Origin: Desulfovibrio aminophilus DSM 12254
GTDB lineage: Bacteria; Desulfobacterota; Desulfovibrionia; Desulfovibrionales; Desulfovibrionaceae
Length of the DNA: 64,000 nucleotides
Assembly: GCF_000422565.1 (NCBI RefSeq)
Contig: NZ_AUMA01000006.1
Location: 186,001-250,000 of the forward strand
Direction of reading: 5' to 3'
Part shown: positions 1 through 64,000 of the stretch, in pieces
Layout: the number at the start of each line of letters is the position of its first letter
Position numbering within the stretch: position 1 is the stretch's first letter
Program-made: the position numbers and the translations under genes
Notes under the pieces: generated by a model
Databases searched by the model: none
Seen by the model: the letters and a program-made list of their open reading frames with translations, nothing else
What the model was told of the DNA's origin: nothing

Positions 1-554
1 TAGAGGTTCAGTTCCGAAATTTCATGTTCGGCCTTGAAAAGCTGGTCGTTGAAGACGATGCGCCCGTCCACGAGTTCGAACTCGGTCAGCTTGATCTCAA
101 CAGGGTCTTTCGGCCCGGCCGGGGGGGGAGACGCGGGGGGAGGCGCCGACGGGAGGAAGTCCATCGGGGACAGCTTCCCGTCCGGGCGCAGAATCAGCGA
201 GATCTCAGGGCGGACCAGGCGGACGCCGCTCAGGACCGGGGCCAGCTTGAGGAGGCTTTCGGGGCTCAGGCGCAGTTCCAGAAGGTCGGCCCTGGCGAAC
301 GGGGAGCCGTCCGGCAGGGGGACGGCGATTTCCTTCAGGCTGATTCGCAGAGTGTACGGGTTGAAGCCCAGCCGACCCAGGGTTGTTCGGTTGCCCAGGG
401 CCGAACTCAGTTCCTTTTCCAACACCGAGCACAGGATGGGCGGCGCGATCAACCCGGCCAGTGCGCCCCAGGTCAGGATCGCGACGATGAACCAGAGCCC
501 GGCCCGAACCAAACGCTTGCCGAGCAGGGCGCGGAGAGAAGAGGGCAGCTGCAT
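1..554 (-). CDS. DUF748/AsmA-like envelope protein, N-terminal part
   Basis: The minus-strand frame opens with an ATG at 554 and stays open to the window edge, so only the first ~184 residues are seen and the C-terminus lies outside. The product starts MQLPSSLRALLGKRL, followed by one hydrophobic segment (about residues 15-45). Next comes a beta-rich stretch with NPYTLRISLKEI, typical of the N-terminus of DUF748 proteins, large AsmA-like periplasmic proteins. A Pro/Ala-rich linker encoded by the G-runs near 120-140 precedes KDPVEIKLTEFELVDGRI, a typical repeat-type strand pattern. Such proteins are thought to act in outer-membrane lipid or envelope homeostasis; that role is inferred from the family only. 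Confidence 0.72.
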   Translation of the reverse strand, partial: MQLPSSLRALLGKRLVRAGLWFIVAILTWGALAGLIAPPILCSVLEKELSSALGNRTTLGRLGFNPYTLRISLKEIAVPLPDGSPFARADLLELRLSPESLLKLAPVLSGVRLVRPEISLILRPDGKLSPMDFLPSAPPPASPPPAGPKDPVEIKLTEFELVDGRIVFNDQLFKAEHEISELNL

Positions 555-600
555 GCGCGCGTTCCGTGGTTATGCGGCCGGGCGGCTTCGATGGTCCGGC

Positions 601-1227
601 TTAGAAGGTCGTGACGATTTCTTTGGCCTGTTTCAGGGCCGCCGCCTTGGACTTGTCCCGGACCTCGGGTTCGCGCAGGGTGGGTTGGACGATGACGCTT
701 TGGATGTCCGTGATGCCCAGGAAGCGCAGCTGGAACTCCAAATAGGTGGACTGGAAATTGTAAATGTCCTGGGCCGCGCCCATGGCCGGATATTCGCCAC
801 CCCGGGCGTAGGCTATGAAGACCCGGGCCGAGCAGAGGCCCTTGTAGCCTTCGGGGCCGGCGGCGAAAGTGTAGGACGGCTGGCAGATCACATCCAGATA
901 GTGCTTGAGGACATACGGAATGTTGAAGTTCCACATGGGCACGGCGAAGACCAACTTGTCCGCGCTCTTGAAGTCTTCGATGACATCCTCCACGGCCTTC
1001 CAGCGACTTTTTTCCTCGGCCGTGCTCTCCCGGCCGTGCATGATGTTGTATTTGACCCGCAGGACTTCGCCGTCCAGGGCGGGCAGCGCCATTTGGAACA
1101 GGTCGCGCGTCTCCACGACGTCGCCGGGATGCAACGCCGCATAAGTCCGCACGAATTCCCGGGCCACGGACAGAGAGTGCGAACGCTCCCCTCGGGGCGA
1201 GGCGTTGATGAACAGCAGCTTGCTCAC
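601..1227 (-). CDS. azoR: FMN-dependent NADH-azoreductase
   Basis: This 208-residue protein has the usual length of the AzoR/AcpD family, cytosolic flavodoxin-fold quinone or azo reductases. The N-terminal strand and phosphate loop are visible as FINASPRGERSHS (residues 7-18). The flavin-contacting MWNFNIPYVLKHYLD lies at 98-112, and ARGGEY near 141. The start is GTG at 1227, preceded by a strong AAGGAGGA ribosome binding site. It lies 122 nt downstream of the rubredoxin gene on the same strand, with a hairpin between them, so it may be its own unit. The likely role is two-electron reduction of quinones or electrophiles. Confidence 0.9.
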   Translation of the reverse strand: MSKLLFINASPRGERSHSLSVAREFVRTYAALHPGDVVETRDLFQMALPALDGEVLRVKYNIMHGRESTAEEKSRWKAVEDVIEDFKSADKLVFAVPMWNFNIPYVLKHYLDVICQPSYTFAAGPEGYKGLCSARVFIAYARGGEYPAMGAAQDIYNFQSTYLEFQLRFLGITDIQSVIVQPTLREPEVRDKSKAAALKQAKEIVTTF

Positions 1228-1301
1228 CGCAGTGTCCTCCTTGGATCGGGTTCTTGTTGAAATATGGAATCAGGCGGGCAAAAAGGCAAGACCAAAGACA
1301 G

Positions 1302-1323
1302 GCCCCTCCCGGAGGGGAGGGGC
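1302..1323 (-). terminator. Hairpin downstream of rubredoxin gene
   Basis: A 9-bp perfect GC stem (gcccctccc / gggaggggc) with a 4-nt loop lies just after the rubredoxin stop codon on the minus strand. The following minus-strand bases are only moderately T-rich (TGTCTTTGG), so termination may be partial and azoR could be read through. Confidence 0.5.
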
Positions 1324-1349
1324 TGCGTACGTCCGGCTGAGCCGTCCGT

Positions 1350-1517
1350 TCAGTCTTCTTTCTCGAAGTATTCCTTTTCCGCGCCGCACTTGGGGCAGAC
1401 CCAATCCTCGGGCAGATCCTCGAAGGGAGTGCCGGGCTTGACGCCATGTTCGTAGTCGCCTACCTCGGGGTCGTAGACGTATCCACAGGGGCAGGCGTAC
1501 TTGCTCGCCTTGGTCAT
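1350..1517 (-). CDS. Rubredoxin with CxC first iron knuckle
   Basis: This 55-residue protein has the rubredoxin signature: an N-terminal [11 protein letters not shown], then [12 protein letters not shown], then [10 protein letters not shown]. It would be a small cytosolic one-electron carrier with a single Fe(Cys)4 site, for oxygen-detoxifying or other redox partners. The second knuckle is normal (Cys41-x2-Cys44). The first reads Cys9-Pro-Cys11, one residue shorter than the classical CxxC; the codons TGC CCC TGT are unambiguous. A strong AGGAGG site precedes the ATG at 1517. The 95-residue helical gene lies 18 nt upstream on the same strand, so the two are probably co-transcribed. It is too short for most ORF callers. 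Confidence 0.92.
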
Positions 1518-1535
1518 GAGTCCTCCTTGTATGGG

Positions 1536-1823
1536 CTAGAATTTGTCCAGGGCTCCGTTGACGGCCTTTTTCAGTTCGTTCGCGGCCTTTTCGATTCCCG
1601 CGCGCATTTCGGTCCAGGCCTCGCCGCTGCTCATGCGCAGGAGCTTCAGGCGGTAACGCACGTCTTCATACAGAGATGTCAGCTTTTCCGTTTCCGCGTT
1701 GTAGCGCGCGAGGAAATCCGCCCCCTTTTGCTCGGCGCGGGTTTTCGACTCGTCGAGCTTGCGCTGCCAATCCTTGAGTTGTTGTTCAAGGTTCACGCCG
1801 AATTTTTCCTTGTCCTCGTTCAT
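1536..1823 (-). CDS. Small helical, charged hypothetical protein
   Basis: This 95-residue protein starts at the ATG at 1823, preceded by GGAGG; an open frame continues upstream but lacks such a site. It is almost entirely predicted helix, with a high Glu/Lys/Arg content and heptad-like spacing of Leu/Ala, consistent with a coiled coil. There is no Cys, signal peptide or membrane segment. It sits 18 nt upstream of the rubredoxin gene on the same strand and is probably co-transcribed with it. I do not recognise a family. Short helical proteins of this type occur near redox and stress genes, but a function cannot be assigned. Confidence 0.72.
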   Translation of the reverse strand: MNEDKEKFGVNLEQQLKDWQRKLDESKTRAEQKGADFLARYNAETEKLTSLYEDVRYRLKLLRMSSGEAWTEMRAGIEKAANELKKAVNGALDKF

Positions 1824-2067
1824 GATTCCTCCGGCATTTCTTCGTGTCCGGCCGCTTCGCGACGGTCGCGGACCTTGACTAGGAGAATAGCCAGCCTGGG
1901 AAAAAAGTCCAGCGGAACGAGGAGATGGAGGCGCGTCCTTGATCGTGTTCGGAGATTGGTTCTCGGACGTTTGACATGCCTCACGGATCGGATAGGTAGG
2001 GAAAATGTCGCAATGGGCCGCCGGGGCCGCGACCATTTTCTCTCAATTCCTCGTCAAGGAGACTCCA

Positions 2068-2379
2068 ATGTTTGAGAGACGCCGTTTCATCCTGGCCGTG
2101 TGCTCGGTCCTGCTGCTCGGCCTGTTGGGCTGCGCGGGCACCAAACAGCGCGAAAGCACTGGTGAATATTTCGATGACACGGCCATCACCACCCGCGTCA
2201 ACGCGGCCATTCTCAAGGAACCATCCCTGAAGTTTTTCCAGATTGAGGTGGAGACCTTCAAAGGACGCGTTTTGTTGAGCGGATTCGTGGACACCAAGGA
2301 ACAGGTCGCCACGGCGGGTCGAGTGGCCGCCGGATGCAAGGGCGTGAAGAGCGTGGTCAACCACCTGGTGGTGAAGTAG
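2068..2379 (+). CDS. BON-domain lipoprotein
   Basis: This 103-residue protein starts at the ATG at 2068, which has an AAGGAG site; the open frame extends upstream to 2005 without one. Residues 1-22 form a lipoprotein signal with lipobox LLGC (Cys22). The rest is one BON domain: DDTAITTRVNAAILKEPSLK, then VETFKGRVLLSGFVDTKEQ, ending in GCKGVKSVVNHLVV. BON domains occur in OsmY-type periplasmic or outer-membrane-linked proteins and are thought to bind phospholipid. It should be an envelope stress or maintenance lipoprotein. It is transcribed divergently from the coiled-coil and rubredoxin pair. Confidence 0.88.
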   Translation: MFERRRFILAVCSVLLLGLLGCAGTKQRESTGEYFDDTAITTRVNAAILKEPSLKFFQIEVETFKGRVLLSGFVDTKEQVATAGRVAAGCKGVKSVVNHLVVK

Positions 2380-2400
2380 GCGCGAGGTCGTCCTCAACCG

Positions 2401-2607
2401 TCAGGAGTTCATGGACAGCACTCGGTCCGGAACGTCCTCCAACCGGGTCCAGGGCGCGACGCGCAGCAGGACTTCGCAGCCGGGCTGGGTGGGGCGACGG
2501 AAGGAATGCACGATCTGGCCGTTCCAGCGGATCAGATAGACCATGCGGCGAAGTCGGCGGCTGCTCTCCCGCGCGGCTTGAAACGTTTTGAGGAATTCTG
2601 TGTTCAT
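2401..2607 (-). CDS. Small hypothetical protein
   Basis: This 68-residue frame starts at the ATG at 2607, with a modest AAGG upstream, and ends 21 nt from the convergent BON lipoprotein gene. The product is basic at the N-terminus (ARESSRRLRRMVYLIRWNG) and then beta-like (GCEVLLRVAPWTRLEDVPD). I recognise no family. The codon use fits the neighbours and there is no competing gene in the interval, so it is probably real. Confidence 0.55.
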   Translation of the reverse strand: MNTEFLKTFQAARESSRRLRRMVYLIRWNGQIVHSFRRPTQPGCEVLLRVAPWTRLEDVPDRVLSMNS

Positions 2608-2688
2608 GCCTTATGCTAGTTTGTCTCCGGCGTGGTTTGGTGGCGGTTCCGCAGCGGCTCGGAAAAGTGTGCGTGACGATTTTCGCCG

Positions 2689-2717
2689 TTGACAGTTCTC
2701 CAAAGGGCGTCTATATA
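2689..2717 (+). promoter_or_regulatory. Sigma70-type promoter for the rhlE-like gene
   Basis: TTGACA (2689-2694) and TATATA (2712-2717) are separated by exactly 17 nt. This is a near-consensus housekeeping promoter in an otherwise GC-rich interval and points at the helicase gene. Transcription would begin near 2724, leaving a leader of about 210 nt. Confidence 0.8.
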
Positions 2718-2937
2718 TATTCGGTTCGAGAGTGATCCCGAACGCGGCATGCTTGCCTGCGAGGCGCGGTTTGCGCTGCAAAACCCCGCACCCCATCTCC
2801 AGCCTGTCCCTGCCGAACGCGACCCTGACCCGATTGAGCAATCTCGAAGCGGCCGGCAGCCCCCGACTTCCGATTGACCCGATCACCGCCCCGTGACCTC
2901 GTGGTGCGCCGGGCCCATTTCAACCAAAGGAATCACT
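2718..2937 (+). other. Long 5' leader of the helicase mRNA
   Basis: The 330-nt stretch 2608-2937 holds no convincing gene. Its first part carries the promoter and the rest would be an untranslated leader of about 210 nt ending in the AAAGGAA ribosome binding site at 2926-2932. DEAD-box helicase genes in other bacteria often have long, cold-responsive or autoregulated leaders. That this leader is regulatory is inference; no known riboswitch is evident. Confidence 0.5.
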
Positions 2938-4626
2938 TTGAATTTCCAGTCTTTTCAATTGTCTTCGTGTTTTGATGCGAATATTCGCGCCCTGGGCTAT
3001 GTGACCCCCACCCCGATCCAGGAACAGGCCATTCCGCCGGTTATGAAAGGCCACGACGTCATGGGCCTGGCCCAGACCGGCACCGGCAAGACCGCGGCCT
3101 TCATGCTGCCCATCCTGAACCGCCTGATGAACGGCGAGCGCAAGGGGCGGGCTCCCCGCGCCCTGATCGTCGCGCCTACCCGTGAATTGGCCGAGCAGAT
3201 CGCCGATTCGGCCCGCGACCTGGGCCGCAACACGGGCCTGCGTTTCGCCACCATCTACGGCGGTGTGGGCTACGCCCCCCAGACCCAGAAGTTGCGCAAC
3301 GGCGTGGATCTCCTGGTGGCCTGCCCGGGCCGCCTGCTGGACCACCTGGAGCAGCGCAACGTGGACCTTTCGGCCGTGGAAGTGCTCGTCCTGGACGAGG
3401 CCGACCACATGTTCGACATGGGCTTTCTGCCGCCCATCCGCAAGATCGTGGCCCATCTGCCCAAGGAGCGTCAGACGCTGCTCTTCTCAGCCACCATGCC
3501 TGAGGACATCCGGGGCTTGGCCCAGGAAATCCTGCATGAGCCGGTGACCGTGCGCGTGGGCCGAAGCGCTCCCGCCGCCACGGTGTCGCACGCCGTCTAC
3601 CCCGTCTCTCAGCATCTCAAGACCCCGCTCTTGCTGGAGATGCTCAAGCGCCTGGACACCGGCTCGGTGCTCGTGTTCGCGCGTACCAAGCATCGCGCCC
3701 GCCGCGTGGGTGAGCAGTTGGCCAAGGCCGGACACGCAGCCGCCTCCATTCAGGGCAATCTGTCCCAGAACAAGCGTCAGGCCGCTCTGGACGGGTTTCG
3801 TTCCGGCAAGTACCGCATCCTCGTGGCCACGGACATCGCGGCCCGGGGCATCGACGTGAGCCTCGTGGAACACGTCATCAACTACGACATCCCGGACACG
3901 GCCGAGGCCTATACCCACCGTATCGGCCGCACCGGCCGCGCCGAACGCACCGGTGAGGCGCATACCTTCGTGACCCGCGAGGACGCGACCATGATCCGCA
4001 CCATCGAGCGGGTCCTGGGCAAGCCGCTGCCCCGTCGTACGCTGGAAGATTTCGACTACAACGCCCCGGCTCCGGCCAGGGATACGGAATTCGCCAGGCC
4101 TCCGTTGCAGCCGCGCGGACAGCGCAAGCCCCGTATCGCCTCCGAAGTCCGTCCCGAAGGCCGCGGAGAGCGTCGTGATTCGGCCGCGCGTCCTGAGCGC
4201 CGCGATCCCGCAGCCCGTCCCGAGCGCCGCGATTCGGCAGCCCGTCCCGAGCGTCGTGACGCCCGCCGCGGGGATGACACCCGCGCCCGGCGTTCCGATG
4301 AGAGCCGCCGCGAGGGCGCGCGTCCCTCGGCGCAGGAACGGCGGCCCCGTGAGGCCTCCCGTCCCGAGCGCCGCGAGGGCGGTCGCCGGGGTGATTCCCG
4401 TTTCGCCAAGGGCGCGGAATTCCGCGGTGAATCTCCGCGCATCGGCTATTCCAACCGCAAGCGGCCCTATTCGGTGAACGTGGACCAGGAGCGCGCCGGC
4501 AACGTGGCGTCCCGTCGTCCCGACGAGGAGCCCAACGGAAACATCGCGGAACAGCGTCAGGACAACCGGCGCTTTGACCGCTATGAAGACGCTCCGCGCG
4601 TGGCTCCGCTGTACTTGAACCGCTAG
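2938..4626 (+). CDS. rhlE: DEAD-box ATP-dependent RNA helicase, RhlE type
   Basis: The protein has 562 residues if it starts at TTG 2938, which sits 7 nt after AAAGG. The open frame begins at GTG 2893, but that codon has no ribosome binding site and would add 15 atypical residues. The Q-motif region (PTPIQEQAIP) is followed by Walker A AQTGTGKT (45-52), PTRELAEQ, the DEAD box at 153-156, SAT at 184-186 and the helicase-C motifs ARGIDV and HRIGRTGRA. The last ~180 residues are an Arg-rich low-complexity tail with RPERRD repeats, as in RhlE/CsdA tails that bind RNA. It should remodel rRNA or mRNA structure in ribosome assembly, RNA decay or cold adaptation. Confidence 0.93.
   Translation: MNFQSFQLSSCFDANIRALGYVTPTPIQEQAIPPVMKGHDVMGLAQTGTGKTAAFMLPILNRLMNGERKGRAPRALIVAPTRELAEQIADSARDLGRNTGLRFATIYGGVGYAPQTQKLRNGVDLLVACPGRLLDHLEQRNVDLSAVEVLVLDEADHMFDMGFLPPIRKIVAHLPKERQTLLFSATMPEDIRGLAQEILHEPVTVRVGRSAPAATVSHAVYPVSQHLKTPLLLEMLKRLDTGSVLVFARTKHRARRVGEQLAKAGHAAASIQGNLSQNKRQAALDGFRSGKYRILVATDIAARGIDVSLVEHVINYDIPDTAEAYTHRIGRTGRAERTGEAHTFVTREDATMIRTIERVLGKPLPRRTLEDFDYNAPAPARDTEFARPPLQPRGQRKPRIASEVRPEGRGERRDSAARPERRDPAARPERRDSAARPERRDARRGDDTRARRSDESRREGARPSAQERRPREASRPERREGGRRGDSRFAKGAEFRGESPRIGYSNRKRPYSVNVDQERAGNVASRRPDEEPNGNIAEQRQDNRRFDRYEDAPRVAPLYLNR
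4171..4260 (+). repeat. Tandem 27-nt repeat in the helicase tail
   Basis: The coding sequence repeats a 27-nt unit encoding RPERRD(S/P)AA about three times, and shorter PERRE copies follow to about 4380. Copies differ at synonymous positions, so selection seems to act on the peptide. The repeats form the disordered basic C-terminal extension of the helicase. Confidence 0.75.
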
Positions 4627-4652
4627 CCGCCCTGCAGACGACATGACAGGAA

Positions 4653-4683
4653 GGGGTCGTGGGAAACCACGGCCCCTTTTTTT
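4653..4683 (+). terminator. Intrinsic terminator after rhlE
   Basis: A 10-bp stem (ggggtcgtgg / ccacggcccc, one G-U pair) closes on a GAAA loop and is followed by seven T residues. It lies 26 nt after the helicase stop codon. Confidence 0.92.
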
Positions 4684-4799
4684 ATCGCGTGTTGTCCGGC
4701 TTTGACCTGGGAGTGAAAAACACATAATCCTTATCGATAGAATCTCAACCAGCCGGAGACCGCGCCGGGCGCGGGCGGCCCAACCCCGAGGAGAAGGTC

Positions 4800-5009
4800 A
4801 TGAAGTATGGTGCGCGCAACAAGGTGAGGGTCAAGGTCACGTCCGTGAAGAAGGGCGACGTCATGTCCCTGGTCAAGTTCCAGACCCTGGGACCGGCCGA
4901 GATGGCCTCGGTGTTGACCACGGAGTCGGCCGAGGATCTGGACCTCAAGCCGGGTGACGAGGTCATGGTGGTCATCAAGGCCATTCACGTCATGCCGGTC
5001 AAGGAATAG
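4800..5009 (+). CDS. Molbindin-like TOBE/Mop domain protein
   Basis: This 69-residue protein is a single Mop/TOBE domain, starting MKYGARNKVRVKVTSVKKGD and carrying TTESAEDLDLKPGDEVMVVI. Stand-alone proteins of this size are molbindins: cytosolic oligomers that bind molybdate or tungstate oxyanions for storage or buffering. That fits an anaerobe rich in Mo/W enzymes such as formate dehydrogenases. A GAGGAGAAGG site precedes the ATG. The gene stands alone between two hairpins, with no molybdate transport genes beside it in this window. Confidence 0.9.
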   Translation: MKYGARNKVRVKVTSVKKGDVMSLVKFQTLGPAEMASVLTTESAEDLDLKPGDEVMVVIKAIHVMPVKE

Positions 5010-5025
5010 TCGCGAGAGAGAGGAG

Positions 5026-5050
5026 GGGAGCGTGGGTCACCACGCTTCCC
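5026..5050 (+). terminator. Hairpin after the molbindin gene
   Basis: GGGAGCGTGG and CCACGCTTCC pair (one G-U) around a GTCA loop, 16 nt after the stop codon. There is no clear T-run afterwards, so it may be a weak terminator or a 3'-end stabiliser. Confidence 0.45.
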
Positions 5051-5174
5051 GCCTTCTGTCCACGACAGTGAGGCGTTGGACGGTTCGGGTCCGTTTTTTC
5101 ATTCCAGTTCTGTACACGTCGAGGCCGGTCGGGCATAATGAGAACCAGAACCATCCTAAAAAGGAGGTAGGACA

Positions 5175-5729
5175 ATGAATGCCGTGGACGATCTGCGGGC
5201 GGAGCATGAGGGCATTCTCAGGATGTTGGGGATCATGCGTGTCATGGCCGAAAGGATCGGGCACGGCCGGAAGATTCCCGCCGGGCACGTGGAATCCGTC
5301 ATCGATTTTCTTCGGCTTTTCGCGGATCAGTGCCACCACGGCAAGGAAGAGGACATTTTCTTCCCGGAGTTGGAACGGGCAGGCATTCCCCACGAGGGCG
5401 GTCCCATAGGCGTCATGCTCTACGAGCACATCCTGGGACGGGAGCACATTCGCGCAATGGTCGAGGCGTCCGCTCGCCTGGGCGACACAGGCGGCGAAGG
5501 CTACCAGGATTTGCGGGCGGCGATGCTCGACTACAGCGGCCTGCTCACCCGGCACATCGCCAAGGAGAATGAGGTGCTCTTTCCCCTGGCCGAAAAGGTG
5601 CTCAGCCTCGGGGTCATCGAGGCGTTGCATGAGCGGTTCGAGCAGTTGGAGCGCGAACGCATCGGCTTCGGCGTTCACGAGGCGTTTCATCGTCTGCTGG
5701 ACGAACTGGCGGCGGAGTATCGGGCCTGA
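5175..5729 (+). CDS. Hemerythrin-like domain protein
   Basis: This 184-residue protein is a four-helix hemerythrin-like domain without a membrane segment or signalling partner domain. Candidate di-iron ligands are His11 (AEHEGIL), His54/55 with Glu59 (CHHGKEEDIFFPEL), His85/His91 (YEHILGREH) and His127 with Glu131 (RHIAKENEVLFPL). Such cytosolic proteins bind O2, NO or iron and are common in anaerobes as oxygen or nitrosative-stress buffers. An AAGGAGG site precedes the ATG at 5175. It has its own short intergenic region on each side and appears to be monocistronic. Confidence 0.92.
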   Translation: MNAVDDLRAEHEGILRMLGIMRVMAERIGHGRKIPAGHVESVIDFLRLFADQCHHGKEEDIFFPELERAGIPHEGGPIGVMLYEHILGREHIRAMVEASARLGDTGGEGYQDLRAAMLDYSGLLTRHIAKENEVLFPLAEKVLSLGVIEALHERFEQLERERIGFGVHEAFHRLLDELAAEYRA

Positions 5730-5850
5730 GCGGCGGCGGTGAAGCGGAAATTTTCGGCATGGGCCGGATGGAGCGGGGATTGGTGACTGAGTCCCGGCGT
5801 CGTCCGGCCCTCATTCTGGTGAACCGCACTGAGACGTGGGGAGGGCGGGC

Positions 5851-6240
5851 ATGATCGCTGCGCGACGGAAGATGCGGCCGCGTGTTTGTGTTCTGGTTCT
5901 TCTAGTGTCCTGCGTCGCGACGTTTCTGTATGGCGGGCCGGGAAAGGCCGTATCCCTGGCAGGCAACGCCGCTTCGACGGGCATTTCCGCCGCCTTCGTT
6001 GAGAGGGAGGCAGCGGCGGGGACGGGCGGGATTTCCAGGAGTGCGCCCCAGGCTGACGCCTCGGCGGGAATGCTGGCCGTCAAGGCCGCCGGTGTCATCT
6101 ATCATGGGAACGTGAAGAGCGGCGTGTTCCACCGGCCGGGCTGCCGCTACTATGATTGCAAGAATTGCGTCGCCGAGTTCCCGAGCCGCGAGGCGGCGAT
6201 CAAGGCCGGATACCGGCCCTGCCAAGTCTGCCGCCCGTGA
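5851..6240 (+). CDS. Exported protein with Ada-type Cys4 metal-binding domain
   Basis: The start at ATG 5851 follows GGGGAGGG and gives 129 residues; an upstream GTG at 5836 lacks a site. Residues 1-30 are a basic then hydrophobic signal or anchor sequence, followed by an Ala/Gly-rich linker. The last ~45 residues (YHGNVKSGVFHRPGCRYY, then DCKNCVAEF and AGYRPCQVCRP) match the small Cys4 zinc-binding domain of the Ada N-terminus. Copies are found at the ends of secreted nucleases and short exported proteins. The function is unknown; the domain suggests metal or DNA binding outside the cytoplasm. Confidence 0.78.
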   Translation: MIAARRKMRPRVCVLVLLVSCVATFLYGGPGKAVSLAGNAASTGISAAFVEREAAAGTGGISRSAPQADASAGMLAVKAAGVIYHGNVKSGVFHRPGCRYYDCKNCVAEFPSREAAIKAGYRPCQVCRP

Positions 6241-6282
6241 GGGCGGTCGGGCGTTCGTGAAGGAACATGGAATGATTTGACT

Positions 6283-6666
6283 TGGTGGAGGCGGGGGGAA
6301 TCGAACCCCCGTCCGAGAACGCTCAGCACGAAACGTCTACAGGTTTAGGACAGGTTTGAAGTTCTCGCCCTTGGGATTGCCCCTGTCCGGGCGGCCCTCG
6401 GGCCAGTTCATCAGAGTTCTCGCGGTCACCGGGATGAACAACCGGATTCCGCCAGCCCGGAGCGTCGGCGCTTCCTTCGGCCTACCAGGCGTCGGCCGGG
6501 GAAACGGGTCTCTCAATTGGAGACCTGCCTTGACTGCTTATTAGGCGGCCATGGCGTAGTCGTAGTCGTTGGCACTTATGTGCGTGGTCGATTTTTACGA
6601 GGCCATCGACCAACCTCGACCTGCGATTCCGGCTTCAACCATCCCCGTCGAAACCAGTGCGCCCCC
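6283..6666 (-). ncRNA. ssrA: tmRNA (SsrA)
   Basis: The minus strand carries a 384-nt tmRNA. The 5' end GGGGGCG (from 6666) pairs with CGCCTCC before the encoded ACCA end (6283), with the typical third-pair G-U. The 5' region GCACTGGTTTCGACGGGGAT and the T-arm GGGGGTTCGATTCCCCC are characteristic. The resume codon is GCC at 6573 and the tag reads ANDYDYAMAA, followed by two stop codons (TAATAA, to 6538). It rescues stalled ribosomes together with SmpB. Desulfovibrio tags are of the same ANxYDYAxAA type. Confidence 0.97.
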
Positions 6667-6688
6667 ATGTCAAAGAACGTCTTCCCTG

Positions 6689-6716
6689 CATATAAGGCCG
6701 ACCGGCCGCTTGGCAA
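6689..6716 (-). promoter_or_regulatory. Promoter for ssrA
   Basis: On the minus strand TTGCCA (6716-6711) and TATATG (6694-6689) are 16 nt apart, just upstream of the mature tmRNA 5' end at 6666. The 22 nt between the -10 element and the mature end leaves room for a short leader removed by RNase P. Confidence 0.68.
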
Positions 6717-6755
6717 GGGATTCCGGGAGCCCGGCGGTCGTGCGGCAAGGGTGAT

Positions 6756-6788
6756 GGAAAAAGAAAAGGCCCCGGAATCCGGGGCCTT
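6756..6788 (-). terminator. Terminator between tRNA-Met and ssrA
   Basis: Read on the minus strand, AAGGCCCCGG and CCGGGGCCTT form a long GC stem followed by TTTTCTTTTT. It ends the tRNA-Met transcript upstream of the ssrA promoter. Confidence 0.9.
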
Positions 6789-6796
6789 GTTCTTCG

Positions 6797-6873
6797 TGGT
6801 AGCGAGGAGAGGACTTGAACCTCCGACACTGCGGATATGAGCCGCATGCTCTAACCACCTGAGCTACCTCGCC
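6797..6873 (-). tRNA. tRNA-Met (CAT)
   Basis: A 77-nt cloverleaf with encoded CCA lies on the minus strand. It has acceptor GGCGAGG/CCTCGCT with a first-pair G-U, D-arm AGCTCAGGTGGTTAGAGC, anticodon stem TGCGG/CCGCA around loop CTCATAT, and T-arm with GGTTCAAGTCC. The anticodon is CAT. The anticodon stem lacks the three G-C pairs of an initiator, so this is elongator tRNA-Met or, less likely, the lysidine-modified tRNA-Ile2. Confidence 0.95.
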
Positions 6874-6899
6874 ACGGTGTCCGCCGAAGCGGGAAACGC

Positions 6900-6928
6900 T
6901 GTATATCTATTCTTGACCTGCTTGGCAA
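6900..6928 (-). promoter_or_regulatory. Promoter for tRNA-Met
   Basis: On the minus strand TTGCCA (6928-6923) and TATACA (6905-6900) are separated by 17 nt and lie about 27 nt upstream of the tRNA. The -35 region shares the nine bases TTGCCAAGC with the ssrA promoter. Confidence 0.75.
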
Positions 6929-6960
6929 GGGCTTTGTGGGCACTTTCCGAGCGTCGGGCC

Positions 6961-7758
6961 TTAGGGCTTCCAGAACAACCAGACCAGCGGGGCCAGGGCC
7001 AGCCGATACCAGGCGAAGGGCCGCAGGGTGAAGCGCGAGAGCATGCCGATGAAGGTCTTCACCGCAGCCCAGGCCGAGATGAAGGATACGGCGAAGCCGA
7101 TGCCGAGAAAAAGCAGGTCTCCGGTATCAAGCAGCCGCCAGCTCTTGAGCAGATCGTAACCCACGGCCGCGCACATGACGGGCACGGCGGCCAAAAAGGA
7201 ATACTCGGCGGCCGTCTTGCGTTCCGCGCCCAGGATCATGGCCCCCATGATCGTGGCTCCGGCGCGGGAGAAGCCGGGCCAGAGGGCCAGGCACTGGAAC
7301 AGGCCGATGCCCAGGGCCAGGCCCGGGCCGATTTCGTCCAGGGCATAGGTTTTGGGCCGAGTGCGGCGCATCTCCACGGCCAGGATGAACAGGGCCCCGA
7401 CGAACAGGGCCAGGGCCACTGTCATGGGCCCGAACAGGTAGCGCTTGATGAGCCCGTGGGTCAGGAAGCCGAAGACCAGGGCGGGCAGGGTGGTCAGGAA
7501 CAGGAGCAGGATGCCGCGCCGACCGGAAAAGCGGCGCAGGGGATGGGGGCGGAGGAGGCCCCAGAAGCGGTCGCGGTAGAGCACGACCACGGCCAGGATG
7601 GCCCCGAGCTGGATGGCGATGTCGAACGTGTCGGCCTTGGGGCCGGTGAAGTCGAGCAGATGCCCGGCCAGGATGAGGTGCCCGGTGCTGGACACGGGCA
7701 GGAATTCCGTCAGGCCCTCCAGCAGACCCAGGATGACGGCGATGTACCAGGGCGCCAT
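6961..7758 (-). CDS. uppP: Undecaprenyl-diphosphate phosphatase
   Basis: This 265-residue multi-spanning membrane protein belongs to the BacA/UppP family, which recycles undecaprenyl pyrophosphate to the carrier lipid for peptidoglycan and polysaccharide export. Motif 1 is visible at the start as GLLEGLTEFLPVSSTGHLIL and motif 2 as WPGFSRAGATIMGAM. The start is ATG 7758, with AAGGAG 10 nt upstream; the longer frame to 7899 has no ribosome site and adds non-family sequence. Length and topology are normal for the family. It is transcribed towards the tRNA-Met gene. Confidence 0.95.
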   Translation of the reverse strand: MAPWYIAVILGLLEGLTEFLPVSSTGHLILAGHLLDFTGPKADTFDIAIQLGAILAVVVLYRDRFWGLLRPHPLRRFSGRRGILLLFLTTLPALVFGFLTHGLIKRYLFGPMTVALALFVGALFILAVEMRRTRPKTYALDEIGPGLALGIGLFQCLALWPGFSRAGATIMGAMILGAERKTAAEYSFLAAVPVMCAAVGYDLLKSWRLLDTGDLLFLGIGFAVSFISAWAAVKTFIGMLSRFTLRPFAWYRLALAPLVWLFWKP

Positions 7759-7891
7759 TGCTTCATGCTCCTTCAGCGGCCGTTGCCGCTGCCCCTGGCT
7801 ATAGGAAGGCGCTGGGATTGGCAAGTTGCCAGGGCCGGGAGGCTGGTGTATCTCCAGGACGTTCTCCGCGATCGCGGGGCAAGGAGCCGCA

Positions 7892-8092
7892 ATGACCACC
7901 GTGATGCCTCAAAGCGAACTGGCCAAGAAGGCCATTGCCTGGATCTGCGAACAGATGCGGGAGCGTCCCGAGGCCAAGCCCGCCCGGCTCATCGAGGAGG
8001 CCGGACAGCGCTTCAACCTCGGCCCCGCCGACGAAGACTTCCTGCACCGTTTCTTCAGGGAACATCCCAACCCCCGGCCGGACGCTTGCTGA
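7892..8092 (+). CDS. Small hypothetical protein upstream of lptF
   Basis: This 66-residue protein starts at the ATG at 7892, with an AAGGAG site. It is helical and charged (MTTVMPQSELAKKAIAWICE, later DEDFLHRFFREHPNP) with one Cys near each end and no membrane segment. Its stop codon overlaps the TTG start of lptF, so translation is probably coupled. I recognise no family. Position suggests the first gene of an lptF-lptG operon, perhaps only as a translational leader. Confidence 0.7.
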   Translation: MTTVMPQSELAKKAIAWICEQMRERPEAKPARLIEEAGQRFNLGPADEDFLHRFFREHPNPRPDAC

Positions 8093-9252
8093 AGCTGCTT
8101 CATCGTCACATTTTCAAGGAGCTGCTGGCGATCTTCGGCTTGGCCGTGGGCTGCCTGCTGGGCCTCATTCTCATCGGCCGCCTGCTGCAACTGCGCGAGA
8201 TGCTGTTGGGCCAGAGCCTGGGTGTGATCGATCTCGCGCTCATCTTCCTCTATCTCACGCCGTTCTTCCTGGTCCTGCTGCTGCCCATCGCATGTATGCT
8301 TTCGGTCTTCCTGACCTTTCTCCGCATGAGCACGGACAAGGAACTGACAGCGCTCAAGGCCGGAGGGGTGAGCCTGTATCAGCTGCTTCCCGCGCCCCTG
8401 GCCTTCGGCCTGGTCTGCGCCTGCCTGGGGCTGGTCTGTTCCTTCTGGGGCCTGTCCTGGGGCATGGACAACTTCCGGCGCACCCTGGTGGACTTCGTGC
8501 AGACCCGCACACGGCTGGCCCTGCAGGCGGGCACCTTCAACCGGGACTTCCTGGGCCTGACGTTCTATGCCCACCAAGTGGACAACGACACCGGACGACT
8601 CAAGTTCGTCTTCGTTCAGGACAAGACGCGCAAGGACGTGACCGTGGCCATCGTGGCCCCGGAGGCGACCATCCGCACCGAGCCCGACGAAGGCCGCCTG
8701 GCCGTTGATTTCAAGAACGGCCGCATCTTTCGCCGGGTGGGCCAACAGTTGGACATCCTGCATTTCGGGGCCTATTCCCTCCGTCTGCCCCTGGCCTCGC
8801 TGCTGACCGGCATGCGCACCGGCGACAGCAGACCCAGCGAGATGTCCTTCGCCAAGCTCCTGGCCCTGCGGGATGCGCCTCCAGACTCCCCCGAGGCCGT
8901 CCGCTTCCCGCGCAAGAAGGTGGTCGTCGAACTCCACAAGCGTCTGGCCCTGCCCCTGGCCTGCCTCGTGCTCGGCCTGTTCGCCCTGCCCACGGCCTGC
9001 GTGTTTCGGGGACTCAAGAGCCAGTACGGCCTCGTCCTTTCGTTGGGCCTGTTTCTGGTCTATTACTCCTTGTTTTCCCTGGGGGTGAGTCTGGCCGAGG
9101 CGGGCACCCTGCCTCCGGTCCTGGCGCTCTGGAGTCCCAACATCCTCTTTCTCGGCGTGGGCGGCGGCTTCCTTTGGCTGGCCCAGCATGAACGCGCCGG
9201 GCAGTTCGTGGAGCGTCTGGCCCACCTGCGGCTGCGCCGGAGGACCGCGTGA
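8086..9252 (+). CDS. lptF: LPS export ABC transporter permease LptF
   Basis: This 388-residue protein has the LptF/LptG (YjgP/YjgQ) architecture. Three transmembrane helices (to ~residue 120) are followed by a periplasmic jellyroll domain (about 150-260, starting TRLALQAGTFNRDFLGLTFY) and three C-terminal helices. The conserved early segment LTFLRMSTDKELTALKAGGV is present. With LptG and the ATPase LptB it extracts LPS from the inner membrane. No ATG fits; TTG 8086 overlaps the previous stop codon by 7 nt and is the best start, apparently by translational coupling. The last 4 nt overlap lptG (GTGA). Confidence 0.92.
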   Translation: MLKLLHRHIFKELLAIFGLAVGCLLGLILIGRLLQLREMLLGQSLGVIDLALIFLYLTPFFLVLLLPIACMLSVFLTFLRMSTDKELTALKAGGVSLYQLLPAPLAFGLVCACLGLVCSFWGLSWGMDNFRRTLVDFVQTRTRLALQAGTFNRDFLGLTFYAHQVDNDTGRLKFVFVQDKTRKDVTVAIVAPEATIRTEPDEGRLAVDFKNGRIFRRVGQQLDILHFGAYSLRLPLASLLTGMRTGDSRPSEMSFAKLLALRDAPPDSPEAVRFPRKKVVVELHKRLALPLACLVLGLFALPTACVFRGLKSQYGLVLSLGLFLVYYSLFSLGVSLAEAGTLPPVLALWSPNILFLGVGGGFLWLAQHERAGQFVERLAHLRLRRRTA

Positions 9253-10391
9253 CGGGCCGCGTCTTCGGAGTGCTGGGCCGCTATCTGGCGCGGCAGAACC
9301 TGTTTTTGATCCTCATGTGCCTCTGCGTGGGCACGGGCATTTATCTGCTCTCCGATCTCTTCGACCGGGTGGACGACTTCGTGTCCGCCGGTCTGGGCCT
9401 GGGTTCCATCCTGACCTATTTCGCGGTCAAGCTGCCGGTGATCCTCTCCCAGATCCTGCCCGCCGTGTTCCTGCTGGCCCTGGTGGTGCAGCTCGGCCTG
9501 CTCTCGCGCAGCCGGGAACTCATGGCCCTGCGGGCCGGGGGACTGTCGCCGTCATGGTTCACGCGTTTCTTCCTGATCTACGCCTTGGCCTGGAGCCTCG
9601 TGCAGTTCGGCTTCTCCCAGGTGCTGGGCGTGTACGGTGAACGCGAGGCCGGCCGGATATGGAAGGAGGACGTGCGCAAGAAGCAGATGGACAAGCTGAC
9701 CCTGAAGAACCTTTGGTTCCGGGACGGCGCGTACATCGTGGAAATGGACGAGGGCGTGGTGGCGCGAAATCAGGCCACCGGGGTCACCGTCTACGAGTTC
9801 GACACCGAGAGCCAGAAGCTCGTCCGCATCCTGTCGGCGCGCGCGGCCGAGGGCGGGAGCGGCGGCTGGAGTTTGAACGGGGTCACGATCCTGGACACGG
9901 CCAGCTTCCTGTCCTCCCAGGAGGACAGCCTGTCCCTGCCCCTGCATCAGGAATTGAAGGCCTTCGCGGCGGCGGATCAGAGCGAAAGCCAGACTCTGCT
10001 GCCCATCTGGCAGTTGTCCAAGACCATCGACGAACTGCGCGAGTCCGGTTCCAATGTGGAGCGTCTGCGCACGGCCTGGCACAGTCGCTTTTCCTACGCC
10101 TTCTCCATAGCGATCATGGCCTTGCTGGCCCTGGCCCTGACCAGCTGGTCCGAGAATCTCTACCTCAATCTCGGCCTGTCGCTGAGTCTGGTCTTCGTTC
10201 AGTATGGAATGCACGCCGTGGGCGTCACGGCTGGCGACAAGGGCCTTCTGCCGCCGTTCATCGCGGCCTGGCTCGGCAACATTCTCTTCGGCTTGGCGGC
10301 TGGAGGTCGTCTGCTTTGGATTTCCTGTCCCCGCCTGGAGAAAGAGGTCAAGGCTCGGCTGGAGCCGTGGTTGCGCCGCCTGCGACGTTGA
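9249..10391 (+). CDS. lptG: LPS export ABC transporter permease LptG
   Basis: This 380-residue partner of LptF has the same layout: membrane helices at about 15-40, 60-85 and 100-125, a periplasmic beta domain (about 140-270) and three final helices. The family segment [15 protein letters not shown] is clear near residue 90. It starts with GTG 9249 inside the lptF stop codon. The 3' end converges on engB and the two coding regions overlap by 44 nt (10348-10391). It functions in the inner membrane as half of the LptB2FG extractor. Confidence 0.93.
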
Positions 10392-10962
10392 TCAGGGCGT
10401 CCAGCCGCCGCCAAAGGGCCTCGCGGCCCAGGCCTGTCTTGGCTGAGAATACCAGGGGCGTTTCTCCACCGCCAAGCAGGTCGCCCCACTGGCGTTGGCG
10501 CTGGGAGCGTTCTTTCTGGGAGCACTTGTCGGCTTTGGTCAGCACGGCCGTGATGGGCAGGCGCAGATGCTGGAGGTAGCTCGTGAGGGTCAGGTCGTTC
10601 TGCTGCGGGTCCAGGCGGCAGTCCAGGAGCACGGCCACGCCGCGCAGCAGGCGGTTGTCGCGCAGATAGAGGCCGATGAGTTCGGCCCACTTGTCGCGCT
10701 CGGCCTTGGAGCAACGGGCGTAGCCGTACCCGGGCAGGTCCACCAGGCAGTAGCCCTGGGGGGCGACCTCGTAGTAGTTCAGGCTGCGCGTCTTGCCCGG
10801 GGTGGCGCTGGTCTTGGCCAACTGGCGGCGTCCGGCCAGACAGTTGATCAGTGAGGACTTGCCCACGTTGGAGCGTCCGGCCAGGGCCACCTGGGGCAAT
10901 TCCACGCCGCCCATCTGGTCGGCCAGGAAGGCGGTTTTGACTATCGTGAGGGTTCGGTTCAT
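10348..10962 (-). CDS. engB: Ribosome biogenesis GTPase EngB (YsxC/YihA)
   Basis: This 204-residue single-G-domain GTPase starts at the ATG at 10962. Motifs are G1 [10 protein letters not shown]3 DLPGYGYA and G4 TKADK. The SRSNVGKS-type loop and [10 protein letters not shown] are specific for the EngB family, which acts in late assembly of the large ribosomal subunit. The ATG lacks a strong ribosome site; upstream in-frame codons to 11088 add unrelated sequence. The C-terminal 14 codons are antisense to the end of lptG. Confidence 0.93.
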
Positions 10963-11044
10963 AAGGAGTAGGGCGGCGGGCGGACCGGCCGACGTCTGGA
11001 ATGTGGCGTGAAACGGCCGTTGCGTCAAGCGCGGCGGAGGATCA

Positions 11045-11515
11045 ATGGCCAAGAAGAAATTGCGCATCCTGGTGGTCAACGGACCCAACCTCGGGCACCT
11101 GGGGGTCCGTCAGCCGGAAATTTACGGCTCGGAAGGCATGGACGCCGTTCCCGGCATTGTCCGCGACCTGTTGGGCAAGGAAGCGGACGATGTCGTCCTG
11201 GACTACTTTCAGTCCAATTTCGAGGGCGGGATCGTGGACCGTCTGACCAAGGCCTGGGAGGACAAGGTGGACGGGCTGGTGATCAACGCCGGAGCCTACA
11301 CCCATACGAGCTTGGCCCTGGGCGATTGTCTGGCCTGGATCGGGATTCCCTGCGTGGAGGTGCATCTTTCCAACCTGTCCGCGCGCACGGACGAACCGTT
11401 GCGCCAGCGAAGCTTTGTCGGGCGGCACTCCATCGGAGTCATTGCCGGTTTCGGCATTCTCGGTTATGGGATGGCGGTCCAGGCGCTCTGTCTGCGCCTG
11501 CGTGGAAAAGGCTGA
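11045..11515 (+). CDS. aroQ: Type II 3-dehydroquinate dehydratase
   Basis: This 156-residue protein matches AroQ, which makes 3-dehydroshikimate in the shikimate pathway as a dodecamer. It has the family marks [18 protein letters not shown] (catalytic Tyr loop), [23 protein letters not shown] and VEVHLSN. The usual GPNLNLLG is GPNLGHLG here, a mild variation. GGAGG precedes the ATG at 11045. It lies 45 nt upstream of efp on the same strand, so co-transcription is likely. Confidence 0.92.
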
Positions 11516-11560
11516 CACCCCGGGCTGGTCCGGGACTTCAACCCCAAAGGTGAACCGAGA

Positions 11561-12118
11561 ATGTATTCGACCACGGACTTCCGTCGCGGTCTGAAGATCG
11601 AGATCGACGGCAAACCCTACGAAATCATCGAGTCCGAACACTTCAAGCCGGGCAAGGGCGGCGCGATGGTGCGCACCAAGATGCGCAACATGCTCACCGG
11701 CCGCGTGGAGGACAAGACCTTCCGTTCCGGCGAGAAGGTGGGCCGGGCCGACATGGCCACCCAGGAGATGCAGTATCTCTACCGGGATGGACAGGACTAT
11801 GTGTTCATGGACCTTGAATCCTTCGAACAGGTGCACGTCTCTTCCACCACGGTCGGGGAGAACGGCGGCTACGTGAAGGAAGGCGACAAGGTTCAGGTGC
11901 TTCTCTACAACGGGGCGTTCATGGAATTGCAGGTTCCCGCCTCGGTGATCCTCAAGGTGGTCGAGACCGAGCCTGGGCTCCAGGGCGACCGCGTGAGCGG
12001 CGCCACCAAGTCCGCCAAGCTGGAAACGGGCATTTCGGTCAACGTGCCGCTGTTCGTGAACACGGGCGACACCATCAAGGTCGACACCCGCAGCGGCGAA
12101 TACATCAGCCGGGCCTAG
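11561..12118 (+). CDS. efp: Elongation factor P
   Basis: This 185-residue protein has the EF-P length and three beta-barrel domains. It begins [20 protein letters not shown], followed by the loop HFKPGKGGA with Lys32 at the tip. This is the residue that in lysine-type EF-Ps is modified and reaches the peptidyl transferase centre to relieve stalling at polyproline. The C-terminal signature [17 protein letters not shown] is intact. Co-transcription with aroQ is likely, and a hairpin follows the gene. Confidence 0.97.
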
Positions 12119-12147
12119 CCCGGCGCGTCAGACGAAAACCGGAGCGC

Positions 12148-12199
12148 GAGCCCGGCGCGTGAAGAGGTCGCGGGGCCCTCGGGCTCACGCGGCCTTTTT
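12148..12199 (+). terminator. Probable terminator after efp
   Basis: GCGTGA and TCACGC pair around an internal GC-rich hairpin, and a run of six T residues follows at about 12194. It lies about 30 nt after the efp stop codon and just before the ftsK ribosome site. Confidence 0.6.
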
Positions 12200-12226
12200 T
12201 CGTCCGCGCAAGGAGATACTCAAGGC

Positions 12227-14446
12227 ATGAATGTGAGACGGGAACTCGTGGGCTTGGCCTATCTTTTTCTGGCCGCCTTCCTGTTTCTCGCCGTGTTTTC
12301 GTTCGACCCCGGCGACCCGACTTTCAACCAGGCCGTCTCCCGGGGCTGGAAGATCAGGAACCTGGCCGGGGCCGCCGGATCCTATTTCGTGGGCCTGCTC
12401 ATCGATCTCTTCGGGCGGGGAGCCCTGATCTGTCCCTTCTACTTCCTTTATCTGGGGCTGTGTCGCTTCATGGGCGGTCTGCGCATGGCGTGGTGGCGAT
12501 GGGCCGGGTTCTTTTGCCTCTGGCTCTGTCTCATGGCCTGGTCGCACCATCCCTGGTTCTTCGATCCTCACGCCCCGGGAACCGGGATCAGCGGCGGTGG
12601 TTTCGTGGGCGGCATCCTCATCCGCTGGACCAGCTCCTACCTCCGTCCGGCGGGCTCTTTCCTGTTTTGGCTCTTCGTCAGTTTGGCAGGCCTTCAATTG
12701 CTGTTGGGCCTGTCCTGGGAGGTTATGGGCAAACGGCTTCGGTCCCTGGCCGCCGACAGGCTGGCCCGGCGGCGTGAGCGCCGTGAGCGCGAGGCCAAAC
12801 GTAATGCCGTGCGCCTGACGCGCAAGGCCGAGCCGCGTCCGACGCCGGAACCCGCGCCGGAGGCCGAGGGGGAGGATGAGCCCGAGCCATTGCCCCTATT
12901 GGAAGAGGTGGAGGATGAATCCATTCTGCGGCCCTTCGATTTCGAGCCCCAGCCGAAACCCAAACCCGCCAAACCCTCCCGGCCGAAGCCCGCGAAGAGC
13001 GGGGCGGTCGCCTTTCCGGGGCTCGATCTTCTGGCCGTGCCTCCCAAGGTTCAGGAGGGCGCCGATCCCAAGCTGCTTCAGGTCCAGGCCAAGCAGCTTG
13101 CCGAGTGCCTGGGGAATTTCAATGTCCAGGGCGAGATCCAGCAGGTTGTGCCCGGTCCCGTGGTCACCATGTTCGAGTACAAGCCGGCTCCGGGCGTGAA
13201 GATCAGCCGCATCGCCTCGCTTTCGGACGACATCGCCCTGGCCCTCAAGGCCACGGCCGTGCGCATCGAGGCTCCCATTCCGGGCAAGGATTCGGTGGGC
13301 GTGGAGATTCCCAATCCCAAACGGCAGACCGTATACCTGCGGGAAATTTTGGAGTCGCCGGCCTTCCGCGACGCCTCCTCATCCCTGACCATCGCCCTGG
13401 GCAAGGACATCCAGGGCCAGCCCCAGGTGGCCGACCTGGCCAAGATGCCGCATCTGCTGGTGGCCGGAGCCACCGGCGCGGGCAAGAGCGTCTGCCTCAA
13501 CGGCATCCTGCTCTCCATCCTGTACAAGGCCACGCCCGAGCAGGTTCGTTTTCTTCTGGTGGACCCCAAGCGCATCGAGTTGGCGCTCTATGCCGACATG
13601 CCCCACCTCGTGCATCCGGTGGTTACGGACATGGCCCTGGCCAAGAGCGCCCTGGAGTGGGCCACCTTCGAGATGGACCGGCGCTACGAGTGCATGGCCC
13701 GCCTGGGGGTGCGCAACATCGAGGGCTACAACCAGAAGCTCGGGGACATGGGCGATTCCCGGCCCGAGGACTTGGCTGATCTCGCGGCCATGCCCTATCT
13801 CGTGATCATCATCGATGAGCTGGCGGACCTGATGATGACCGCGGCCAAGGACGTGGAGATGAGCATCGTGCGTCTGGCCCAGCTGGCCCGCGCGGCGGGC
13901 ATCCATATGATCGTGGCCACGCAGCGGCCCAGCGTGGACGTGGTCACCGGTCTGATCAAGGCCAACTTTCCCACGCGCATCTCCTTCCAGGTGACCTCCA
14001 AGCACGACTCGCGGACCATCCTGGACACCGTGGGTTCGGAACGGCTGCTGGGGCGCGGCGACATGCTCTTCAAGCCCAGCGGCTCCAAGCTCAAGCGCAT
14101 GCACGGGGCCTTCGTGGACGAGGCCGAGTGTCAGGCGGTGGTGGATTTCTGGAAGGAAAACTGCCCCAAGGCCGAGTTCGCGGTGGACTTCGCGGACTGG
14201 AAGAAGGAGGCGGGAGTGGAAGGCGAGAACGGGGATGGCGGCGACAACGGCATGGCCGACGACCCGCACTATCAGGAGGCCAGGGAGTTCGTCATCTCCC
14301 AGGGCAAGGCTTCCATCTCGCTCATCCAGCGCCGTTTCCGCATCGGCTTCAACCGCGCGGCCCGTTTCATCGAGCAGATGGAACGCGAGGGTCTGCTCGG
14401 CCCCCAGGACGGAGCCAAGCCCCGGGCCGTGATCCGCAAGGATTAG
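12227..14446 (+). CDS. ftsK: DNA translocase FtsK/SpoIIIE
   Basis: This 739-residue protein has four or so N-terminal membrane helices (to ~residue 180). A short charged Pro-rich linker (about 190-260) follows, then the alpha/beta motor with Walker A GATGAGKSV near 414 and Walker B LVIIIDELADLMM. RLAQLARAAGIHMIVATQRP is family-specific. The C-terminal gamma winged helix (ISLIQRRFRIGFNRAARFIE) reads KOPS-type polar sequences. It pumps DNA at the septum and activates XerCD at dif; an xerD gene lies 20 kb away. An AAGGAG site precedes the ATG. The stop overlaps the convergent gene by 4 nt. Confidence 0.96.
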   Translation: MNVRRELVGLAYLFLAAFLFLAVFSFDPGDPTFNQAVSRGWKIRNLAGAAGSYFVGLLIDLFGRGALICPFYFLYLGLCRFMGGLRMAWWRWAGFFCLWLCLMAWSHHPWFFDPHAPGTGISGGGFVGGILIRWTSSYLRPAGSFLFWLFVSLAGLQLLLGLSWEVMGKRLRSLAADRLARRRERREREAKRNAVRLTRKAEPRPTPEPAPEAEGEDEPEPLPLLEEVEDESILRPFDFEPQPKPKPAKPSRPKPAKSGAVAFPGLDLLAVPPKVQEGADPKLLQVQAKQLAECLGNFNVQGEIQQVVPGPVVTMFEYKPAPGVKISRIASLSDDIALALKATAVRIEAPIPGKDSVGVEIPNPKRQTVYLREILESPAFRDASSSLTIALGKDIQGQPQVADLAKMPHLLVAGATGAGKSVCLNGILLSILYKATPEQVRFLLVDPKRIELALYADMPHLVHPVVTDMALAKSALEWATFEMDRRYECMARLGVRNIEGYNQKLGDMGDSRPEDLADLAAMPYLVIIIDELADLMMTAAKDVEMSIVRLAQLARAAGIHMIVATQRPSVDVVTGLIKANFPTRISFQVTSKHDSRTILDTVGSERLLGRGDMLFKPSGSKLKRMHGAFVDEAECQAVVDFWKENCPKAEFAVDFADWKKEAGVEGENGDGGDNGMADDPHYQEAREFVISQGKASISLIQRRFRIGFNRAARFIEQMEREGLLGPQDGAKPRAVIRKD

Positions 14447-14916
14447 TCCTTCCAGACGAAACGGAAACGGCAGGCCGGGTGTCCGGCCGCTATGGTCTCT
14501 TTCCGCTCCAGCGACAACCTGGGCGAATAGCCCTCGATGAAACCGTAATCCCGGCAGCAGGACACCGCGTCGGTCATGGCGGGGCCGAGCCCCAAGGCCC
14601 GGTAGGCGGCCACGTATTCGCAACGGGTGATCGAGAAGGTCAGTTCTCCGCCGGTCAGGCGCACGTCTTCGATGTCCAGGGCGTTGCCCTCGCGCCAGCG
14701 CTCCAGTATGCTTTGAAAGTGGGCCAGGGAGGGGCCGCCGGGAGCCGTGCGGGCGAAAGCCGCGCCGGCGTCGCGGGCGGCTGCCTGGGAGGCGCGGCGC
14801 AGGAGGGCCAAGGCTCGGTCCTCCCCCAGCTCCGAAGCCAGCTCGGCGCGCATCCGGTCCATGATTTCGGCTTCGATCGTGCGGCGTTCCAATTGTGACG
14901 GCATGGGGGCGTTCAT
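14443..14916 (-). CDS. L-2-amino-thiazoline-4-carboxylate hydrolase-like protein
   Basis: This 157-residue protein resembles the ATC hydrolase-like family: an N-terminal helical region, the central FSITRCEYVAAYRALG, and a C-terminal part with CCRDYGFIEGY and HPACRFRFVWKD. The Cys residues in these conserved positions (RCEY, SCCRDY, ACRF) are typical. Known members open the thiazoline ring en route to L-cysteine, but many homologues in anaerobes have no tested substrate. The ATG at 14916 has an AAGGAGT site. It is divergent from lolA and ends inside the ftsK stop codon. Confidence 0.75.
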   Translation of the reverse strand: MNAPMPSQLERRTIEAEIMDRMRAELASELGEDRALALLRRASQAAARDAGAAFARTAPGGPSLAHFQSILERWREGNALDIEDVRLTGGELTFSITRCEYVAAYRALGLGPAMTDAVSCCRDYGFIEGYSPRLSLERKETIAAGHPACRFRFVWKD

Positions 14917-14985
14917 GGGTACTCCTTGCCTTCAAGGCGACTTGGGTGTACCTCATGCCTCCTGAATTGAAAAGGAGTCCTGTCT

Positions 14986-15624
14986 ATGAAAACGTTCCGC
15001 GTCATCGCCTGCGCCGCCCTGGTTCTGCTCTGGACCGGCGCGGCCCTGGCTCAGGATCTGCCGGACAAGGTTCAGAAACGCTATGAGGCGCTGAAGTCCT
15101 TTCAGGCCGACTTCGACCAGGAACTGACCAACGCCGCCACCCGCGAGGTGGAGAAGCGCACCGGCGTCATGGGCTTCCAGAATCCCGGCCTGGTCCGTTG
15201 GGAGACCCTCACCCCGGAGAAGCAACTGCTCGTGGTCGGCAAGGAATCCGTCTGGGACTATATCGAGAGCGAGGGACAGGCCATTCATTATCGTTCGGAT
15301 CAGGCCTTCACCTCCAAGACCATGATTCGTTTCCTTTCCGGCCAGGCGAACCTCAAGGAAGACTTCAAGGTCGTCATGCAGGGTCAGGATCTGGAACTGA
15401 ACAAGGTCAAGCTCATTCCCAAGGAGCCCGAGCCGGGCTTGGTTCTGGCCTATCTCTGGGTGGATGACGAAGGTACCGTGAAGCGGGTCTTCATCGTGGA
15501 CTTCTACGGCAACGGCAACCTCGTGGCCCTGAAGAATTTCCAGCAGGGCTACAAGCATCCGGCCGACGCCTTCAGTTTCACGCCGCCCAAGGGCGTGACC
15601 ATCCTGGACAACACCAAGCAGTAA
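14986..15624 (+). CDS. lolA: Outer-membrane lipoprotein carrier protein LolA
   Basis: This 212-residue periplasmic protein has a cleavable signal peptide ending ALA-Q (residue 22/23). A LolA fold follows: YEALKSFQADFDQELTNAA, then GVMGFQNPGLVRWETL and later AYLWVDDEGTVKRVFIVDF. LolA shuttles lipoproteins from LolCDE to the outer membrane, fitting the lipoprotein genes elsewhere in the window. AAAAGGAG precedes the ATG at 14986. A strong bidirectional terminator follows, so it is likely monocistronic. Confidence 0.9.
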   Translation: MKTFRVIACAALVLLWTGAALAQDLPDKVQKRYEALKSFQADFDQELTNAATREVEKRTGVMGFQNPGLVRWETLTPEKQLLVVGKESVWDYIESEGQAIHYRSDQAFTSKTMIRFLSGQANLKEDFKVVMQGQDLELNKVKLIPKEPEPGLVLAYLWVDDEGTVKRVFIVDFYGNGNLVALKNFQQGYKHPADAFSFTPPKGVTILDNTKQ

Positions 15625-15625
15625 G

Positions 15626-15660
15626 AACAAAACGGCCCGGGTTTCCCGGGCCATTTTGTT
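15626..15660. terminator. Bidirectional terminator between lolA and rluB
   Basis: AACAAAA-c-GGCCCGGG pairs with CCCGGGCC-a-TTTTGTT around a TTT loop, giving a GC core flanked by A/T arms that work on both strands. It occupies the whole gap between the convergent genes. Confidence 0.93.
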
Positions 15661-16416
15661 TCAGAGCAGTCCAACGGCCCGCCGCAGGGCCGTTTCCTCT
15701 TCCTCGCTCAACTTCCGCCATGTTCCCGGCTTGAGGTCGCCGAGGCGCACCGGGCCCTGGGCCACGCGGGTCAGTTGCAGCACGGACAGTCCCAAGTCGC
15801 GGCACATGCGCCGGATCTGCCGGTTCACGCCCTGGATCAGGGTCATCTCCAGCAGGGTTTCGCCCCGGGTCTCGGACAATACGCGTGTTTCCACCGGAGC
15901 CAGGCGTTCGCCTTCCTCCAGGGTCATGCCTCCGCGCATGATGCCCAGGGCCCGGGTCGGAATCTGACCAGACACCCGCACGTGGTAGGTCTTGTGCACG
16001 TGGTGACGGGGATGGGTCAGGCGGTTGCAGAGTTCGCCGTCCGTGGTCAGCAGGAGCAGGCCCTCGGAGAGAAAATCCAGGCGTCCCACCGGAAAGGGCC
16101 GTTGCGCGCGGATGTCCGGCGGCAGGAAATCCAGAACCGTGCGGCGACCCTGGGGGTCGCGCACCGTGGTAACTACTTGTACGGGTTTGTGCAGGGCCAG
16201 GGTCAGCGGCGTGTCGGCTTGAGGCAGGGCCACGGGACGGCCATGCACGGTCACGACGTCGCGTTCCGGGTCCACGCGGGCCCCGGCCTCGGCCACGGGT
16301 GCTCCGTTGACGGTCACGGCTCCGGCCAGGATGAGCTCGTCCGCGCCCCGGCGCGAGGCGACCCCGCACTGGGCCAGAAATTTGTTCAAACGAATGGCGT
16401 TCTCGCCTGGGGCCAT
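15661..16416 (-). CDS. rluB: 23S rRNA pseudouridine synthase, RluB/RsuA family
   Basis: This 251-residue protein has an N-terminal S4 RNA-binding domain (RLNKFLAQCGVASRRGADEL, residues 9-28) and an RsuA-type catalytic domain. The catalytic Asp114 lies in GRLDFLSEGLLLLT, and GVNRQIRRMC and RVAQGPVRLGDL are also conserved. The family isomerises single uridines in rRNA; the RluB/RluE/RluF/RsuA choice is by overall resemblance, with U2605 of 23S RNA the likely target. It is followed on the same strand, after the shared terminator, by no further gene; yedF lies 39 nt upstream. Confidence 0.9.
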   Translation of the reverse strand: MAPGENAIRLNKFLAQCGVASRRGADELILAGAVTVNGAPVAEAGARVDPERDVVTVHGRPVALPQADTPLTLALHKPVQVVTTVRDPQGRRTVLDFLPPDIRAQRPFPVGRLDFLSEGLLLLTTDGELCNRLTHPRHHVHKTYHVRVSGQIPTRALGIMRGGMTLEEGERLAPVETRVLSETRGETLLEMTLIQGVNRQIRRMCRDLGLSVLQLTRVAQGPVRLGDLKPGTWRKLSEEEETALRRAVGLL

Positions 16417-16455
16417 GCCTTCTCCCGCGCGGAATTCGCCGCGACGGGTGCAGTC

Positions 16456-17064
16456 TTAGACATGAATGACCTTGCTGGCAAGTTGCAGGCTCGTGACCAC
16501 GTCGAGCATGTTCGTGGTCTGGCCCGCGCGCCGCTTGTTCAGGAGACCATAGTGCTCCAGGCAGGTGCCGCAGACCAGGATCGTGGTCCCGGCGGCCTCC
16601 AGGGCCTGGAGTTTCTCCAGGCAGGCGTGGCCCTCGGCCGCCAGCCGCACCCCGCCGTTGACCAGCACCACGCGCCAGAGCTCATGGCCCAGTTCGGGCA
16701 GGGTGGCCAGGAAGTTGAGCATGAGGCGGCCGCCGAGACCGTCGTCGCCCCGCCCGATGGTCTCAGCGGTGATGAACACCGTGACCCGCGTCTCGGCTTT
16801 GTCCGGGAGCGGCCTTGTCCATTCCGTGGCGGGCGCGGAGGCTCCAGCCGCGCGTCGTCCCACTATGGCGAAGCCCCCTTCGAAGGGCTCCGCCTGGGCG
16901 GCATACCCCTGGCTGGTCAGGAAACGGGAGACGTTTTCCCGCGCGGGCTCGTTGTCCACCAGCACACGCAGGGCCTCCGGAGCGGATTCCTCGATGCGCC
17001 GCTTGCTGGTGAGCACGGGCTGGGGGCAGGGCAGACCACGGCAATCAAGTATGATCTCGGGCAC
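16456..17064 (-). CDS. yedF: YedF-type sulfurtransferase-like selenium metabolism protein
   Basis: This protein has 202 residues with the GTG start at 17064, which follows AGGAG. An N-terminal TusA/SirA-like domain (PEIILDCRGLPCPQPVLTS, Cys8 and Cys13) is fused to a DsrE-like domain (RVTVFITAETIGRGDDGLG, VLVNGGVRLAAEG, and a second Cys pair in LVCGTCLEHYG). This two-domain form is the YedF family that co-occurs with SelD, and a role in selenium or persulfide transfer is inferred. Selenoprotein use is common in sulfate reducers. The long frame that continues upstream on this strand is antisense to gcvT-side sequence and not coding. It is probably co-transcribed with rluB. Confidence 0.85.
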   Translation of the reverse strand: MPEIILDCRGLPCPQPVLTSKRRIEESAPEALRVLVDNEPARENVSRFLTSQGYAAQAEPFEGGFAIVGRRAAGASAPATEWTRPLPDKAETRVTVFITAETIGRGDDGLGGRLMLNFLATLPELGHELWRVVLVNGGVRLAAEGHACLEKLQALEAAGTTILVCGTCLEHYGLLNKRRAGQTTNMLDVVTSLQLASKVIHV

Positions 17065-17220
17065 GTTGATGCTCCTCTTTTCGCCAATGCAGCACAGGGG
17101 CGGGGAGGAGGTCAAATCGCTTTGGTCAATTTGTTTTGTCGGGTTCGATAGGATTTTTTGATCGAAGCATGGGGGTTGCACCGGATCGCGTCTGCCAGTA
17201 TGGCTCCCCGAGGAGGTTGT

Positions 17221-17868
17221 ATGGCGGGTTCCTTCTCTCTGGCCGATCTCGCGCCGTTGAACGCCGGGCTGTTCAAGCTTTGGGCCCGGTCCATTCACTT
17301 CGACCATGCCGGTGAATGGGACATCATCACCAACAGCCATGCGGCCGGGAAGCCGGTGATCCTGGCGCTCTGGCACAATGAGCTGTTCGCCTTGACGGCC
17401 TTTGGCTATACTCTGGATGTCCCGGCCGTGACCTTCGTGAGCCAGAGCAAGGACGGCGAGATCATCGCCCGGATCCTGGAGCGCCTGGGACACGTGGCCA
17501 CGCGCGGGTCCAGTACACGGGGCGGAGCCAAAGCCCTGGTCAAGGCTGCTCGGGTCATGCGCAAGGAGTGCCGCCACGCCGTGCTGACCATCGACGGCCC
17601 CAAGGGACCGCGCCATGAGCCCAAGCCCGGAGTCATCCTCCTGGCCCGGTTGGCCGGGGCGCGGATCATGCCCATCCGGGCCTTTCCCGAGCGGAAGCAT
17701 GTCTTCACCAGCTCCTGGGATCGGTTCGAGCTGCCCTATCCCTTCACCCGTTGCCAGGTGCGGGTCGGAAGGCCTCTGGACATTCCCGAGGGGGAACTGG
17801 ACGAGGCCGGGATGGAGCGGGAGACCGAACGCCTGCGCCTGGCCATGCTCTCCATCGACCCACGCTAG
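17221..17868 (+). CDS. DUF374 lysophospholipid acyltransferase family protein
   Basis: This 215-residue protein starts at the ATG at 17221, preceded by GAGGAGG; the open frame begins at 17158 without a site. It has the acyltransferase-like catalytic stretch ALWHNELF (49-56), SQSKDGEIIARILERLG, TRGSSTRGG and LTIDGPKGPRHEPKPG, all typical of DUF374. Family members are membrane-associated acyltransferases often linked to lipid A or lipoprotein acylation. The exact substrate is unknown. It is divergent from yedF and followed by a strong terminator. Confidence 0.87.
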   Translation: MAGSFSLADLAPLNAGLFKLWARSIHFDHAGEWDIITNSHAAGKPVILALWHNELFALTAFGYTLDVPAVTFVSQSKDGEIIARILERLGHVATRGSSTRGGAKALVKAARVMRKECRHAVLTIDGPKGPRHEPKPGVILLARLAGARIMPIRAFPERKHVFTSSWDRFELPYPFTRCQVRVGRPLDIPEGELDEAGMERETERLRLAMLSIDPR

Positions 17869-17874
17869 GACGAG

Positions 17875-17901
17875 AAAGGCCGCCCGGAGGCGGCCTTTTT
17901 T
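17875..17901 (+). terminator. Terminator after the DUF374 gene
   Basis: AGGCCGCC and GGCGGCCT form an 8-bp stem with a CGGA loop and six T residues. It also abuts the gcvT stop codon at 17901-17903 on the other strand and could serve both genes. Confidence 0.93.
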
Positions 17902-18986
17902 CAGCCTAATTTTTTTCGCGCCGAGCCCTGGGTGTAGAAAGGCAGTTCCGCGCGTACCGCGGGCAATTCCGCCCGGGCCGCCTTGATCACGAAGGCCTCG
18001 TTCTTCTCCACGCCGTCGCGCACGTAGGCCAGAGCGATGCAGTGGCCGAGGCTGGGGGCGAAGGAGCCGCTGGTCACGAGGCCGACCTGTTCGCCCGAGG
18101 GCAGGCACACGGCGTCGTTGTGCCGGGCCGAGCGGCGGCCGTCGATGCGCAGGGGGACGAGGTGCTCCCTTACGGTCGAAAGGCCCGCTTTGCCGACGTA
18201 GTCTCCCGTCTTGGTCAGGAACGCGCCGTACCCTGCCTCCACCGGGGTGTGCGCGGTGTCCAGATCCTGGCCGTAGAGCGGATAGCCCAGCTCCAGTCGC
18301 AGAGTATCACGCGCGCCCAGGCCGCCGGGCTTGACCCGGGCGTCGGCCAGCAGGCTTTCCCACAGCGTCGGGGTCTGATCCCAGCCCAGGTAGAATTCGT
18401 AGCCCAGTTCGCCGGTATAGCCGGTGCGGCTGACGATGAGGGGCTTGCCGCGCCAGGTGGTCTCCACGAAGGAGAAGTATTTCAGTTCGCGCCAGGAGCC
18501 GCCGACCACGGCTTCCAGCACGTCCAGGGACTCCGGCCCCTGGAGGTCGATCTTGCCCGTGGTCGAGGAAATGTTCTCGAAGGACGGGCCAGTGCCTAGG
18601 CGGGCTTTGATCCAGGAAAAATCGTTTTCCTCGCAGGCGCCGTTGACCACAAGCATGTACCGATCGGTGCCGAGGCAATAGATGATGAGGTCGTCCAGGA
18701 TGCCGCCCTGTTCATTGAGCAGGAAGCCGTAGCGGCATTTGCCCGGGGCCAGGGTGTCCATATCCTGGGTCACCACGCGGTTCAGGGCGTCCTTGGCCCC
18801 TGGGCCTTCCAGGCGGAATTCGCCCATGTGGCAGATGTCGAACACGCAGGCCTTGGTGCGGGTCTGGGCGTGCTCGGCCATGATGCCTTCGTACTGCACG
18901 GGCATATCAAACCCGGCGAAGGGGGCCATCTTGGCCTTGGCGGCATGATGCCAGCTGGTGAGTGGGGTGGTGCGGAGCTGTTCCAC
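17901..18986 (-). CDS. gcvT: Glycine cleavage system T protein (aminomethyltransferase)
   Basis: This 361-residue protein has the full GcvT layout: LTSWHHAAKAKMAPFAGFDMPVQ at the start, VFDICHMGEF, ILDDLIIY, ISRTGYTGE-type (VSRTGYTGELGYEFYL) and GLGARDTLRLE. It transfers the aminomethyl carbon from H protein to tetrahydrofolate. The start is GTG 18986, with GAGGAGGA upstream. The gcvH and gcvP genes are not in the window. The 571-residue unknown gene lies 29 nt upstream on the same strand, so the two may be co-transcribed. Confidence 0.94.
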   Translation of the reverse strand: MEQLRTTPLTSWHHAAKAKMAPFAGFDMPVQYEGIMAEHAQTRTKACVFDICHMGEFRLEGPGAKDALNRVVTQDMDTLAPGKCRYGFLLNEQGGILDDLIIYCLGTDRYMLVVNGACEENDFSWIKARLGTGPSFENISSTTGKIDLQGPESLDVLEAVVGGSWRELKYFSFVETTWRGKPLIVSRTGYTGELGYEFYLGWDQTPTLWESLLADARVKPGGLGARDTLRLELGYPLYGQDLDTAHTPVEAGYGAFLTKTGDYVGKAGLSTVREHLVPLRIDGRRSARHNDAVCLPSGEQVGLVTSGSFAPSLGHCIALAYVRDGVEKNEAFVIKAARAELPAVRAELPFYTQGSARKKLG

Positions 18987-19015
18987 GGGGATGAATCCTC
19001 CTCTTCGCTTGCGGT

Positions 19016-20731
19016 TCAGGTCGCGTCGCGCGAACCCTGGCGGGTTTTGCGGATGGAGCGGATGTCGTCGCGCAGACCCACCAGTCGCCCATACAATTTC
19101 TTCACTTCGCGGCCGTACTCGGTGAGGACGTCGTCCTTTCGCTCCACATAATTCCTATGGAGATAGGCGTCGTTCAGCACGTCCGTGCCGATGGCCAGGG
19201 CCTTTTCCACCAACTCGTCGAAATAGTTGACGAGCTCGAACTTGAGCTGGCCCAGGATGTCGCACATGAGGCGCAGCGCGTCGCGGTAGGAAACGGCCCT
19301 GCCCTTGTACTGCCGCGACCGCAGGTCTTCAAGGATTTTGATCTTCCGAGCCTGCTGCACGGCGCTGTACTTGGCCCACACTTCCTGATGCAGCTGTTCG
19401 AGGTTGCTGAATATTTCAAAGTTCGCCGGCGCCATGAGATAGATGTCCAGGATCTTGGTGAGCCGGGCGAAGAAGTCGTCGGAGTACTCGATGAGCCGGT
19501 GCTGGTGCTTGGAGAGCCAGCTGTGGAGCACCTTGAGCCGCTGCTCGTGGGTGCCGGTCTCGGTGATCACTTCCTGGCGTTTGTAGGTATGGCGGCCGTG
19601 GTATTCGCCCCGCACGATGTCGTTGAGCGTGAGCAGCATGCTGCCCGCGTCCTTGAGCACGTTGAGATGGTCAAGGACTCGTCCGCTACGGGGATGGATG
19701 ATCTCCTGACGATGCACCGACAGGGCCCGGTCCTCGCGCACGTTCTTCGGGTCGTACTTGTGCTGTTTGTAAGTCACACGCAGGATGATCGCCCGGCGCT
19801 TTTCATCGACCAGGAACCCCAGGTCGCGCAAAAGTTCCAGGGCATCCTTCTGCTCCGGGGGCACTTCCACCAGGGCGATTTTTTCCACCTTTGGCCAGCG
19901 TTGGTTGCGGCGCGGCGAAAAGAGGGTGGTGATGGTCCGGTCGGACTGGCCCAGCACGCGGACCAGATAGGCTTCGCCCATACGGGACAGGCGGCGGGAG
20001 AAGAGGGCCGCCGACGTGCGCCGCTCCGAAGCCATGGGGAAGCCGTAGGTCTCCATGAGGAACTGGTAGACGAAGAGGCGGTTGCATTCGTAGCGCAGAT
20101 TGTCGGAGTGGCTGAACTTGCCGATCTTCATGCCGAAGCGTTTGAGTTCGGTGTCCAGGTCCGAGGGGAAAGAGGCCCAGATGCCGCACAGGGAGAAGCA
20201 TCCTTCGGCGTTCCGCGCCAGAACATGGGCCCGCTCCAGTTGCAGGAGAAACGGCATGAGTTCGGAATAAAGCGGCAAGGCGCAGATGTCCGACTCGCCG
20301 AACTGCTTGAGGAGTTTTTCATGCAGGCGTTTGGATAGCCTGCTTTGGAAGGTCTGGAGATTGGCCTTGAGCAGGGCCGGTTCCAGAATGCAAGGAGCCC
20401 GTAGAAGGTCTTCCGTGCGCCAATCGGCGAGGCCGTGCAGCACGTCATACTGGAAGACCTCGCGGAAGGATTGCAGGGGGCGGTCGAAGGCGACCATGCT
20501 GAAGCCCGGCAATTCCTTGTATTCATGAAGATCGACTTCGAAGGAGGGCAGCAGCTCGCGCGGCTCCACCAGCGGATAGGCGGCGGTTTCGAAGAACGGG
20601 CGCAGCAGGCAGTGCTTGATGTGCGTCCAGTCCAGGAAGGTCTTCAATTCCTCCAGGCCGGGGCGTGACGAGACGGCGAGGGTGTCGTCCCAGTCGCAGT
20701 CGGTGCGTTCGCTGAAGGCTTCCTGCCACAT
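19016..20731 (-). CDS. Large hypothetical protein upstream of gcvT
   Basis: This 571-residue protein starts at ATG 20731 and I recognise no family. There is no signal peptide or membrane helix, so it should be cytosolic. It is rich in charged and aromatic residues. The middle is beta-containing and basic (RRAIILRVTYKQHKYDPKNV, then HPRSGRVLDHLNVLKDAG). The last ~180 residues are mostly long helices with coiled-coil character (LEQLHQEVWAKYSAVQQARK, later VLTEYGREVKKLYGRLVGLR). No nucleotide-binding or Cys motif is seen. Codon use matches the neighbours. It lies 29 nt upstream of gcvT and is divergent from the DUF6485 gene. The ribosome site is weak. Confidence 0.75.
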   Translation of the reverse strand: MWQEAFSERTDCDWDDTLAVSSRPGLEELKTFLDWTHIKHCLLRPFFETAAYPLVEPRELLPSFEVDLHEYKELPGFSMVAFDRPLQSFREVFQYDVLHGLADWRTEDLLRAPCILEPALLKANLQTFQSRLSKRLHEKLLKQFGESDICALPLYSELMPFLLQLERAHVLARNAEGCFSLCGIWASFPSDLDTELKRFGMKIGKFSHSDNLRYECNRLFVYQFLMETYGFPMASERRTSAALFSRRLSRMGEAYLVRVLGQSDRTITTLFSPRRNQRWPKVEKIALVEVPPEQKDALELLRDLGFLVDEKRRAIILRVTYKQHKYDPKNVREDRALSVHRQEIIHPRSGRVLDHLNVLKDAGSMLLTLNDIVRGEYHGRHTYKRQEVITETGTHEQRLKVLHSWLSKHQHRLIEYSDDFFARLTKILDIYLMAPANFEIFSNLEQLHQEVWAKYSAVQQARKIKILEDLRSRQYKGRAVSYRDALRLMCDILGQLKFELVNYFDELVEKALAIGTDVLNDAYLHRNYVERKDDVLTEYGREVKKLYGRLVGLRDDIRSIRKTRQGSRDAT

Positions 20732-20889
20732 CTGGAGTGTACCTGGGTTCTGTTCTCGCCAATGGGAAATGATCGCTCACTTTTTTGTAGCCTGGGCGAG
20801 GCGGAATGACAATGCCGGGCCCGGCCTTTCCTCCGGCCCTTTGCGTTCTCGACTGGGATGCGTTGATTTTTCCCAATGATCTTCAAGTA

Positions 20890-20918
20890 TTGACAGATGC
20901 GATCGTTCCTCATACAGT
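20890..20918 (+). promoter_or_regulatory. Promoter for the DUF6485-mreB-suhB unit
   Basis: TTGACA (20890-20895) and TACAGT (20913-20918) are 17 nt apart in the divergent intergenic region, about 55 nt upstream of the DUF6485 gene. The -35 is perfect and the -10 matches four of six consensus bases. Confidence 0.7.
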
Positions 20919-20974
20919 GCCGACACGGCAACGGTCAGGAACGCCGTCATTTTCCTACCGCGAGGTGTGGTCCC

Positions 20975-21184
20975 ATGCGCAAGACGGATCAGTGTCCACG
21001 GGCCAAGATCAACGCCACACACTGCAATTGCACCTATACCTGCGATCGGCATGGGTTGTGCTGTGAATGCCTGCACTACCACCGGCAGCGCGGTGAGCTG
21101 CCTGCCTGTTATTTCACCGCGGAAGAGGAAAAGACCTACAACCGGAGCGTGGAGTTTTTTCTGCAGCGCCGTTCCGGTCGCTGA
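20975..21184 (+). CDS. Cys-rich small protein, DUF6485 type
   Basis: This 69-residue protein starts at ATG 20975, which has GAGG upstream; earlier in-frame starts precede the promoter. The body [20 protein letters not shown], then [13 protein letters not shown] and [14 protein letters not shown], fits the small Cys-rich DUF6485 family of anaerobes. It has eight Cys in all, seven of them between residues 18 and 37. They suggest metal or Fe-S binding in the cytosol, but no function is known. It is the first gene of a tight unit with mreB (38 nt downstream). Confidence 0.78.
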
Positions 21185-21222
21185 TCCGGTCGTCCCCTGT
21201 CGTCATTCAGCGGAAGGATTTC

Positions 21223-22251
21223 ATGTTCTTCAGGCGATTGTGGAATTTTCTCGGTGGGAGAAACTTGGCCATGGACCTGGGAACGGCCAACTCCCTCCTG
21301 TATTGCCCCGGCGAGGGCATCGTGCTCAACGAACCGTCGGTGGTGGCTCTGGACAGGATCACCGGCGAAGTGATCGCCGTGGGCGCGGAGGCCAAGCGCT
21401 ACCTGGGACGGACACCTGAGCGCGTACAAGTCATCCGGCCCATGCGCGACGGAGTGATCGCGGATTTCGACACCACCAGCCAGATGATCTCCTCGTTCAT
21501 CGCCAAGGCCTCGCGCGGACTGAAACTGCTGCGGCCCAAACTGATCATCTGCGTTCCCCTGGGGATCACGCCGGTGGAGAAGCGGGCCGTGATCGAGGCT
21601 GGTCAGCGCGGCGGAGCCCGCGACGTGCGGCTCATCGAGGAGCCCCTGGCCGTGGCCATCGGCGCGGGTCTGCCTTTTGATCAGCCCTTGGGCAACATGG
21701 TCCTGGACATCGGTGGGGGCACGGCCGAGGTGGCCGTGGTCAGCCTTTCGGCCATCGCCCACGCCGAATCCATCCGCGTGGCCGGGGACGAGATGAACGA
21801 GGCCATTCAGCGGTATTTCCAGAATGAATTTCAGATGCAGATCGGCGAGAACATGGCCGAGCAGGTGAAGATCACCCTCGGTTCCGCCGTGGAGTTGCCA
21901 GAACCTCTCAGCATGGAGGTTCTGGGCAAAAATCTCGTGGAGGGCGCGCCGCGTTCCGTGCTCGCCTCGGACTCCCACGTGCGCGAGGCCATCCGCGAAC
22001 CGCTCAACGCGATCATGCAGGCCGTGCGCAACGCCCTGGAAAAGACCCCGCCGGAACTGGCCGCCGACATCGCCGACAGCGGACTTTTGCTAGCCGGAGG
22101 CGGTTCGCTCTTGCGTGGCCTGGACGTGCTCATCAAGCGCGAAACCGGCCTCAACGCGGTTCTGGACGCGGACCCGCTGACCACCGTGGCCCGAGGAACG
22201 GGGCGTGTCCTGGAGAAGGGCAAGGCCTACGAAGGGGCCTTGCTGGAATGA
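21223..22251 (+). CDS. mreB: Rod shape-determining protein MreB
   Basis: This 342-residue actin-fold protein has the MreB phosphate-1 motif (AMDLGTANSLLY), the connecting MRDGVIADFD, IICVPLGITPVEKRAV, phosphate-2 (VLDIGGGTAEVAVV) and adenosine-site LLLAGGGSLLRGLD. MreB forms membrane-associated filaments that guide the peptidoglycan elongation complex. No mreC, mreD, pbp2 or rodA gene follows; suhB overlaps the stop codon by 4 nt instead. This may be a second MreB paralogue, since mreB usually heads mreBCD. It is preceded by the DUF6485 gene. Confidence 0.93.
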   Translation: MFFRRLWNFLGGRNLAMDLGTANSLLYCPGEGIVLNEPSVVALDRITGEVIAVGAEAKRYLGRTPERVQVIRPMRDGVIADFDTTSQMISSFIAKASRGLKLLRPKLIICVPLGITPVEKRAVIEAGQRGGARDVRLIEEPLAVAIGAGLPFDQPLGNMVLDIGGGTAEVAVVSLSAIAHAESIRVAGDEMNEAIQRYFQNEFQMQIGENMAEQVKITLGSAVELPEPLSMEVLGKNLVEGAPRSVLASDSHVREAIREPLNAIMQAVRNALEKTPPELAADIADSGLLLAGGGSLLRGLDVLIKRETGLNAVLDADPLTTVARGTGRVLEKGKAYEGALLE

Positions 22252-23051
22252 GCGCTTCGTTTGACGCCGCTGCGATCCTTGAGCGCGCGGCTGGGGCTGT
22301 ACGCGAGGCCGGCGCGATCGTCATCGCCAACTTCGGCCGGCCAGGAGAGGTGCGCCACAAGGGCCGCATCGATCTGGTCACCTCGACCGATCTGGCAGTG
22401 GAGGCCCTGCTCAAGGAACGTTTGGCGGCCATCCTGCCCGGGTCGGATTTTCTGGCCGAAGAGTCCTCATCTATGGCCCGCCTGGGCGATCTCACCTGGA
22501 TCATCGACCCTCTGGACGGCACCACCAATTTTGCTCACGGGCTGCCTTTCGTTGCCACTTCCGTTGCCCTTTGGCGCGGTGATCACCTCGCCCTGGGTCT
22601 GATCAACCTACCCGTGTTGGGTGAGCTGTTCACCACGGCGAAGGGCCTGGGCGCGTGGCGCAACGGCGAGCGTATTCATGTCTCGGGCGTGGGCAGCCTG
22701 GAGGATTCCCTGGTGGCCACCGGTTTCCCCTACGACAACGCTCGGTATCTGGATGCGATAACCCTGCACCTGCGGCGCATGCTGACCAGGACCCAAGGCG
22801 TCCGGCGTCCCGGGGCCGCAGCCCTGGATTTGGCCTATGTCGCCTGCGGACGCTACGACGGTTTCTATGAGAGCGCCTTGAACGCCTGGGACACGGCGGC
22901 CGGTGTGCTTTTGGTGGAAGAAGCGGGTGGGCGGGTCAGCGGCTATGACGCGAGCGCGCCGTACCGGCTGGGCGGGGAGAATATTTTGGCCAGCAATGGG
23001 TTGCTGCACGAGGAATTGAGCCGCCTGTTGATGGAGCCTCCCGCGTCTTGA
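22248..23051 (+). CDS. suhB: Inositol monophosphatase family protein
   Basis: This 267-residue protein has the IMPase metal site: Glu71 in LAEES, Asp87 and Asp90 in WIIDPLDGTTNF, and a C-terminal WDTAAGVLLVEEAGG. The family hydrolyses inositol-1-phosphate or related sugar phosphates with Mg2+, and in E. coli SuhB also affects rRNA transcription. It starts at ATG 22248 inside the mreB stop codon. Cytosolic. The NUDIX gene converges on it with 9 nt between stop codons. Confidence 0.93.
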   Translation: MSASFDAAAILERAAGAVREAGAIVIANFGRPGEVRHKGRIDLVTSTDLAVEALLKERLAAILPGSDFLAEESSSMARLGDLTWIIDPLDGTTNFAHGLPFVATSVALWRGDHLALGLINLPVLGELFTTAKGLGAWRNGERIHVSGVGSLEDSLVATGFPYDNARYLDAITLHLRRMLTRTQGVRRPGAAALDLAYVACGRYDGFYESALNAWDTAAGVLLVEEAGGRVSGYDASAPYRLGGENILASNGLLHEELSRLLMEPPAS

Positions 23052-23060
23052 TTTCCCCGT

Positions 23061-23603
23061 TCAAGGCTGTTCCCAGGACGAGAAGGGGATGTTGCGCTCC
23101 CAGAGCAGAACCAGACCTGGAGCCAGCAGCTCCCGGAATTCCCGAACCAGGCAGGAGACTTCCTCGCGGGCGTGGAAAAAGCCGCTGACCACCCGGTTCG
23201 GGTTCGGCTCCAATTGCGTGGCGCGGGGCACGGCGAAGATGGTGATGAATTCGTGTCCCGTTTCCGGGCTGGCGGGAATGTCACGGACGTGGCGGATGCG
23301 TTCCGGCCGGAGCCGGAGATCCGTCCAAAGCCGCCGCATGGCCGCCCCCTGAGCGGATTCCCCGGCATGGACGTGTCCGCTGGTGGACACATCCCAGCGC
23401 CCCGGGTAGAGTGTACGTCGAAGCCCGCGTTTTTGCAGGAAGAGGCGGTTGTCCTGGTCGTAGACCAGCACGGCCACCGCGCGATGATTAAGGAACTGGC
23501 GGTGCACCTCGGGCAGGGGCAGCACGAGCAGCGGGCGGTTGCGGTCGTCCACGGCCTCCACCAACGGTGGCTCGGAAGAGGGGCGATGGTTCAGGATGGG
23601 CAT
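23061..23603 (-). CDS. NUDIX-fold protein with degenerate catalytic box
   Basis: This 180-residue protein starts at ATG 23603. A NUDIX fold of the Idi/MutT-like type is visible: AVLVYDQDNRLFLQKRG (45-60), LYPGRWDVSTSGHVHAGES, and the box around 76-98. The box has Gly76, Glu82 and Arg90, but the metal-binding REUxEE core reads RRLWTD (90-95), so two catalytic glutamates are missing. It may bind a nucleotide or other diphosphate without hydrolysing it, or be decaying. The start is only 12 nt from the divergent rimI start codon, so the promoters must overlap coding sequence. Confidence 0.83.
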   Translation of the reverse strand: MPILNHRPSSEPPLVEAVDDRNRPLLVLPLPEVHRQFLNHRAVAVLVYDQDNRLFLQKRGLRRTLYPGRWDVSTSGHVHAGESAQGAAMRRLWTDLRLRPERIRHVRDIPASPETGHEFITIFAVPRATQLEPNPNRVVSGFFHAREEVSCLVREFRELLAPGLVLLWERNIPFSSWEQP

Positions 23604-23615
23604 GGAGCGCAGTGT

Positions 23616-24101
23616 ATGACGGAGTTGGGGCGATTTCCAGCCCACGCTGGAGGGACTCCCGAGACTGGGGCCGAGGTTTTGGGACCGGCGGACATCCGCG
23701 CGGTCATGGAGTTGGAGGCTTTGTGTTTCGCCTACCATTGGACCGAGGAGCAATTCCGCCTGGGGCTTGAGCGCGGCGCGTTTCATATTTTGGGTGTGCG
23801 TCGCAGTGGAAGAATAGTCGGCTATATCGCCTACTCGGTGATCCAGGACGAGATGGAAGTCATGAATTTGGCCGTGCATCCGGAGTTCCGCCGACAGGGA
23901 CTGGGGGCGACCCTTCTGGACGCGGCCTTGGGGCACAGCCGCCGGGCGGGGGCCCGGCAAGGTTTTCTGGACGTCAAGGAGTCCAACCTTCCGGCCATTG
24001 ACCTCTACCGCAAATTCGGATTTAAACAGATCGGGGTGCGCAAGCGGTACTATCCCGACACCCTTGAAGACGCCTTGCTGTTTCGTTGTGACATCCCCTG
24101 A
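23616..24101 (+). CDS. rimI: Ribosomal-protein-alanine N-acetyltransferase RimI-like
   Basis: This 161-residue GNAT enzyme starts at the ATG at 23616. Visible motifs are ELEALCFAYHWTEEQFR near the start, GYIAYSVIQDEMEVMNLAVH, the acetyl-CoA loop PEFRRQGLGATLL and the C-terminal NLPAIDLYRKFGFKQIGVRK. This is typical of RimI, which acetylates the N-terminal alanine of ribosomal protein S18. The start is uncertain because it has no clear ribosome site; the conserved fold begins about residue 18. Its 3' end is 24 nt before pgk. Confidence 0.85.
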   Translation: MTELGRFPAHAGGTPETGAEVLGPADIRAVMELEALCFAYHWTEEQFRLGLERGAFHILGVRRSGRIVGYIAYSVIQDEMEVMNLAVHPEFRRQGLGATLLDAALGHSRRAGARQGFLDVKESNLPAIDLYRKFGFKQIGVRKRYYPDTLEDALLFRCDIP

Positions 24102-24125
24102 ACCGACCGGCCAAGGAGAACAGCC

Positions 24126-25319
24126 ATGCGTTATATCGACCAGACCGACCTGAAGGACAGAAAAGCGTTGGTCCGGGTGGACTTCAACGTGCCCATCGAA
24201 AACGGTGTCATCACCGACGACAACCGCATCCGGCAGAGCCTGCCGACGTTGCGCTACGTCCTGGACCAGGGCGGGGCCCTGATCCTCTGCGCCCACCTGG
24301 GCAAGCCCAAGGGCGTGGACCCCAAGCTCAGTTTGGCTCCTGTGGCCGCGCACTTGGCCAAGCTCCTCGGCCGCGAGGTGCGGCTGGCCCCGGACTGCGT
24401 GGGGCCCGAGGTCGAGAAAATGGCCCGTGAGCTGGCTCCCGGCCAGGTGCTCATGTTGGAGAACCTGCGTTTCCATGCCGAGGAGACCGGGAAGACTCCC
24501 GAGGCCCGGGGGGATTTCGGCAAGCGTCTGGCGGGACTGGCCGACGTCTACGTGGGCGAGGGGTTCGGCGTGGTGCATCGGCCCAACGCCTCGGTCGTGG
24601 ACGCGCCCCGGGCTGCGGCCTTGTGTTGTGCCGGGTTCCTGATGAAAAAGGAATGGCAGTTCCTGGGCGAACGTCTGGCGGCCCCGGAACGGCCGTTCGT
24701 TGCCATCTCCGGCGGAGCCAAGGTATCCACCAAACTGGGCATTCTGAAAAATCTTTTGGGCAAGGTGGACGATCTGATCATCGGCGGAGCCATGGCCAAT
24801 ACCTTCTTCCTGGCCCAGGGCCACGGCATCGGCGCGTCCCTGGCCGAGTTGGATCTCGTTGAGGAGGCCAAGGCCGTCCTGGCCGAGGCCGCAGGCAAGG
24901 GCACCCGGCTGCACCTGCCGCTGGACGTGGTCCTGGGCGCTTCGCCCAAGGACGCCGCCGCCACGGGCACGGCCGAAGTGGCGGCCATCCCGGAGGGCGC
25001 CATGGCCCTGGATATCGGGCCGCGCAGCGTGGAAGCCTTCTCCAAGGTCATCGCCTCGGCCCGCACCGTGGTCTGGAACGGCCCCATGGGCCTGTTCGAG
25101 AACCCGGCCTTCGCCGCCGGTTCCCTGGGCATCTGCCGGGCCATGGCCGCCAATGCCGGAGCCGTGACCATCGTGGGGGGCGGCGACACCGACGCCATGG
25201 TTCATGCCGCCGGGGCAGCCGAGAAATTCAGCTTCATCTCCACCGGCGGCGGTTCCTTCATGGAGTTCCTGGAAGGCAAGGAACTGCCCGGTCTGTCCGC
25301 CCTCAAGGAGTGCTCCTGA
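24126..25319 (+). CDS. pgk: Phosphoglycerate kinase
   Basis: This 397-residue enzyme is full length for bacterial PGK. It has RVDFNVPIENGVITDDNRIR, HLGKPKG, the hinge region FVAISGGAKVSTKLG, WNGPMGLFE and the nucleotide-loop GGGDTDAMVHAAG. It makes ATP and 3-phosphoglycerate in lower glycolysis. The ATG has AAGGAG upstream. The stop codon overlaps the tpiA start (TGATG), so pgk-tpiA-secG form one unit. Confidence 0.97.
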   Translation: MRYIDQTDLKDRKALVRVDFNVPIENGVITDDNRIRQSLPTLRYVLDQGGALILCAHLGKPKGVDPKLSLAPVAAHLAKLLGREVRLAPDCVGPEVEKMARELAPGQVLMLENLRFHAEETGKTPEARGDFGKRLAGLADVYVGEGFGVVHRPNASVVDAPRAAALCCAGFLMKKEWQFLGERLAAPERPFVAISGGAKVSTKLGILKNLLGKVDDLIIGGAMANTFFLAQGHGIGASLAELDLVEEAKAVLAEAAGKGTRLHLPLDVVLGASPKDAAATGTAEVAAIPEGAMALDIGPRSVEAFSKVIASARTVVWNGPMGLFENPAFAAGSLGICRAMAANAGAVTIVGGGDTDAMVHAAGAAEKFSFISTGGGSFMEFLEGKELPGLSALKECS

Positions 25320-26080
25320 TGAACAAGCTCATGGCCGCCAACTGGAAGATGTACAAGACCTACGAGGAAGCCAAGGACACGGCCAAGGCTCTGGTCAAGC
25401 TCCTGGAGGGCAGGCTGCCCGCCGGGCGCGAGGTTCTCGTGTTTCCTCCCTTCACGGCCTTGCGCGCCGTGTCCAAGAAATTCAAGGACGAGAGGGGGTT
25501 CTGGACCGGCGGTCAGGACTTTTGGCCCGAGAAGGAGGGGGCGTTCACCGGCGAGATCGCGCCGGGCATGCTCCAGGACGCAGGCGCGTCCTTCGCGCTC
25601 ACCGGACATTCGGAGCGTCGTCATGTCCTCGGCGAGTCCGATGATCTGGTGGGCCGCAAGACGGCCTTCGCCCTGGCCTCGGGGCTGAACGTGGTGCTTT
25701 GCGTGGGCGAGAAGATCGAGGAGCGCCGGTCTGGCGATGTTGAAGCTGTATTGGAACGCCAGTTGCGGAGCGGCTTGACGGGAGTGCCCCGGGAGATCGA
25801 TCCGACAAGACTGGCCGTGGCCTATGAACCGGTTTGGGCCATTGGAACCGGCGAGGTGGCAGGCCCCAAGGAAATCTTGGATGCCCACGCCTGTGTGCGT
25901 CGGATTTTGCTTGACACTTTTAAAAATATCGGCAATAATATTAAGATATTGTACGGCGGAAGCGTGAAGCCGGAAAACTGCGCCGAGATCATCGCGCTTG
26001 ACAATGTGGACGGTGTGCTGGTAGGAGGCGCGAGCTTGGCGGCTGAAAGTTTTGCCCGCATCGTGCTGGCCGGAGCGTGA
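25319..26080 (+). CDS. tpiA: Triosephosphate isomerase
   Basis: This 253-residue TIM barrel starts at ATG 25319, overlapping the pgk stop; AAGGAG lies 8 nt upstream. Catalytic residues are in place: Lys in AANWKMYK, His in TGHSERRHVLGE and Glu in AYEPVWAIGTG. The phosphate loop appears as LYGGSVKPEN and VGGASL. It interconverts dihydroxyacetone phosphate and glyceraldehyde 3-phosphate. Length is normal. Confidence 0.97.
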   Translation: MNKLMAANWKMYKTYEEAKDTAKALVKLLEGRLPAGREVLVFPPFTALRAVSKKFKDERGFWTGGQDFWPEKEGAFTGEIAPGMLQDAGASFALTGHSERRHVLGESDDLVGRKTAFALASGLNVVLCVGEKIEERRSGDVEAVLERQLRSGLTGVPREIDPTRLAVAYEPVWAIGTGEVAGPKEILDAHACVRRILLDTFKNIGNNIKILYGGSVKPENCAEIIALDNVDGVLVGGASLAAESFARIVLAGA

Positions 26081-26113
26081 AGCCGACAAGCGTGAGAAAA
26101 GTGAGGATTTGAC

Positions 26114-26476
26114 TTGGAGACTCTGGTTGTCGTCATTCACGTGTTGGCCTGCGTGTTCCTGATCGTGGCCGTGCTGTTGCAGTCGGGTCAGGAAGGCATG
26201 GGCGTCATCTTCGGCGGCGGCAGCGGTTCCGTGTTCGGGAGCACCGGCGCGGGCGGCCTGCTGGTCAAGGTGACCTCGGTGCTGGCCGCCGTGTTTTTGC
26301 TGACCTCCCTGGGCTACAACCTGCTCATCAACAAGCGGGTGTCGCATGTGGAGTCCATCATGCTGGATTCTTCCGGCGCGGTGACCGCTCCGGCTCCGGC
26401 CCAGGAGAAGAAGCCCGAGGGTGTGACCTTCGAGGATCCCAAGGCCGCGCAGCAGCCGGAGGCTCCGAAGCAATAA
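26114..26476 (+). CDS. secG: Preprotein translocase subunit SecG
   Basis: This 120-residue protein has two membrane helices (about 3-25 and 52-72) and the family loop LLQSGQEGMGVIFGGGSGSVFGS between them. A Pro/Ala/Lys-rich tail follows. SecG supports SecYEG-driven export. It starts with TTG 26114, with GAGGA six nt upstream, in the usual place after tpiA. tRNA-Leu follows within 24 nt and may be in the same transcript. Confidence 0.95.
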   Translation: METLVVVIHVLACVFLIVAVLLQSGQEGMGVIFGGGSGSVFGSTGAGGLLVKVTSVLAAVFLLTSLGYNLLINKRVSHVESIMLDSSGAVTAPAPAQEKKPEGVTFEDPKAAQQPEAPKQ

Positions 26477-26499
26477 GCCTTTGTTGAAAATCCCCCGAT

Positions 26500-26586
26500 G
26501 CCGAGGTGGTGGAACTGGTAGACACGCTATCTTGAGGGGGTAGTGGGAGAAATCCCGTGGGGGTTCGAGTCCCCCCCTCGGCACCA
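26500..26586 (+). tRNA. tRNA-Leu (GAG)
   Basis: An 87-nt class II tRNA with encoded CCA has acceptor GCCGAGG/CCTCGGC, D-arm TGGTGGAACTGGTAGACA, anticodon loop TTGAGGG between CTATC and GGTAG, a long variable arm (TGGGAGAAATCCCG-type) and T-arm GGGGGTTCGAGTCCCCC. The anticodon GAG reads CUU/CUC leucine codons. A terminator follows 8 nt downstream. Confidence 0.97.
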
Positions 26587-26594
26587 CAGAGATC

Positions 26595-26630
26595 AAAGGG
26601 TCCTGGCGACAACCAGGGCCCTTTTTCTTT
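26595..26630 (+). terminator. Terminator after tRNA-Leu
   Basis: AAAGGGTCCTGG and CCAGGGCCCTTT form a 12-bp stem with one G-U, loop CGACAA, followed by TTTTTCTTT. It closes the pgk-tpiA-secG-tRNA-Leu unit. Confidence 0.93.
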
Positions 26631-26957
26631 GCCTCGTGCAGACGCGCATGGCCGTTGGAGTGGAACGGAAAAACTCCTGAACGTCGTTGAGTCAGAGCCT
26701 TTAGTACAGGAAGGCGGCCACGACGCTTTTGGAGTCGTGAGGACTCAAATGGCTTGCTGGCGGCAGCCGTGTCGTCGGTCGTCGGGAGTCGTTCAGCTCC
26801 GGACCGCATGAGGATGACGCTGCGTCGCCGCAGGCTCGGGGTGCTTGGCGACCGGTTGCTTGGCCGGGCGCGGAAAGGGACGCTGATGCAGCGGCGTGGC
26901 CAGGATGCTCCTTCCCGCCTGTCAGTGAGGAGGGCCTGCCGCGTGACGTCGGATAAT
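26631..26957. other. Gene-free stretch downstream of tRNA-Leu
   Basis: Between the tRNA terminator and the terminator of the convergent repeat-protein gene I find no convincing gene on either strand. Open frames here lack ribosome sites and family resemblance. No second copy of the tRNA 3' end is seen, so there is no att-site evidence. Short hairpins such as GAGTC-gtgag-GACTC occur but nothing that I recognise as an RNA gene. Confidence 0.5.
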
Positions 26958-26983
26958 GAAAAAGGGCGTCCTCGCGGACGCCC
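26958..26983 (-). terminator. Terminator of the repeat-protein gene
   Basis: On the minus strand GGGCGTCC-GCGA-GGACGCCC is followed by five T residues and lies 30 nt after the gene's stop codon. Confidence 0.92.
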
Positions 26984-27012
26984 GTGGTTCATGTCGGTGC
27001 AGATCGAAGGCG

Positions 27013-29397
27013 TTAGAAGGGGTAGACCATGGTTCCGCCGGACTTGGGCCGTTCCTCGACCTTGCCCATCTTGGCCTCGATTTCGGCCAGGCGGTTCTTG
27101 GCGGCTTCGCGCTGCTGCTCGGTTTCCGCGTTGCGGATGACCGTGACGAGCAGATTCTTGGCCGTGTCGTACTGGCCCATGTTGTCGTAGATGAGCGCGG
27201 CACGGAACATGGCCGTCAGGGCCCAGATGTTCTCCTGCGGATACTGCCATGCCAGGCGGAGGTAGTAGTCCAGGGCCTTGTCGATGTTGCCCATGGCGTG
27301 CGCGCCCTCGCCGAGATAGTAGAGCACCTCGGCCTGCATGGCGGGCGGCATGTTCTCATGGCGCTCCCAGAGTTTCTCCAACTGGCCCTGGGCCACATCG
27401 AGCTGTCCCTTCTGCTGGAGGATGAAGGCCACCCGGATCAGGCTCGTGTCCGAGAGCTTCACGCCGGTTTTGAGCAAGCGGCTGTATGAGTCCAGGGCCT
27501 CGTCGAAGTTGCTCAGTCCGAAGGCCAGGTCACCCTTGAGTTCGAGTTGCCGCGCGCGGAGTTCCTTGGGCAGGCGGATGGTCTCCACGTTGTTCAGGTA
27601 GAATCCGGCTAGCTGGTACTGCTGGTCCTTGAGGGCCTCCTCGGCGAGGCGGAGCGTGGCCTGGGCCCCGGTGGAGGTCTCGGGGAAGAGGAAGGCGATG
27701 CGCTTGGCCAAATCGGCCGAGGGCTCGTTTTCCAGGCGGGAGGTCCAGGAGGACAGAACCAGGAGCCGGTCCAGGGGCCAGGTGCGGCTTGCGGCGTTGG
27801 TCAGCTGGCGGCCTTCCAGGCGAATCCAGAACGGGGCCAGGTGGGAGGGGAGGCTGGTTCCGCCTCCGGCCGAGGCCAGCGCGGGGAGCAGGAAGTACTG
27901 CCGCGCGGCCGCGTTGGGATCTTCAGTGAGCAGGTTCTCCAGGGGCTCGTCGAAGAGAAGCATGCCGCAGACCTTCAGACTCAAGGGCAGATCACGCTTT
28001 TCCAAACCGGTCCACAGGGCCTGCGCCTGTTCGGTTTTGCCCGAGGCGACGGCCAGGGCGAAACGATACTGGCCGAAGACGGGCAGGGCCTCCAGTTCCT
28101 TTCCTGGTTCACGGTCCACATAGCGTTTGGCCGCGTCTTTCAGGGAACGGTTCTTCTTGCGGATATCCTGCCATTCGGAGTTGCTTTCCTCAGACAGGAG
28201 CCAGTCCGTGCGCCCCGAGGAAGAGGTGGACATGGTGTTGCTGCCCCAGAAGATCGAGGCCTTGGGATAGGAGGAGTGGAGGGAGGCCAGCTCACTGGGG
28301 TCTTCCTCGGAAGCGATGAAGGCGGTGACGGCCGCCCAGAATTCACGCGGCGCCTGGGCGGTGATGGCTTCAGCGTCGGTCTTGGCATCGTCCTTGTATT
28401 CCAGGCAGGCGGCGGCCAGGGCCTTGGCTACCTGAAGCCGGTCGCTCTCGCCGATCTCCACCACGTCGCCCGCCATGGGCTTGTCGCCTACGGCCGACTC
28501 GTGCTCCAGGGCCTTGGCGGCGGCGTCCCAAAAGGGATTGTTTTTCCAGACCCGCTGAGCTTGTTCGAGGGTGGTGCGCAGGACTGCTTCCTGGCCTTCG
28601 CGGGTGGCGCCGAAGTTCGCCGAGTAGATCCAGAAGAATCGACGCCAGACGTCGGTCCAGAGTGTATCCAGGTCCGGTTCGTTCTGGAAGCGGGCATTGC
28701 GTTCCTTGGCGTCGAGCAACTGGCCCGCCTGGCTGAACCAGAACACGGCCTTGGAGGGATCGCCCGCGGCGCGGGCGGCCTGGCCGCCCAGCCAGAGGCG
28801 CTTTACTTCCTTGGACTGGTCGTCGAAGGAGGGGGAGGATTCGAGAATCTCCAGCGCCTGCTGGGGAGCGCCGGTCTGCAGGGCCATGACGGCCCGCTTG
28901 AGGATCAGGTCCGGGTCGTCAGAGCTGCTGTATTCCTTGCTCAGGCGATCCCAGGCCCCGTATTTTTCAAGAAACTTGTCGTAGCCGCTTTCGCTGGACT
29001 TCGGTGGGGAAGGAGGGTCGGCTTTGGCCGTCTTGGCTGTTTTTCCCGGAGCCTGCTTCTCATTTGCCGCGGGGGATTCGGGCTGCTTTTCGGCGTCGTC
29101 GCCGGCCGGGGCCTTGTCGGGCTCCGTCGTGGCGGTCTGCTGGTCCTTCTTCGTTTCGGTCTTGGGCTTTTTGGCAGAGGACTTCTTCGTCTTGGCTTCG
29201 TCCTTGCCGGAACTTTTGGCCGATGACGGCTTGGTGGCGGACTTGGCGCCGGACTTTTTCATTTCGGTCTTTTTCGACGGGGCGGTCGAATCGGCGTCTG
29301 TGGCGTTTTGGTGCGGCTCCGCCAGGAGCGGCTGAAGCGTCAAAGCGAAAACGGCCAGGAAAACGAGCAGAAGCACACGGAACGGTTTCTTCATCAT
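27013..29397 (-). CDS. Large exported TPR/helical-repeat protein
   Basis: This 794-residue protein starts at ATG 29397 (or 29394). Residues 2-27 are a signal peptide (KKPFRVLLLVFLAVFALTLQ, then PLLA). A low-complexity Lys/Ser/Thr/Ala-rich linker covers about 28-135. The rest is helical repeats of TPR type, clearest in the last 200 residues (AEVLYYLGEGAHAMGNIDKA and AALIYDNMGQYDTAKNLLVT). The end is a short Gly-Gly-Thr-Met tail. Periplasmic TPR scaffolds of this kind are common in sulfate reducers, but I do not recognise an assigned role. The start has a poor ribosome site and a leader of about 200 nt. Confidence 0.85.
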   Translation of the reverse strand: MMKKPFRVLLLVFLAVFALTLQPLLAEPHQNATDADSTAPSKKTEMKKSGAKSATKPSSAKSSGKDEAKTKKSSAKKPKTETKKDQQTATTEPDKAPAGDDAEKQPESPAANEKQAPGKTAKTAKADPPSPPKSSESGYDKFLEKYGAWDRLSKEYSSSDDPDLILKRAVMALQTGAPQQALEILESSPSFDDQSKEVKRLWLGGQAARAAGDPSKAVFWFSQAGQLLDAKERNARFQNEPDLDTLWTDVWRRFFWIYSANFGATREGQEAVLRTTLEQAQRVWKNNPFWDAAAKALEHESAVGDKPMAGDVVEIGESDRLQVAKALAAACLEYKDDAKTDAEAITAQAPREFWAAVTAFIASEEDPSELASLHSSYPKASIFWGSNTMSTSSSGRTDWLLSEESNSEWQDIRKKNRSLKDAAKRYVDREPGKELEALPVFGQYRFALAVASGKTEQAQALWTGLEKRDLPLSLKVCGMLLFDEPLENLLTEDPNAAARQYFLLPALASAGGGTSLPSHLAPFWIRLEGRQLTNAASRTWPLDRLLVLSSWTSRLENEPSADLAKRIAFLFPETSTGAQATLRLAEEALKDQQYQLAGFYLNNVETIRLPKELRARQLELKGDLAFGLSNFDEALDSYSRLLKTGVKLSDTSLIRVAFILQQKGQLDVAQGQLEKLWERHENMPPAMQAEVLYYLGEGAHAMGNIDKALDYYLRLAWQYPQENIWALTAMFRAALIYDNMGQYDTAKNLLVTVIRNAETEQQREAAKNRLAEIEAKMGKVEERPKSGGTMVYPF

Positions 29398-29596
29398 AAT
29401 GGTTGTCTGGAGGGTACGGTTGAAGGTCGCGGGTTGGGTTCCGGGAAAGACCGGGGGCTGATGTTGCTTCGCCAAGACTGTTCTCCGGGAAAACTCCCAT
29501 GGATGACGCGGAAGCAGGGCTTCCTTACCAGGAGGCCAGACGGGTTGCAAGCAAGGCGGAGGGGGCCCCCCGTGTTTCCACCCGCTTATTTTTGAA

Positions 29597-29624
29597 AGTT
29601 TACATAATTTACATTCCGGGACAA
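29597..29624 (-). promoter_or_regulatory. Possible promoter with direct repeats, upstream of the repeat-protein gene
   Basis: On the minus strand TTGTCC (29624-29619) and TAAACT (29602-29597) are 16 nt apart. Two copies of ATGTAAA, 9 nt apart (29614-29608 and 29605-29599), overlap the spacer and -10. The region is strikingly AT-rich for this genome. Start-site and operator roles are inferred. Confidence 0.38.
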
Positions 29625-29633
29625 TTTGTCGTG

Positions 29634-29662
29634 CGAGAAAAAGGGGATTAAAGAAATCCCCT
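29634..29662 (-). terminator. Terminator of the transaldolase-like gene
   Basis: On the minus strand AGGGGATT-TCTTT-AATCCCCT is followed by TTTTCTC, 25 nt after the gene's stop codon. Confidence 0.88.
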
Positions 29663-29687
29663 ATTGCAATGAATTATATGATGATTT

Positions 29688-30362
29688 TTATTTTGCTCGA
29701 CGACTCTTTTGTTTGGTCGCGCCGTGGCTTTTGCTCCAGTCGTTCAGGAAAGTTTGCAGGCCGGAATCCGTCAAGGGATGCTTGAGCAGTTCGCGGATCA
29801 CCGGAAACGGGATCGTGGCCACGTCCGCTCCCATGAGCGCGGCCTGAAGCACGTGCTGCGGATGGCGGATGCTGGCCACCAGAACCTGCGTGGACATGCC
29901 GTAGTTGCCGAAGATGGTCAGAATCTGCTCCACCAGGGCCAAACCGTCGTGTCCGATGGCGTCCAGCCGCCCCACGAAGGGACTTACGTAGGTCGCGCCC
30001 GCCTTGGCGGCCAGCAACGCCTGGAGCGGTGAAAAGACGAGGGTCACATTGGTTTCGATTCCCATGTCTGTGAGCTGCCGCACCGCAGCCAGTCCCGGCT
30101 CGGTGATCGGCACCTTGATGACCACGTTGGGGCCGAGTTTGATCAGTTCTCGGGCCTCACGGACCATCTCCTCGGCGCCGGTTCCGATGACTTCCAGGCT
30201 CACCGGGCCGTTCACCTCGCCGCAAATGGCCCGGGCCACGGCTTTCCAGTCGCCCTTCTCCTTGGCCATGAGGCTCGGGTTGGTGGTCACTCCGTCGATG
30301 AGGCCGTAGGCCTTGGCCTGCCTGATTTCGTCCAGCTTGGCGGTATCGATGAAGAACTTCAT
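29688..30362 (-). CDS. fsa: Transaldolase / fructose-6-phosphate aldolase family
   Basis: This 224-residue protein belongs to the short transaldolase (MipB/TalC/FSA) group. It begins [20 protein letters not shown], has [12 protein letters not shown] (24-35), the Schiff-base Lys83 in NVVIKVPIT and the C-terminal [16 protein letters not shown] and [20 protein letters not shown]. Such enzymes serve the non-oxidative pentose phosphate pathway as transaldolase, or cleave fructose 6-phosphate; sequence alone does not settle which. The basic C-terminal tail ([14 protein letters not shown]) is longer than usual. No clear ribosome site is seen before the ATG. Confidence 0.93.
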
Positions 30363-30488
30363 GGTTCATAACTAGCGGAAAAGCGGAAGGAAGAAAAGAA
30401 GTGAGAAGCATATTTCCAGACCACCGCGGGGGGCTGGTGATTTTTTCTCGGGTGTTCCATAGGAGAAAGGAACATCGAGGTGAGCCGA

Positions 30489-31031
30489 ATGGAGTTTCTC
30501 GATTCCATGCGCGCCCTGCTTCGGCTGCATGCCGAACGCGGCCAGTCGTTTCCCGCGTTTCTCCGGATCGAATCCCGGGCCGTTCCCCCGCCGTGGGCCG
30601 CCCTCCTCGTCCATGATCGGAGCATGACCGCCACCCTTGCCGAGCACTACGGTGACGATGTCACAGTGCGGCTTTTGGGCGATGACATCCTCACGCCGGA
30701 CAAGGCGCTGGATCGGGTGGTGGTGCTGGGATTGGAGAACGCCGCTCGGCCGGTTGCCCTGGCGGGATTACGCATTCATCTGGAGCGGTTCGCGCCGGAA
30801 CTGCGCGCCGCGTTCATCGAGGCCGAGCGTCCCTTTGGCGGGATTCTGCGCCAAGCGGGCCTGTCGTTTACCTCGGAGCCGCAATATTTCTTGAGCTGCG
30901 AGACCAATACCGTCCTGGCCGACGCCCTCGGCGTGTCCGAAGGCGCGGTCCTTTATGGGCGGTTCAGCCGCTTGTTCAATCAGACCCGCGATCTGCTGGC
31001 CGAGGTCGTGGAATTGCTCACCCGCCCGTGA
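30489..31031 (+). CDS. Chorismate-lyase/UTRA-like hypothetical protein
   Basis: The protein has 180 residues if it starts at ATG 30489 after GAGG; GTG 30480 after AAGGA is an alternative. The C-terminal half (LSCETNTVLADALGVSEGAV, then LYGRFSRLFNQTRDLLAEVV) resembles the ligand-binding fold shared by chorismate pyruvate-lyases and GntR-type UTRA domains. The N-terminal half has VHDRSMTATLAEHYGDDVTV, in the style of the chorismate-lyase group. No DNA-binding domain is present. A cytosolic lyase or small-molecule binding role is an inference; the substrate is unknown. Confidence 0.65.
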   Translation: MEFLDSMRALLRLHAERGQSFPAFLRIESRAVPPPWAALLVHDRSMTATLAEHYGDDVTVRLLGDDILTPDKALDRVVVLGLENAARPVALAGLRIHLERFAPELRAAFIEAERPFGGILRQAGLSFTSEPQYFLSCETNTVLADALGVSEGAVLYGRFSRLFNQTRDLLAEVVELLTRP

Positions 31032-31038
31032 CAGGTCG

Positions 31039-31314
31039 CTATTCGGCCTTTTCCTGCCCTGCTTCCAGGCTCTTGATGAATTTGTCCCGGCATTCATAGG
31101 AGCAGAAGACGTGCACGGCCTCGCCCTGGCGCACACGGATGTCTCCGTCTTTGCGGACGTAGGCGCCGCATACGGGATCCTTGACCATCTCGCCGGAGGC
31201 GGCCAGATTCTCTTCCTGTTTCTTGTCGCGGACCTGCTTCTGCTTGCGGTCGCCGGTGAAGAGCTTCCAGACCACGAACGCGGCCACGGCGAAGATGAGG
31301 AACTTGATGAGCAT
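31039..31314 (-). CDS. Membrane-anchored YHS/TRASH-type metal-binding protein
   Basis: This 91-residue protein has an N-terminal membrane helix (LIKFLIFAVAAFVVWKLF), a basic linker (GDRKQKQVRDKKQEE) and a small YHS-like domain: MVKDPVCGAYVRKDGD, then HVFCSYECRDKF. The three Cys fit a Zn or Cu site of the TRASH/YHS type, facing the cytosol if the N-terminus is outside. The ATG at 31314 has a ribosome site (AAAGGAGT). It lies 25 nt downstream of folK and is probably the last gene of the dapL-folK unit. Confidence 0.8.
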   Translation of the reverse strand: MLIKFLIFAVAAFVVWKLFTGDRKQKQVRDKKQEENLAASGEMVKDPVCGAYVRKDGDIRVRQGEAVHVFCSYECRDKFIKSLEAGQEKAE

Positions 31315-31338
31315 GGGGACTCCTTTGCCGCACGCGGC

Positions 31339-31857
31339 CTAGTCTTGCCAGATACGGTCGCCGTCCAGGCGGTGGTTCAGGGCGCCCAGGGCCGTTTTCA
31401 CGGCCACTCCGCCGGGCAGGACGAGGTCCGGGGCGATCTCGCGCAACGGGACGAGCATGAAGGCCCGCGTGAGCAGACGCGGGTGCGGCACGGTCAGGAA
31501 GCCCGTGTCCGCCGTCAGGTCGCCGAACAGCAGCAGGTCCAGGTCGATGACCCGGGGGCCGCCGGGAGTCTCCGCGGAGCGGTCCCGGCCCATCTGGGCC
31601 TCGATGGCCAGGAGTGTGGACAGCAGCCCTTCCGGAGCCCAAATCTCCGGATCCACGGCCAGCTCCACCACCTGGTTGGCGAACCAGGGCTGATCCTTGA
31701 GGCCCTGGGGTTCGGTCCAGTAGATAGCCGACTGTTTTTTGAGTTGGATGTCGGCGCCGTAGTTTTCCAGCCTCGCCAGGGCCTCGTTCAGGTTTTCCTC
31801 GGGTTTGCCGAGGTTCGAGCCGAGCCCCAGGTAGGTGGTTACAAGCTGGATATCCGT
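31339..31857 (-). CDS. folK: 2-amino-4-hydroxy-6-hydroxymethyldihydropteridine pyrophosphokinase
   Basis: FolK transfers pyrophosphate from ATP to the pterin in folate synthesis. The signature YLGLGSNLGKPEENLNEAL, KQSAIYWTEPQG, FANQVVEL and GPRVIDLDLLLFGD (catalytic Asp pair) are all intact, giving ~170 residues, the normal length. No ATG, GTG or TTG occurs in frame between 32052 and this N-terminus. A good AAGGAGG site (31871-31865) lies inside the end of dapL, 7 nt before an ACG (31857) and 4 nt before GTC. I set the start at ACG as the best-spaced near-cognate codon, but it is uncertain. The gene overlaps dapL by about 19 nt. Confidence 0.85.
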   Translation of the reverse strand, partial: TDIQLVTTYLGLGSNLGKPEENLNEALARLENYGADIQLKKQSAIYWTEPQGLKDQPWFANQVVELAVDPEIWAPEGLLSTLLAIEAQMGRDRSAETPGGPRVIDLDLLLFGDLTADTGFLTVPHPRLLTRAFMLVPLREIAPDLVLPGGVAVKTALGALNHRLDGDRIWQD

Positions 31858-33005
31858 GACGCAGCCTCCTTGAGTCTGTCGGTGTTCACGGTCAGCGAGA
31901 TGCGGAAGTACCCTTCTCCGGGCGTACCGAAGCCGTTGCCCGGGGTCAGGACCACGCCGGTCTGACGCAACACCTTGGTGACGAAGTCCTGGGAGGTCTG
32001 CCCCTGCGGCACCTTGGCCCAGATGTAGAGCGAGGCCTTGGGGACGCGGCATGAGATGCCGATGTCGGCAAGGCATTTGAGCATCACGTCCCGGCGTTCC
32101 TTGTAGACTTCCCGGAATTTGGCGGCGTAAGGTTCCCCGTTTTGCAGAGCGGCGATGCCCGCCTCCTGGATGGCCTGGAACAGGCCGGAATCCACGTTCT
32201 CCTTGACCTTGCCCAAGCCCGCCACGAGGCTCGGGTTGCCCACGGCCATGCCGATGCGCCAGCCGGTCATGTTGTAGGTCTTGGACAGGGAGTGGAATTC
32301 AATGGCCACGTCCTTGGCTCCAGGGATTTCCAGGATCGACAGCGGCTTGTCCGACGGATCGAAGTAGATTTCCGTGTAGGCCGCGTCATGGACCACGATC
32401 ACGTTGTATTCGCGGGCGATGGCCACCAGTTTCTCGTAGAAGCTGCGGGGCGCGGAGGCGGCCGTGGGGTTGTTCGGGTAGTTGACGTAGATGAGCTTGG
32501 CCCGCTTCCACTCTTCCTCGGACACGGAATCCAGGTCCGGCAGGAAGTCGTTCTCGTCGGTCAGGGGCAGATACTTGACCTCGCCGCCCACGAAGGCGGT
32601 GGTCACGGGATAGACCGGGTAGTTCGGGGTGGCGATGAGCGCCAGATCGCCAGGATCGATGAAGGCCAGGGGGAAGTGGGCGATGCCTTCCTTGGAGCCG
32701 ATGAGGGTCATGACTTCGGTGGCCGGGTCCAGGTCCACGCCGAAGCGGGTCTTGTACCAGTCGGCCACGGCCTGGCGGAAGGCCAGCATGCCGATGTAGG
32801 ACGGGTACTGATGATGCTCGGGCTTGCGGGCGGCGGCGCAGAGCGCCTCCACGATGAACTCCGGGGTCGGCATGTCGGGGTCGCCGATGCCCAGGCTGAT
32901 GATGTCCTTGCCCTGGGCGCGGACCTCCTCCTTGGCCTTGTCGATGGCCGCGAAGAGATAGGGAGGAAGGGCCTGAAGCCGCTTGGCCAGCGGAAACGTG
33001 CGCAT
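31839..33005 (-). CDS. dapL: LL-diaminopimelate aminotransferase
   Basis: This 388-residue class I aminotransferase shows SLGIGDPDMPTPEFIVEAL, SYIGMLAFRQAVADWY, the YVNYPNNPTAA segment, VVHDAAYTEIYFDP and the PLP-lysine in FHSLSKTYNMTGWRIG. It resembles DapL, which converts tetrahydrodipicolinate directly to LL-DAP in one step for lysine and peptidoglycan, as in other Desulfovibrio. An aspartate/alanine aminotransferase cannot be fully excluded. With lysA at 42 kb, it covers two steps of lysine synthesis. It is followed by the overlapping folK and divergent from xerD. Confidence 0.85.
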   Translation of the reverse strand: MRTFPLAKRLQALPPYLFAAIDKAKEEVRAQGKDIISLGIGDPDMPTPEFIVEALCAAARKPEHHQYPSYIGMLAFRQAVADWYKTRFGVDLDPATEVMTLIGSKEGIAHFPLAFIDPGDLALIATPNYPVYPVTTAFVGGEVKYLPLTDENDFLPDLDSVSEEEWKRAKLIYVNYPNNPTAASAPRSFYEKLVAIAREYNVIVVHDAAYTEIYFDPSDKPLSILEIPGAKDVAIEFHSLSKTYNMTGWRIGMAVGNPSLVAGLGKVKENVDSGLFQAIQEAGIAALQNGEPYAAKFREVYKERRDVMLKCLADIGISCRVPKASLYIWAKVPQGQTSQDFVTKVLRQTGVVLTPGNGFGTPGEGYFRISLTVNTDRLKEAASRISSL

Positions 33006-33172
33006 TGGAAACTCCTTGCTGGGCGGAATCGATTGGAGAGTTCCTCCTTAAATGCGCACGGCGTCCCTGTCAATCGCCGGCCGGTTCACTTGTGACCCAT
33101 CGGACAACCGTGTATCCTGATAATGTCCGCCGTGACCGGCACGCCGGACCACCGCCCCTTTTCCAACGGGAC

Positions 33173-34108
33173 ATGAGCATGTGTGATGATTCCATGAGCG
33201 CCGGAGAACGCCAGACGCCTCCGCAACATCCGTGGGTGGACCGCTACCTGGAGTTCCTGCTCATCGAGCGCGGCCTTTCCGAGAACAGTCTCACGGGATA
33301 CGCCGCCGATCTCGCCGCCCTGATCGAATTTCTCCGGGAAAAGGGGCACGGTCCCGAGTCGGCGGACTCCCGGGATATCTTTCTGCACCTGACTCGTCTG
33401 CGCGGGCGTGGGTTGGCCAGTCGTTCCCTGGCGCGGCACCTCTCCTCCCTGCGCGGCTTTTTCGCCTTCTGTCTGGATCGCGGTCTGCGCGCGGACGACC
33501 CCGCCGAACTGCTGGAAAATCCCAAGCTGCCGAAAGGCCTGCCCAACGTCCTCTCGCGCGAGGAAATGGATAGCCTGCTTTCCGCCCCGGACGCCTCCAC
33601 TCCCCTCGGCTTCCGCGATCGGGTCATGTTGGAGCTTTTGTACGCCTCTGGGCTGCGCGTTTCGGAACTGGTGGAACTGTCCACCGCGGACTTCGACCCC
33701 CAGACCGGCATCTTGCGGGTCTTCGGGAAGGGCTCCAAGGAGCGGGTGGTGCCGGTGCATGAGCGGGCCCAGGCCCTGCTGACGGAATACCTGGAGCGCA
33801 CCCGTCCCGCGTTCCGGCCCGCCGATCCCCAAGTCTTCCTGAACCGTTCCGGCCGCAAACTCAGCCGTCAGGGCATCTGGAAGCTCATCAAGAAGTACGC
33901 CCTGACCGTGGGTATCCGGCGCGAGATCTCACCGCACACCTTTCGCCACTCCTTCGCAACGCATCTGCTGGAGGGCGGCGCTGATTTGCGCATCGTCCAG
34001 GCGCTGCTGGGCCACGCCGACATTGCCGCCACCGAGATATACACCCACGTGCAGGCCGAACGCCTGCTTTCCATCCACAGGAAATTCCATCCGCGCTCCG
34101 GCGCGTGA
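33173..34108 (+). CDS. xerD: Tyrosine recombinase XerD
   Basis: The protein has 311 residues from ATG 33173; a second ATG lies at 33179, and the longer open frame from 33005 overlaps the dapL side. The N-terminal SAM-like domain (YLEFLLIERGLSENSLTGYA) is followed by the catalytic domain with Arg in YASGLRVSELVEL, Lys in FGKGSKERVVPVH, His-x-x-Arg in HTFRHSFATHLLEGG, and His and Tyr in LLGHADIAATEIYTHV. XerC/XerD resolves chromosome dimers at dif, activated by FtsK. The length and motif set are those of the chromosomal enzyme, not a phage integrase. It lies 10 nt upstream of the DHH-CBS fusion gene. Confidence 0.92.
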   Translation: MSMCDDSMSAGERQTPPQHPWVDRYLEFLLIERGLSENSLTGYAADLAALIEFLREKGHGPESADSRDIFLHLTRLRGRGLASRSLARHLSSLRGFFAFCLDRGLRADDPAELLENPKLPKGLPNVLSREEMDSLLSAPDASTPLGFRDRVMLELLYASGLRVSELVELSTADFDPQTGILRVFGKGSKERVVPVHERAQALLTEYLERTRPAFRPADPQVFLNRSGRKLSRQGIWKLIKKYALTVGIRREISPHTFRHSFATHLLEGGADLRIVQALLGHADIAATEIYTHVQAERLLSIHRKFHPRSGA

Positions 34109-34118
34109 GAGGTTGCGC

Positions 34119-36854
34119 ATGCCCCAGGGCCCGGAATCCAAGATAGCGGCGCCGACGGTCATCACCGCCCACGCCAACGCCGACTTCGACGCCTTGGCGG
34201 CCATGATCGCTGCCAGCAGGCTCTACCCCGGCGCGGTGCTTATCTTTCCCGGGAGCCAGGAGAAGAACCTGCGCAACTTCTATATCCAAAGCACAACCTA
34301 TCTCTTCAACTTCAGGAATTTTAAGGAGATCGATCAGGACACCGTGCGGCTTCTGGTGGTCGTGGACACCCGTCAGAAGTCACGTCTCGCTCATGTTGGG
34401 CCGCTCCTGGACAATCCGACCGTGGAAATCCACGCCTTCGATCATCACCCGGACTCCGACGAGGACGTGGCCGCCACGCTGAGCATGGTCAAGCCCTGGG
34501 GCTCGACCACGGCCATCCTGGTGGCCGAGATGCGCGAACGCGGCATCGTGCCCCTGCCCGAGGAGGCCACGGTCATGGGTTTGGGGCTCTTCGAGGACAC
34601 GGGCTCCTTCGCCTTCGACTCGACCACGGCCGAGGACTTCGAGGCCGCGGGCTGGCTACGGCGCAACGGTATGGACCTGGGAGTCATCACCGACCTGCTC
34701 TCCCGCGACCTGGACTCGGAACAGGTCAAGATTCTGGGCGAACTGCTGGAGACCGCCACGACCCAGGAGATCAACGGCGTGAACGTGGTCATGGCCGAGG
34801 CCAGCACCGAGGACTTCGTCGGGGATTTCGCCTTCCTGGCCCATAAATTCATGGATATGGAGAACATCCGGGTGCTTTTCGCCCTGGGCCGCATGGGCGA
34901 CCGTATTCATCTGGTGGCCCGCTCGCGCCACGCCGAGGTGGACGTGGGCGAGGTTTGCGGCTTCTTCGGCGGCGGGGGGCACTCCTACGCCGCCTCGGCG
35001 ACCATCAAGAACAAGACCTTGGCCGAGGTCAAGGACGAACTCTTCGCCCGGCTCTACTCCCACGTGAATCCGCAGATGGTGGTGGAGAACCTGATGTCCA
35101 AACCGCCGGTGGTCATCGGGCAGAGCCGCCCCATGAAGGACGCGGTGGAGCTGATGACCCGCTTCGGGCTCAAGGGCGTGCCCGTGGTGGAGGACGGCGG
35201 CATGCGCTGCGTGGGGCTGCTGGAGCACAAGATCGCGGACAAGGCCATGACCCACAAGCTGGGCGACGTGCAGGTCAGGGAATACATGCTGCGGGATTTC
35301 CTGAGCGTGCCGCCGCGTTCGGATCTCCAGGAGGTCATGGAGATCATCCTCGGCAAGCGCCAGCGTCTGGTGCCCGTGGTGGCCGAGGACGCTGAATTGA
35401 GGGGGGTCATCACCCGCACGGATCTGGTGAATCTGCTGGTGGAGGAGCCGTCGCGCATCCCGGAGTCGCTTTCGCCGGACCGCAGGCGTGAGCGCAACAT
35501 CCGCACACTCATGTTCAACCGCTTGCCAGCCGCCGTGTTCGAACTGTTGAAGAAGGCCGGCGAACTGGGGCAAGACATGGGCTGTGAGGTCTTCACCGTG
35601 GGCGGGTTCGTGCGCGACATCCTGCTGGCCCGGGTGAACCTGGACATCGACCTGGTGGTCGAGGGCGACGGCATCCGCTTCGCCCGGGAACTGGTCCAGC
35701 GCATGGGCGGCCGGGCCAAGACCCATAAGAAATTCAAGACCGCGGTGGTCATCCTGCCGGGTGGAAGGCGCATCGACGTGGCTACCGCGCGCCTGGAGTA
35801 TTACGAGTATCCTGCGGCCCTGCCCACGGTAGAGCTGTCCTCCATCAAGATGGACCTCTACCGCCGCGATTTCACCATCAACGCCCTGGCCGTGCATCTC
35901 AACCCGCAGCACTTCGGCCGGTTGGTGGACTTCTTCGGGGCGCAGCGCGACATCAAGGAGAAGACCATCCGGGTCATCCACTCCCTGAGTTTCGTGGAGG
36001 ATCCCACGCGCATCCTGCGGGCCGTGCGCTTCGAGCAACGCTTCGGTTTCCGCATCGGCTCCCAGACCTTACGTCTGATCAAGAACGCCCTCCAGCTCAA
36101 CCTGTTCAGCAGGCTGTCCGGCAACCGGGTTTTCCACGAGCTGCAACTCATCCTGGACGAGGACGCGCCCTTGAACTGCCTCTCGCGGATGCAGGAACTG
36201 GGGCTGCTGGAAGCCATTCATCCACAACTGGCCTTGGACCCCACCAAGGCCCGGCTGGTCATGGAGATCGCCAAGGTCCACAATTGGTACAAGCTCCTCT
36301 ACCAGAAACCCTCGGCCGTGCCCTGGAAACTCTATCTGCTGGGGGTGGCCCAAGGGGTGGACGGAGACCAGGCCGTGGACATCTGCCGCCGCTTGGGGCT
36401 GTCACAGCGGGACGAACGCGAGTTTCTGGCCCTGCGCGAGTCCATCGGCGCGGTTCTCGGGCGTCTCATGGCCTGGAAGGAGGAATCCTCGCCCCTGTCC
36501 GAACTCTACTTCTGTCTGACCACCTTGCCCCTGGAGGGAGTGCTGTTTCTCATGGCCCGCAGTCGGCGCGAGGAAATCCGCAAGCATATTTCGCAATTCC
36601 TGACCAATCCGGCGGCCCAGGCCATCGAGGTCACGGGGCGCGACCTGAAGCGGCTGCGCATTCCCGAGGGGCCGGTCTACGCCCGTATTCTGCGCGCCGT
36701 GCGTCAGGCCAAGATCGACGGCCGCGCCGAGGGGCGCAAGGAGCAACTGCAACTGGTTCGGAGCCTGAAGCGGGAATGGGGCATTGAAGAGGATTCCGGG
36801 GAAGCGGGACTGCCTGCGGACGCTTGCCCTCCCTCCTCCGGGCGTGTAGGATAA
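34119..36854 (+). CDS. DHH-CBS-tRNA nucleotidyltransferase fusion protein
   Basis: This 911-residue protein has four modules. DHH phosphoesterase: AHANADFDAL (17-26) and DHHPDSDED (108-116). DHHA1: FGGGGHSYAASATI (283-296). CBS pair: about 320-440. PolA/CCA-type nucleotidyltransferase: FTVGGFVRDILLARVNLDID (492-511, catalytic Asp509/Asp511), DLYRRDFTINALAVH, EDPTRILRAVRFEQRFGF and a helical tail. Similar fusions in Aquifex and deltaproteobacteria include A-adding enzymes that finish the tRNA CCA end together with a CC-adding partner. The DHH part may remove nucleotides or degrade short RNA. CBS domains probably sense adenylates. It starts at ATG 34119. Confidence 0.9.
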   Translation: MPQGPESKIAAPTVITAHANADFDALAAMIAASRLYPGAVLIFPGSQEKNLRNFYIQSTTYLFNFRNFKEIDQDTVRLLVVVDTRQKSRLAHVGPLLDNPTVEIHAFDHHPDSDEDVAATLSMVKPWGSTTAILVAEMRERGIVPLPEEATVMGLGLFEDTGSFAFDSTTAEDFEAAGWLRRNGMDLGVITDLLSRDLDSEQVKILGELLETATTQEINGVNVVMAEASTEDFVGDFAFLAHKFMDMENIRVLFALGRMGDRIHLVARSRHAEVDVGEVCGFFGGGGHSYAASATIKNKTLAEVKDELFARLYSHVNPQMVVENLMSKPPVVIGQSRPMKDAVELMTRFGLKGVPVVEDGGMRCVGLLEHKIADKAMTHKLGDVQVREYMLRDFLSVPPRSDLQEVMEIILGKRQRLVPVVAEDAELRGVITRTDLVNLLVEEPSRIPESLSPDRRRERNIRTLMFNRLPAAVFELLKKAGELGQDMGCEVFTVGGFVRDILLARVNLDIDLVVEGDGIRFARELVQRMGGRAKTHKKFKTAVVILPGGRRIDVATARLEYYEYPAALPTVELSSIKMDLYRRDFTINALAVHLNPQHFGRLVDFFGAQRDIKEKTIRVIHSLSFVEDPTRILRAVRFEQRFGFRIGSQTLRLIKNALQLNLFSRLSGNRVFHELQLILDEDAPLNCLSRMQELGLLEAIHPQLALDPTKARLVMEIAKVHNWYKLLYQKPSAVPWKLYLLGVAQGVDGDQAVDICRRLGLSQRDEREFLALRESIGAVLGRLMAWKEESSPLSELYFCLTTLPLEGVLFLMARSRREEIRKHISQFLTNPAAQAIEVTGRDLKRLRIPEGPVYARILRAVRQAKIDGRAEGRKEQLQLVRSLKREWGIEEDSGEAGLPADACPPSSGRVG

Positions 36855-36882
36855 GCATCAGTGGTTTGAGCCCCTTCCGATG

Positions 36883-36944
36883 AACCGAACGGGCGGGAGG
36901 CCCGCCCCGGAGCCGCACCGGCTCCGCATCAACCGAACGGACGG
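36883..36944 (+). repeat. Paired hairpins flanked by a direct repeat
   Basis: AACCGAACGG(G/A)CGG occurs at 36883 and 36931. Between them sit two perfect stems: GGGCGGG-AGG-CCCGCCC (36891-36907) and CGGAGCCG-CAC-CGGCTCCG (36908-36926). The arrangement lies between the fusion gene and the HIT gene and could be a terminator/attenuator without a T-run or a REP-like element. Confidence 0.6.
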
Positions 36945-36949
36945 CGTGA

Positions 36950-37435
36950 ATGGAAGTGCTCTGGGCGCCCTGGCGCCTTGATTATATCCTGGGCCCCAAG
37001 CCCGACGAATGCGTGTTTTGCATCCCGGACCACCCGGACGAGGACGAACGCCGTCTCGTGCTCTGGCGCGGCCGGACCTGTTTCGTGATCATGAACAAAT
37101 TCCCTTACAACAACGGCCACCTCATGGTCACGCCCTACCGCCACGTGTCCTGCCTCACGGACTTGACCGAAGAGGAGGCCCAGGAATGCATGGCGGCCAT
37201 GCGCCGCTCCGTGGCCGTGCTGAAGACCGCCTTCCGGCCCCACGGCATCAACGCCGGGTTCAACCTCGGCGAGGCCGCCGGGGCGGGCATCGCCGCTCAT
37301 CTCCATTTTCAGATCGTGCCCCGCTGGAACGGGGACGCCTCCTTCATGGCCGTGTTCGGCGAAACCAACGTCATTCCCGAGCACCTGCTCTCCACCTACC
37401 GCCGCCTCAAACCGCTGTTCGACGCGGCGGACTGA
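36950..37435 (+). CDS. HIT family nucleotide-binding protein
   Basis: This 161-residue protein has the N-terminal MEVLWAPWRLDYILGPKPDE, a Cys pair in CVFCIPD, the binding segment NKFPYNNGHLMVTPYRHVSC and the histidine triad AHLHFQIVPRW (HxHxxxx-type). This subgroup resembles Ap4A hydrolase/phosphorylase-like HIT proteins. It should act on dinucleoside polyphosphates or AMP-linked compounds in the cytosol. The start ATG is 6 nt after the second direct repeat, without a strong ribosome site. lapA follows after 13 nt. Confidence 0.9.
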   Translation: MEVLWAPWRLDYILGPKPDECVFCIPDHPDEDERRLVLWRGRTCFVIMNKFPYNNGHLMVTPYRHVSCLTDLTEEEAQECMAAMRRSVAVLKTAFRPHGINAGFNLGEAAGAGIAAHLHFQIVPRWNGDASFMAVFGETNVIPEHLLSTYRRLKPLFDAAD

Positions 37436-37448
37436 CAAGGAGAAACCC

Positions 37449-37799
37449 ATGCGCTACGTGAAGGTTCTGCTGCTCGTGCTCTTCTTCGCCGCGTCCATGC
37501 TCTTCTTCGTCCAGAACAAGGACACCGTGACCCAGAGCTTCGTGCTCGTCCTCTCCGTGCCCCTGCTCTTCGATCTGCGTTCCATTCCGCTGCCCTTCTA
37601 CCTCATCGTTCTGGCCTCCTTCCTGGTCGGCGGACTGGTCTGCATCGGCTATTTCCTCTCCGAGCGTTTTCGTCTGGCGGGCCAGGTCAAGGAACTGCGC
37701 ACCAAGGCCTCCAATCTGGAGCGGGAGCTGAACCAATTGCGCAATCTGCCTCTGGAGAACCAACCCTATCAGACCCCGGCCGACGAGCCGGAGGCCTAG
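37449..37799 (+). CDS. lapA: LapA family inner-membrane protein (DUF1049)
   Basis: This 116-residue protein has two membrane helices (about 4-20 and 53-72). They are separated by FVQNKDTVTQSFVLVLSVPL and followed by a cytosolic coiled-coil tail (ERFRLAGQVKELRTKASNLE). This is the LapA (DUF1049) pattern: in Enterobacteria LapA works with LapB in LPS assembly and LpxC control. An AAGGAG site precedes the ATG at 37449. It lies 10 nt upstream of the lapB-like gene, supporting the paired role. Confidence 0.88.
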   Translation: MRYVKVLLLVLFFAASMLFFVQNKDTVTQSFVLVLSVPLLFDLRSIPLPFYLIVLASFLVGGLVCIGYFLSERFRLAGQVKELRTKASNLERELNQLRNLPLENQPYQTPADEPEA

Positions 37800-37809
37800 G
37801 GGCGTCGGC

Positions 37810-38931
37810 TTGTCCTTGCTCGACTTTCTGCGCCGCGGGAAAAATTCCACGCGGTTCGAGTTCACGCCTGGCCCGGGCGAGGGCGAAACCCTGCCGGTGC
37901 AGGACACCCGCGCGGCTATCGACGAACTCTCCCAGGTGGTGCGCAACAACCCGGAGGCGGTGGAGATATACCTCGCCCTGGGCAGCCTCTACCGTTCCCA
38001 AGGGGAGATTGAGCGGGCCATCCAGATCCGCAACAACCTCATCGTGCGTCAAGGCCTGGATTCGAAGTTCCGGGCCCGGGCCTGGTTCGAACTGGGCCGG
38101 GACTTCCGGCGCGGCGGATTCCTGGACCGCGCGGCGCATGCCTTCGATCAGGCCCGAAACCTCATGGGGGACCGTCCGGCCATTCTTCTGGAACAGGCCC
38201 TGCTGGCCGCCGACGGAGGCGAGTTCGAACGCGCCGCCGATCTCTACGGCCGCCTGGGCCGTCCCCTGCCCCAGGCCCACTACCTTGTGCGCCGGGCCCA
38301 GGAATTGACCGAAAGCGGGGATGCGCCCCAAGCGGGCAGCTTCCTGCGCAAGGCGGTGAAGGTCTACCCCGCTTCGGTGGAAGCCTGGGCCGAGCATCTC
38401 GCCATGGCCTACCGCGATGGTTCGGCCTCCCAGCTCAAGACCTCCTTGCGGGACGCCCTGGCCAAGGCGGACCCGGCCATGCGCTTCGTCTTTCTGGAGG
38501 GCTTGATCGAATCAGCCGCCGGAGCCCGTCGTGACGGGGGCGAGGCCGCGCCCATGTCCAACAGTGACCTGCTCCAAGCCGTGGTCCCGACCCTGGCCGA
38601 GCAGGAACCGGACGTGCTTCTCTACTTCTACGGAGCGCGTTTGCTGCTGCAATGCGGACAGCGTCTGGAGGCCCGCTCCTGGCTGGAGAAGACGCTCGTG
38701 CTGCGGCCGGACTTCTGGCTGGCCCGCCTGGAAGTCTTCCGACTGACCAAGGACGAGCAGAGCTTCACACCTTTTTTCAAGGAACAGCTGGAGTTCTTCA
38801 TGGACAAGGCGCGGCGGCTGCGCCGCTTCGTCTGCCGCAGCTGCGGACTCAAGCGCGACGCCGTGTTCTATCTCTGCCCGCGTTGCCGCAGCTGGCACTC
38901 CATCGCCTTCCGCTACGACTTCAGCCAATAA
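37810..38931 (+). CDS. lapB: LapB/YciM-like TPR protein with zinc ribbon
   Basis: This 373-residue protein has several TPR repeats (AIDELSQVVRNNPEAVEIYL, ARAWFELGRDFRRGGFLDRA, RRAQELTESGDAPQAGSFLR) and a C-terminal rubredoxin-type site (FVCRSCGLKRDA and YLCPRCRSWHS). The domain set and the lapA neighbour identify LapB, which regulates LPS synthesis through LpxC turnover in E. coli. Unlike E. coli LapB, no N-terminal membrane helix is seen here, so LapA may provide membrane attachment. It starts with TTG 37810, with AGGGG upstream. Confidence 0.85.
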   Translation: MSLLDFLRRGKNSTRFEFTPGPGEGETLPVQDTRAAIDELSQVVRNNPEAVEIYLALGSLYRSQGEIERAIQIRNNLIVRQGLDSKFRARAWFELGRDFRRGGFLDRAAHAFDQARNLMGDRPAILLEQALLAADGGEFERAADLYGRLGRPLPQAHYLVRRAQELTESGDAPQAGSFLRKAVKVYPASVEAWAEHLAMAYRDGSASQLKTSLRDALAKADPAMRFVFLEGLIESAAGARRDGGEAAPMSNSDLLQAVVPTLAEQEPDVLLYFYGARLLLQCGQRLEARSWLEKTLVLRPDFWLARLEVFRLTKDEQSFTPFFKEQLEFFMDKARRLRRFVCRSCGLKRDAVFYLCPRCRSWHSIAFRYDFSQ

Positions 38932-38947
38932 GGAGCCCAGGCTCGCC

Positions 38948-41572
38948 GTGACCGCGCCCCGGCTCACCCCCATGTTCGAACAGTACCTCCGCATCAAGGA
39001 GGAGTATCCGGACGCCCTGCTTTTCTACCGTATGGGCGACTTCTACGAGCTGTTCTTCGACGACGCCGAAGTGGCCTCCCGTGAACTGTCCATCACTCTG
39101 ACCTCGCGCAACCCCAACGCCGAGGCCAAGGTGCCTATGTGCGGGGTGCCGCACCACGCGGCCGAGGGCTATCTGGCCCAGCTCCTGGACAAGGGCTACC
39201 GCGTGGCCATCTGCGACCAGGTGGAGGACCCCAAGCAGGCCAAGGGGCTGGTGCGCCGCGAGGTGACCCGGGTGCTCACCCCCGGCACGGTCATCGAGGA
39301 CGCCAACCTTCCCGCCCGGGACAGCAACTATCTGGCCGCGCTCTATTGGGACGAGGTCCACGGCGCTGGCGGCGCGGCCTGGGCGGATGTCTCCACCGGA
39401 CACTGGAGCGGCCTTTCCTCCACCCGCGAACCGGAACTCTGGCAATGGCTGGTCAAGATCGGCGCGCGCGAGTTGCTTCTGCCCCAGGGGCGCCGGGTTC
39501 CCACGGCCTTCGCGGACATGGGGGCCCAGGTCACGCCTCTGCCCGAGCGCGGGGCCTTCGACCTGGACGCGGCCCGACGCAACCTGCTGGAGGCCCAGGG
39601 AGTGGCCGACCTGGACGCCCTGGGGCTCTCCGGCAAGCCGGAGCTGACCCGCGCCTGTGGAGCGCTGCTTTTCTACCTGCGCCAGACCCAGAAGCAGGAC
39701 GTCTCCCACCTGGAGGACTTCCGCCCCCTGGACCTCTCGCACCATCTCATCCTGGACGAGGTCACGGAACGCAACCTGGAGATATTCCGCCGTCTGGACG
39801 GCCGTTCCGGGTCCGGCACCCTGGTGCATGTTCTGGATCGCACGGTCACGCCCCTGGGAGCCCGCCTCTTGGCCGGGCGCCTGCGCGAACCTTGGCGTGA
39901 TCCGACGGGCATCGGCCGCTGCCTGGATTGCGTGGAGTTTTTCTTTGGCCGGGACGCCGCACGCGCGGAATTGCGCCGGGCCCTGGACGAGGTGCACGAC
40001 CTGGAGCGCCTGTCCACCCGCGTCCAGCTCGGCCGGGCCACGCCCCGGGACTTCGCGGCCCTGCGTCAGAGCCTCCTGGCCCTGCCCCGGGTGCGCCAGC
40101 CCCTGGCCGCCGAGACCGGGGAAACCCCCGCCGAGTTACGCGGATTGCTGCAGTCCTGGGACGACATGAGCGATCTGGCCGCGCACCTGGACGTCGCACT
40201 GGTGGACAACCCGCCCCTGGCGTCGAGTGAGGGCGGGCTGTTCAAGATCGGCTTCAATCCCGAGTTGGACGACCTCATCCAGCTCACCGAGCACGGCGAG
40301 GCCCGGGTCCGGGAACTGTTCGAGCAGGAACGCACGGCCTCGGGCATCCCCAAGCTCAAGCTCGGCTTCAACAAGGTCTTCGGCTATTATTTCGAGGTCT
40401 CCAAGGCCCACCAGGGCGCGGTGCCGGAGTCCTTCATCCGTCGCCAGACCCTGGTCAACTGCGAGCGCTATGTGACGCCCCGCCTCAAGGAACTGGAAGA
40501 TCGTCTTCTCTCGGCATCCGAAGAACGCAAGGCATTGGAGTACAAATTATTCCTTGAGCTGCGGGAAACCCTGGCCCAGGCCCGGACGCGCTTCGTCTTC
40601 ATGGCCGGAGCTCTGGCCGGGCTGGACTATTGGCAGGGCCTGGCCGAGGCCGCGCGGCTCAACGCCTGGACCCGGCCGGAAATCCACGACGGACTGGAGA
40701 TCGAGATCGAGGGCGGACGCCACCCCGTGGTCGAGGCGGCCCAGGGCGCGGCCAACTACGTGCCCAACGACGTGCGCCTGGACGAATCCCGGCGCATCCT
40801 GCTCATCACCGGCCCGAACATGGCGGGCAAGTCCACGGTGCTGCGCCAGACGGCCGTGATCACCCTCATGGCCCAGATCGGCTCCTTCGTCCCCGCCGCC
40901 CGGGCGCGCATCGGCGTGGCCGACCGCATCTTCTCCCGGGTGGGGGCCTCGGACAACCTGGCCCAGGGACAGAGCACGTTCATGGTCGAGATGATGGAGA
41001 CCGCGCGCATCCTGCGCCAGGCCACACGACGCAGCCTAGTCATCCTGGACGAGATCGGCCGGGGTACGAGCACGTTCGACGGCCTGGCCCTGGCCTGGGC
41101 CGTGGCCGAGGATCTGGCCAGGCGGGCGGGCGGCGTGCGCACCCTCTTCGCCACCCATTATCACGAGTTGACCTCGTTGGAGGGCAAACTGCCTGGGTTG
41201 CGCAACCTGAACATCGCGGTGCGCGAATGGAAGGGCGAGATCGTCTTTCTGCGCCGCCTGGTGCCCGGCCCGGCGGACAAGAGTTATGGCATCGAGGTCG
41301 CCCGGCTGGCCGGGGTGCCTCGACCGGTGGTGGAAAGGGCGCGGGAAATTCTTGCGAACCTCGAGGAAAAATCGCAAGATGCCCGGACGCGGGGAACGCT
41401 CCTTTCCCGTCAGTCCAGCCTGCCCGGCCTGGACCGGGAAGTGGTCCCAGGGCCGGGGGAGGAATCGCCGCTGGCCAAGGCCCTGCGCGACCTGGACGTG
41501 GACGGCCTGACGCCCATCCAGGCCCTGACCCTGCTCCATCAATGGAAACAGACGTTCAAGGACGGCCGATGA
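38948..41572 (+). CDS. mutS: DNA mismatch repair protein MutS
   Basis: This 874-residue protein is full length. The mismatch-reading motif FYELFF (Phe-x-Glu) is in the N-terminal RMGDFYELFFDDAE. The connector and lever regions follow, then the ATPase with Walker A TGPNMAGKSTVLRQ and Walker B SLVILDEIGRGTSTFDGLAL. FATHYHEL is also clear. It recognises base mismatches and recruits MutL. The start is GTG 38948, about 10 nt after AAGGAG, and ATG 38972 is a possible alternative. The stop codon overlaps the next gene by 4 nt. Confidence 0.97.
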   Translation: MTAPRLTPMFEQYLRIKEEYPDALLFYRMGDFYELFFDDAEVASRELSITLTSRNPNAEAKVPMCGVPHHAAEGYLAQLLDKGYRVAICDQVEDPKQAKGLVRREVTRVLTPGTVIEDANLPARDSNYLAALYWDEVHGAGGAAWADVSTGHWSGLSSTREPELWQWLVKIGARELLLPQGRRVPTAFADMGAQVTPLPERGAFDLDAARRNLLEAQGVADLDALGLSGKPELTRACGALLFYLRQTQKQDVSHLEDFRPLDLSHHLILDEVTERNLEIFRRLDGRSGSGTLVHVLDRTVTPLGARLLAGRLREPWRDPTGIGRCLDCVEFFFGRDAARAELRRALDEVHDLERLSTRVQLGRATPRDFAALRQSLLALPRVRQPLAAETGETPAELRGLLQSWDDMSDLAAHLDVALVDNPPLASSEGGLFKIGFNPELDDLIQLTEHGEARVRELFEQERTASGIPKLKLGFNKVFGYYFEVSKAHQGAVPESFIRRQTLVNCERYVTPRLKELEDRLLSASEERKALEYKLFLELRETLAQARTRFVFMAGALAGLDYWQGLAEAARLNAWTRPEIHDGLEIEIEGGRHPVVEAAQGAANYVPNDVRLDESRRILLITGPNMAGKSTVLRQTAVITLMAQIGSFVPAARARIGVADRIFSRVGASDNLAQGQSTFMVEMMETARILRQATRRSLVILDEIGRGTSTFDGLALAWAVAEDLARRAGGVRTLFATHYHELTSLEGKLPGLRNLNIAVREWKGEIVFLRRLVPGPADKSYGIEVARLAGVPRPVVERAREILANLEEKSQDARTRGTLLSRQSSLPGLDREVVPGPGEESPLAKALRDLDVDGLTPIQALTLLHQWKQTFKDGR

Positions 41573-42012
41573 CCCGACGCCACGCTGTCCTCCTTTTCTG
41601 CCTCTTCGCGCTCTCCCTCCTGTCCGCCTGCGGCAAGAAGGAGTGGCCCGAACCCGTGCTTTCCGAGGACCGTTTCACCTTCAAGGCCATCCGGGCCGAA
41701 CGCAAGGGCGGCTGCCTCGTGGTCGAGGTGCGCGTGTTGGGCGCGGTGGACAACCTCTCCTCGCTCAGTGTGCAGCTCCTGGAAGTAGGCGACGGTCAGG
41801 ACGTGGGGTGCCCGGGCTGTCCCTTCAAGCCCACCCGGGCCGACACTTACGTCCCCGGGCAGGCGGGCCTGACCCGCATCGGCTCGGCTCTCCGCGTGTC
41901 GGTCTGCGATTTGAATCCCGACGGAATCTACCTCTGGCGCGTCATGGCCCAGAATCAGTTCCCGGAGCTGGGGCCTGTGTTTTCCGAACTCTTCTCCTCC
42001 TGGCCCAAGTAA
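41569..42012 (+). CDS. Conserved lipoprotein between mutS and lysA
   Basis: This 147-residue protein has a lipoprotein signal: MTRRHAVLLFCLFALSLLSA then Cys21, with a Gly after it. The mature part has four more Cys, two in VGCPGCPFKP, and ends LFSSWPK. It resembles small fibronectin-like or beta-rich lipoproteins of sulfate reducers (VEVRVLGAVDNLSSLSVQLL) but I know no assigned role. It starts inside the mutS stop codon (ATGA) and precedes lysA by 29 nt. Confidence 0.82.
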   Translation: MTRRHAVLLFCLFALSLLSACGKKEWPEPVLSEDRFTFKAIRAERKGGCLVVEVRVLGAVDNLSSLSVQLLEVGDGQDVGCPGCPFKPTRADTYVPGQAGLTRIGSALRVSVCDLNPDGIYLWRVMAQNQFPELGPVFSELFSSWPK

Positions 42013-42041
42013 CACACCACATCCTCCAAGGAGCCGTTCAT

Positions 42042-43280
42042 ATGCACCATTTCGAGATGCGCGACGGAGAACTCTTCGCCGAGGAGGTCCAGGTCGCGGA
42101 CTTGGCCGCGGCGCACGGCACTCCGCTCTACGTCTATTCGGCGGCCACCATCCGCCGCCACTTCGACGCCTTCGATTCGGCCTTCTCCGGTCTGGATCAC
42201 CTGACCTGCTACTCGGTCAAGGCCAACTCCAACGTGAACGTCCTGCGGCTCATGGGCGAACAGGGAGCGGGCATGGACATCGTCTCCGGGGGCGAGCTGC
42301 ATCGGGCGCTCACGGCCGGGATTCCCTCCGGGCGCATCGTCTATTCCGGCGTGGGCAAACGTGCCGAGGAGATCCGCGCGGCGCTTGAGGCGGACATCCT
42401 CATGTTCAACGTGGAGTCCCTGGCCGAGCTGGCGCGTATCAACGACATCGCCGGGGATATGGGCAGGAAGGCCCGGATCAGCTTCCGCATCAACCCGGAC
42501 GTGGACCCCAAGACCCATCCCTACATCTCCACGGGCATGAAGAAGAACAAGTTCGGCCTGGACATCGAAAAATCCCTGGAGGCCTATCAGCTGGCCCGGG
42601 ATCTGCCGGCCATCGAACCCGTGGGCATCGACTGCCACATCGGCTCGCAGCTCACGAGCATCAATCCCTTCCTGGAAGCCCTGGACAAGATCCTGGCCTT
42701 CAAGGCCCGTCTTGACGACATGGGTCTGGGCATCCGCCATCTGGACCTGGGCGGAGGCCTGGGCATCACCTACAACGAGGAAGAGCCGCCGCACCCGCGC
42801 GAGTTCGGCGAGGCGCTCACCTCCAGGCTCAAGGACATGGATCTGAAGGTGATCTTGGAGCCCGGGCGGGTCATCGTGGGCAACGCGGGCATCCTCGTGA
42901 CCCAGGTGGTCTACCTCAAGGAGACCCCGAGCAAGCGCTTCGTCATCGTGGACGCGGCCATGAACGACCTCATCCGCCCCTCGCTCTACAACTCCTATCA
43001 TCGCATCGGCGAGGTCGCGGCCCACGACCGGCCGAAAGCCAAGGTGGACGTGGTCGGCCCCATCTGCGAGTCCGGCGACTTCCTGGCCCGCGACCGCGAA
43101 CTGCCTGGTCTGGAACAGGGCGAATACCTGGCTGTTTACTCCGCCGGCGCCTACGGCTTCGCCATGTCCTCCAACTACAACTCCCGTCCGCGCGCCGCCG
43201 AGATCCTGGTGGACGGTTCCACGGCCCGGGTGATCCGCCGCCGCGAGAGCTACGACGACCTGGTGGCCCTGGAAAAGTGA
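42042..43280 (+). CDS. lysA: Diaminopimelate decarboxylase
   Basis: This 412-residue PLP enzyme starts at ATG 42042 with AAGGAG upstream; the longer open frame from 41643 is antisense-like read-through of the lipoprotein region. Motifs: PLP-lysine Lys60 in CYSVKANSN, GMDIVSGGEL, CHIGSQL, HLDLGGGLGI, ILEPGRVIVGNAG, and CESGDFLARDREL with the active-site Cys and Asp. It converts meso-DAP to lysine. Together with dapL it fits a DAP-aminotransferase lysine route. Confidence 0.95.
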   Translation: MHHFEMRDGELFAEEVQVADLAAAHGTPLYVYSAATIRRHFDAFDSAFSGLDHLTCYSVKANSNVNVLRLMGEQGAGMDIVSGGELHRALTAGIPSGRIVYSGVGKRAEEIRAALEADILMFNVESLAELARINDIAGDMGRKARISFRINPDVDPKTHPYISTGMKKNKFGLDIEKSLEAYQLARDLPAIEPVGIDCHIGSQLTSINPFLEALDKILAFKARLDDMGLGIRHLDLGGGLGITYNEEEPPHPREFGEALTSRLKDMDLKVILEPGRVIVGNAGILVTQVVYLKETPSKRFVIVDAAMNDLIRPSLYNSYHRIGEVAAHDRPKAKVDVVGPICESGDFLARDRELPGLEQGEYLAVYSAGAYGFAMSSNYNSRPRAAEILVDGSTARVIRRRESYDDLVALEK

Positions 43281-43290
43281 GGCGGGGCGC

Positions 43291-44034
43291 ATGGCCCGAC
43301 TCAATTCCTTTCATCTCCCTCCGGAATCCTGGCCCACGCCGGGCTCCGGACTGCCATATCTTCTGGAGGGAGCCGAGGCCCGTCATCTGCTGAAGGTCCT
43401 GCGCACGCCACCGGGGGAACGGGTGCGTCTGTTTGACGGTCGCGGCCGGGACGGCCTCTTCGTGCTGGAGCGTGTGGAGGGCGGCCGTGCGGTGCTGGCC
43501 CCCGAATCCCTGACCGAACGGCCGGAACCCGCGGACCAGCTGGTCCTGGCTCTGGGTTGGAACAAGTCCGGCCGCCGGGACTGGCTGTTGGAAAAAGCCG
43601 TGGAGTTACGGGCCCTGGGGCTGGCCTTCTGGCGGGCCGCCCGCAGCCAGGGCGATCCCCCGGCCGCCCCGAAGGAAACCTGGACCGAGAAGATGATCCA
43701 GGCGGCCAAGCAGTGCGGCAATTCCCGGCTGCCGGAGGTGCATGTGCTCACCGGAGGCGTTCCGGGGCTCATCGAGTTTGCGCGGACCTTTGAGCGGTGC
43801 TATCTGTTCTGGGAGAACGCCGAAGCCTCGCTCATCCCCCGGCCCGAGGATCTCGGGCGTGGGCGTGTGCTGGCCGTGCTGGGCCCCGAGGGAGGCCTGG
43901 AGCCCGAGGAGGCCGCCCGCCTTCTGGAGGCCGGATTCAAGCCAGCCAGCTTGGGCGACAGCATCCTGCGCTGGGAAACCGCCGCCCTGCTCTGCATGGG
44001 CTTGGCCCACCTGGGGCGCCGGAACGAGCCATGA
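43291..44034 (+). CDS. rsmE: 16S rRNA (uracil-1498-N3)-methyltransferase
   Basis: This 247-residue protein has an N-terminal PUA-like part (GAEARHLLKVLRTPPGERVR, DGRGRDGLF) and a SPOUT knot with WNKSGRRDWLLEKAVELRAL-type sequence (GWNKSGRRDWLLEKAVEL), AAKQCGNSRLPEV, and AVLGPEGGLEPEEA for AdoMet binding. It methylates U1498 of 16S rRNA. The last codons overlap rarA by 4 nt. It lies 10 nt after lysA, so lysA-rsmE-rarA look like one transcript. Confidence 0.93.
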   Translation: MARLNSFHLPPESWPTPGSGLPYLLEGAEARHLLKVLRTPPGERVRLFDGRGRDGLFVLERVEGGRAVLAPESLTERPEPADQLVLALGWNKSGRRDWLLEKAVELRALGLAFWRAARSQGDPPAAPKETWTEKMIQAAKQCGNSRLPEVHVLTGGVPGLIEFARTFERCYLFWENAEASLIPRPEDLGRGRVLAVLGPEGGLEPEEAARLLEAGFKPASLGDSILRWETAALLCMGLAHLGRRNEP

Positions 44035-45257
44035 AGATCGAGATCGCCGAGAAACAACCCCTGGCCGACCGCATCCGGCCCAAGAAGCTGGAAGACTTCG
44101 CCGGCCAGGATCATCTGCGCGAACGGTTGAACGCCTTTCTTGAGGCCAAGCGCCTGCCGAGTCTGCTGTTCTTCGGCCCTCCCGGCTGCGGCAAGTCCAC
44201 CCTCGCCTTGCTCCTGGCCCGGGCCAAGGGCCTGCCATACCTGCGCGTGAGCGCGCCCGAGGCCGGACTGACCGCCCTGCGCAAGCAGCTCTCGGGCATC
44301 GAGATACTCATTCTGGATGAACTGCACCGCTTTTCCAAGGCCCAGCAGGACTTCTTTCTGCCCCTGCTGGAGACCGGCGAGATCGTGCTCCTGGCCACCA
44401 CCACGGAGAACCCCTCTTTCAGCGTGACTCGCCAACTCCTGTCGCGGCTGCACGTACTGCGCTGCCGAGCGCTGACCCGGCAGGAGCTGGCGCGCATCGC
44501 CCGGCGCGGGGCCGAGGTGCTGGAAACCGAGATCGTCGACGAGAGCCTGGATATCCTCGCCTCGCTCTCCGGCGGCGACGGCCGAACTTTGCTCAACCTC
44601 CTGGAATATACGTCGGGCCTGCCGCCGGAGCGCCGCAGCCCGGAAAGCCTGAAACAGTCCCTGCCCGAGGTGGTCATCCGGGGCGACCGCGACGGCGACT
44701 CGCACTACGAATTGGCTTCGGCCATGATCAAGTCCATCCGTGGCAGCGACCCGGACGCGGCCCTCTACTACCTGGCCTGCCTGCTGGAGTCCGGCGAAGA
44801 CCCCCGTTTCGTCTGCCGTCGGCTTGTGCTCTCGGCCTCCGAGGACGTGGGCCTGGCCGACCCGCAGGCCCTGCAACTGGCTGTGGCCTGCCAGCAGGCC
44901 GTGGAGTTCGTGGGTATGCCCGAAGGCTTCATCCCGCTGGCCGAAACGGCGGTGTATCTGGCCCTGGCGCCGAAGAGCAACGCCTCCTACTCGGGCTATC
45001 TCAACGCCCAGAAGGAGATCCGCACCAACGGCATGAAGCCCGTGCCCCTGCATCTGCGCAACGCCTCCACCAGCATGCAGAAGGAATGGGGCTACGGCCG
45101 AGGATACAAGTATCCGCACTCCTTCCCTGGAGCCTGGACGGAGCAGGACTACCTGCCCTCCGAACTCAAGGGCAGGACGTTCTATTTCGCCAAGGACGAG
45201 GGCCAGGAGCCGCGGCTTTTGGCCTGGCTCAAGCGTCGCCGCAAGGTGGGAGAGTGA
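44031..45257 (+). CDS. rarA: Replication-associated recombination protein RarA
   Basis: This 408-residue AAA+ protein starts at ATG 44031 in the rsmE stop codon. It has Walker A FGPPGCGKSTLA (48-59), Walker B ILILDELHRFSKAQQD (DELH where most family members have DEIH), sensor 1 LLATTTENPSF and the C-terminal MgsA-type domain (ALYYLACLLESGEDPRFVCR, VYLALAPKSNASY, MQKEWGYGRGYKYPH). RarA/MgsA works at stalled forks with SSB. The N-terminal part is slightly shorter than usual between Walker A and B, with no obvious gap in the motifs. Confidence 0.94.
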   Translation: MKIEIAEKQPLADRIRPKKLEDFAGQDHLRERLNAFLEAKRLPSLLFFGPPGCGKSTLALLLARAKGLPYLRVSAPEAGLTALRKQLSGIEILILDELHRFSKAQQDFFLPLLETGEIVLLATTTENPSFSVTRQLLSRLHVLRCRALTRQELARIARRGAEVLETEIVDESLDILASLSGGDGRTLLNLLEYTSGLPPERRSPESLKQSLPEVVIRGDRDGDSHYELASAMIKSIRGSDPDAALYYLACLLESGEDPRFVCRRLVLSASEDVGLADPQALQLAVACQQAVEFVGMPEGFIPLAETAVYLALAPKSNASYSGYLNAQKEIRTNGMKPVPLHLRNASTSMQKEWGYGRGYKYPHSFPGAWTEQDYLPSELKGRTFYFAKDEGQEPRLLAWLKRRRKVGE

Positions 45258-45304
45258 TTTCGGCGGGATATTCCGCCCCAACCATTGCCGATTCGGAGGT
45301 TCGT

Positions 45305-45787
45305 ATGCGGAAAGTGTTCTTCATGTCCCTGCTCTTGGGTCTTCTCGTCTGCGCCGGTATGGCCCATGCCGGGAGCATCCCCAACCTTGTGGGCGTCTGG
45401 AAGACGGCCCCCAGCGCCGAACCGTTCCAGAAGGACGGCCAGCAGGCCGGTGACCGTTCGGCCGACTTCTACCGAGGCGTGGAGGCCACGCTGACCATCA
45501 CCAAGCAGGAGGGCGCGCTGTTCTATGGCGAGCGCGCCACCCCTCAGACCAACGACGCCCTGGCCGGGGTCATCGATCCCGACGGCAAGACCATCTACAT
45601 GGTGGACGACAAGGGCATCTACATCTGCACCCTGATGACCGATACCGAAGCGGGCAAGAAGGTGAAGAAAAAGAAGACAGATGATGACAAGCCCGAGCCG
45701 CTGAATAACCTCCTGGTGCGCTACCTGAGCGCGGGCAAGGCCCAGAAGGTCGTGGGCATCATGCTCTTCAGCAAGACCGTAAAATAG
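45305..45787 (+). CDS. Small exported hypothetical protein
   Basis: This 160-residue protein starts at ATG 45305; the open frame extends upstream into rarA sequence. Residues 1-22 are a signal peptide (RKVFFMSLLLGLLVCAGMAHA), giving a periplasmic product. The mature protein is beta-rich ([54 protein letters not shown]). The first element resembles the start of lipocalin-like or DUF-type beta barrels. A Lys-rich stretch (KKVKKKKTDDDK) is near the end. No family is recognised. A terminator follows. Confidence 0.75.
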   Translation: MRKVFFMSLLLGLLVCAGMAHAGSIPNLVGVWKTAPSAEPFQKDGQQAGDRSADFYRGVEATLTITKQEGALFYGERATPQTNDALAGVIDPDGKTIYMVDDKGIYICTLMTDTEAGKKVKKKKTDDDKPEPLNNLLVRYLSAGKAQKVVGIMLFSKTVK

Positions 45788-45847
45788 TTCGACGCTCTTG
45801 AAAGCCGACGGGGGGCGCGGTTTTTTTCCGAGCGTTCCCGTCGTGAG

Positions 45848-45890
45848 GCAGATGAAAAAGGCCGGGCTCGCCCCGGCCTTTTTCATCTGC
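45848..45890. terminator. Strong bidirectional terminator
   Basis: A 19-bp perfect inverted repeat (GCAGATGAAAAAGGCCGGG and its complement) with loop CTCGC contains A-run and T-run flanks. It works on both strands and closes the rarA-side unit. Confidence 0.95.
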
Positions 45891-45988
45891 GGAATGATCC
45901 CCATCCATTCCTCCCATTGCGCCAGACCTCGTTTGCGTATACTCCAGCGGGTACTCTCACCCTGGGGAACGCGCGCATCGGGGGGATC

Positions 45989-46594
45989 ATGAAGAAGACC
46001 ACTGTCGTCTATTGCGACGACCAGAAGCGGTTCATCGACGAATTCACGGCGCGGCACGGCCAGCGCTATGACATCATTCCCGTCGACGATTCCTGCCAGT
46101 TGCTCGGAACCCTCTCCGACATGAAACGGTTGCCGGACATCGTCCTGCTGGACCTCTACCATCCGCGCGAGGACGTATCCGACTACGAAGAGCGGCGGCT
46201 CGCCGCCGAGGTCGAACTGGAAAAGCTCGACCAGCAGGTGGACAAGACCAGGGAGGCCGTGCTGAAAGCCTGGGAACCCCGCGGCCTCGACATCCTGAAG
46301 CAGTTGCGTGGAAAATACGCCTCGGACGAGCTGCCCATCGTGATGTATACGCAGCGGGGCCTCGTCCTGCTCAGCGACGACCAGTTCCGGCTGGTGGAGG
46401 AAAACTCCGGGCACTGGCTCCTCAAGAAGGCCCTGAGCGCCCACACGGAAGAGATCCGTATTGAGCGCATCATCTCACAGGAAAAAGGCGGTGCGCCCGG
46501 CAAGAAGCTCTGCAAGTCCCGTGAACTGCGCGACCTGCTCGTCGCGGTGGCCGCCGGCGTGGTGGTCCTGATCCTCTCCCGCCTGCTGAGCTAG
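45989..46594 (+). CDS. Receiver-like protein with coiled-coil insert and C-terminal membrane anchor
   Basis: This 201-residue protein starts at ATG 45989 with a GGGGG site; the open frame begins earlier at 45917. It looks like a CheY-type receiver: acidic pair Asp10-Asp11 (VYCDDQKR), phosphoacceptor Asp55 in DIVLLDLYHPRE, Thr121 in MYTQRG and Lys146/147 in WLLKKALS. A charged coiled-coil insert (about 64-100, EERRLAAEVELEKLDQQVDK) sits right after the phospho-site strand. The C-terminus is a short basic stretch (KKLCKSRELR) and a single membrane helix (183-200). No output domain is present. It is alone, with no histidine kinase nearby. Confidence 0.78.
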   Translation: MKKTTVVYCDDQKRFIDEFTARHGQRYDIIPVDDSCQLLGTLSDMKRLPDIVLLDLYHPREDVSDYEERRLAAEVELEKLDQQVDKTREAVLKAWEPRGLDILKQLRGKYASDELPIVMYTQRGLVLLSDDQFRLVEENSGHWLLKKALSAHTEEIRIERIISQEKGGAPGKKLCKSRELRDLLVAVAAGVVVLILSRLLS

Positions 46595-46617
46595 CCGCCA
46601 GCGCGGGAGCCCGGCTG

Positions 46618-47892
46618 CTACCGGCGCTCCACATAGAGCTTCCGCCACTCGTCCAGGAAGAGCACCGCCGCGTCCAGGTCCGAGAGCGCGCCCTGTTGTT
46701 GCCGCACGGCCCAGACGAGGTCGTCGAAGGACACGTCGGCGGGCAGGCCGAGCCGCTCCAGGAGCGCGGCCACCTCGGCGCGCAGGTGCTCGGGCAGCCC
46801 GGCGTCCAGGGCCGCCGCCCTGCTCCGCTCCCGGGGCCAGCCGGGAAGGCGTTCGGCCGCGAAGTCGAGGAGCGCGTCCATGCGGCGGTCATAGGTGTGC
46901 TCGGCCAGGACTCGGGCGCGGCCGCGTCGGGAGAAGGCCTCGCGTTCCTCTGGGTTCTTGATGAAATAGTCTATTTTTTCAGGAAGTTCCGCCATCGTGG
47001 TGAAGGTCGCCAACTCGTCCTGGGCGAAGGCCCCGGACATGAGGCCGCGCAGGTCGACCAGTTGGAAGGCCCCGCAGGCCGCGATCTCGAACGTCCTGGG
47101 GTTGATGAAGTCCCCGCAGGTGACGAGATGCTCGGCCTGGATGCTCGAGTGAAGGTTGAGGTTCACGGCGGTGGCGTTGAAGATTTTCACGCAGTCCTCG
47201 GAGGAGACGCGCGCCCCGTTCCGCTGCACATAGGGTTTGAGCACCGGGTCGCCCTCCCATTCCGTGCCCCAAATCTTGAACCCTTCGCGCAAGAGCTTGC
47301 GGAAGGCCAGGCGGCGGTTGGGATAGCCTGCGCCCATGAAGGCGAGGTCCGCGTCGTATTCCTTGCGCTCGGCCGGAGTCAGCTCCAGGGGCCGGTGGAA
47401 TTCCGGGTCCGCGGCCAGGGGCAGGTACAAGGCGTTGGGCTGGCCGATACCCTGCAACTGCTCGAAAAAAGGCTCCTTCTGGATCACGGCGAAGAGGTCG
47501 TAGTGCGGGGCGAAGGCCTGCCAGTAGGTGAACAGGCGGAAGTCCTCCACGAACCACATGGCCGTGGCCACCTTGTCCCGGCGCAGGCGCTTGAGGGCCT
47601 GGATGCTCAGCGGGGCCTGGGCCAGGGCCAGGACCAGGTCCGGCTCGAAGGTCTCCACTTTGGCCAGCACGGCCTGGGAGACCACCTGGAGGAAGCTGTT
47701 TTCCAGGTATTGCAGTCGGTCCGAGGTCACGCGCAGGCCTTCCAGGGCCTTGTAGGCGGAATGGAAATCCGGGGACTCCAGCACCTCGACCGTGTGGCCG
47801 AGACGACGCAGGGCCCGGGCGCAGAAGCGTCCCACTGGCAACGAGCCGCCGTACATGGGGAGTACCACGAGAACGCGCAGATGCTTGTCCAT
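46618..47892 (-). CDS. CgeB-type glycosyltransferase
   Basis: This 424-residue protein begins LRVLVVLPMYGGSLPVGRF. It has a Rossmann-like N-terminal half with MWFVEDFRLFTYWQAFAPHY, DLFAVIQKEP and LAADPEFHRP, and a C-terminal half with DLAFMGAGYPNRR, VNLNLHSSIQ and GDFINPRTFEIAACGAFQLV. The latter is typical of the CgeB (DUF3880 plus GT-B C-terminal) family. The last ~90 residues are an extra helical tail. It likely glycosylates a surface or flagellar component. It is followed on the same strand by no gene close by, and the GT9 gene lies 98 nt upstream. Confidence 0.85.
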   Translation of the reverse strand: MDKHLRVLVVLPMYGGSLPVGRFCARALRRLGHTVEVLESPDFHSAYKALEGLRVTSDRLQYLENSFLQVVSQAVLAKVETFEPDLVLALAQAPLSIQALKRLRRDKVATAMWFVEDFRLFTYWQAFAPHYDLFAVIQKEPFFEQLQGIGQPNALYLPLAADPEFHRPLELTPAERKEYDADLAFMGAGYPNRRLAFRKLLREGFKIWGTEWEGDPVLKPYVQRNGARVSSEDCVKIFNATAVNLNLHSSIQAEHLVTCGDFINPRTFEIAACGAFQLVDLRGLMSGAFAQDELATFTTMAELPEKIDYFIKNPEEREAFSRRGRARVLAEHTYDRRMDALLDFAAERLPGWPRERSRAAALDAGLPEHLRAEVAALLERLGLPADVSFDDLVWAVRQQQGALSDLDAAVLFLDEWRKLYVERR

Positions 47893-47969
47893 GTCCCGTC
47901 CTTGCTTGTTCGACCAGGAGCGGCGCTTCCGCGTCCCTCCCCCGCCTCCAAAGGCGGAGAATAATGATC

Positions 47970-47993
47970 TAGAAAAAGTCTAGACTTTTTCTA
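47970..47993. repeat. AT-rich 24-bp perfect palindrome over a stop codon
   Basis: A perfect palindrome centred on GTCTAGAC with flanking A5/T5 runs spans 47970-47993. Its right end contains the TAG stop codon (47993-47991) of the GT9 gene. On RNA it forms a stem ending in a U-rich arm on both strands, so it may be a compact terminator. Confidence 0.75.
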
Positions 47994-49250
47994 ATATTTA
48001 AAATCAATGATGTTATTCCGCAGGAACCAATCCCGTTCCTGGTAGAAGCGTTCGGCCAGTCCGCTGTCCGGGACGCCCTTCTCCGCGTCCGGCAGGCCCA
48101 GGTGCCGGGCCAGGAAGGCCCGGAAGCGGAGCCGCTGCTTCTGGTCCGCGTCCTTCCCCGCCGCAGGGGCATAGGTCTGGCCCAGGGAGTCGAATTCGGC
48201 CCGCAGGGAGAGGATGCCCTCGGGAGCATGCCCGGGCTTGCCGGTGGAGAGGAAGCGGACGAATCCCGGGTCCGCGAAGGGGGCCAGGCAGCGGTGCTCC
48301 TGGTGGCAGGGACGGCTCTCCAGGCAGGGCAGGCAGTCGAAAACGGCCTGGTGGACCGTGTGGCCTAGGCCGTAGGGGCCGGTCTCGAAGCACCATGCCG
48401 AGGAGAGGAAGAAGGCGGTCACGGGCACGCCCAGGTGTGCTGCCAAGTGCATGGTTCCGGTGTCCGGGGTCAGGACGAGGTCCAGCCCGCCGACGGCCTC
48501 GGCCAGTCCGGCCCAGTCGGTTTTGCCGGAGAGGTCCGTGACCTTGTCCGCCAGTCGACCCGGCAGGGCCCGCAGCACGGCCTTGGCCGCCGGAATCTCG
48601 GCCTTGGAGCCCAGCAGGAGGATGCGGCCCCGGCCCGCGCGCTCGAAGGCGGCGGCCGCGAACCGGGCCAGGATTTCGGGCGGCAGGGAGCGCCGCGACT
48701 CGCGCCCGGCCAGGACCACGCCCATGCCTGCCCCTCCGGCCTTGGCCTCGGGATTGACCGCCTCGGGCGGCACGGGCGCGTCCGCGAAATGAGCCCAGAA
48801 GTCTACGAGATTGATGCCCAGGCGGCGCTGGCCGGACCAGCGCATGGCCAACTCGGGCCAGGGCGCCTGCAGGGGCTGGCCCTGCCTCCAGGTGTAGCCG
48901 TACACCTGCTCGGGGTCGAAGAGCGAGGCCAGGGCGAGGTTCAGGGGCGAGCGGTTCAGGTTGTATACCGTCTCGAACCGTTGGGCGACGAGCCCGGCGA
49001 AGGCGTGGCGGTTGCGCTCTAGCATGGCCGTGAACAGGGCCTCGGGCCCGGCCTGGGCCAGGCCGGCGCCGTGGGCGGTCACGGGATGCGTGACGACCTG
49101 GGGAAAGACCAGCCGGGCCAGGGGCCCCAGGGAGGCATCCAGGCAGAGGTGGACCTGTGTTCCGGGCTGGGCGCACAGGGAGAGGATGAGACGCTTGGTC
49201 TGGACGAGGTCCCCGAAGCGGGCCAGCTGGACGACGAGCACGTGTTTCAT
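47991..49250 (-). CDS. Glycosyltransferase family 9 (heptosyltransferase-like)
   Basis: This 419-residue protein starts at ATG 49250 (a TTG two codons earlier is possible). The N-terminus MKHVLVVQLARFGDLVQTKR, the middle YNLNRSPLNLALASL and the C-terminal GLDLVLTPDTGTMHLAAHLG are the GT9 pattern of ADP-heptose transferases and related enzymes. It ends with a helical tail and a Cys cluster (FDCLPCLESRPCHQEHRC). GT9 enzymes act on LPS core or on flagellin; pairing with a CgeB gene suggests surface or flagellar glycan. It is divergent from the Met8-like gene. Confidence 0.88.
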   Translation of the reverse strand: MKHVLVVQLARFGDLVQTKRLILSLCAQPGTQVHLCLDASLGPLARLVFPQVVTHPVTAHGAGLAQAGPEALFTAMLERNRHAFAGLVAQRFETVYNLNRSPLNLALASLFDPEQVYGYTWRQGQPLQAPWPELAMRWSGQRRLGINLVDFWAHFADAPVPPEAVNPEAKAGGAGMGVVLAGRESRRSLPPEILARFAAAAFERAGRGRILLLGSKAEIPAAKAVLRALPGRLADKVTDLSGKTDWAGLAEAVGGLDLVLTPDTGTMHLAAHLGVPVTAFFLSSAWCFETGPYGLGHTVHQAVFDCLPCLESRPCHQEHRCLAPFADPGFVRFLSTGKPGHAPEGILSLRAEFDSLGQTYAPAAGKDADQKQRLRFRAFLARHLGLPDAEKGVPDSGLAERFYQERDWFLRNNIIDFKY

Positions 49251-49352
49251 GGGCAACTGTCCGTGTTCCCTGCCTAACCCGGATGCACAGTTCCTGGCAA
49301 GACGCGCACTTTGCGTTTACAGAGCCCGGGGCCGTGGTATATGGATCGGGCC

Positions 49353-50030
49353 ATGCGCTATTATCCCATGTTCGTGAATCTGGAGAACAAGAGCTGCCTC
49401 GTGGTGGGCGCGGGCGAGGTGGGGGCGCGCAAGATCGCCACCCTGCTCTCTTGCGGAGCCCGTTCCATCCTGGTCCTGGACACCCGCGAGCCCGACGAAG
49501 GCCTGAACGCCCTCTTGGAACAGCCCGGCGTGGCCTTCGAGCGCCGTGAGTTCCGCGACGCGGACCTGGACGGGCGTTTTCTGGTCATCGCCTCCACCAG
49601 CAACGAGGCCCTCAACTGGCGCATCAGCGACCTCTGCCGTAAGCGCAACCTGCTTTGCAACATCGTGGACCAGCCGGAGAAATGCAGTTTTATCGTGCCG
49701 GCCCTGGTGACTCAGGGCGATCTGACCCTGGCCATCTCCACCGGCGGCCAGAGCCCGGCCCTGGCCAAGCATCTGCGCAAGCACCTGCAGGAGTCCTTCG
49801 GCGCGGAATACGGGGCCTTCCTCGTGGTCATGGGCCGCCTGCGCCCCATGCTCCTGGAGCTGGACCGGCCCACCGGCGAGAACACCGCCGTGTTCCGAGC
49901 CGTGGTCGGCTCACGGCTCATGGAGTCCTTGGCGGCCAAGGATTTCGGCCAGGCCGCCGCCGTACTCGACGAACACCTGCCGGAACCGTTGCGTCCGCGC
50001 ATCCCGGAGCTGCTGCATGGGCTCGTTTGA
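49353..50030 (+). CDS. Precorrin-2 dehydrogenase / sirohydrochlorin ferrochelatase (Met8/CysG-N type)
   Basis: This 225-residue protein starts at ATG 49353. It has the NAD-binding CLVVGAGEVGARK (15-27) and the family segments FLVIASTSNEALNWRISDL, LCNIVDQPEKCSFIVPALV and LAISTGGQSPALAKHLRKHL. It oxidises precorrin-2 and may insert iron to give siroheme. Siroheme is needed by dissimilatory sulfite reductase and, in sulfate reducers, as a heme precursor. The stop overlaps the next gene by 14 nt and hemA follows, forming a tetrapyrrole block. Confidence 0.92.
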   Translation: MRYYPMFVNLENKSCLVVGAGEVGARKIATLLSCGARSILVLDTREPDEGLNALLEQPGVAFERREFRDADLDGRFLVIASTSNEALNWRISDLCRKRNLLCNIVDQPEKCSFIVPALVTQGDLTLAISTGGQSPALAKHLRKHLQESFGAEYGAFLVVMGRLRPMLLELDRPTGENTAVFRAVVGSRLMESLAAKDFGQAAAVLDEHLPEPLRPRIPELLHGLV

Positions 50031-50823
50031 ACTGCTGCAACTCATCGTCATCGCGGTTTATCTGGCGGGCACCCTGCTCTTCCTGGCCGGGGCCGCCCGA
50101 GCCAGGGAGAACCTCAAGCGTGCCGCCGCGCTCTTCGCCGTGGCCGGTCTGGCCTTCCACGGCGCGGACCTCTTCATCCAGATCCTGGAGCGCGGTCAGT
50201 TCCCCAGCGGCGGGGATTTCTACCTGAACCTCATCGCCTTCTGCGTGCTCCTGGCCGGGCTCGTGGTCTGGAAGCGGCTCAAGTCACGTTTTCTGGCCCT
50301 GGCCGTGCTGCCGCTGACCTTGCTCTTGTTCGTGGCCTCGCTGGCCGCCTCGGGCATCCGGGTGACGATCCCGCGCGAACTGACCCTGGTCTTCTTCGGC
50401 ATGCACATCGCGGCCCTGGTGGCCTGCATGGCCCTGCTCACCTTGGCCTTCGGCTCGGGCTTGGCCTTTTTGAACCTGAACAAGAAGATCAAAAGCAAGG
50501 CCGGACCGGCGGCCCTAGGCAAGGATCTGCCCTCCCTGGACAACTTCGACCGGGTGAACCGCTGGGCCACGCTCTACGGCTTTCCGCTCTACACGGTGGG
50601 CCTTTTTTCCGGTTTTCTCTGGCGCTGGATGGACCCGCTGAAGAAGTTCGGCTGGGACCCCATGAACATCACGGCCCTGGCCGTCTGGTTCCTGTTCACC
50701 GCGCTCTTCTACCAGCGCACGGTGCTGGGCTGGCGCGGCCGCAAGCCCGCGCTCATGGCCATCGCGGTCTTCGCCTTCGTCGTCGTGGCCTTCCTCCATC
50801 ACTCCATCACCTTCCGACCCTAG
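50017..50823 (+). CDS. CcsA/HemX-type cytochrome c assembly-like membrane protein
   Basis: This 268-residue protein has about eight membrane helices. It shows the CcsA/CcmC-related layout, with conserved His in GLAFHGADLFIQ, FFGMHIAALVACMALL and FLHHSITFRP near helix ends, plus GFPLYTVGLFSGFLWRW. The gene directly before hemA is typically HemX, a membrane regulator of HemA level or a heme handling protein. Which role applies here is not clear from sequence. It starts at ATG 50017, inside the previous gene, and hemA begins 3 nt after its stop. Confidence 0.85.
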   Translation: MGSFELLQLIVIAVYLAGTLLFLAGAARARENLKRAAALFAVAGLAFHGADLFIQILERGQFPSGGDFYLNLIAFCVLLAGLVVWKRLKSRFLALAVLPLTLLLFVASLAASGIRVTIPRELTLVFFGMHIAALVACMALLTLAFGSGLAFLNLNKKIKSKAGPAALGKDLPSLDNFDRVNRWATLYGFPLYTVGLFSGFLWRWMDPLKKFGWDPMNITALAVWFLFTALFYQRTVLGWRGRKPALMAIAVFAFVVVAFLHHSITFRP

Positions 50824-50826
50824 GCC

Positions 50827-52188
50827 ATGGACAAGAAGATCATCCTGCTCGGGCTCAATCACCGTACCGCGCCGGTGGAGGTCCGCGAACAATACGCGCT
50901 GACGAACGTCGAGGGATTCGAGGAGGGGCTGCTCCGCGACTGCCCGGTGAGCGAGTGTCTGGCCCTGTCCACCTGCAACCGGGTGGAGATCCTGGCCGTC
51001 ACCGACACGGACGAGGACGCCTCCGGGGCGGTCCTGTCCTACTGGGCCCGGGTCTGCGGCGGCGACGTGGGCGTGCTCTCCCCGCACGTCTACGCCCACG
51101 AGGGTCTGGCGGCCGTGGAGCACGTCTTCCGGGTCGCCGCGAGCCTGGACTCCATGATCATGGGCGAGCCCCAGATCCTGGGCCAGCTCAAGGCCTCCTA
51201 CCGCAAGGCCGTGACCAAGGGCGCGGCCCGGGTCATCGTCAACCGCCTGCTGCACAAGTCCTTTTCCGTGGCCAAGCGGGTGCGCACCGAGACGGCCATA
51301 GCCTCCAGCGCGGTATCCATCAGCTTCGCGGCCGTGGAACTGGCCCGCAAGATCTTCGGCGATCTGGCGGGCAAGACGGCCATGCTCATCGGCGCGGGCG
51401 AGATGGCCGAACTGGCGGCCACGCATCTGCTGACCAACGGCATCTCCCGCCTGCTCATCGCCAACCGCACCCTGGCCCGGGCCAAGGAACTGGCCAAGAC
51501 CATGCGCGGCGAGGCCGTGGCCTTCGAAGATCTGTTCGCCCGCCTGCCCGAGGCCGACATCGTCATCAGCTCCACGGGTTCGCCCACGGCCATCATCCAC
51601 TCCCGGGACATGAAGGCCGTGCTCAAGGCCCGCAAGCACGCGGCCATGTTCTTCATCGACATCGCCGTGCCCCGGGACATCGATCCGGACGTGAACAGTC
51701 TGGACAACGTCTACCTCTACGACATCGACGATCTCAAGGAAGTGGTCGAGGGCAACCTGGCCCAGCGTCGGGAGGAGGCGGTCAAGGCCCAGGACATCGT
51801 GGTCGCCGAAACCGAGACCTTCGGCCGCTGGCTTAAGTCCCTGGACCTTCAGCCGACCATCGTGGACCTCATGGGCCGCGCCGAGGACATCGGCCGTCGT
51901 GAGCTGGCCCGGACCCTGCGCCGCATCGGCCCGGTGGACGAGGAGACGCGCAACGCACTGGAAACCCTGGTCCTCTCCGTGGGGCACAAGCTCCTGCACG
52001 AGCCGGTGGTCTACCTCAAGCGCCGGGCTCAGGAAGAGACCGCCGAGCGCTTCATCGACCAGGCGCGGCGAATGTTCAACCTGGACCGGGAAGACGTGCC
52101 GCAGGACGCCCACTCCGACCGCAAGAGGCCGGACGCGGATCCCGAAGACGAGGATGGCGGAGAACCGGTCTGCCACCCTCAACATTAG
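50827..52188 (+). CDS. hemA: Glutamyl-tRNA reductase
   Basis: This 453-residue protein has the family marks GLNHRTAPVEVRE, catalytic Cys50 in LALSTCNRVEIL, HVFRVAASLDSMIMGEPQIL, the NADP loop MLIGAGEMAELAATHL and FFIDIAVPRDIDPDV. It makes glutamate-1-semialdehyde, the first committed step of tetrapyrrole synthesis, from charged tRNA-Glu. The C-terminal ~60 residues are charged and acidic. It is the third gene of the Met8-HemX-HemA unit, and a small hypothetical gene follows after 8 nt. Confidence 0.97.
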   Translation: MDKKIILLGLNHRTAPVEVREQYALTNVEGFEEGLLRDCPVSECLALSTCNRVEILAVTDTDEDASGAVLSYWARVCGGDVGVLSPHVYAHEGLAAVEHVFRVAASLDSMIMGEPQILGQLKASYRKAVTKGAARVIVNRLLHKSFSVAKRVRTETAIASSAVSISFAAVELARKIFGDLAGKTAMLIGAGEMAELAATHLLTNGISRLLIANRTLARAKELAKTMRGEAVAFEDLFARLPEADIVISSTGSPTAIIHSRDMKAVLKARKHAAMFFIDIAVPRDIDPDVNSLDNVYLYDIDDLKEVVEGNLAQRREEAVKAQDIVVAETETFGRWLKSLDLQPTIVDLMGRAEDIGRRELARTLRRIGPVDEETRNALETLVLSVGHKLLHEPVVYLKRRAQEETAERFIDQARRMFNLDREDVPQDAHSDRKRPDADPEDEDGGEPVCHPQH

Positions 52189-52196
52189 GACGAACC

Positions 52197-52535
52197 ATGC
52201 GCAGCTACCAGATCGAGGATTTGACCGAGGAAAGCGTCCGCAGGATCGAGGCCCGGCTCACGGAGCTGGGATTGCGTGGCTCCCTGGACGGCATCTACTA
52301 TCTTCCTGTACCCGCCGAACTGCTCGACACGGAGCAGAAGGCCCACGTCGAGACCTGCGGCCCGCACATCATGGCCCTGGAGGTCATCGACGGCGGCCGC
52401 CTCAAACTGGAACTCCTGGTCCGCGGCCGGGGCCCCCTGCGCTGTTCGTGCATCGCCTACGCCACACCCGCTCAGCGCGAACGTATGATTGATTTTTTGG
52501 ATCAACTCATCAGGGATATGGATATCGCGGTTTGA
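52197..52535 (+). CDS. Small conserved hypothetical protein after hemA
   Basis: This 112-residue protein starts at the ATG at 52197, 8 nt after hemA. It has an alpha/beta look: MRSYQIEDLTEESVRRIEAR, then GSLDGIYYLPVPAELLDTEQ, GRLKLELLVRG and CSCIAYATPAQRERMIDFLD. There are three Cys (positions ~54, 83, 85). No signal peptide or membrane segment. I do not recognise a family; close coupling with hemA and tilS suggests translation-linked expression only. Confidence 0.72.
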   Translation: MRSYQIEDLTEESVRRIEARLTELGLRGSLDGIYYLPVPAELLDTEQKAHVETCGPHIMALEVIDGGRLKLELLVRGRGPLRCSCIAYATPAQRERMIDFLDQLIRDMDIAV

Positions 52536-52547
52536 CCGCTCGGGGGA

Positions 52548-53582
52548 ATGATGGCCGCTCCCCTGCCCCGAACCCTTCAGGAAATGCCGCCCCGTTGGGC
52601 GCATTTCTGCCTGGGGATTGAGCGCTTCACCGCCACGGACCTGGGCGTGTCCCCTTGGGCTTCCAGGGTTCTGGTGGCCTTTTCCGGCGGCCTGGACTCC
52701 ACGGCTCTGTTGCTGGTCGCCGTCTGTCTGACCGCCCGGAACGGCGGATCGGTGCGGGCGGCGCACTTGGATCATGGGCTGCGTCCTGAGTCCGGCGAGG
52801 ACGCCAGCGCGGCCCTCGATTTCTGCGCGGCCCTGGGTGTGCCCTGCTCCGTCCAGCGCGTGGACGTGGCCGCGTTGGCCGACAAGATGGGCACGGGCCT
52901 GGAGGACGCCGGACGCGAGGCGCGCCTGGAGTTCCTGGAGCAGGCCCGGGTCGAGGCCGGGGCCGACTGGATTCTCTTGGGCCATCACCTGGACGACCTG
53001 GCCGAGGATGTGCTCCTGCGCCTGGTGCGCGGCACGGGCTGGCCCGGGCTGTCCGGCATGCCCGGCCGGGACGACGGCCGCCGTCTGCTCCGGCCCCTGC
53101 TCCTCACGCCCAAGTCCACGCTACGGGATTTCCTCACCGACCTGTCGGCGTCCTGGCGCGAGGACTCCAGCAATCAGGAGCCCCTGTTCCGGCGCAACCG
53201 CATGCGCCATTCCGTGCTGCCCCTGCTGCTGGAGGAGAACCCGTCCTTTCTGGACTCCGTGGCCCGGCTCTGGAGGGTGGGGCGTCAGGACGAGGCGTTC
53301 TGGGAGGGGCAGGTTCGGGCCGTGCTGCCGGATGTCCGCGAAGCGGCTCTTCTGTTGCCGGACGCGATTCTGGAAACTGCGCCGTCGGCCCTGCGCTCCC
53401 GGCTGTGCAAGCGGGCCTTGGACTCCCTCGGGCCCGGCCAAGCTCTGGCCGAGAGCCTGTTCCAGCTGGATGACGCCTGGCGGGAGAATCGTCTGGGAAG
53501 CGTGTTCCAGTTTCCCGGGAACAAACAGGCCCAAGTGACGCGGGAAGGGATTTTTTTCTTAAGAAAAAGTCTTGAAAAATAA
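52548..53582 (+). CDS. tilS: tRNA(Ile)-lysidine synthetase
   Basis: This 344-residue protein has the PP-loop VAFSGGLDSTALLL (44-57), HLDHGLRPES, ARLEFLEQARVEAGADWILL, GHHLDDLAEDVLLRLVRGTG and the TilS RNA-binding segment NRMRHSVLPLL. It makes lysidine at position 34 of tRNA-Ile2, so AUA is read as Ile; an Ile2 tRNA with CAT anticodon is expected. It starts at ATG 52548 or 52551. An AT-rich palindrome (TTTTTCTTAAGAAAAA, 53553-53568) is embedded at its 3' end. Confidence 0.9.
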   Translation: MMAAPLPRTLQEMPPRWAHFCLGIERFTATDLGVSPWASRVLVAFSGGLDSTALLLVAVCLTARNGGSVRAAHLDHGLRPESGEDASAALDFCAALGVPCSVQRVDVAALADKMGTGLEDAGREARLEFLEQARVEAGADWILLGHHLDDLAEDVLLRLVRGTGWPGLSGMPGRDDGRRLLRPLLLTPKSTLRDFLTDLSASWREDSSNQEPLFRRNRMRHSVLPLLLEENPSFLDSVARLWRVGRQDEAFWEGQVRAVLPDVREAALLLPDAILETAPSALRSRLCKRALDSLGPGQALAESLFQLDDAWRENRLGSVFQFPGNKQAQVTREGIFFLRKSLEK

Positions 53583-53809
53583 CCGATTGCGCCATCGCAA
53601 TAGCTCGGATTTCTGTCTATATTCTTTTATCCAGCTACATGGATGCGTTTCTTTTTGCGTGATTTTGATGCCGATGGAGCCGAAATGGAGCCCACGGGCC
53701 CCGTTTGCCGGGCCATCGACCCTTGAAAGCGGGAACGGTCATTGACAGCATCGGAACGACCGGCTAAAAGCTTGTGAAACTTTTGCACAAGGGCAAGGAG
53801 GAGTATTCC

Positions 53810-54481
53810 GTGAACATTCTCATTTTTGGCCCCAACGGCAGCGGCAAGGGCACCCAGGGCGCCCTCGTGAAAGAAAAATACAAGCTCGACCACATCGAGT
53901 CCGGCGCCATCTTCCGCAAGCACATCGGCGGCGGCACCGAGCTTGGCAAGAAGGCCAAGGAGTACATCGACCGCGGTGAGCTGGTGCCCGACGACATCAC
54001 CATCCCCATGGTTCTCGACGTGCTCAAGGGCTCCGGCGCCAAAGGCTGGCTTCTGGACGGCTTCCCCCGCTCCATCGTGCAGGCCCAGAAGCTGTGGGAC
54101 GCGCTGCAGGCCGCCGGTGTGAAGCTGGACTACGTGATCGAGATTCTGCTGCCCCGCCAGGTGGCCAAGAACCGGATCATGGGCCGCCGCCTGTGCGCCA
54201 ATGACAACAACCATCCGAACAACATCTTCATCGACGCCATCAAGCCCAACGGCGATACGTGCCGGGTCTGCGGCGGCGCCCTCACGGCCCGCGGCGACGA
54301 CCAGGACGAGAAGGCCATCGACAAGCGTCACGACATCTACTACGACACCACGACCGGCACACTGGCCGCAGCCTACTTCTACAAGGATCTGGCCAAGGCC
54401 GGCAAGACCAAGTATATTGAGCTGAACGGCGAGGGTTCCATCGGCTCCATCAAGGACACCCTCCTGGCTCAGCTGGCCTAG
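53810..54481 (+). CDS. adk: Adenylate kinase with Cys3His metal site
   Basis: This 223-residue protein starts at GTG 53810, with AAGGAGG upstream; an in-frame ATG 36 nt earlier has no site. Walker A is GPNGSGKGT (7-15) and the LID sequence follows GRRLCANDNNHPNN. LID metal ligands are Cys129, His135, Cys151 and Cys154, spaced x5, x15, x2 as in the D. gigas enzyme that binds Zn, Co or Fe. The usual bacterial zinc type has Cys4. It balances ATP, ADP and AMP, needed because sulfate activation by ATP sulfurylase costs ATP and pyrophosphate. A terminator follows. Confidence 0.95.
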   Translation: MNILIFGPNGSGKGTQGALVKEKYKLDHIESGAIFRKHIGGGTELGKKAKEYIDRGELVPDDITIPMVLDVLKGSGAKGWLLDGFPRSIVQAQKLWDALQAAGVKLDYVIEILLPRQVAKNRIMGRRLCANDNNHPNNIFIDAIKPNGDTCRVCGGALTARGDDQDEKAIDKRHDIYYDTTTGTLAAAYFYKDLAKAGKTKYIELNGEGSIGSIKDTLLAQLA

Positions 54482-54503
54482 ACGGAATCCACCTTGCGCA
54501 TCG

Positions 54504-54535
54504 GGCCCCCTTCCCTTCCGGGAAGGGGGCCTTTT
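54504..54535. terminator. Terminator between adk and the LysR gene
   Basis: GGCCCCCTTCCC and GGGAAGGGGGCC form a 12-bp perfect stem with a TTCC loop and four T residues on the plus strand. The LysR gene ends at the same spot on the minus strand. Confidence 0.92.
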
Positions 54536-55428
54536 CATTCCGTCGGACCGAGCACTTCCCTGGCCGTATCCATGAACGCGGCCAGGGCCGGGGAGACCCA
54601 GCGTTCCTTGCGCCGGACCATTTGCGTCAGGACGGAGAAGTCCTTTTCCTTCCACGGCACGGTCGTGATGTCTCCAGTGCGTCGTTCGTTCTCCAGGCAG
54701 ATGGCCGGAAGCAGGGCCACGCCCAGCCCGGAGGCCACGCAGCGTTTGATGGCCTCCACGTTGGAGAACTCCATCCAGGAAGCGGGTTGGTTGCCGCAGG
54801 CGGCCAGGCTGCGTTCAAAGGCCAGCCGGTAGCTGCAACGCGGCCCGGTGAAGATGATGGTCTCGTCGTTCAGGTCTCGGGCCCGCAGTGCGGCGCGTCC
54901 GGCCAGCCGGTGTCCAGGCGGCAGGGCAAGGACCATGTGTTCGAGTAGGAGTGTCTCGCTTTGGAAGCGCTCCTCCCGCACCGGCCCGCCGATGACGAAG
55001 GCGAGGTCCGCCCGGTCCTCGTCTAGGTAGGTCTTGATCTCCTCGTAGCTGGCCGGTTTGAGCACGAGGCGCACCTGGGGATGGCGCAGGCGGTAGCGGC
55101 GCAGGATTTCGGGCAGCCGATGTCCGGCCAGGGACTCCGAAGAACAGATGGTCAACTTGCCGCGCGGTTCCGCAGCCGGGCTCAGTGCGGCCAGGGCCTC
55201 CTCGGCCAGGGCCACGATGCGCTCCGCATAGGGCAGCAACGCCTCCCCCGTGGCGGTCAGCGTCACACGCCGTGGGCGGCGCTCGAACAGCGGCGACCCC
55301 AATTCTTCCTCCAGGGCTCGAAGCTGCGCCGAGACCGAGGACTGGGCCAGATGCACGGCCTGGGCAGCGCGTTTGAAACTGGCGCGTCGAGCGGCTTCGA
55401 GAAAGGTCCTGAGCTGACGGATGTCCAC
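54535..55428 (-). CDS. LysR family transcriptional regulator
   Basis: This 297-residue protein begins DIRQLRTFLEAARRASFKRA with HTH residues AAQAVHLAQSSVSAQLRAL and ends with a periplasmic-type substrate domain (LTICSSESLAGHRLPEILRR, RADLAFVIGGPV, GLGVALLPAI). GTG 55428 is the start, after AGGAGGGG. It is divergent from the unrecognised 256-residue gene, the classical layout for a LysR regulator and its target. The effector is unknown. It probably binds the palindromes between the two genes and may autoregulate. Confidence 0.93.
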   Translation of the reverse strand: MDIRQLRTFLEAARRASFKRAAQAVHLAQSSVSAQLRALEEELGSPLFERRPRRVTLTATGEALLPYAERIVALAEEALAALSPAAEPRGKLTICSSESLAGHRLPEILRRYRLRHPQVRLVLKPASYEEIKTYLDEDRADLAFVIGGPVREERFQSETLLLEHMVLALPPGHRLAGRAALRARDLNDETIIFTGPRCSYRLAFERSLAACGNQPASWMEFSNVEAIKRCVASGLGVALLPAICLENERRTGDITTVPWKEKDFSVLTQMVRRKERWVSPALAAFMDTAREVLGPTE

Positions 55429-55444
55429 ACCCCCTCCTCTATAG

Positions 55445-55499
55445 TTCGGAAAATCCGAATCATCATGGCGGAATGATTCGTTTGATCCGATAGGCTATC
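55445..55499. promoter_or_regulatory. Overlapping palindromes in the divergent LysR region
   Basis: TTCGGA-AAA-TCCGAA (55445-55459, also a T-N11-A box) overlaps CGAATCAT-N9-ATGATTCG (55456-55480). A third short one, GATAG-G-CTATC, is at 55489-55499. The layout between divergent genes and the T-N11-A match suggest LysR operator sites. Confidence 0.6.
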
Positions 55500-55535
55500 C
55501 GAGTCATCCTGCCGGAGTCAACACCGGGAGGAGCC

Positions 55536-56306
55536 ATGACGACACACGCAGATGACAACGGGAAACTCGTGCGTTTCTCACTTGGCAAGGGCGGCGAGGT
55601 CGGCATCCGGGTCCGGTCGGATTGCGTGGCCGAATCCCTCAGGGCAGCAGTCGGCGTCGAGGTTGCGTTCGACGTGGACGGTGTGCTGCGCAGCTCCCCT
55701 TCCCTGCCGCCCGCGTGGCGCGGGTTGGGCCTGGCCGCAGTTTTTCGCACCCAAGAGTCCTTGCCGCTGCTCACTACTCCGGCGACCTTCCGGACCACTG
55801 CCGGTCCCAGGGAGGTGCGCCGCCGGGGACGGTTCGTGCATGTGGAGTATCCCGCTCCTTTGGTCTGGCGGGTGGACGAGCGACGTGGAACGGCTCTGGA
55901 CGCGCTGCGGAGGCTCGGCCTGGAGCCGTGCGCGTCGATGGAGTGTCCCGCGCCCTGCTTCCTGGATCTGGACGGGGTGGTTTTGGCTGCCGCGCTGCGC
56001 GACGCCAAGGAACTGCACACCTGGAAGCCCGCCTCGCCCGTGAAGAAGGTGCTGGAAGACGCGGGGTGTTGTTGTCTGCTGCTCTGCCATGCGGCGGGCG
56101 GACGGGTTCTCGTCCGCTCCTGGCTTGGGGACGGACGGGAGGCCCCATCCCCCCTGGCCGCCGGGGCGGCGGCCAGTTTGACGCTGGCCGCCACGGACCG
56201 GAAGGCTTGCCAGGTCTGCTTCGAGAACGGGTTGGTGCTGCCGGTCCGTCTGCGTCGGGATGGGAGGCGCATCCACCGCCTCACCGTGGGGCTGTTGGCA
56301 CGTTGA
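55536..56306 (+). CDS. Unrecognised protein divergent from the LysR regulator
   Basis: This 256-residue protein starts at ATG 55536 with GGGAGGAG. No signal peptide or membrane segment. It has seven Cys, three consecutive in EDAGCCCLLLCHAAGG, and Asp-rich ends. The last third (LAAGAAASLTLAATDRKACQ and ENGLVLPVRLRRDGRRIHRL) looks similar to the C-terminal half of epimerase-fold proteins (DapF/PhzF-like), but the usual Cys and glycine motifs are not clear. The possibility is weak. Position strongly suggests control by the LysR regulator. Confidence 0.75.
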   Translation: MTTHADDNGKLVRFSLGKGGEVGIRVRSDCVAESLRAAVGVEVAFDVDGVLRSSPSLPPAWRGLGLAAVFRTQESLPLLTTPATFRTTAGPREVRRRGRFVHVEYPAPLVWRVDERRGTALDALRRLGLEPCASMECPAPCFLDLDGVVLAAALRDAKELHTWKPASPVKKVLEDAGCCCLLLCHAAGGRVLVRSWLGDGREAPSPLAAGAAASLTLAATDRKACQVCFENGLVLPVRLRRDGRRIHRLTVGLLAR

Positions 56307-56340
56307 AAGAAAAGAGCCCCCCGCCGGGGCGGAGGGCTCT
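56305..56340 (-). terminator. Terminator of secF
   Basis: On the minus strand AGAGCCC...GGGCTCT flank a GC-rich stem and are followed by TTTCTTTC, 24 nt after the secF stop codon. The convergent unrecognised gene ends on its edge. Confidence 0.8.
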
Positions 56341-56363
56341 CAAAGTGGTCGTCGGTTGTGGGC

Positions 56364-57434
56364 TTACGCCTTGGCCGGAGCGGAATCCTGGGCCATGCGG
56401 CGCTTGCCGAAGTGCAGCAGGATGGGGCTGGCCACGAAGATCGACGAGTAGGTGCCCACGAAGATGCCGATGAGCAGGGCCAGGGCGAAGTCGTGGATCA
56501 CCGCGCCGCCCAGGAGATAGAGACAGACCACCACGATCAGGGTCAGGCCCGAGGTCAGGATGGTCCGCGACAGGGTTTGGTTGATGGAGGTGTTGATGAC
56601 CTCGGCGAACGTCCCGCCCTTGCCGTAGCGCAACGTCTCCCGGATGCGGTCGAAGACGATGATCGTGTCGTTGAGGGAGTAGCCGATGATGGTCAGGAGC
56701 GCGGCGATGACCGTGAGGTCGAACTCCTTGTTCATCAACGAGAATGCTCCCACTGTTATGATCACGTCATGGATGAGCGCCAGCACTGCCCCCAATGCGT
56801 AGGTCAGGTTCAGCCAGAGGCAGAGACCCAGGGTGATGACCATGGCCCCGACGATGAGCCAGGACGTGGACAAACCCAGGAACTGCAAGGCCGAGATGCC
56901 CACGAACAGGCCCGCGGCCATGATTCCGGCCGCGGTCCAGCGTTGCTCGAAACGGCCGGAGATGTAGATGGCGATGAGCAGGATGGCGTAATACATGGCT
57001 TCCAGGGCCTTGGAGCGGAGGTCCGCGCCGACCTTGGGGCCGACCATCTCCAGGCGGCGGATTTCGCCCTTGGCCTGGGGCAGATCCTTGGCCAGGGACT
57101 GGCCGATCATGGACCGCACCTCCTCGGAGGAAACCTCCGAGCTGGAGGTGCGCACCAGATATTCCGATTCCTCGGCGGCGCCCATCTGCTGGATGACCAT
57201 GCCCGGCAGCTTCAAGCCCTCCAGGGCCCCGCGCACCTGGTTCATGTCGGTTTTTTCCTCGAACTTCACCTGGACGATGATGCCGCCGGCGAAGTCGATG
57301 CCGTAGCGGGGGCCGCCCTTGATCACCAGGGACACGAGTCCCAGGAGGATGAGGGCGGCTGAGACGCAGTAGGCGACATAACGGAAGCCGACGAAGTCGA
57401 TTTTGGTATCCGGTCGGATGAATTGCAGGCCCAT
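56364..57434 (-). CDS. secF: Protein translocase subunit SecF
   Basis: This 356-residue protein is full length, with six membrane helices. The family signature RYGIDFAGGIIVQVKFEE comes after the first helix, then GPKVGADLRSKALEAM, and the TYALGAVLALIHDVIITVGA and NDTIIVFDRIRETLRYGKG segments. It works with SecD in proton-driven release of exported proteins. secD ends 12 nt upstream of the SecF start. A terminator follows. Confidence 0.97.
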   Translation of the reverse strand: MGLQFIRPDTKIDFVGFRYVAYCVSAALILLGLVSLVIKGGPRYGIDFAGGIIVQVKFEEKTDMNQVRGALEGLKLPGMVIQQMGAAEESEYLVRTSSSEVSSEEVRSMIGQSLAKDLPQAKGEIRRLEMVGPKVGADLRSKALEAMYYAILLIAIYISGRFEQRWTAAGIMAAGLFVGISALQFLGLSTSWLIVGAMVITLGLCLWLNLTYALGAVLALIHDVIITVGAFSLMNKEFDLTVIAALLTIIGYSLNDTIIVFDRIRETLRYGKGGTFAEVINTSINQTLSRTILTSGLTLIVVVCLYLLGGAVIHDFALALLIGIFVGTYSSIFVASPILLHFGKRRMAQDSAPAKA

Positions 57435-57445
57435 CTCGTCTCTCC

Positions 57446-59044
57446 TTAAATGCTGAGGGTGGCGGCTTCGGGGCGCCGCTTCACGTACCAGTCGAAGAAG
57501 ATGCGCGACACGAAGATGGCCGTGAACATGGAGGTCAGGATGCCCAGGATCAGGGTCACGGCGAACCCGCGCACGGGCCCGGTGCCGAACTGGTAGAGGA
57601 TCACCGCCGTGAGCACGCTGGTCAGGTTGGCGTCGACGATGGTCAGAGTGGCCCGGCTGAAGCCCAGATCCACCGCCGCCGCCGCGCTCAGGCCCAGGCG
57701 GATTTCCTCGCGTATGCGTTCGTAGATGAGCACGTTGGCGTCCACCGCCATGCCGATGGTCAGGATGATGCCCGCGATGCCCGGCAGGGTCAGGGTGGCG
57801 CCGAAGGCGGCCAGCCCGGCCATGGTCAGGACGATGTTCAGCAGCAGGACCACGTCGGCCACCAGCCCGGAGAGGCCGTAGTAGGCGATCATGAAGAGGA
57901 TGATGGCCGCGCCGCCGACCAGGGTGGAGATCACGCCCTTGTCGATGGATTCCTGTCCCAGGGAGGGACCGACGGTGCGCTGTTCAAGCACGGTCACGGG
58001 CGCGGGCAGAGAACCGGCGCGCAGGACGACGGCCAGGTCGGCGGCCTCCTCGGGAGTGAAGCTGCCGGTGATGCTGGCGCGGCCCCCGGAGATCTTCTCC
58101 TGGATGACCGGGGCCGAATAGACCTTGCCGTCCAGGACGATGGCCATGCGCTTCTTCACGTTTTCGCCCGTGAGGCGCTCGAAGGTCTTGGCCCCGCGCG
58201 GGTTGAAGGCGATACCCACGTAGGGTTCGCCGTAGTTGCCGAAGTGTACCTGGGCGTCGCTGATGGCCTCGCCGGTGAGCACGGCCTCCTTGCGGAGCAC
58301 GATGGGTTGCTCGGAATAGCCGCCGGCCTTGTTGCGGTGCATGAGCATGGAAAGCTCGGTGCCGGGCGGCACGATGCCCTTGACCGCCTGGGCCGGGTCG
58401 GCGCTGTCGTCGACCATCTTGAACTCCAGGTGGGCGGTCTTGCCGATGATCTTGATGGCCCGCTCGGGATCCTGCAGGCCGGGCAGCTGGACCTGGATGC
58501 GGTTCTCATCCTGCTGTTTGCGAATGTCCGGCTCGGCCACACCGAACTCATCGATGCGGTTGCGGATGGTCTTCACGGCCTGATCCAAGGTCATCTTGGT
58601 CAACTGCTTCACATACTCGGGCGTGAAGGCCAGGGTATAGACGGCGCGGCCCTCGCGGACCTCCTTGTTGTCCACCCGGAGATTGCCGAACTGTTTTTTG
58701 AGGATGCCTTCGAAGGCGTCCTGCTTCTCCAGCGTGAGCAACTGGGTCTCGATCTTCCCGCCCGGCAGAAGCGCGGGCTTGAGGACCACGATGTCGTCCT
58801 CGCGGGCGGAGTTGCGCAGGTCGTCTCCGGCGATGGACAGGCTGTTTTCCAAGGCCTTCTTCATGTCCACGCCCAAGGTCAGATGGATGCCGCCCTTGAG
58901 GTCGAGACCGAGATTGATGCGGCGGTTGGGCAAGAACTTGGCCAGGGGCGAGTCCTGCACGGCCGGAATGGAGGGCAGGACGTAGGCGGCCCCGAGGATG
59001 ATCACCACCAGGGTGAGGGCCACTCTCCAAGTCATGTTTTTCAT
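57446..59044 (-). CDS. secD: Protein translocase subunit SecD
   Basis: This 532-residue protein has a first helix, then NLGLDLKGGIHLTLGVDMKK, a large periplasmic P1 domain (about 75-330), the conserved DLAVVLRAGSLPAPVTVLEQ and six membrane helices ending in GFAVTLILGILTSMFTAIFV. The length is typical. It assists the late stage of Sec export using proton motive force. ATG 59044 follows GGGAGAATCC. yajC lies upstream by 139 nt and secF downstream by 11 nt. Confidence 0.97.
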   Translation of the reverse strand: MKNMTWRVALTLVVIILGAAYVLPSIPAVQDSPLAKFLPNRRINLGLDLKGGIHLTLGVDMKKALENSLSIAGDDLRNSAREDDIVVLKPALLPGGKIETQLLTLEKQDAFEGILKKQFGNLRVDNKEVREGRAVYTLAFTPEYVKQLTKMTLDQAVKTIRNRIDEFGVAEPDIRKQQDENRIQVQLPGLQDPERAIKIIGKTAHLEFKMVDDSADPAQAVKGIVPPGTELSMLMHRNKAGGYSEQPIVLRKEAVLTGEAISDAQVHFGNYGEPYVGIAFNPRGAKTFERLTGENVKKRMAIVLDGKVYSAPVIQEKISGGRASITGSFTPEEAADLAVVLRAGSLPAPVTVLEQRTVGPSLGQESIDKGVISTLVGGAAIILFMIAYYGLSGLVADVVLLLNIVLTMAGLAAFGATLTLPGIAGIILTIGMAVDANVLIYERIREEIRLGLSAAAAVDLGFSRATLTIVDANLTSVLTAVILYQFGTGPVRGFAVTLILGILTSMFTAIFVSRIFFDWYVKRRPEAATLSI

Positions 59045-59183
59045 GGATTCTCCCGAACGGGTCCTTGGACGAAAACCGGCGGGCGCGCCAGAAAGACAGG
59101 GGCGAACCCTCCGAAAAAGCTCCGGGAGCGGTCCGCCTCACTGCCTCGCCGCGGCCCAGGGCCGGACGGGTTGCGAAAGCCTG

Positions 59184-59531
59184 CTACTTCTCTTCCTTGT
59201 CGGCCTTGCGCACCGGATTCATCAATCCGGCAACGTAATTCCGGTTCACTTTCACGGTCACGCCCTGGGCGATCTCCACGGTCAGGGAGTCTCCATCCAC
59301 GTCCAGGACGGCGCCTTCGAGGCCGCCGGCGGTGAGAACCTTGTCGCCCTTGCGGATGCCCGCCAACATTTCCTTGTGCTGTTTGGCCTTCTTCTGCTGC
59401 GGGCGGATGAGCAGGAAGTAGAAGATGGCGAACATGAGAATGAGCGGCAGGAACGCGGTGATCGGGTTGCCGCCTTCTGCGCCGGCGCCGCCGGTGGAGC
59501 CCATGGCGTGGGCGATGGAATCAAAAAACAT
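59184..59531 (-). CDS. yajC: Preprotein translocase subunit YajC
   Basis: This 115-residue protein has one membrane helix (FLPLILMFAIFYFLLIRPQQ) and a cytosolic domain (GIRKGDKVLTAGGLEGAVLD, TVEIAQGVTVKVNRNYV). It joins SecDF in the holotranslocon. It begins 27 nt after the GXGXG subunit gene (59559), on the same strand, which suggests that yajC-secD-secF are co-transcribed with the glutamate synthase genes. Confidence 0.94.
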   Translation of the reverse strand: MFFDSIAHAMGSTGGAGAEGGNPITAFLPLILMFAIFYFLLIRPQQKKAKQHKEMLAGIRKGDKVLTAGGLEGAVLDVDGDSLTVEIAQGVTVKVNRNYVAGLMNPVRKADKEEK

Positions 59532-59558
59532 GAGACCTCCTCGGTTCGTTTGCCCGGA

Positions 59559-60323
59559 TCAGGCCGGGACGTACAAGTTGCCGTACGGACGATGCGAGAA
59601 GGGGCGGACCTTGACGAATTTTTCGGCCATGATCTTCTTCGCGTCCACCTGGAGCTCCTTGGCGTAGTCCTTGACGACACCCGCGATGACCTTCAGATCG
59701 TCGGCGTCGCAAGGCTGGGTGTGCAGATGGGGGCCAAGCTGCTCCGGGGGAACATCGCCCCGGACGTAGATGACGCCGCCGTGCATGCCGGTGCCCAGGC
59801 TCCTTCCCGCTATCGGCGCGTCAGGCTTACCAGAAAACATTCCGAGAAGCAAAATGATTCCGCCGGCCATATATTCGCCCAGGAAATCACCGGCCTTGCC
59901 ACCGACAACGATGATCGGAAGCTTGTCCATGTAGGCCTTCATGTGGATTCCCACGCGGTAGCCCACGTCGCCCTTGATGAAGATGCGGCCGCCGCGCATG
60001 GCGTAGCCGATGACGTCTCCGGCCATGCCCTCGACCACCACAAGACCGTCATCCATGGTGTTGCCCACGCCGTCCTGGGCGTTGGCGGCCACGCGGATCG
60101 CCGGACCGCGCATGAACGCGCCCATGTCCTGACCGGGCACACCCTTGACCAGGAAGCGCAGGTCGCCGATGAGGCCGGTGGCGATATAGCGCTGGCTGTT
60201 GACGTCTTCCAGGACGAAGTCGGTGTAGCCCGCGTCCACGGCCTCGCGGATTTTTTCATTGAACTGGCGATAATACGTCTCGCCCGCGTTCAGGGTCATC
60301 TTCTTGCGCGCTTTCGTTGCCAT
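59559..60323 (-). CDS. Glutamate synthase GXGXG-domain subunit
   Basis: This 254-residue protein is the beta-helix C-terminal domain of the large glutamate synthase subunit as a stand-alone protein, as in archaea and Desulfovibrio. Repeats of the GXGXG type are visible in GAFMRGPAIRVAANAQDGVG, VVVEGMAGDVIGYAMRGGRI and GGKAGDFLGEYMAGGIIL. The domain is structural and links the amidotransferase and FMN domains, which are encoded separately upstream here. The gap to the amidotransferase gene is 4 nt. Confidence 0.93.
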   Translation of the reverse strand: MATKARKKMTLNAGETYYRQFNEKIREAVDAGYTDFVLEDVNSQRYIATGLIGDLRFLVKGVPGQDMGAFMRGPAIRVAANAQDGVGNTMDDGLVVVEGMAGDVIGYAMRGGRIFIKGDVGYRVGIHMKAYMDKLPIIVVGGKAGDFLGEYMAGGIILLLGMFSGKPDAPIAGRSLGTGMHGGVIYVRGDVPPEQLGPHLHTQPCDADDLKVIAGVVKDYAKELQVDAKKIMAEKFVKVRPFSHRPYGNLYVPA

Positions 60324-60327
60324 CGGT

Positions 60328-61428
60328 TCAGGCCTCCAGATTCACGATGACGGGTTCCCCGGCCTTGGGCATCCAGACCGAGTCCAGCTCCGGGCAGACA
60401 AGCCGCACCGCGCTTTCCTCGCTGGACATGAAGACCATGTCGTCCTTCTCGGCCACCAGGAGGGGGCGCAACTTGATGCGGTCGTTGAGGCCCATGAGCC
60501 CCGTGTTGTCGGCCACCAGGATGGCGAAGGGACCGTTGAGCAGGGCCGGACCGTAGACGGCCCGCAGCGTGGTGTAGAGTTCCCTGTCCTCCTCGGGCAT
60601 GCGCGCGATCTCGTCCCAGAACGGCGGGGCGAAGACCTTGGCCGCCATCTCCTTGGACAGTCCGTGCTTGCGGATGAGCAGATCCAGAAGGTAGGCGACC
60701 ACCTCGGTGTCGGTCATCAGGGTGCAGATGTAGTTGTGTTCGCAGAGGAAACGACGGTTGATGCCGTACGAGCTGATCTCGCCGTTATGCACGATGGACC
60801 AGTCCAGCAGCGTGAAGGGGTGCGCCCCGCCCCACCAGCCCGGGGTGTTGGTGGGAAAGCGGTTGTGTCCGGTCCAGATGTAGGCGCTGTATTCCTCCAG
60901 GCGGAAGAAGTCGGCCATGTCCTCGGGGAAGCCCACTCCCTTGAACGCTCCCATGTTCTTGCCGCTGGAGAAGACGAAGGCCCCGGGCACGCCGGAGTTG
61001 ATCTTCATGACCACGGAAACCACGTAGTCCTTCTCGTCCAGCACTTCCTTCATGTCCTGGGGGCGGTCCTTCAGGGGCTTGAGGAAGAAGCGCCAGACCA
61101 CGGGCGGGTTCTTCACCGAGAGCACGCGTCGGGTGGGAATGGGCTCCGAGGCGTGAATGGTGAAGTATTGCTTGAGGACTTCCTCGGCGGCGTCCAGCCC
61201 GGCCTGGTTGTCGCACATGAGGTGGAAGGCATAGAGGTCCGCGCGGTCCGGATAGATGCCGTAGGCCGCGAAGCCGCCGCCCAGGCCGTTGCCCCGGTCG
61301 TGCATGCAGGCCATGGCCTTGATGGGCACTTCGCCGTTGATCAGGCCTTTTTTCTTGTGGATGACGCCGAAGATGCCGCAACCGGCGATGTCCTTCTGGA
61401 AGTCGTAGTATCTTTCAGGTGCTTTCAT
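60328..61428 (-). CDS. Glutamate synthase glutamine amidotransferase subunit
   Basis: This 366-residue protein starts at ATG 61428 with GAGGAAC upstream. The class II amidotransferase domain begins [17 protein letters not shown], with the catalytic Cys at 17, then [40 protein letters not shown] and [16 protein letters not shown]. It releases ammonia from glutamine for glutamate synthesis. Because the nucleophile must be at the N-terminus, a 16-residue propeptide is expected to be removed. It is one of the split subunits. Confidence 0.94.
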
Positions 61429-61445
61429 CGGTTCCTCGCTTCGGC

Positions 61446-62726
61446 CTACTTGCCGCCGCCGTCCGGGTTCCAGGTCTTCTCGAAGACCTGCTCGGGCCAC
61501 AGGAAGACGCCCGGCTCGCCGTGCATGAGCGTGCGCTTGGCGTCCCCGGGCAGGGGCATGCGGAATTTGATGAAGGACGTGTACATGCCGGCGTTGTCGA
61601 TGTCGCCCACGAGCACGTAGCCCACCAGCCGGTCGTCCTTGAAGACGAGCTTGCGGTAGGTCTGGCGTTTCTCGTCCAGGTGGAAGGATATCTCGTACTC
61701 CTCGGGCTTGGGCGGATTCACCTGGCCCACGGAGACGGTAGGCAGACCGTAGAAGCTGATGGAGTTCATGGCCAGGCCGCCCTCGTATTTCTCCCCCGCC
61801 CCGGCCATGTTGCGCCCGGCGTAGTATCCCTGGTTGTAGGCGTTGGGCCAGATGGGAACCACGCGGTTGTCCTCGGTGATCATGTCCCGGGCCTGGGCCA
61901 CGTCGCCGGCGGCGTACACGCCCTTGGTCCCGGTCTGAAGCTGATCGTCCACCAGAACGCCCCGGTCGGTCTTGATTCCGGCCTCCTTGGCCAGCGCCGC
62001 GTTGGGCACCACGCCGATGGCTACGATGACCGCCTCGCAGGGCACGAACATGCCGTCCGTGGTGAGCACGCCCATGACATGGCCCTTGTCGTCGCGGTGG
62101 ATCTCCTTGGCCGTGACGCCGCAGCGTACGCCGATGCCGGTTTCGGCCAGACGGCGGGCGGCCAGGCGGCCGGCGTTCTCGTCGAAGGCCGCCGAAAGCA
62201 CCCGCGAGGAGAGCTCCAGGATGGTCACGTCCACGCCCCGGTCGAAGAGGCTCTCGGCCGCCTTGAGGCCGATGAGTCCGCCGCCGATGACCACGGCGCG
62301 CTTGAGTTTTTTGGACGCGGCGATGAGCGCCTGGGCGTGGTCCAGGTTGGTGAAGTTATAGATGTCCGGGCCTTCGGAGCCGGGGATGGGCGGATTGAAG
62401 GGCACCCCGCCGGTGGCCAGGAGCAGCCGGTCGTAGGGAATGACTTCGCCCTTGTTGGTGGTCACGGTTTTTTTCTTGGCGTCGATGCCCGTGGCCGTGG
62501 TGTTCAGGCGCAGATCGACGCACATGCGGCGGTAGAAGTCTTCGCTGCGCAGATTCAGGCGCTCGGGTCCGATCTTGCCCGCCAGAAGATAGGAGATGAG
62601 CGGGCGACCGTAGGCCGGAACGTGTTCCGAGCCCAGAACCACGATGGTCCCCTCCTGGTCCAGCCTGCGGATTCCCTCAATGGCCCCGATGGAGGCCACG
62701 CCGTTGCCGATGATGACGTAGGTCAT
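61446..62726 (-). CDS. NAD(P)/FAD-dependent oxidoreductase of the glutamate synthase operon
   Basis: This 426-residue protein has FAD-binding [19 protein letters not shown], the NAD(P)-binding [20 protein letters not shown], and the ATG-like motifs [19 protein letters not shown] and [12 protein letters not shown]. It belongs to the rubredoxin/nitrite-reductase-like oxidoreductase group, without the Fe-S clusters and GltD-type N-terminus of the usual small subunit. It likely supplies electrons from NAD(P)H, via the ferredoxin gene just upstream, to the FMN subunit. ATG 62726 has AAGGAG. Confidence 0.92.
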
Positions 62727-62745
62727 GGTCGTGCTCCTTGGGGGT

Positions 62746-63192
62746 TCAGCGTTCCTCGAAGATGAGGGCCCGGTTCGGACAGGCGGCCACGCAAGCGGGA
62801 CCGCCCTCGCGGTCCTTGCAGAGGTCGCACTTGACGATCTTGTTCAGGGTGGGATGTCGCTGGATCGCTCCGTAGGGGCAGGCCATGAGGCAGGACCAGC
62901 AGCCCACGCATTTGTCCATGTCGTAGGTGGTGGTTCCGGTCTCGGGATCCTTTTGCAGGGCCCCGGAGATGCAGGCGGCCACGCAGGAGGGGTCGTCGCA
63001 GTGGCGGCAGGACAGGGCCACGCAGGTCGGGCCGTTTTCCTGGAAGCGCTTGCAGCTCTTGAGACCGTCCTCCAGGCGTTCCTTGGTGTAGGCGATGATC
63101 AGATCCTTGCTCTTGGAATGCACGGTGATGCAGGCCAGCTCGCAGAGGTGGCAGCCGATGCAGAATTCCTTGTTCGGATAGACGCGTTTCAT
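62746..63192 (-). CDS. 4Fe-4S ferredoxin, HycB-like
   Basis: This 148-residue protein carries several Cys clusters: CIGCHLCELAC (17-27), the middle CVALSCRHCDDPSCVAAC, CVGCWSCLMACPYGAIQ and CDLCKDREGGPACVAACPNR. This corresponds to about four 4Fe-4S sites as in HycB/DmsB-type electron carriers. It should transfer electrons between the FAD oxidoreductase and the FMN subunit. It is preceded on the minus strand by the FMN subunit, 10 nt away, with GGGGGAAC as ribosome site. Confidence 0.93.
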   Translation of the reverse strand: MKRVYPNKEFCIGCHLCELACITVHSKSKDLIIAYTKERLEDGLKSCKRFQENGPTCVALSCRHCDDPSCVAACISGALQKDPETGTTTYDMDKCVGCWSCLMACPYGAIQRHPTLNKIVKCDLCKDREGGPACVAACPNRALIFEER

Positions 63193-63202
63193 GACGTTCC
63201 CC

Positions 63203-64000
63203 CTAGCGACCAGCGTGCTTCACGCCCAGGATGTCCATCTCCGTGGAGGAAAGACCCACGGCTCGGAGCTTGTCGCGGTTGCCGCGCAGGCTCTCGATGG
63301 AGTTCAGGCCCATGCCGCCAAGCATCTCCTCGATCTCGTGGCCCCAGGCCCGGACCAGATTGGCCATCTTTTTGGCCGCGATGTCCGGGTTCTGGCGCTT
63401 GGAGAGTTTGGCGTCGTTGGTGGCGATGCCCCAGGGACACTTGCCGGTGTAGCACTTGCCGCAGAGCGTGCAGCCCACGGCCAGCAGCGCGGCGGTGGCG
63501 ATGTAGCAGGCGTCCGCGCCCAGGGCGATGGCCTTGACCACGTCGGCGCTGCAGCGTGTGCCGCCCGCGGCTACGATGGAGGCCCGGTTGCGGATGCCTT
63601 CGTCGCGCAGGCGCTGATCCACGGCGGCGATGGCCAGTTCGATGGGGATGCCGACGTTGTCGCGGATCATGGCCGGAGCCGCGCCCGTGCCGCCCCGTAT
63701 GCCGTCGATGGCCACGATGTCGGCCCCGGCGCGCACGATGCCCGAGGCGATGGCGGCCACGTTGTGCACGGCCGCGATCTTCACCGAAACCGGCACCCGG
63801 TAGCGTGAGGCTTCCTTGAGGGCGAAGATGAGTTGATGCAGATCCTCGATGGAGTAGATGTCGTGGTGCGGGGCGGGCGAGATGGCGTCCGAACCCACCG
63901 GGATCATGCGCGTCTCGGAGACCTTCTCGTTGATTTTTTCGCCCGGCAGATGGCCGCCGATGCCCGGTTTGGCTCCCTGGCCGATCTTGATCTCGATGCC
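63203..64000 (-). CDS. gltB: Glutamate synthase FMN-binding central domain subunit, partial
   Basis: The minus-strand frame is open to the window edge, so the N-terminus is missing and ~265 C-terminal residues are seen. It contains GIEIKIGQGAKPGIGGHLPG at the edge, PHHDIYSIEDLHQLIFAL, ADIVAIDGIRGGTGAAPAMI, GGTRCSADVVKAIALGADAC and the Cys cluster CTLCGKCYTGKCPWGIAT. This is the FMN/Fe-S synthase domain that forms glutamate from 2-oxoglutarate and ammonia. It is the first of the visible split glutamate synthase operon. Confidence 0.95.
   Translation of the reverse strand, partial: GIEIKIGQGAKPGIGGHLPGEKINEKVSETRMIPVGSDAISPAPHHDIYSIEDLHQLIFALKEASRYRVPVSVKIAAVHNVAAIASGIVRAGADIVAIDGIRGGTGAAPAMIRDNVGIPIELAIAAVDQRLRDEGIRNRASIVAAGGTRCSADVVKAIALGADACYIATAALLAVGCTLCGKCYTGKCPWGIATNDAKLSKRQNPDIAAKKMANLVRAWGHEIEEMLGGMGLNSIESLRGNRDKLRAVGLSSTEMDILGVKHAGR

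Follow-up and report, generated by a model that had tools for sequence, protein, structure and literature searches.

A conserved near-cognate codon is the probable start of folK within the end of dapL

The dapL-folK locus of Desulfovibrio aminophilus DSM 12254 raises the question of where translation of folK can begin when its reading frame offers no ATG, GTG or TTG ahead of the conserved N-terminus. The window, the whole stretch of DNA that was analysed, is 64,000 nucleotides long and comes from a genome of 3.42 Mb that is 99.98% complete; both genes lie on its minus strand. Comparison with relatives indicates that folK probably initiates at a near-cognate codon inside the end of dapL, most commonly and ancestrally AUC and in this genome the GUC at 31860-31858, and that this initiation may be coupled to translation of dapL.

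The folK frame and its missing start codon

The upstream gene, dapL (31839-33005), encodes LL-diaminopimelate aminotransferase (TIGR03540, 614.6 bits against a cut-off of 593) and ends in a TAA stop at 31841-31839. The folK gene occupies 31339-31860, which gives a product of 173 residues if the start is the GTC at 31860, and ends in a TAG stop at 31341-31339. Its product carries the HPPK domain by both PF01288 (E 5e-33, 114.3 bits, cut-off 25.7) and TIGR01498 (115.4 bits, cut-off 54.1). The two genes overlap by 22 nt, from the GTC at 31860 to the last base of dapL at 31839, with folK in the -1 frame of dapL; a downstream start ahead of the upstream stop is typical of a translationally coupled overlapping pair. 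No Rfam RNA element was found near the dapL-folK junction. A small ORF of 91 aa (31039-31314, minus strand) lies 24 nt after folK and is probably in the same operon; it has a hydrophobic N-terminus and the motifs DPVCGAYV and CSYECRDKF.

The original prediction that the folK frame contains no ATG, GTG or TTG from 32052 to the conserved YLGLGSN was confirmed by a base-by-base reading of the minus strand. After those at 32076 and 32052, both well inside dapL, the first cognate codon to appear is a GTG at 31671, about 64 codons into FolK and beyond the conserved motif. Neither end of this gap provides a start: the relatives have in-frame stops just before the Shine-Dalgarno (SD) sequence, which rejects the upstream ATG codons at 32076 and 32052, and initiation at the downstream GTG would lose the whole N-terminal third of FolK. 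Within the gap the order on the minus strand is AAGGAGG (31871-31865), CTGC, GTC (31860-31858), ACG (31857-31855), GAT, ATC, CAG, CTT and GTA (31842-31840), the last of these overlapping the dapL stop. The SD sequence AAGGAGG, which lies within dapL, is 4 nt from the GTC and 7 nt from the ACG, both spacings being exactly as predicted.

Conservation of the start region among relatives

Searches recovered folK from 56 of 59 relatives and, across the family, from 257 of 288 genomes. A total of 134 folK start regions were compared, with dapL located in each, and in 102 of these the end of dapL lies at most 45 nt upstream of the conserved folK GSN; these 102 loci form the overlap set. The comparison of start regions that had been proposed as a check found the same lack of a cognate start: in 86 of the 102 overlaps ATG, GTG and TTG are missing from codons 5-16 before GSN, and in 62 the whole stretch from an in-frame stop to GSN is free of them. 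By a hand count the 86 loci come from some 19 genera of the family plus one genus belonging to another family, and the sequence GTC ACG GAT ATC is identical in the congeners L002 and L003, so that the state is common to three congeneric genomes. Conservation on this scale, together with that among the congeners, excludes chance or error. Among the 102 loci an in-frame stop is found at codon 17 before GSN in 16 genomes and at codons 18-22 in many more, and at codons 1-16 in none, which places the beginning of translation inside that 16-codon stretch. It typically reads GGA GGC GGT ATC ACG GAT ATC CAA ACT GTA, on to YVxLGSN, and is free of cognate codons in most species. At two further loci, L134 and L118, folK lies more than 100 nt from dapL behind a long, proline-rich and GC-rich leader, and the roughly 35 codons preceding GSN contain no ATG, GTG or TTG.

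When 100 dapL genes were aligned by codon, folK lay in the -1 frame in every one, and the folK codon at the position of 31860 is ATC in 73, GTC in 12 and GTT in 11, that is, RTY in 96, with GGAGG 4 nt before it in 93. The four exceptions, GGC (L011), GGA (L113 and L115) and TTC (L117), each have a canonical start, GTG or ATG, no more than 8 codons from GSN, an association with a Fisher p of 2.6e-4, uncorrected for kinship. The codon that follows is less constant, being ACG in 53 of the 100 and CAG, TCG, CCG, GCG or CAA in most of the other 47. Since the RTY codon begins with the wobble base of a dapL Val codon, the conservation of that base can be set against the codon usage of dapL itself. 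GTA serves as this Val codon in 72 of 90 genomes, whereas the codon usage of the individual dapL genes predicts 10.6, and pyrimidines are found there in 0%; at 22 other Val columns GTA reaches at most 38% and pyrimidines make up at least 28%. Of 165 fourfold columns this one has the highest share both of purine and of A, and on the dapL tree it has undergone a single purine/pyrimidine change, against a median of 16 and the fewest of 134 fourfold columns. Similarly, the dapL Glu codon that writes the SD sequence is GAG in 96%, whereas GAG does not exceed 54% at any other Glu column. The near-cognate codon and the SD sequence are thus both conserved by selection, and in 62 of the 102 loci no cognate start lies between the in-frame stop and the conserved N-terminus, as is expected of a natural near-cognate start. 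As read from these alignments, the RTY codon and the SD sequence mark a selected initiation region, and the start of folK is very probably near-cognate rather than the product of a sequencing error. The ancestral start would have been AUC, replaced by GUC about five times, once in the common ancestor of this genus and its sister.

The overlapping protein explains the form of this codon. The DapL residues across the folK start are Val-Ser (with Ser as TCN), Val-Leu (with Leu as TTA) or Ala-Ser, so the folK codon is RTC or RTT; an ATG or GTG at the same site is precluded, since a third-base G would put Cys or Trp into DapL. Some lineages have taken other routes, namely a GTG formed with a TGA stop of dapL (a GTGA overlap), an ATG behind the TAA, or a gap between the genes followed by a normal ATG. 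That most lineages keep the weak start suggests that it is sufficient, or wanted. In a subgroup of one genus (L044, L045, L046, L048, L051, L053, L054, L056 and L066) the dapL stop is now TGA and provides folK with a GTG in a GTGA overlap, and the upstream ATC is kept.

Alternative starts and the proposed mechanism

Some evidence tells against initiation at the RTY codon: its 4-nt spacing from the SD sequence is short, and the ACG at 7 nt is better placed and follows in all 23 cases in which the codon is GTC or GTT. It is possible, therefore, that the GTC and GTT lineages, this genome included, start folK at the ACG (31857-31855) and that lineages without ACG start at ATC. This main rival is unlikely, though not negligible. 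In its favour, the ACG was lost several times among the ATC sequences while being kept in all of the GTC and GTT sequences, and the A at its first base is the second-highest among fourfold columns. Nevertheless, its absence from 47 of the 100 relatives means that ACG is not the start of the family as a whole, and because ATC makes up an estimated 76% or so of the ATC/GTC/GTT branch length, the near-confinement of the losses to ATC lineages is not significant. Furthermore, in sigR the mature N-terminus begins with Thr right after a GTC, yet the proven start is that GTC (PMC5472188). The ACG placed first in the original prediction is thus not the conserved codon; that is its neighbour, described there as one base from GTG and found as ATC, GTC or GTT.

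Initiation at the GTA (31842-31840) that overlaps the dapL TAA, by termination-reinitiation as in ATGA and GTGA overlaps, would put the start at the position of the Met of canonical FolK; in 12 relatives, where the dapL stop is TGA, this codon is GTG, and its first base is a purine in about 83%. The codon itself is GTA, ATA, CTA, TTA or GTG among the relatives, with no near-cognate conservation: CTA or TTA stands there in 16 of the 102 loci, and since CTG is already the commonest Leu codon, GTA needs no selection. Given also that the SD sequence is too distant and that the conservation of both it and the RTY codon would be left without explanation, a GTA start is improbable. A programmed -1 frameshift late in dapL, yielding a DapL-FolK fusion, would account for the invariant -1 frame of the aligned overlaps and for an SD-like stimulator upstream; it is very improbable, as an X XXY YYZ heptamer of the dnaX type occurs in the last 13 dapL codons of none of the 100 sequences, and folding around the start gave z-scores near 0, with no unusually stable RNA in the three sequences tried. 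The remaining explanation, that the sequence or assembly is wrong or that folK is a pseudogene in decay, is scarcely credible. The original prediction had left near-cognate initiation and assembly error side by side, the GTC being one base from GTG; of these, the near-cognate start is strongly supported and the error is rejected, given that the same state occurs in three congeners and most of the family and that a GTG at 31860-31858 would truncate dapL with a TGA. As for decay, the folK frame is intact, the HPPK conservation is full and the gene is the sole copy in the genome.

For initiation at the RTY codon, a mechanism can be proposed in which AAGGAGG, encoded by conserved Lys/Glu-Glu-Ala codons of dapL, would hold ribosomes at the folK start, ribosomes just finishing dapL would re-use the site, the dapL stop beginning 16 nt past the GTC codon, and fMet-tRNA would start on the mismatched AUC or GUC. 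Coupling to dapL is plausible from the 22-nt overlap, and we infer an output that would be low and sensitive to IF3. One in vitro study reports that under IF3 the first two codon positions must form Watson-Crick pairs and that mismatches are best borne at the third base (PMC10158994), which AUC fits better than GUC or ACG.

Relation to known non-canonical starts

The non-canonical start of infC, the gene for IF3, is well known and served as a positive control: within the same order ATA, ATC or ATT was found at a constant place after a GAGG-rich sequence in nearly all relatives with a readable N-terminal motif, and its recovery indicates that the comparative reading works. In the genome studied here, ATA is the most likely start of infC (L215; G000 contig C4, a little upstream of 222582), in the context GGAGG GATGCGCT ATA GCT TTT. 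E. coli infC starts at ATT and Streptomyces infC at ATC (PMC5472188). The proposed folK start resembles that of infC (AUU/AUC/AUA) in being near-cognate and conserved over long times, both occurring in the same genomes, but infC is autoregulated by its own product and no such loop is evident for FolK.

The closest parallel to the codon of this genome is Streptomyces sigR, for which Edman degradation, stop scanning and IF3 effects proved a GTC start, presented in that study as the first to be documented (PMC5472188). With sigR, folK would share a GTC start that has a strong SD sequence close upstream in an overlapping operon and is easily misannotated, and the sigR GTC is conserved across its genus and repressed by IF3 (PMC5472188). 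In contrast to sigR, a sigma factor gene with a GTC start reported only from Streptomyces, folK encodes a folate enzyme and its putative start is mostly AUC, across about 19 genera. Borrelia burgdorferi pncA/bbe22 likewise encodes a metabolic enzyme with a non-canonical start, AUU, that is misannotated in databases, although it uses another codon and the abstract of that study describes no overlap constraint (PMC13398362). Like ATGA and TGATG termination-reinitiation pairs, folK would start at or before the upstream stop, making coupling likely, but the dapL-folK overlap is longer, at 22 nt, and the start is not cognate (PMC6728339). No earlier report of a near-cognate folK start was found in the open-licence literature, so one may have been missed.

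To our knowledge, very few genes with starts other than ATG, GTG or TTG have been documented, and gene finders cannot place such starts; the N-termini of folK across the family are probably misannotated. A single-copy metabolic gene appears to have retained a near-cognate start through about 86 species, because the overlapping coding sequence of dapL leaves little room for a normal one, and GUC and GUU starts in several genera would widen the precedent set by sigR. A more speculative and distinctly doubtful possibility is that the whole family uses AUC, GUC and GUU as natural starts of a folate gene it cannot do without, and that these starts have been kept as a throttle sensitive to IF3. Because the formyl group of the initiator tRNA comes from folate, near-cognate initiation of folK could on this view sense the state of the initiation machinery.
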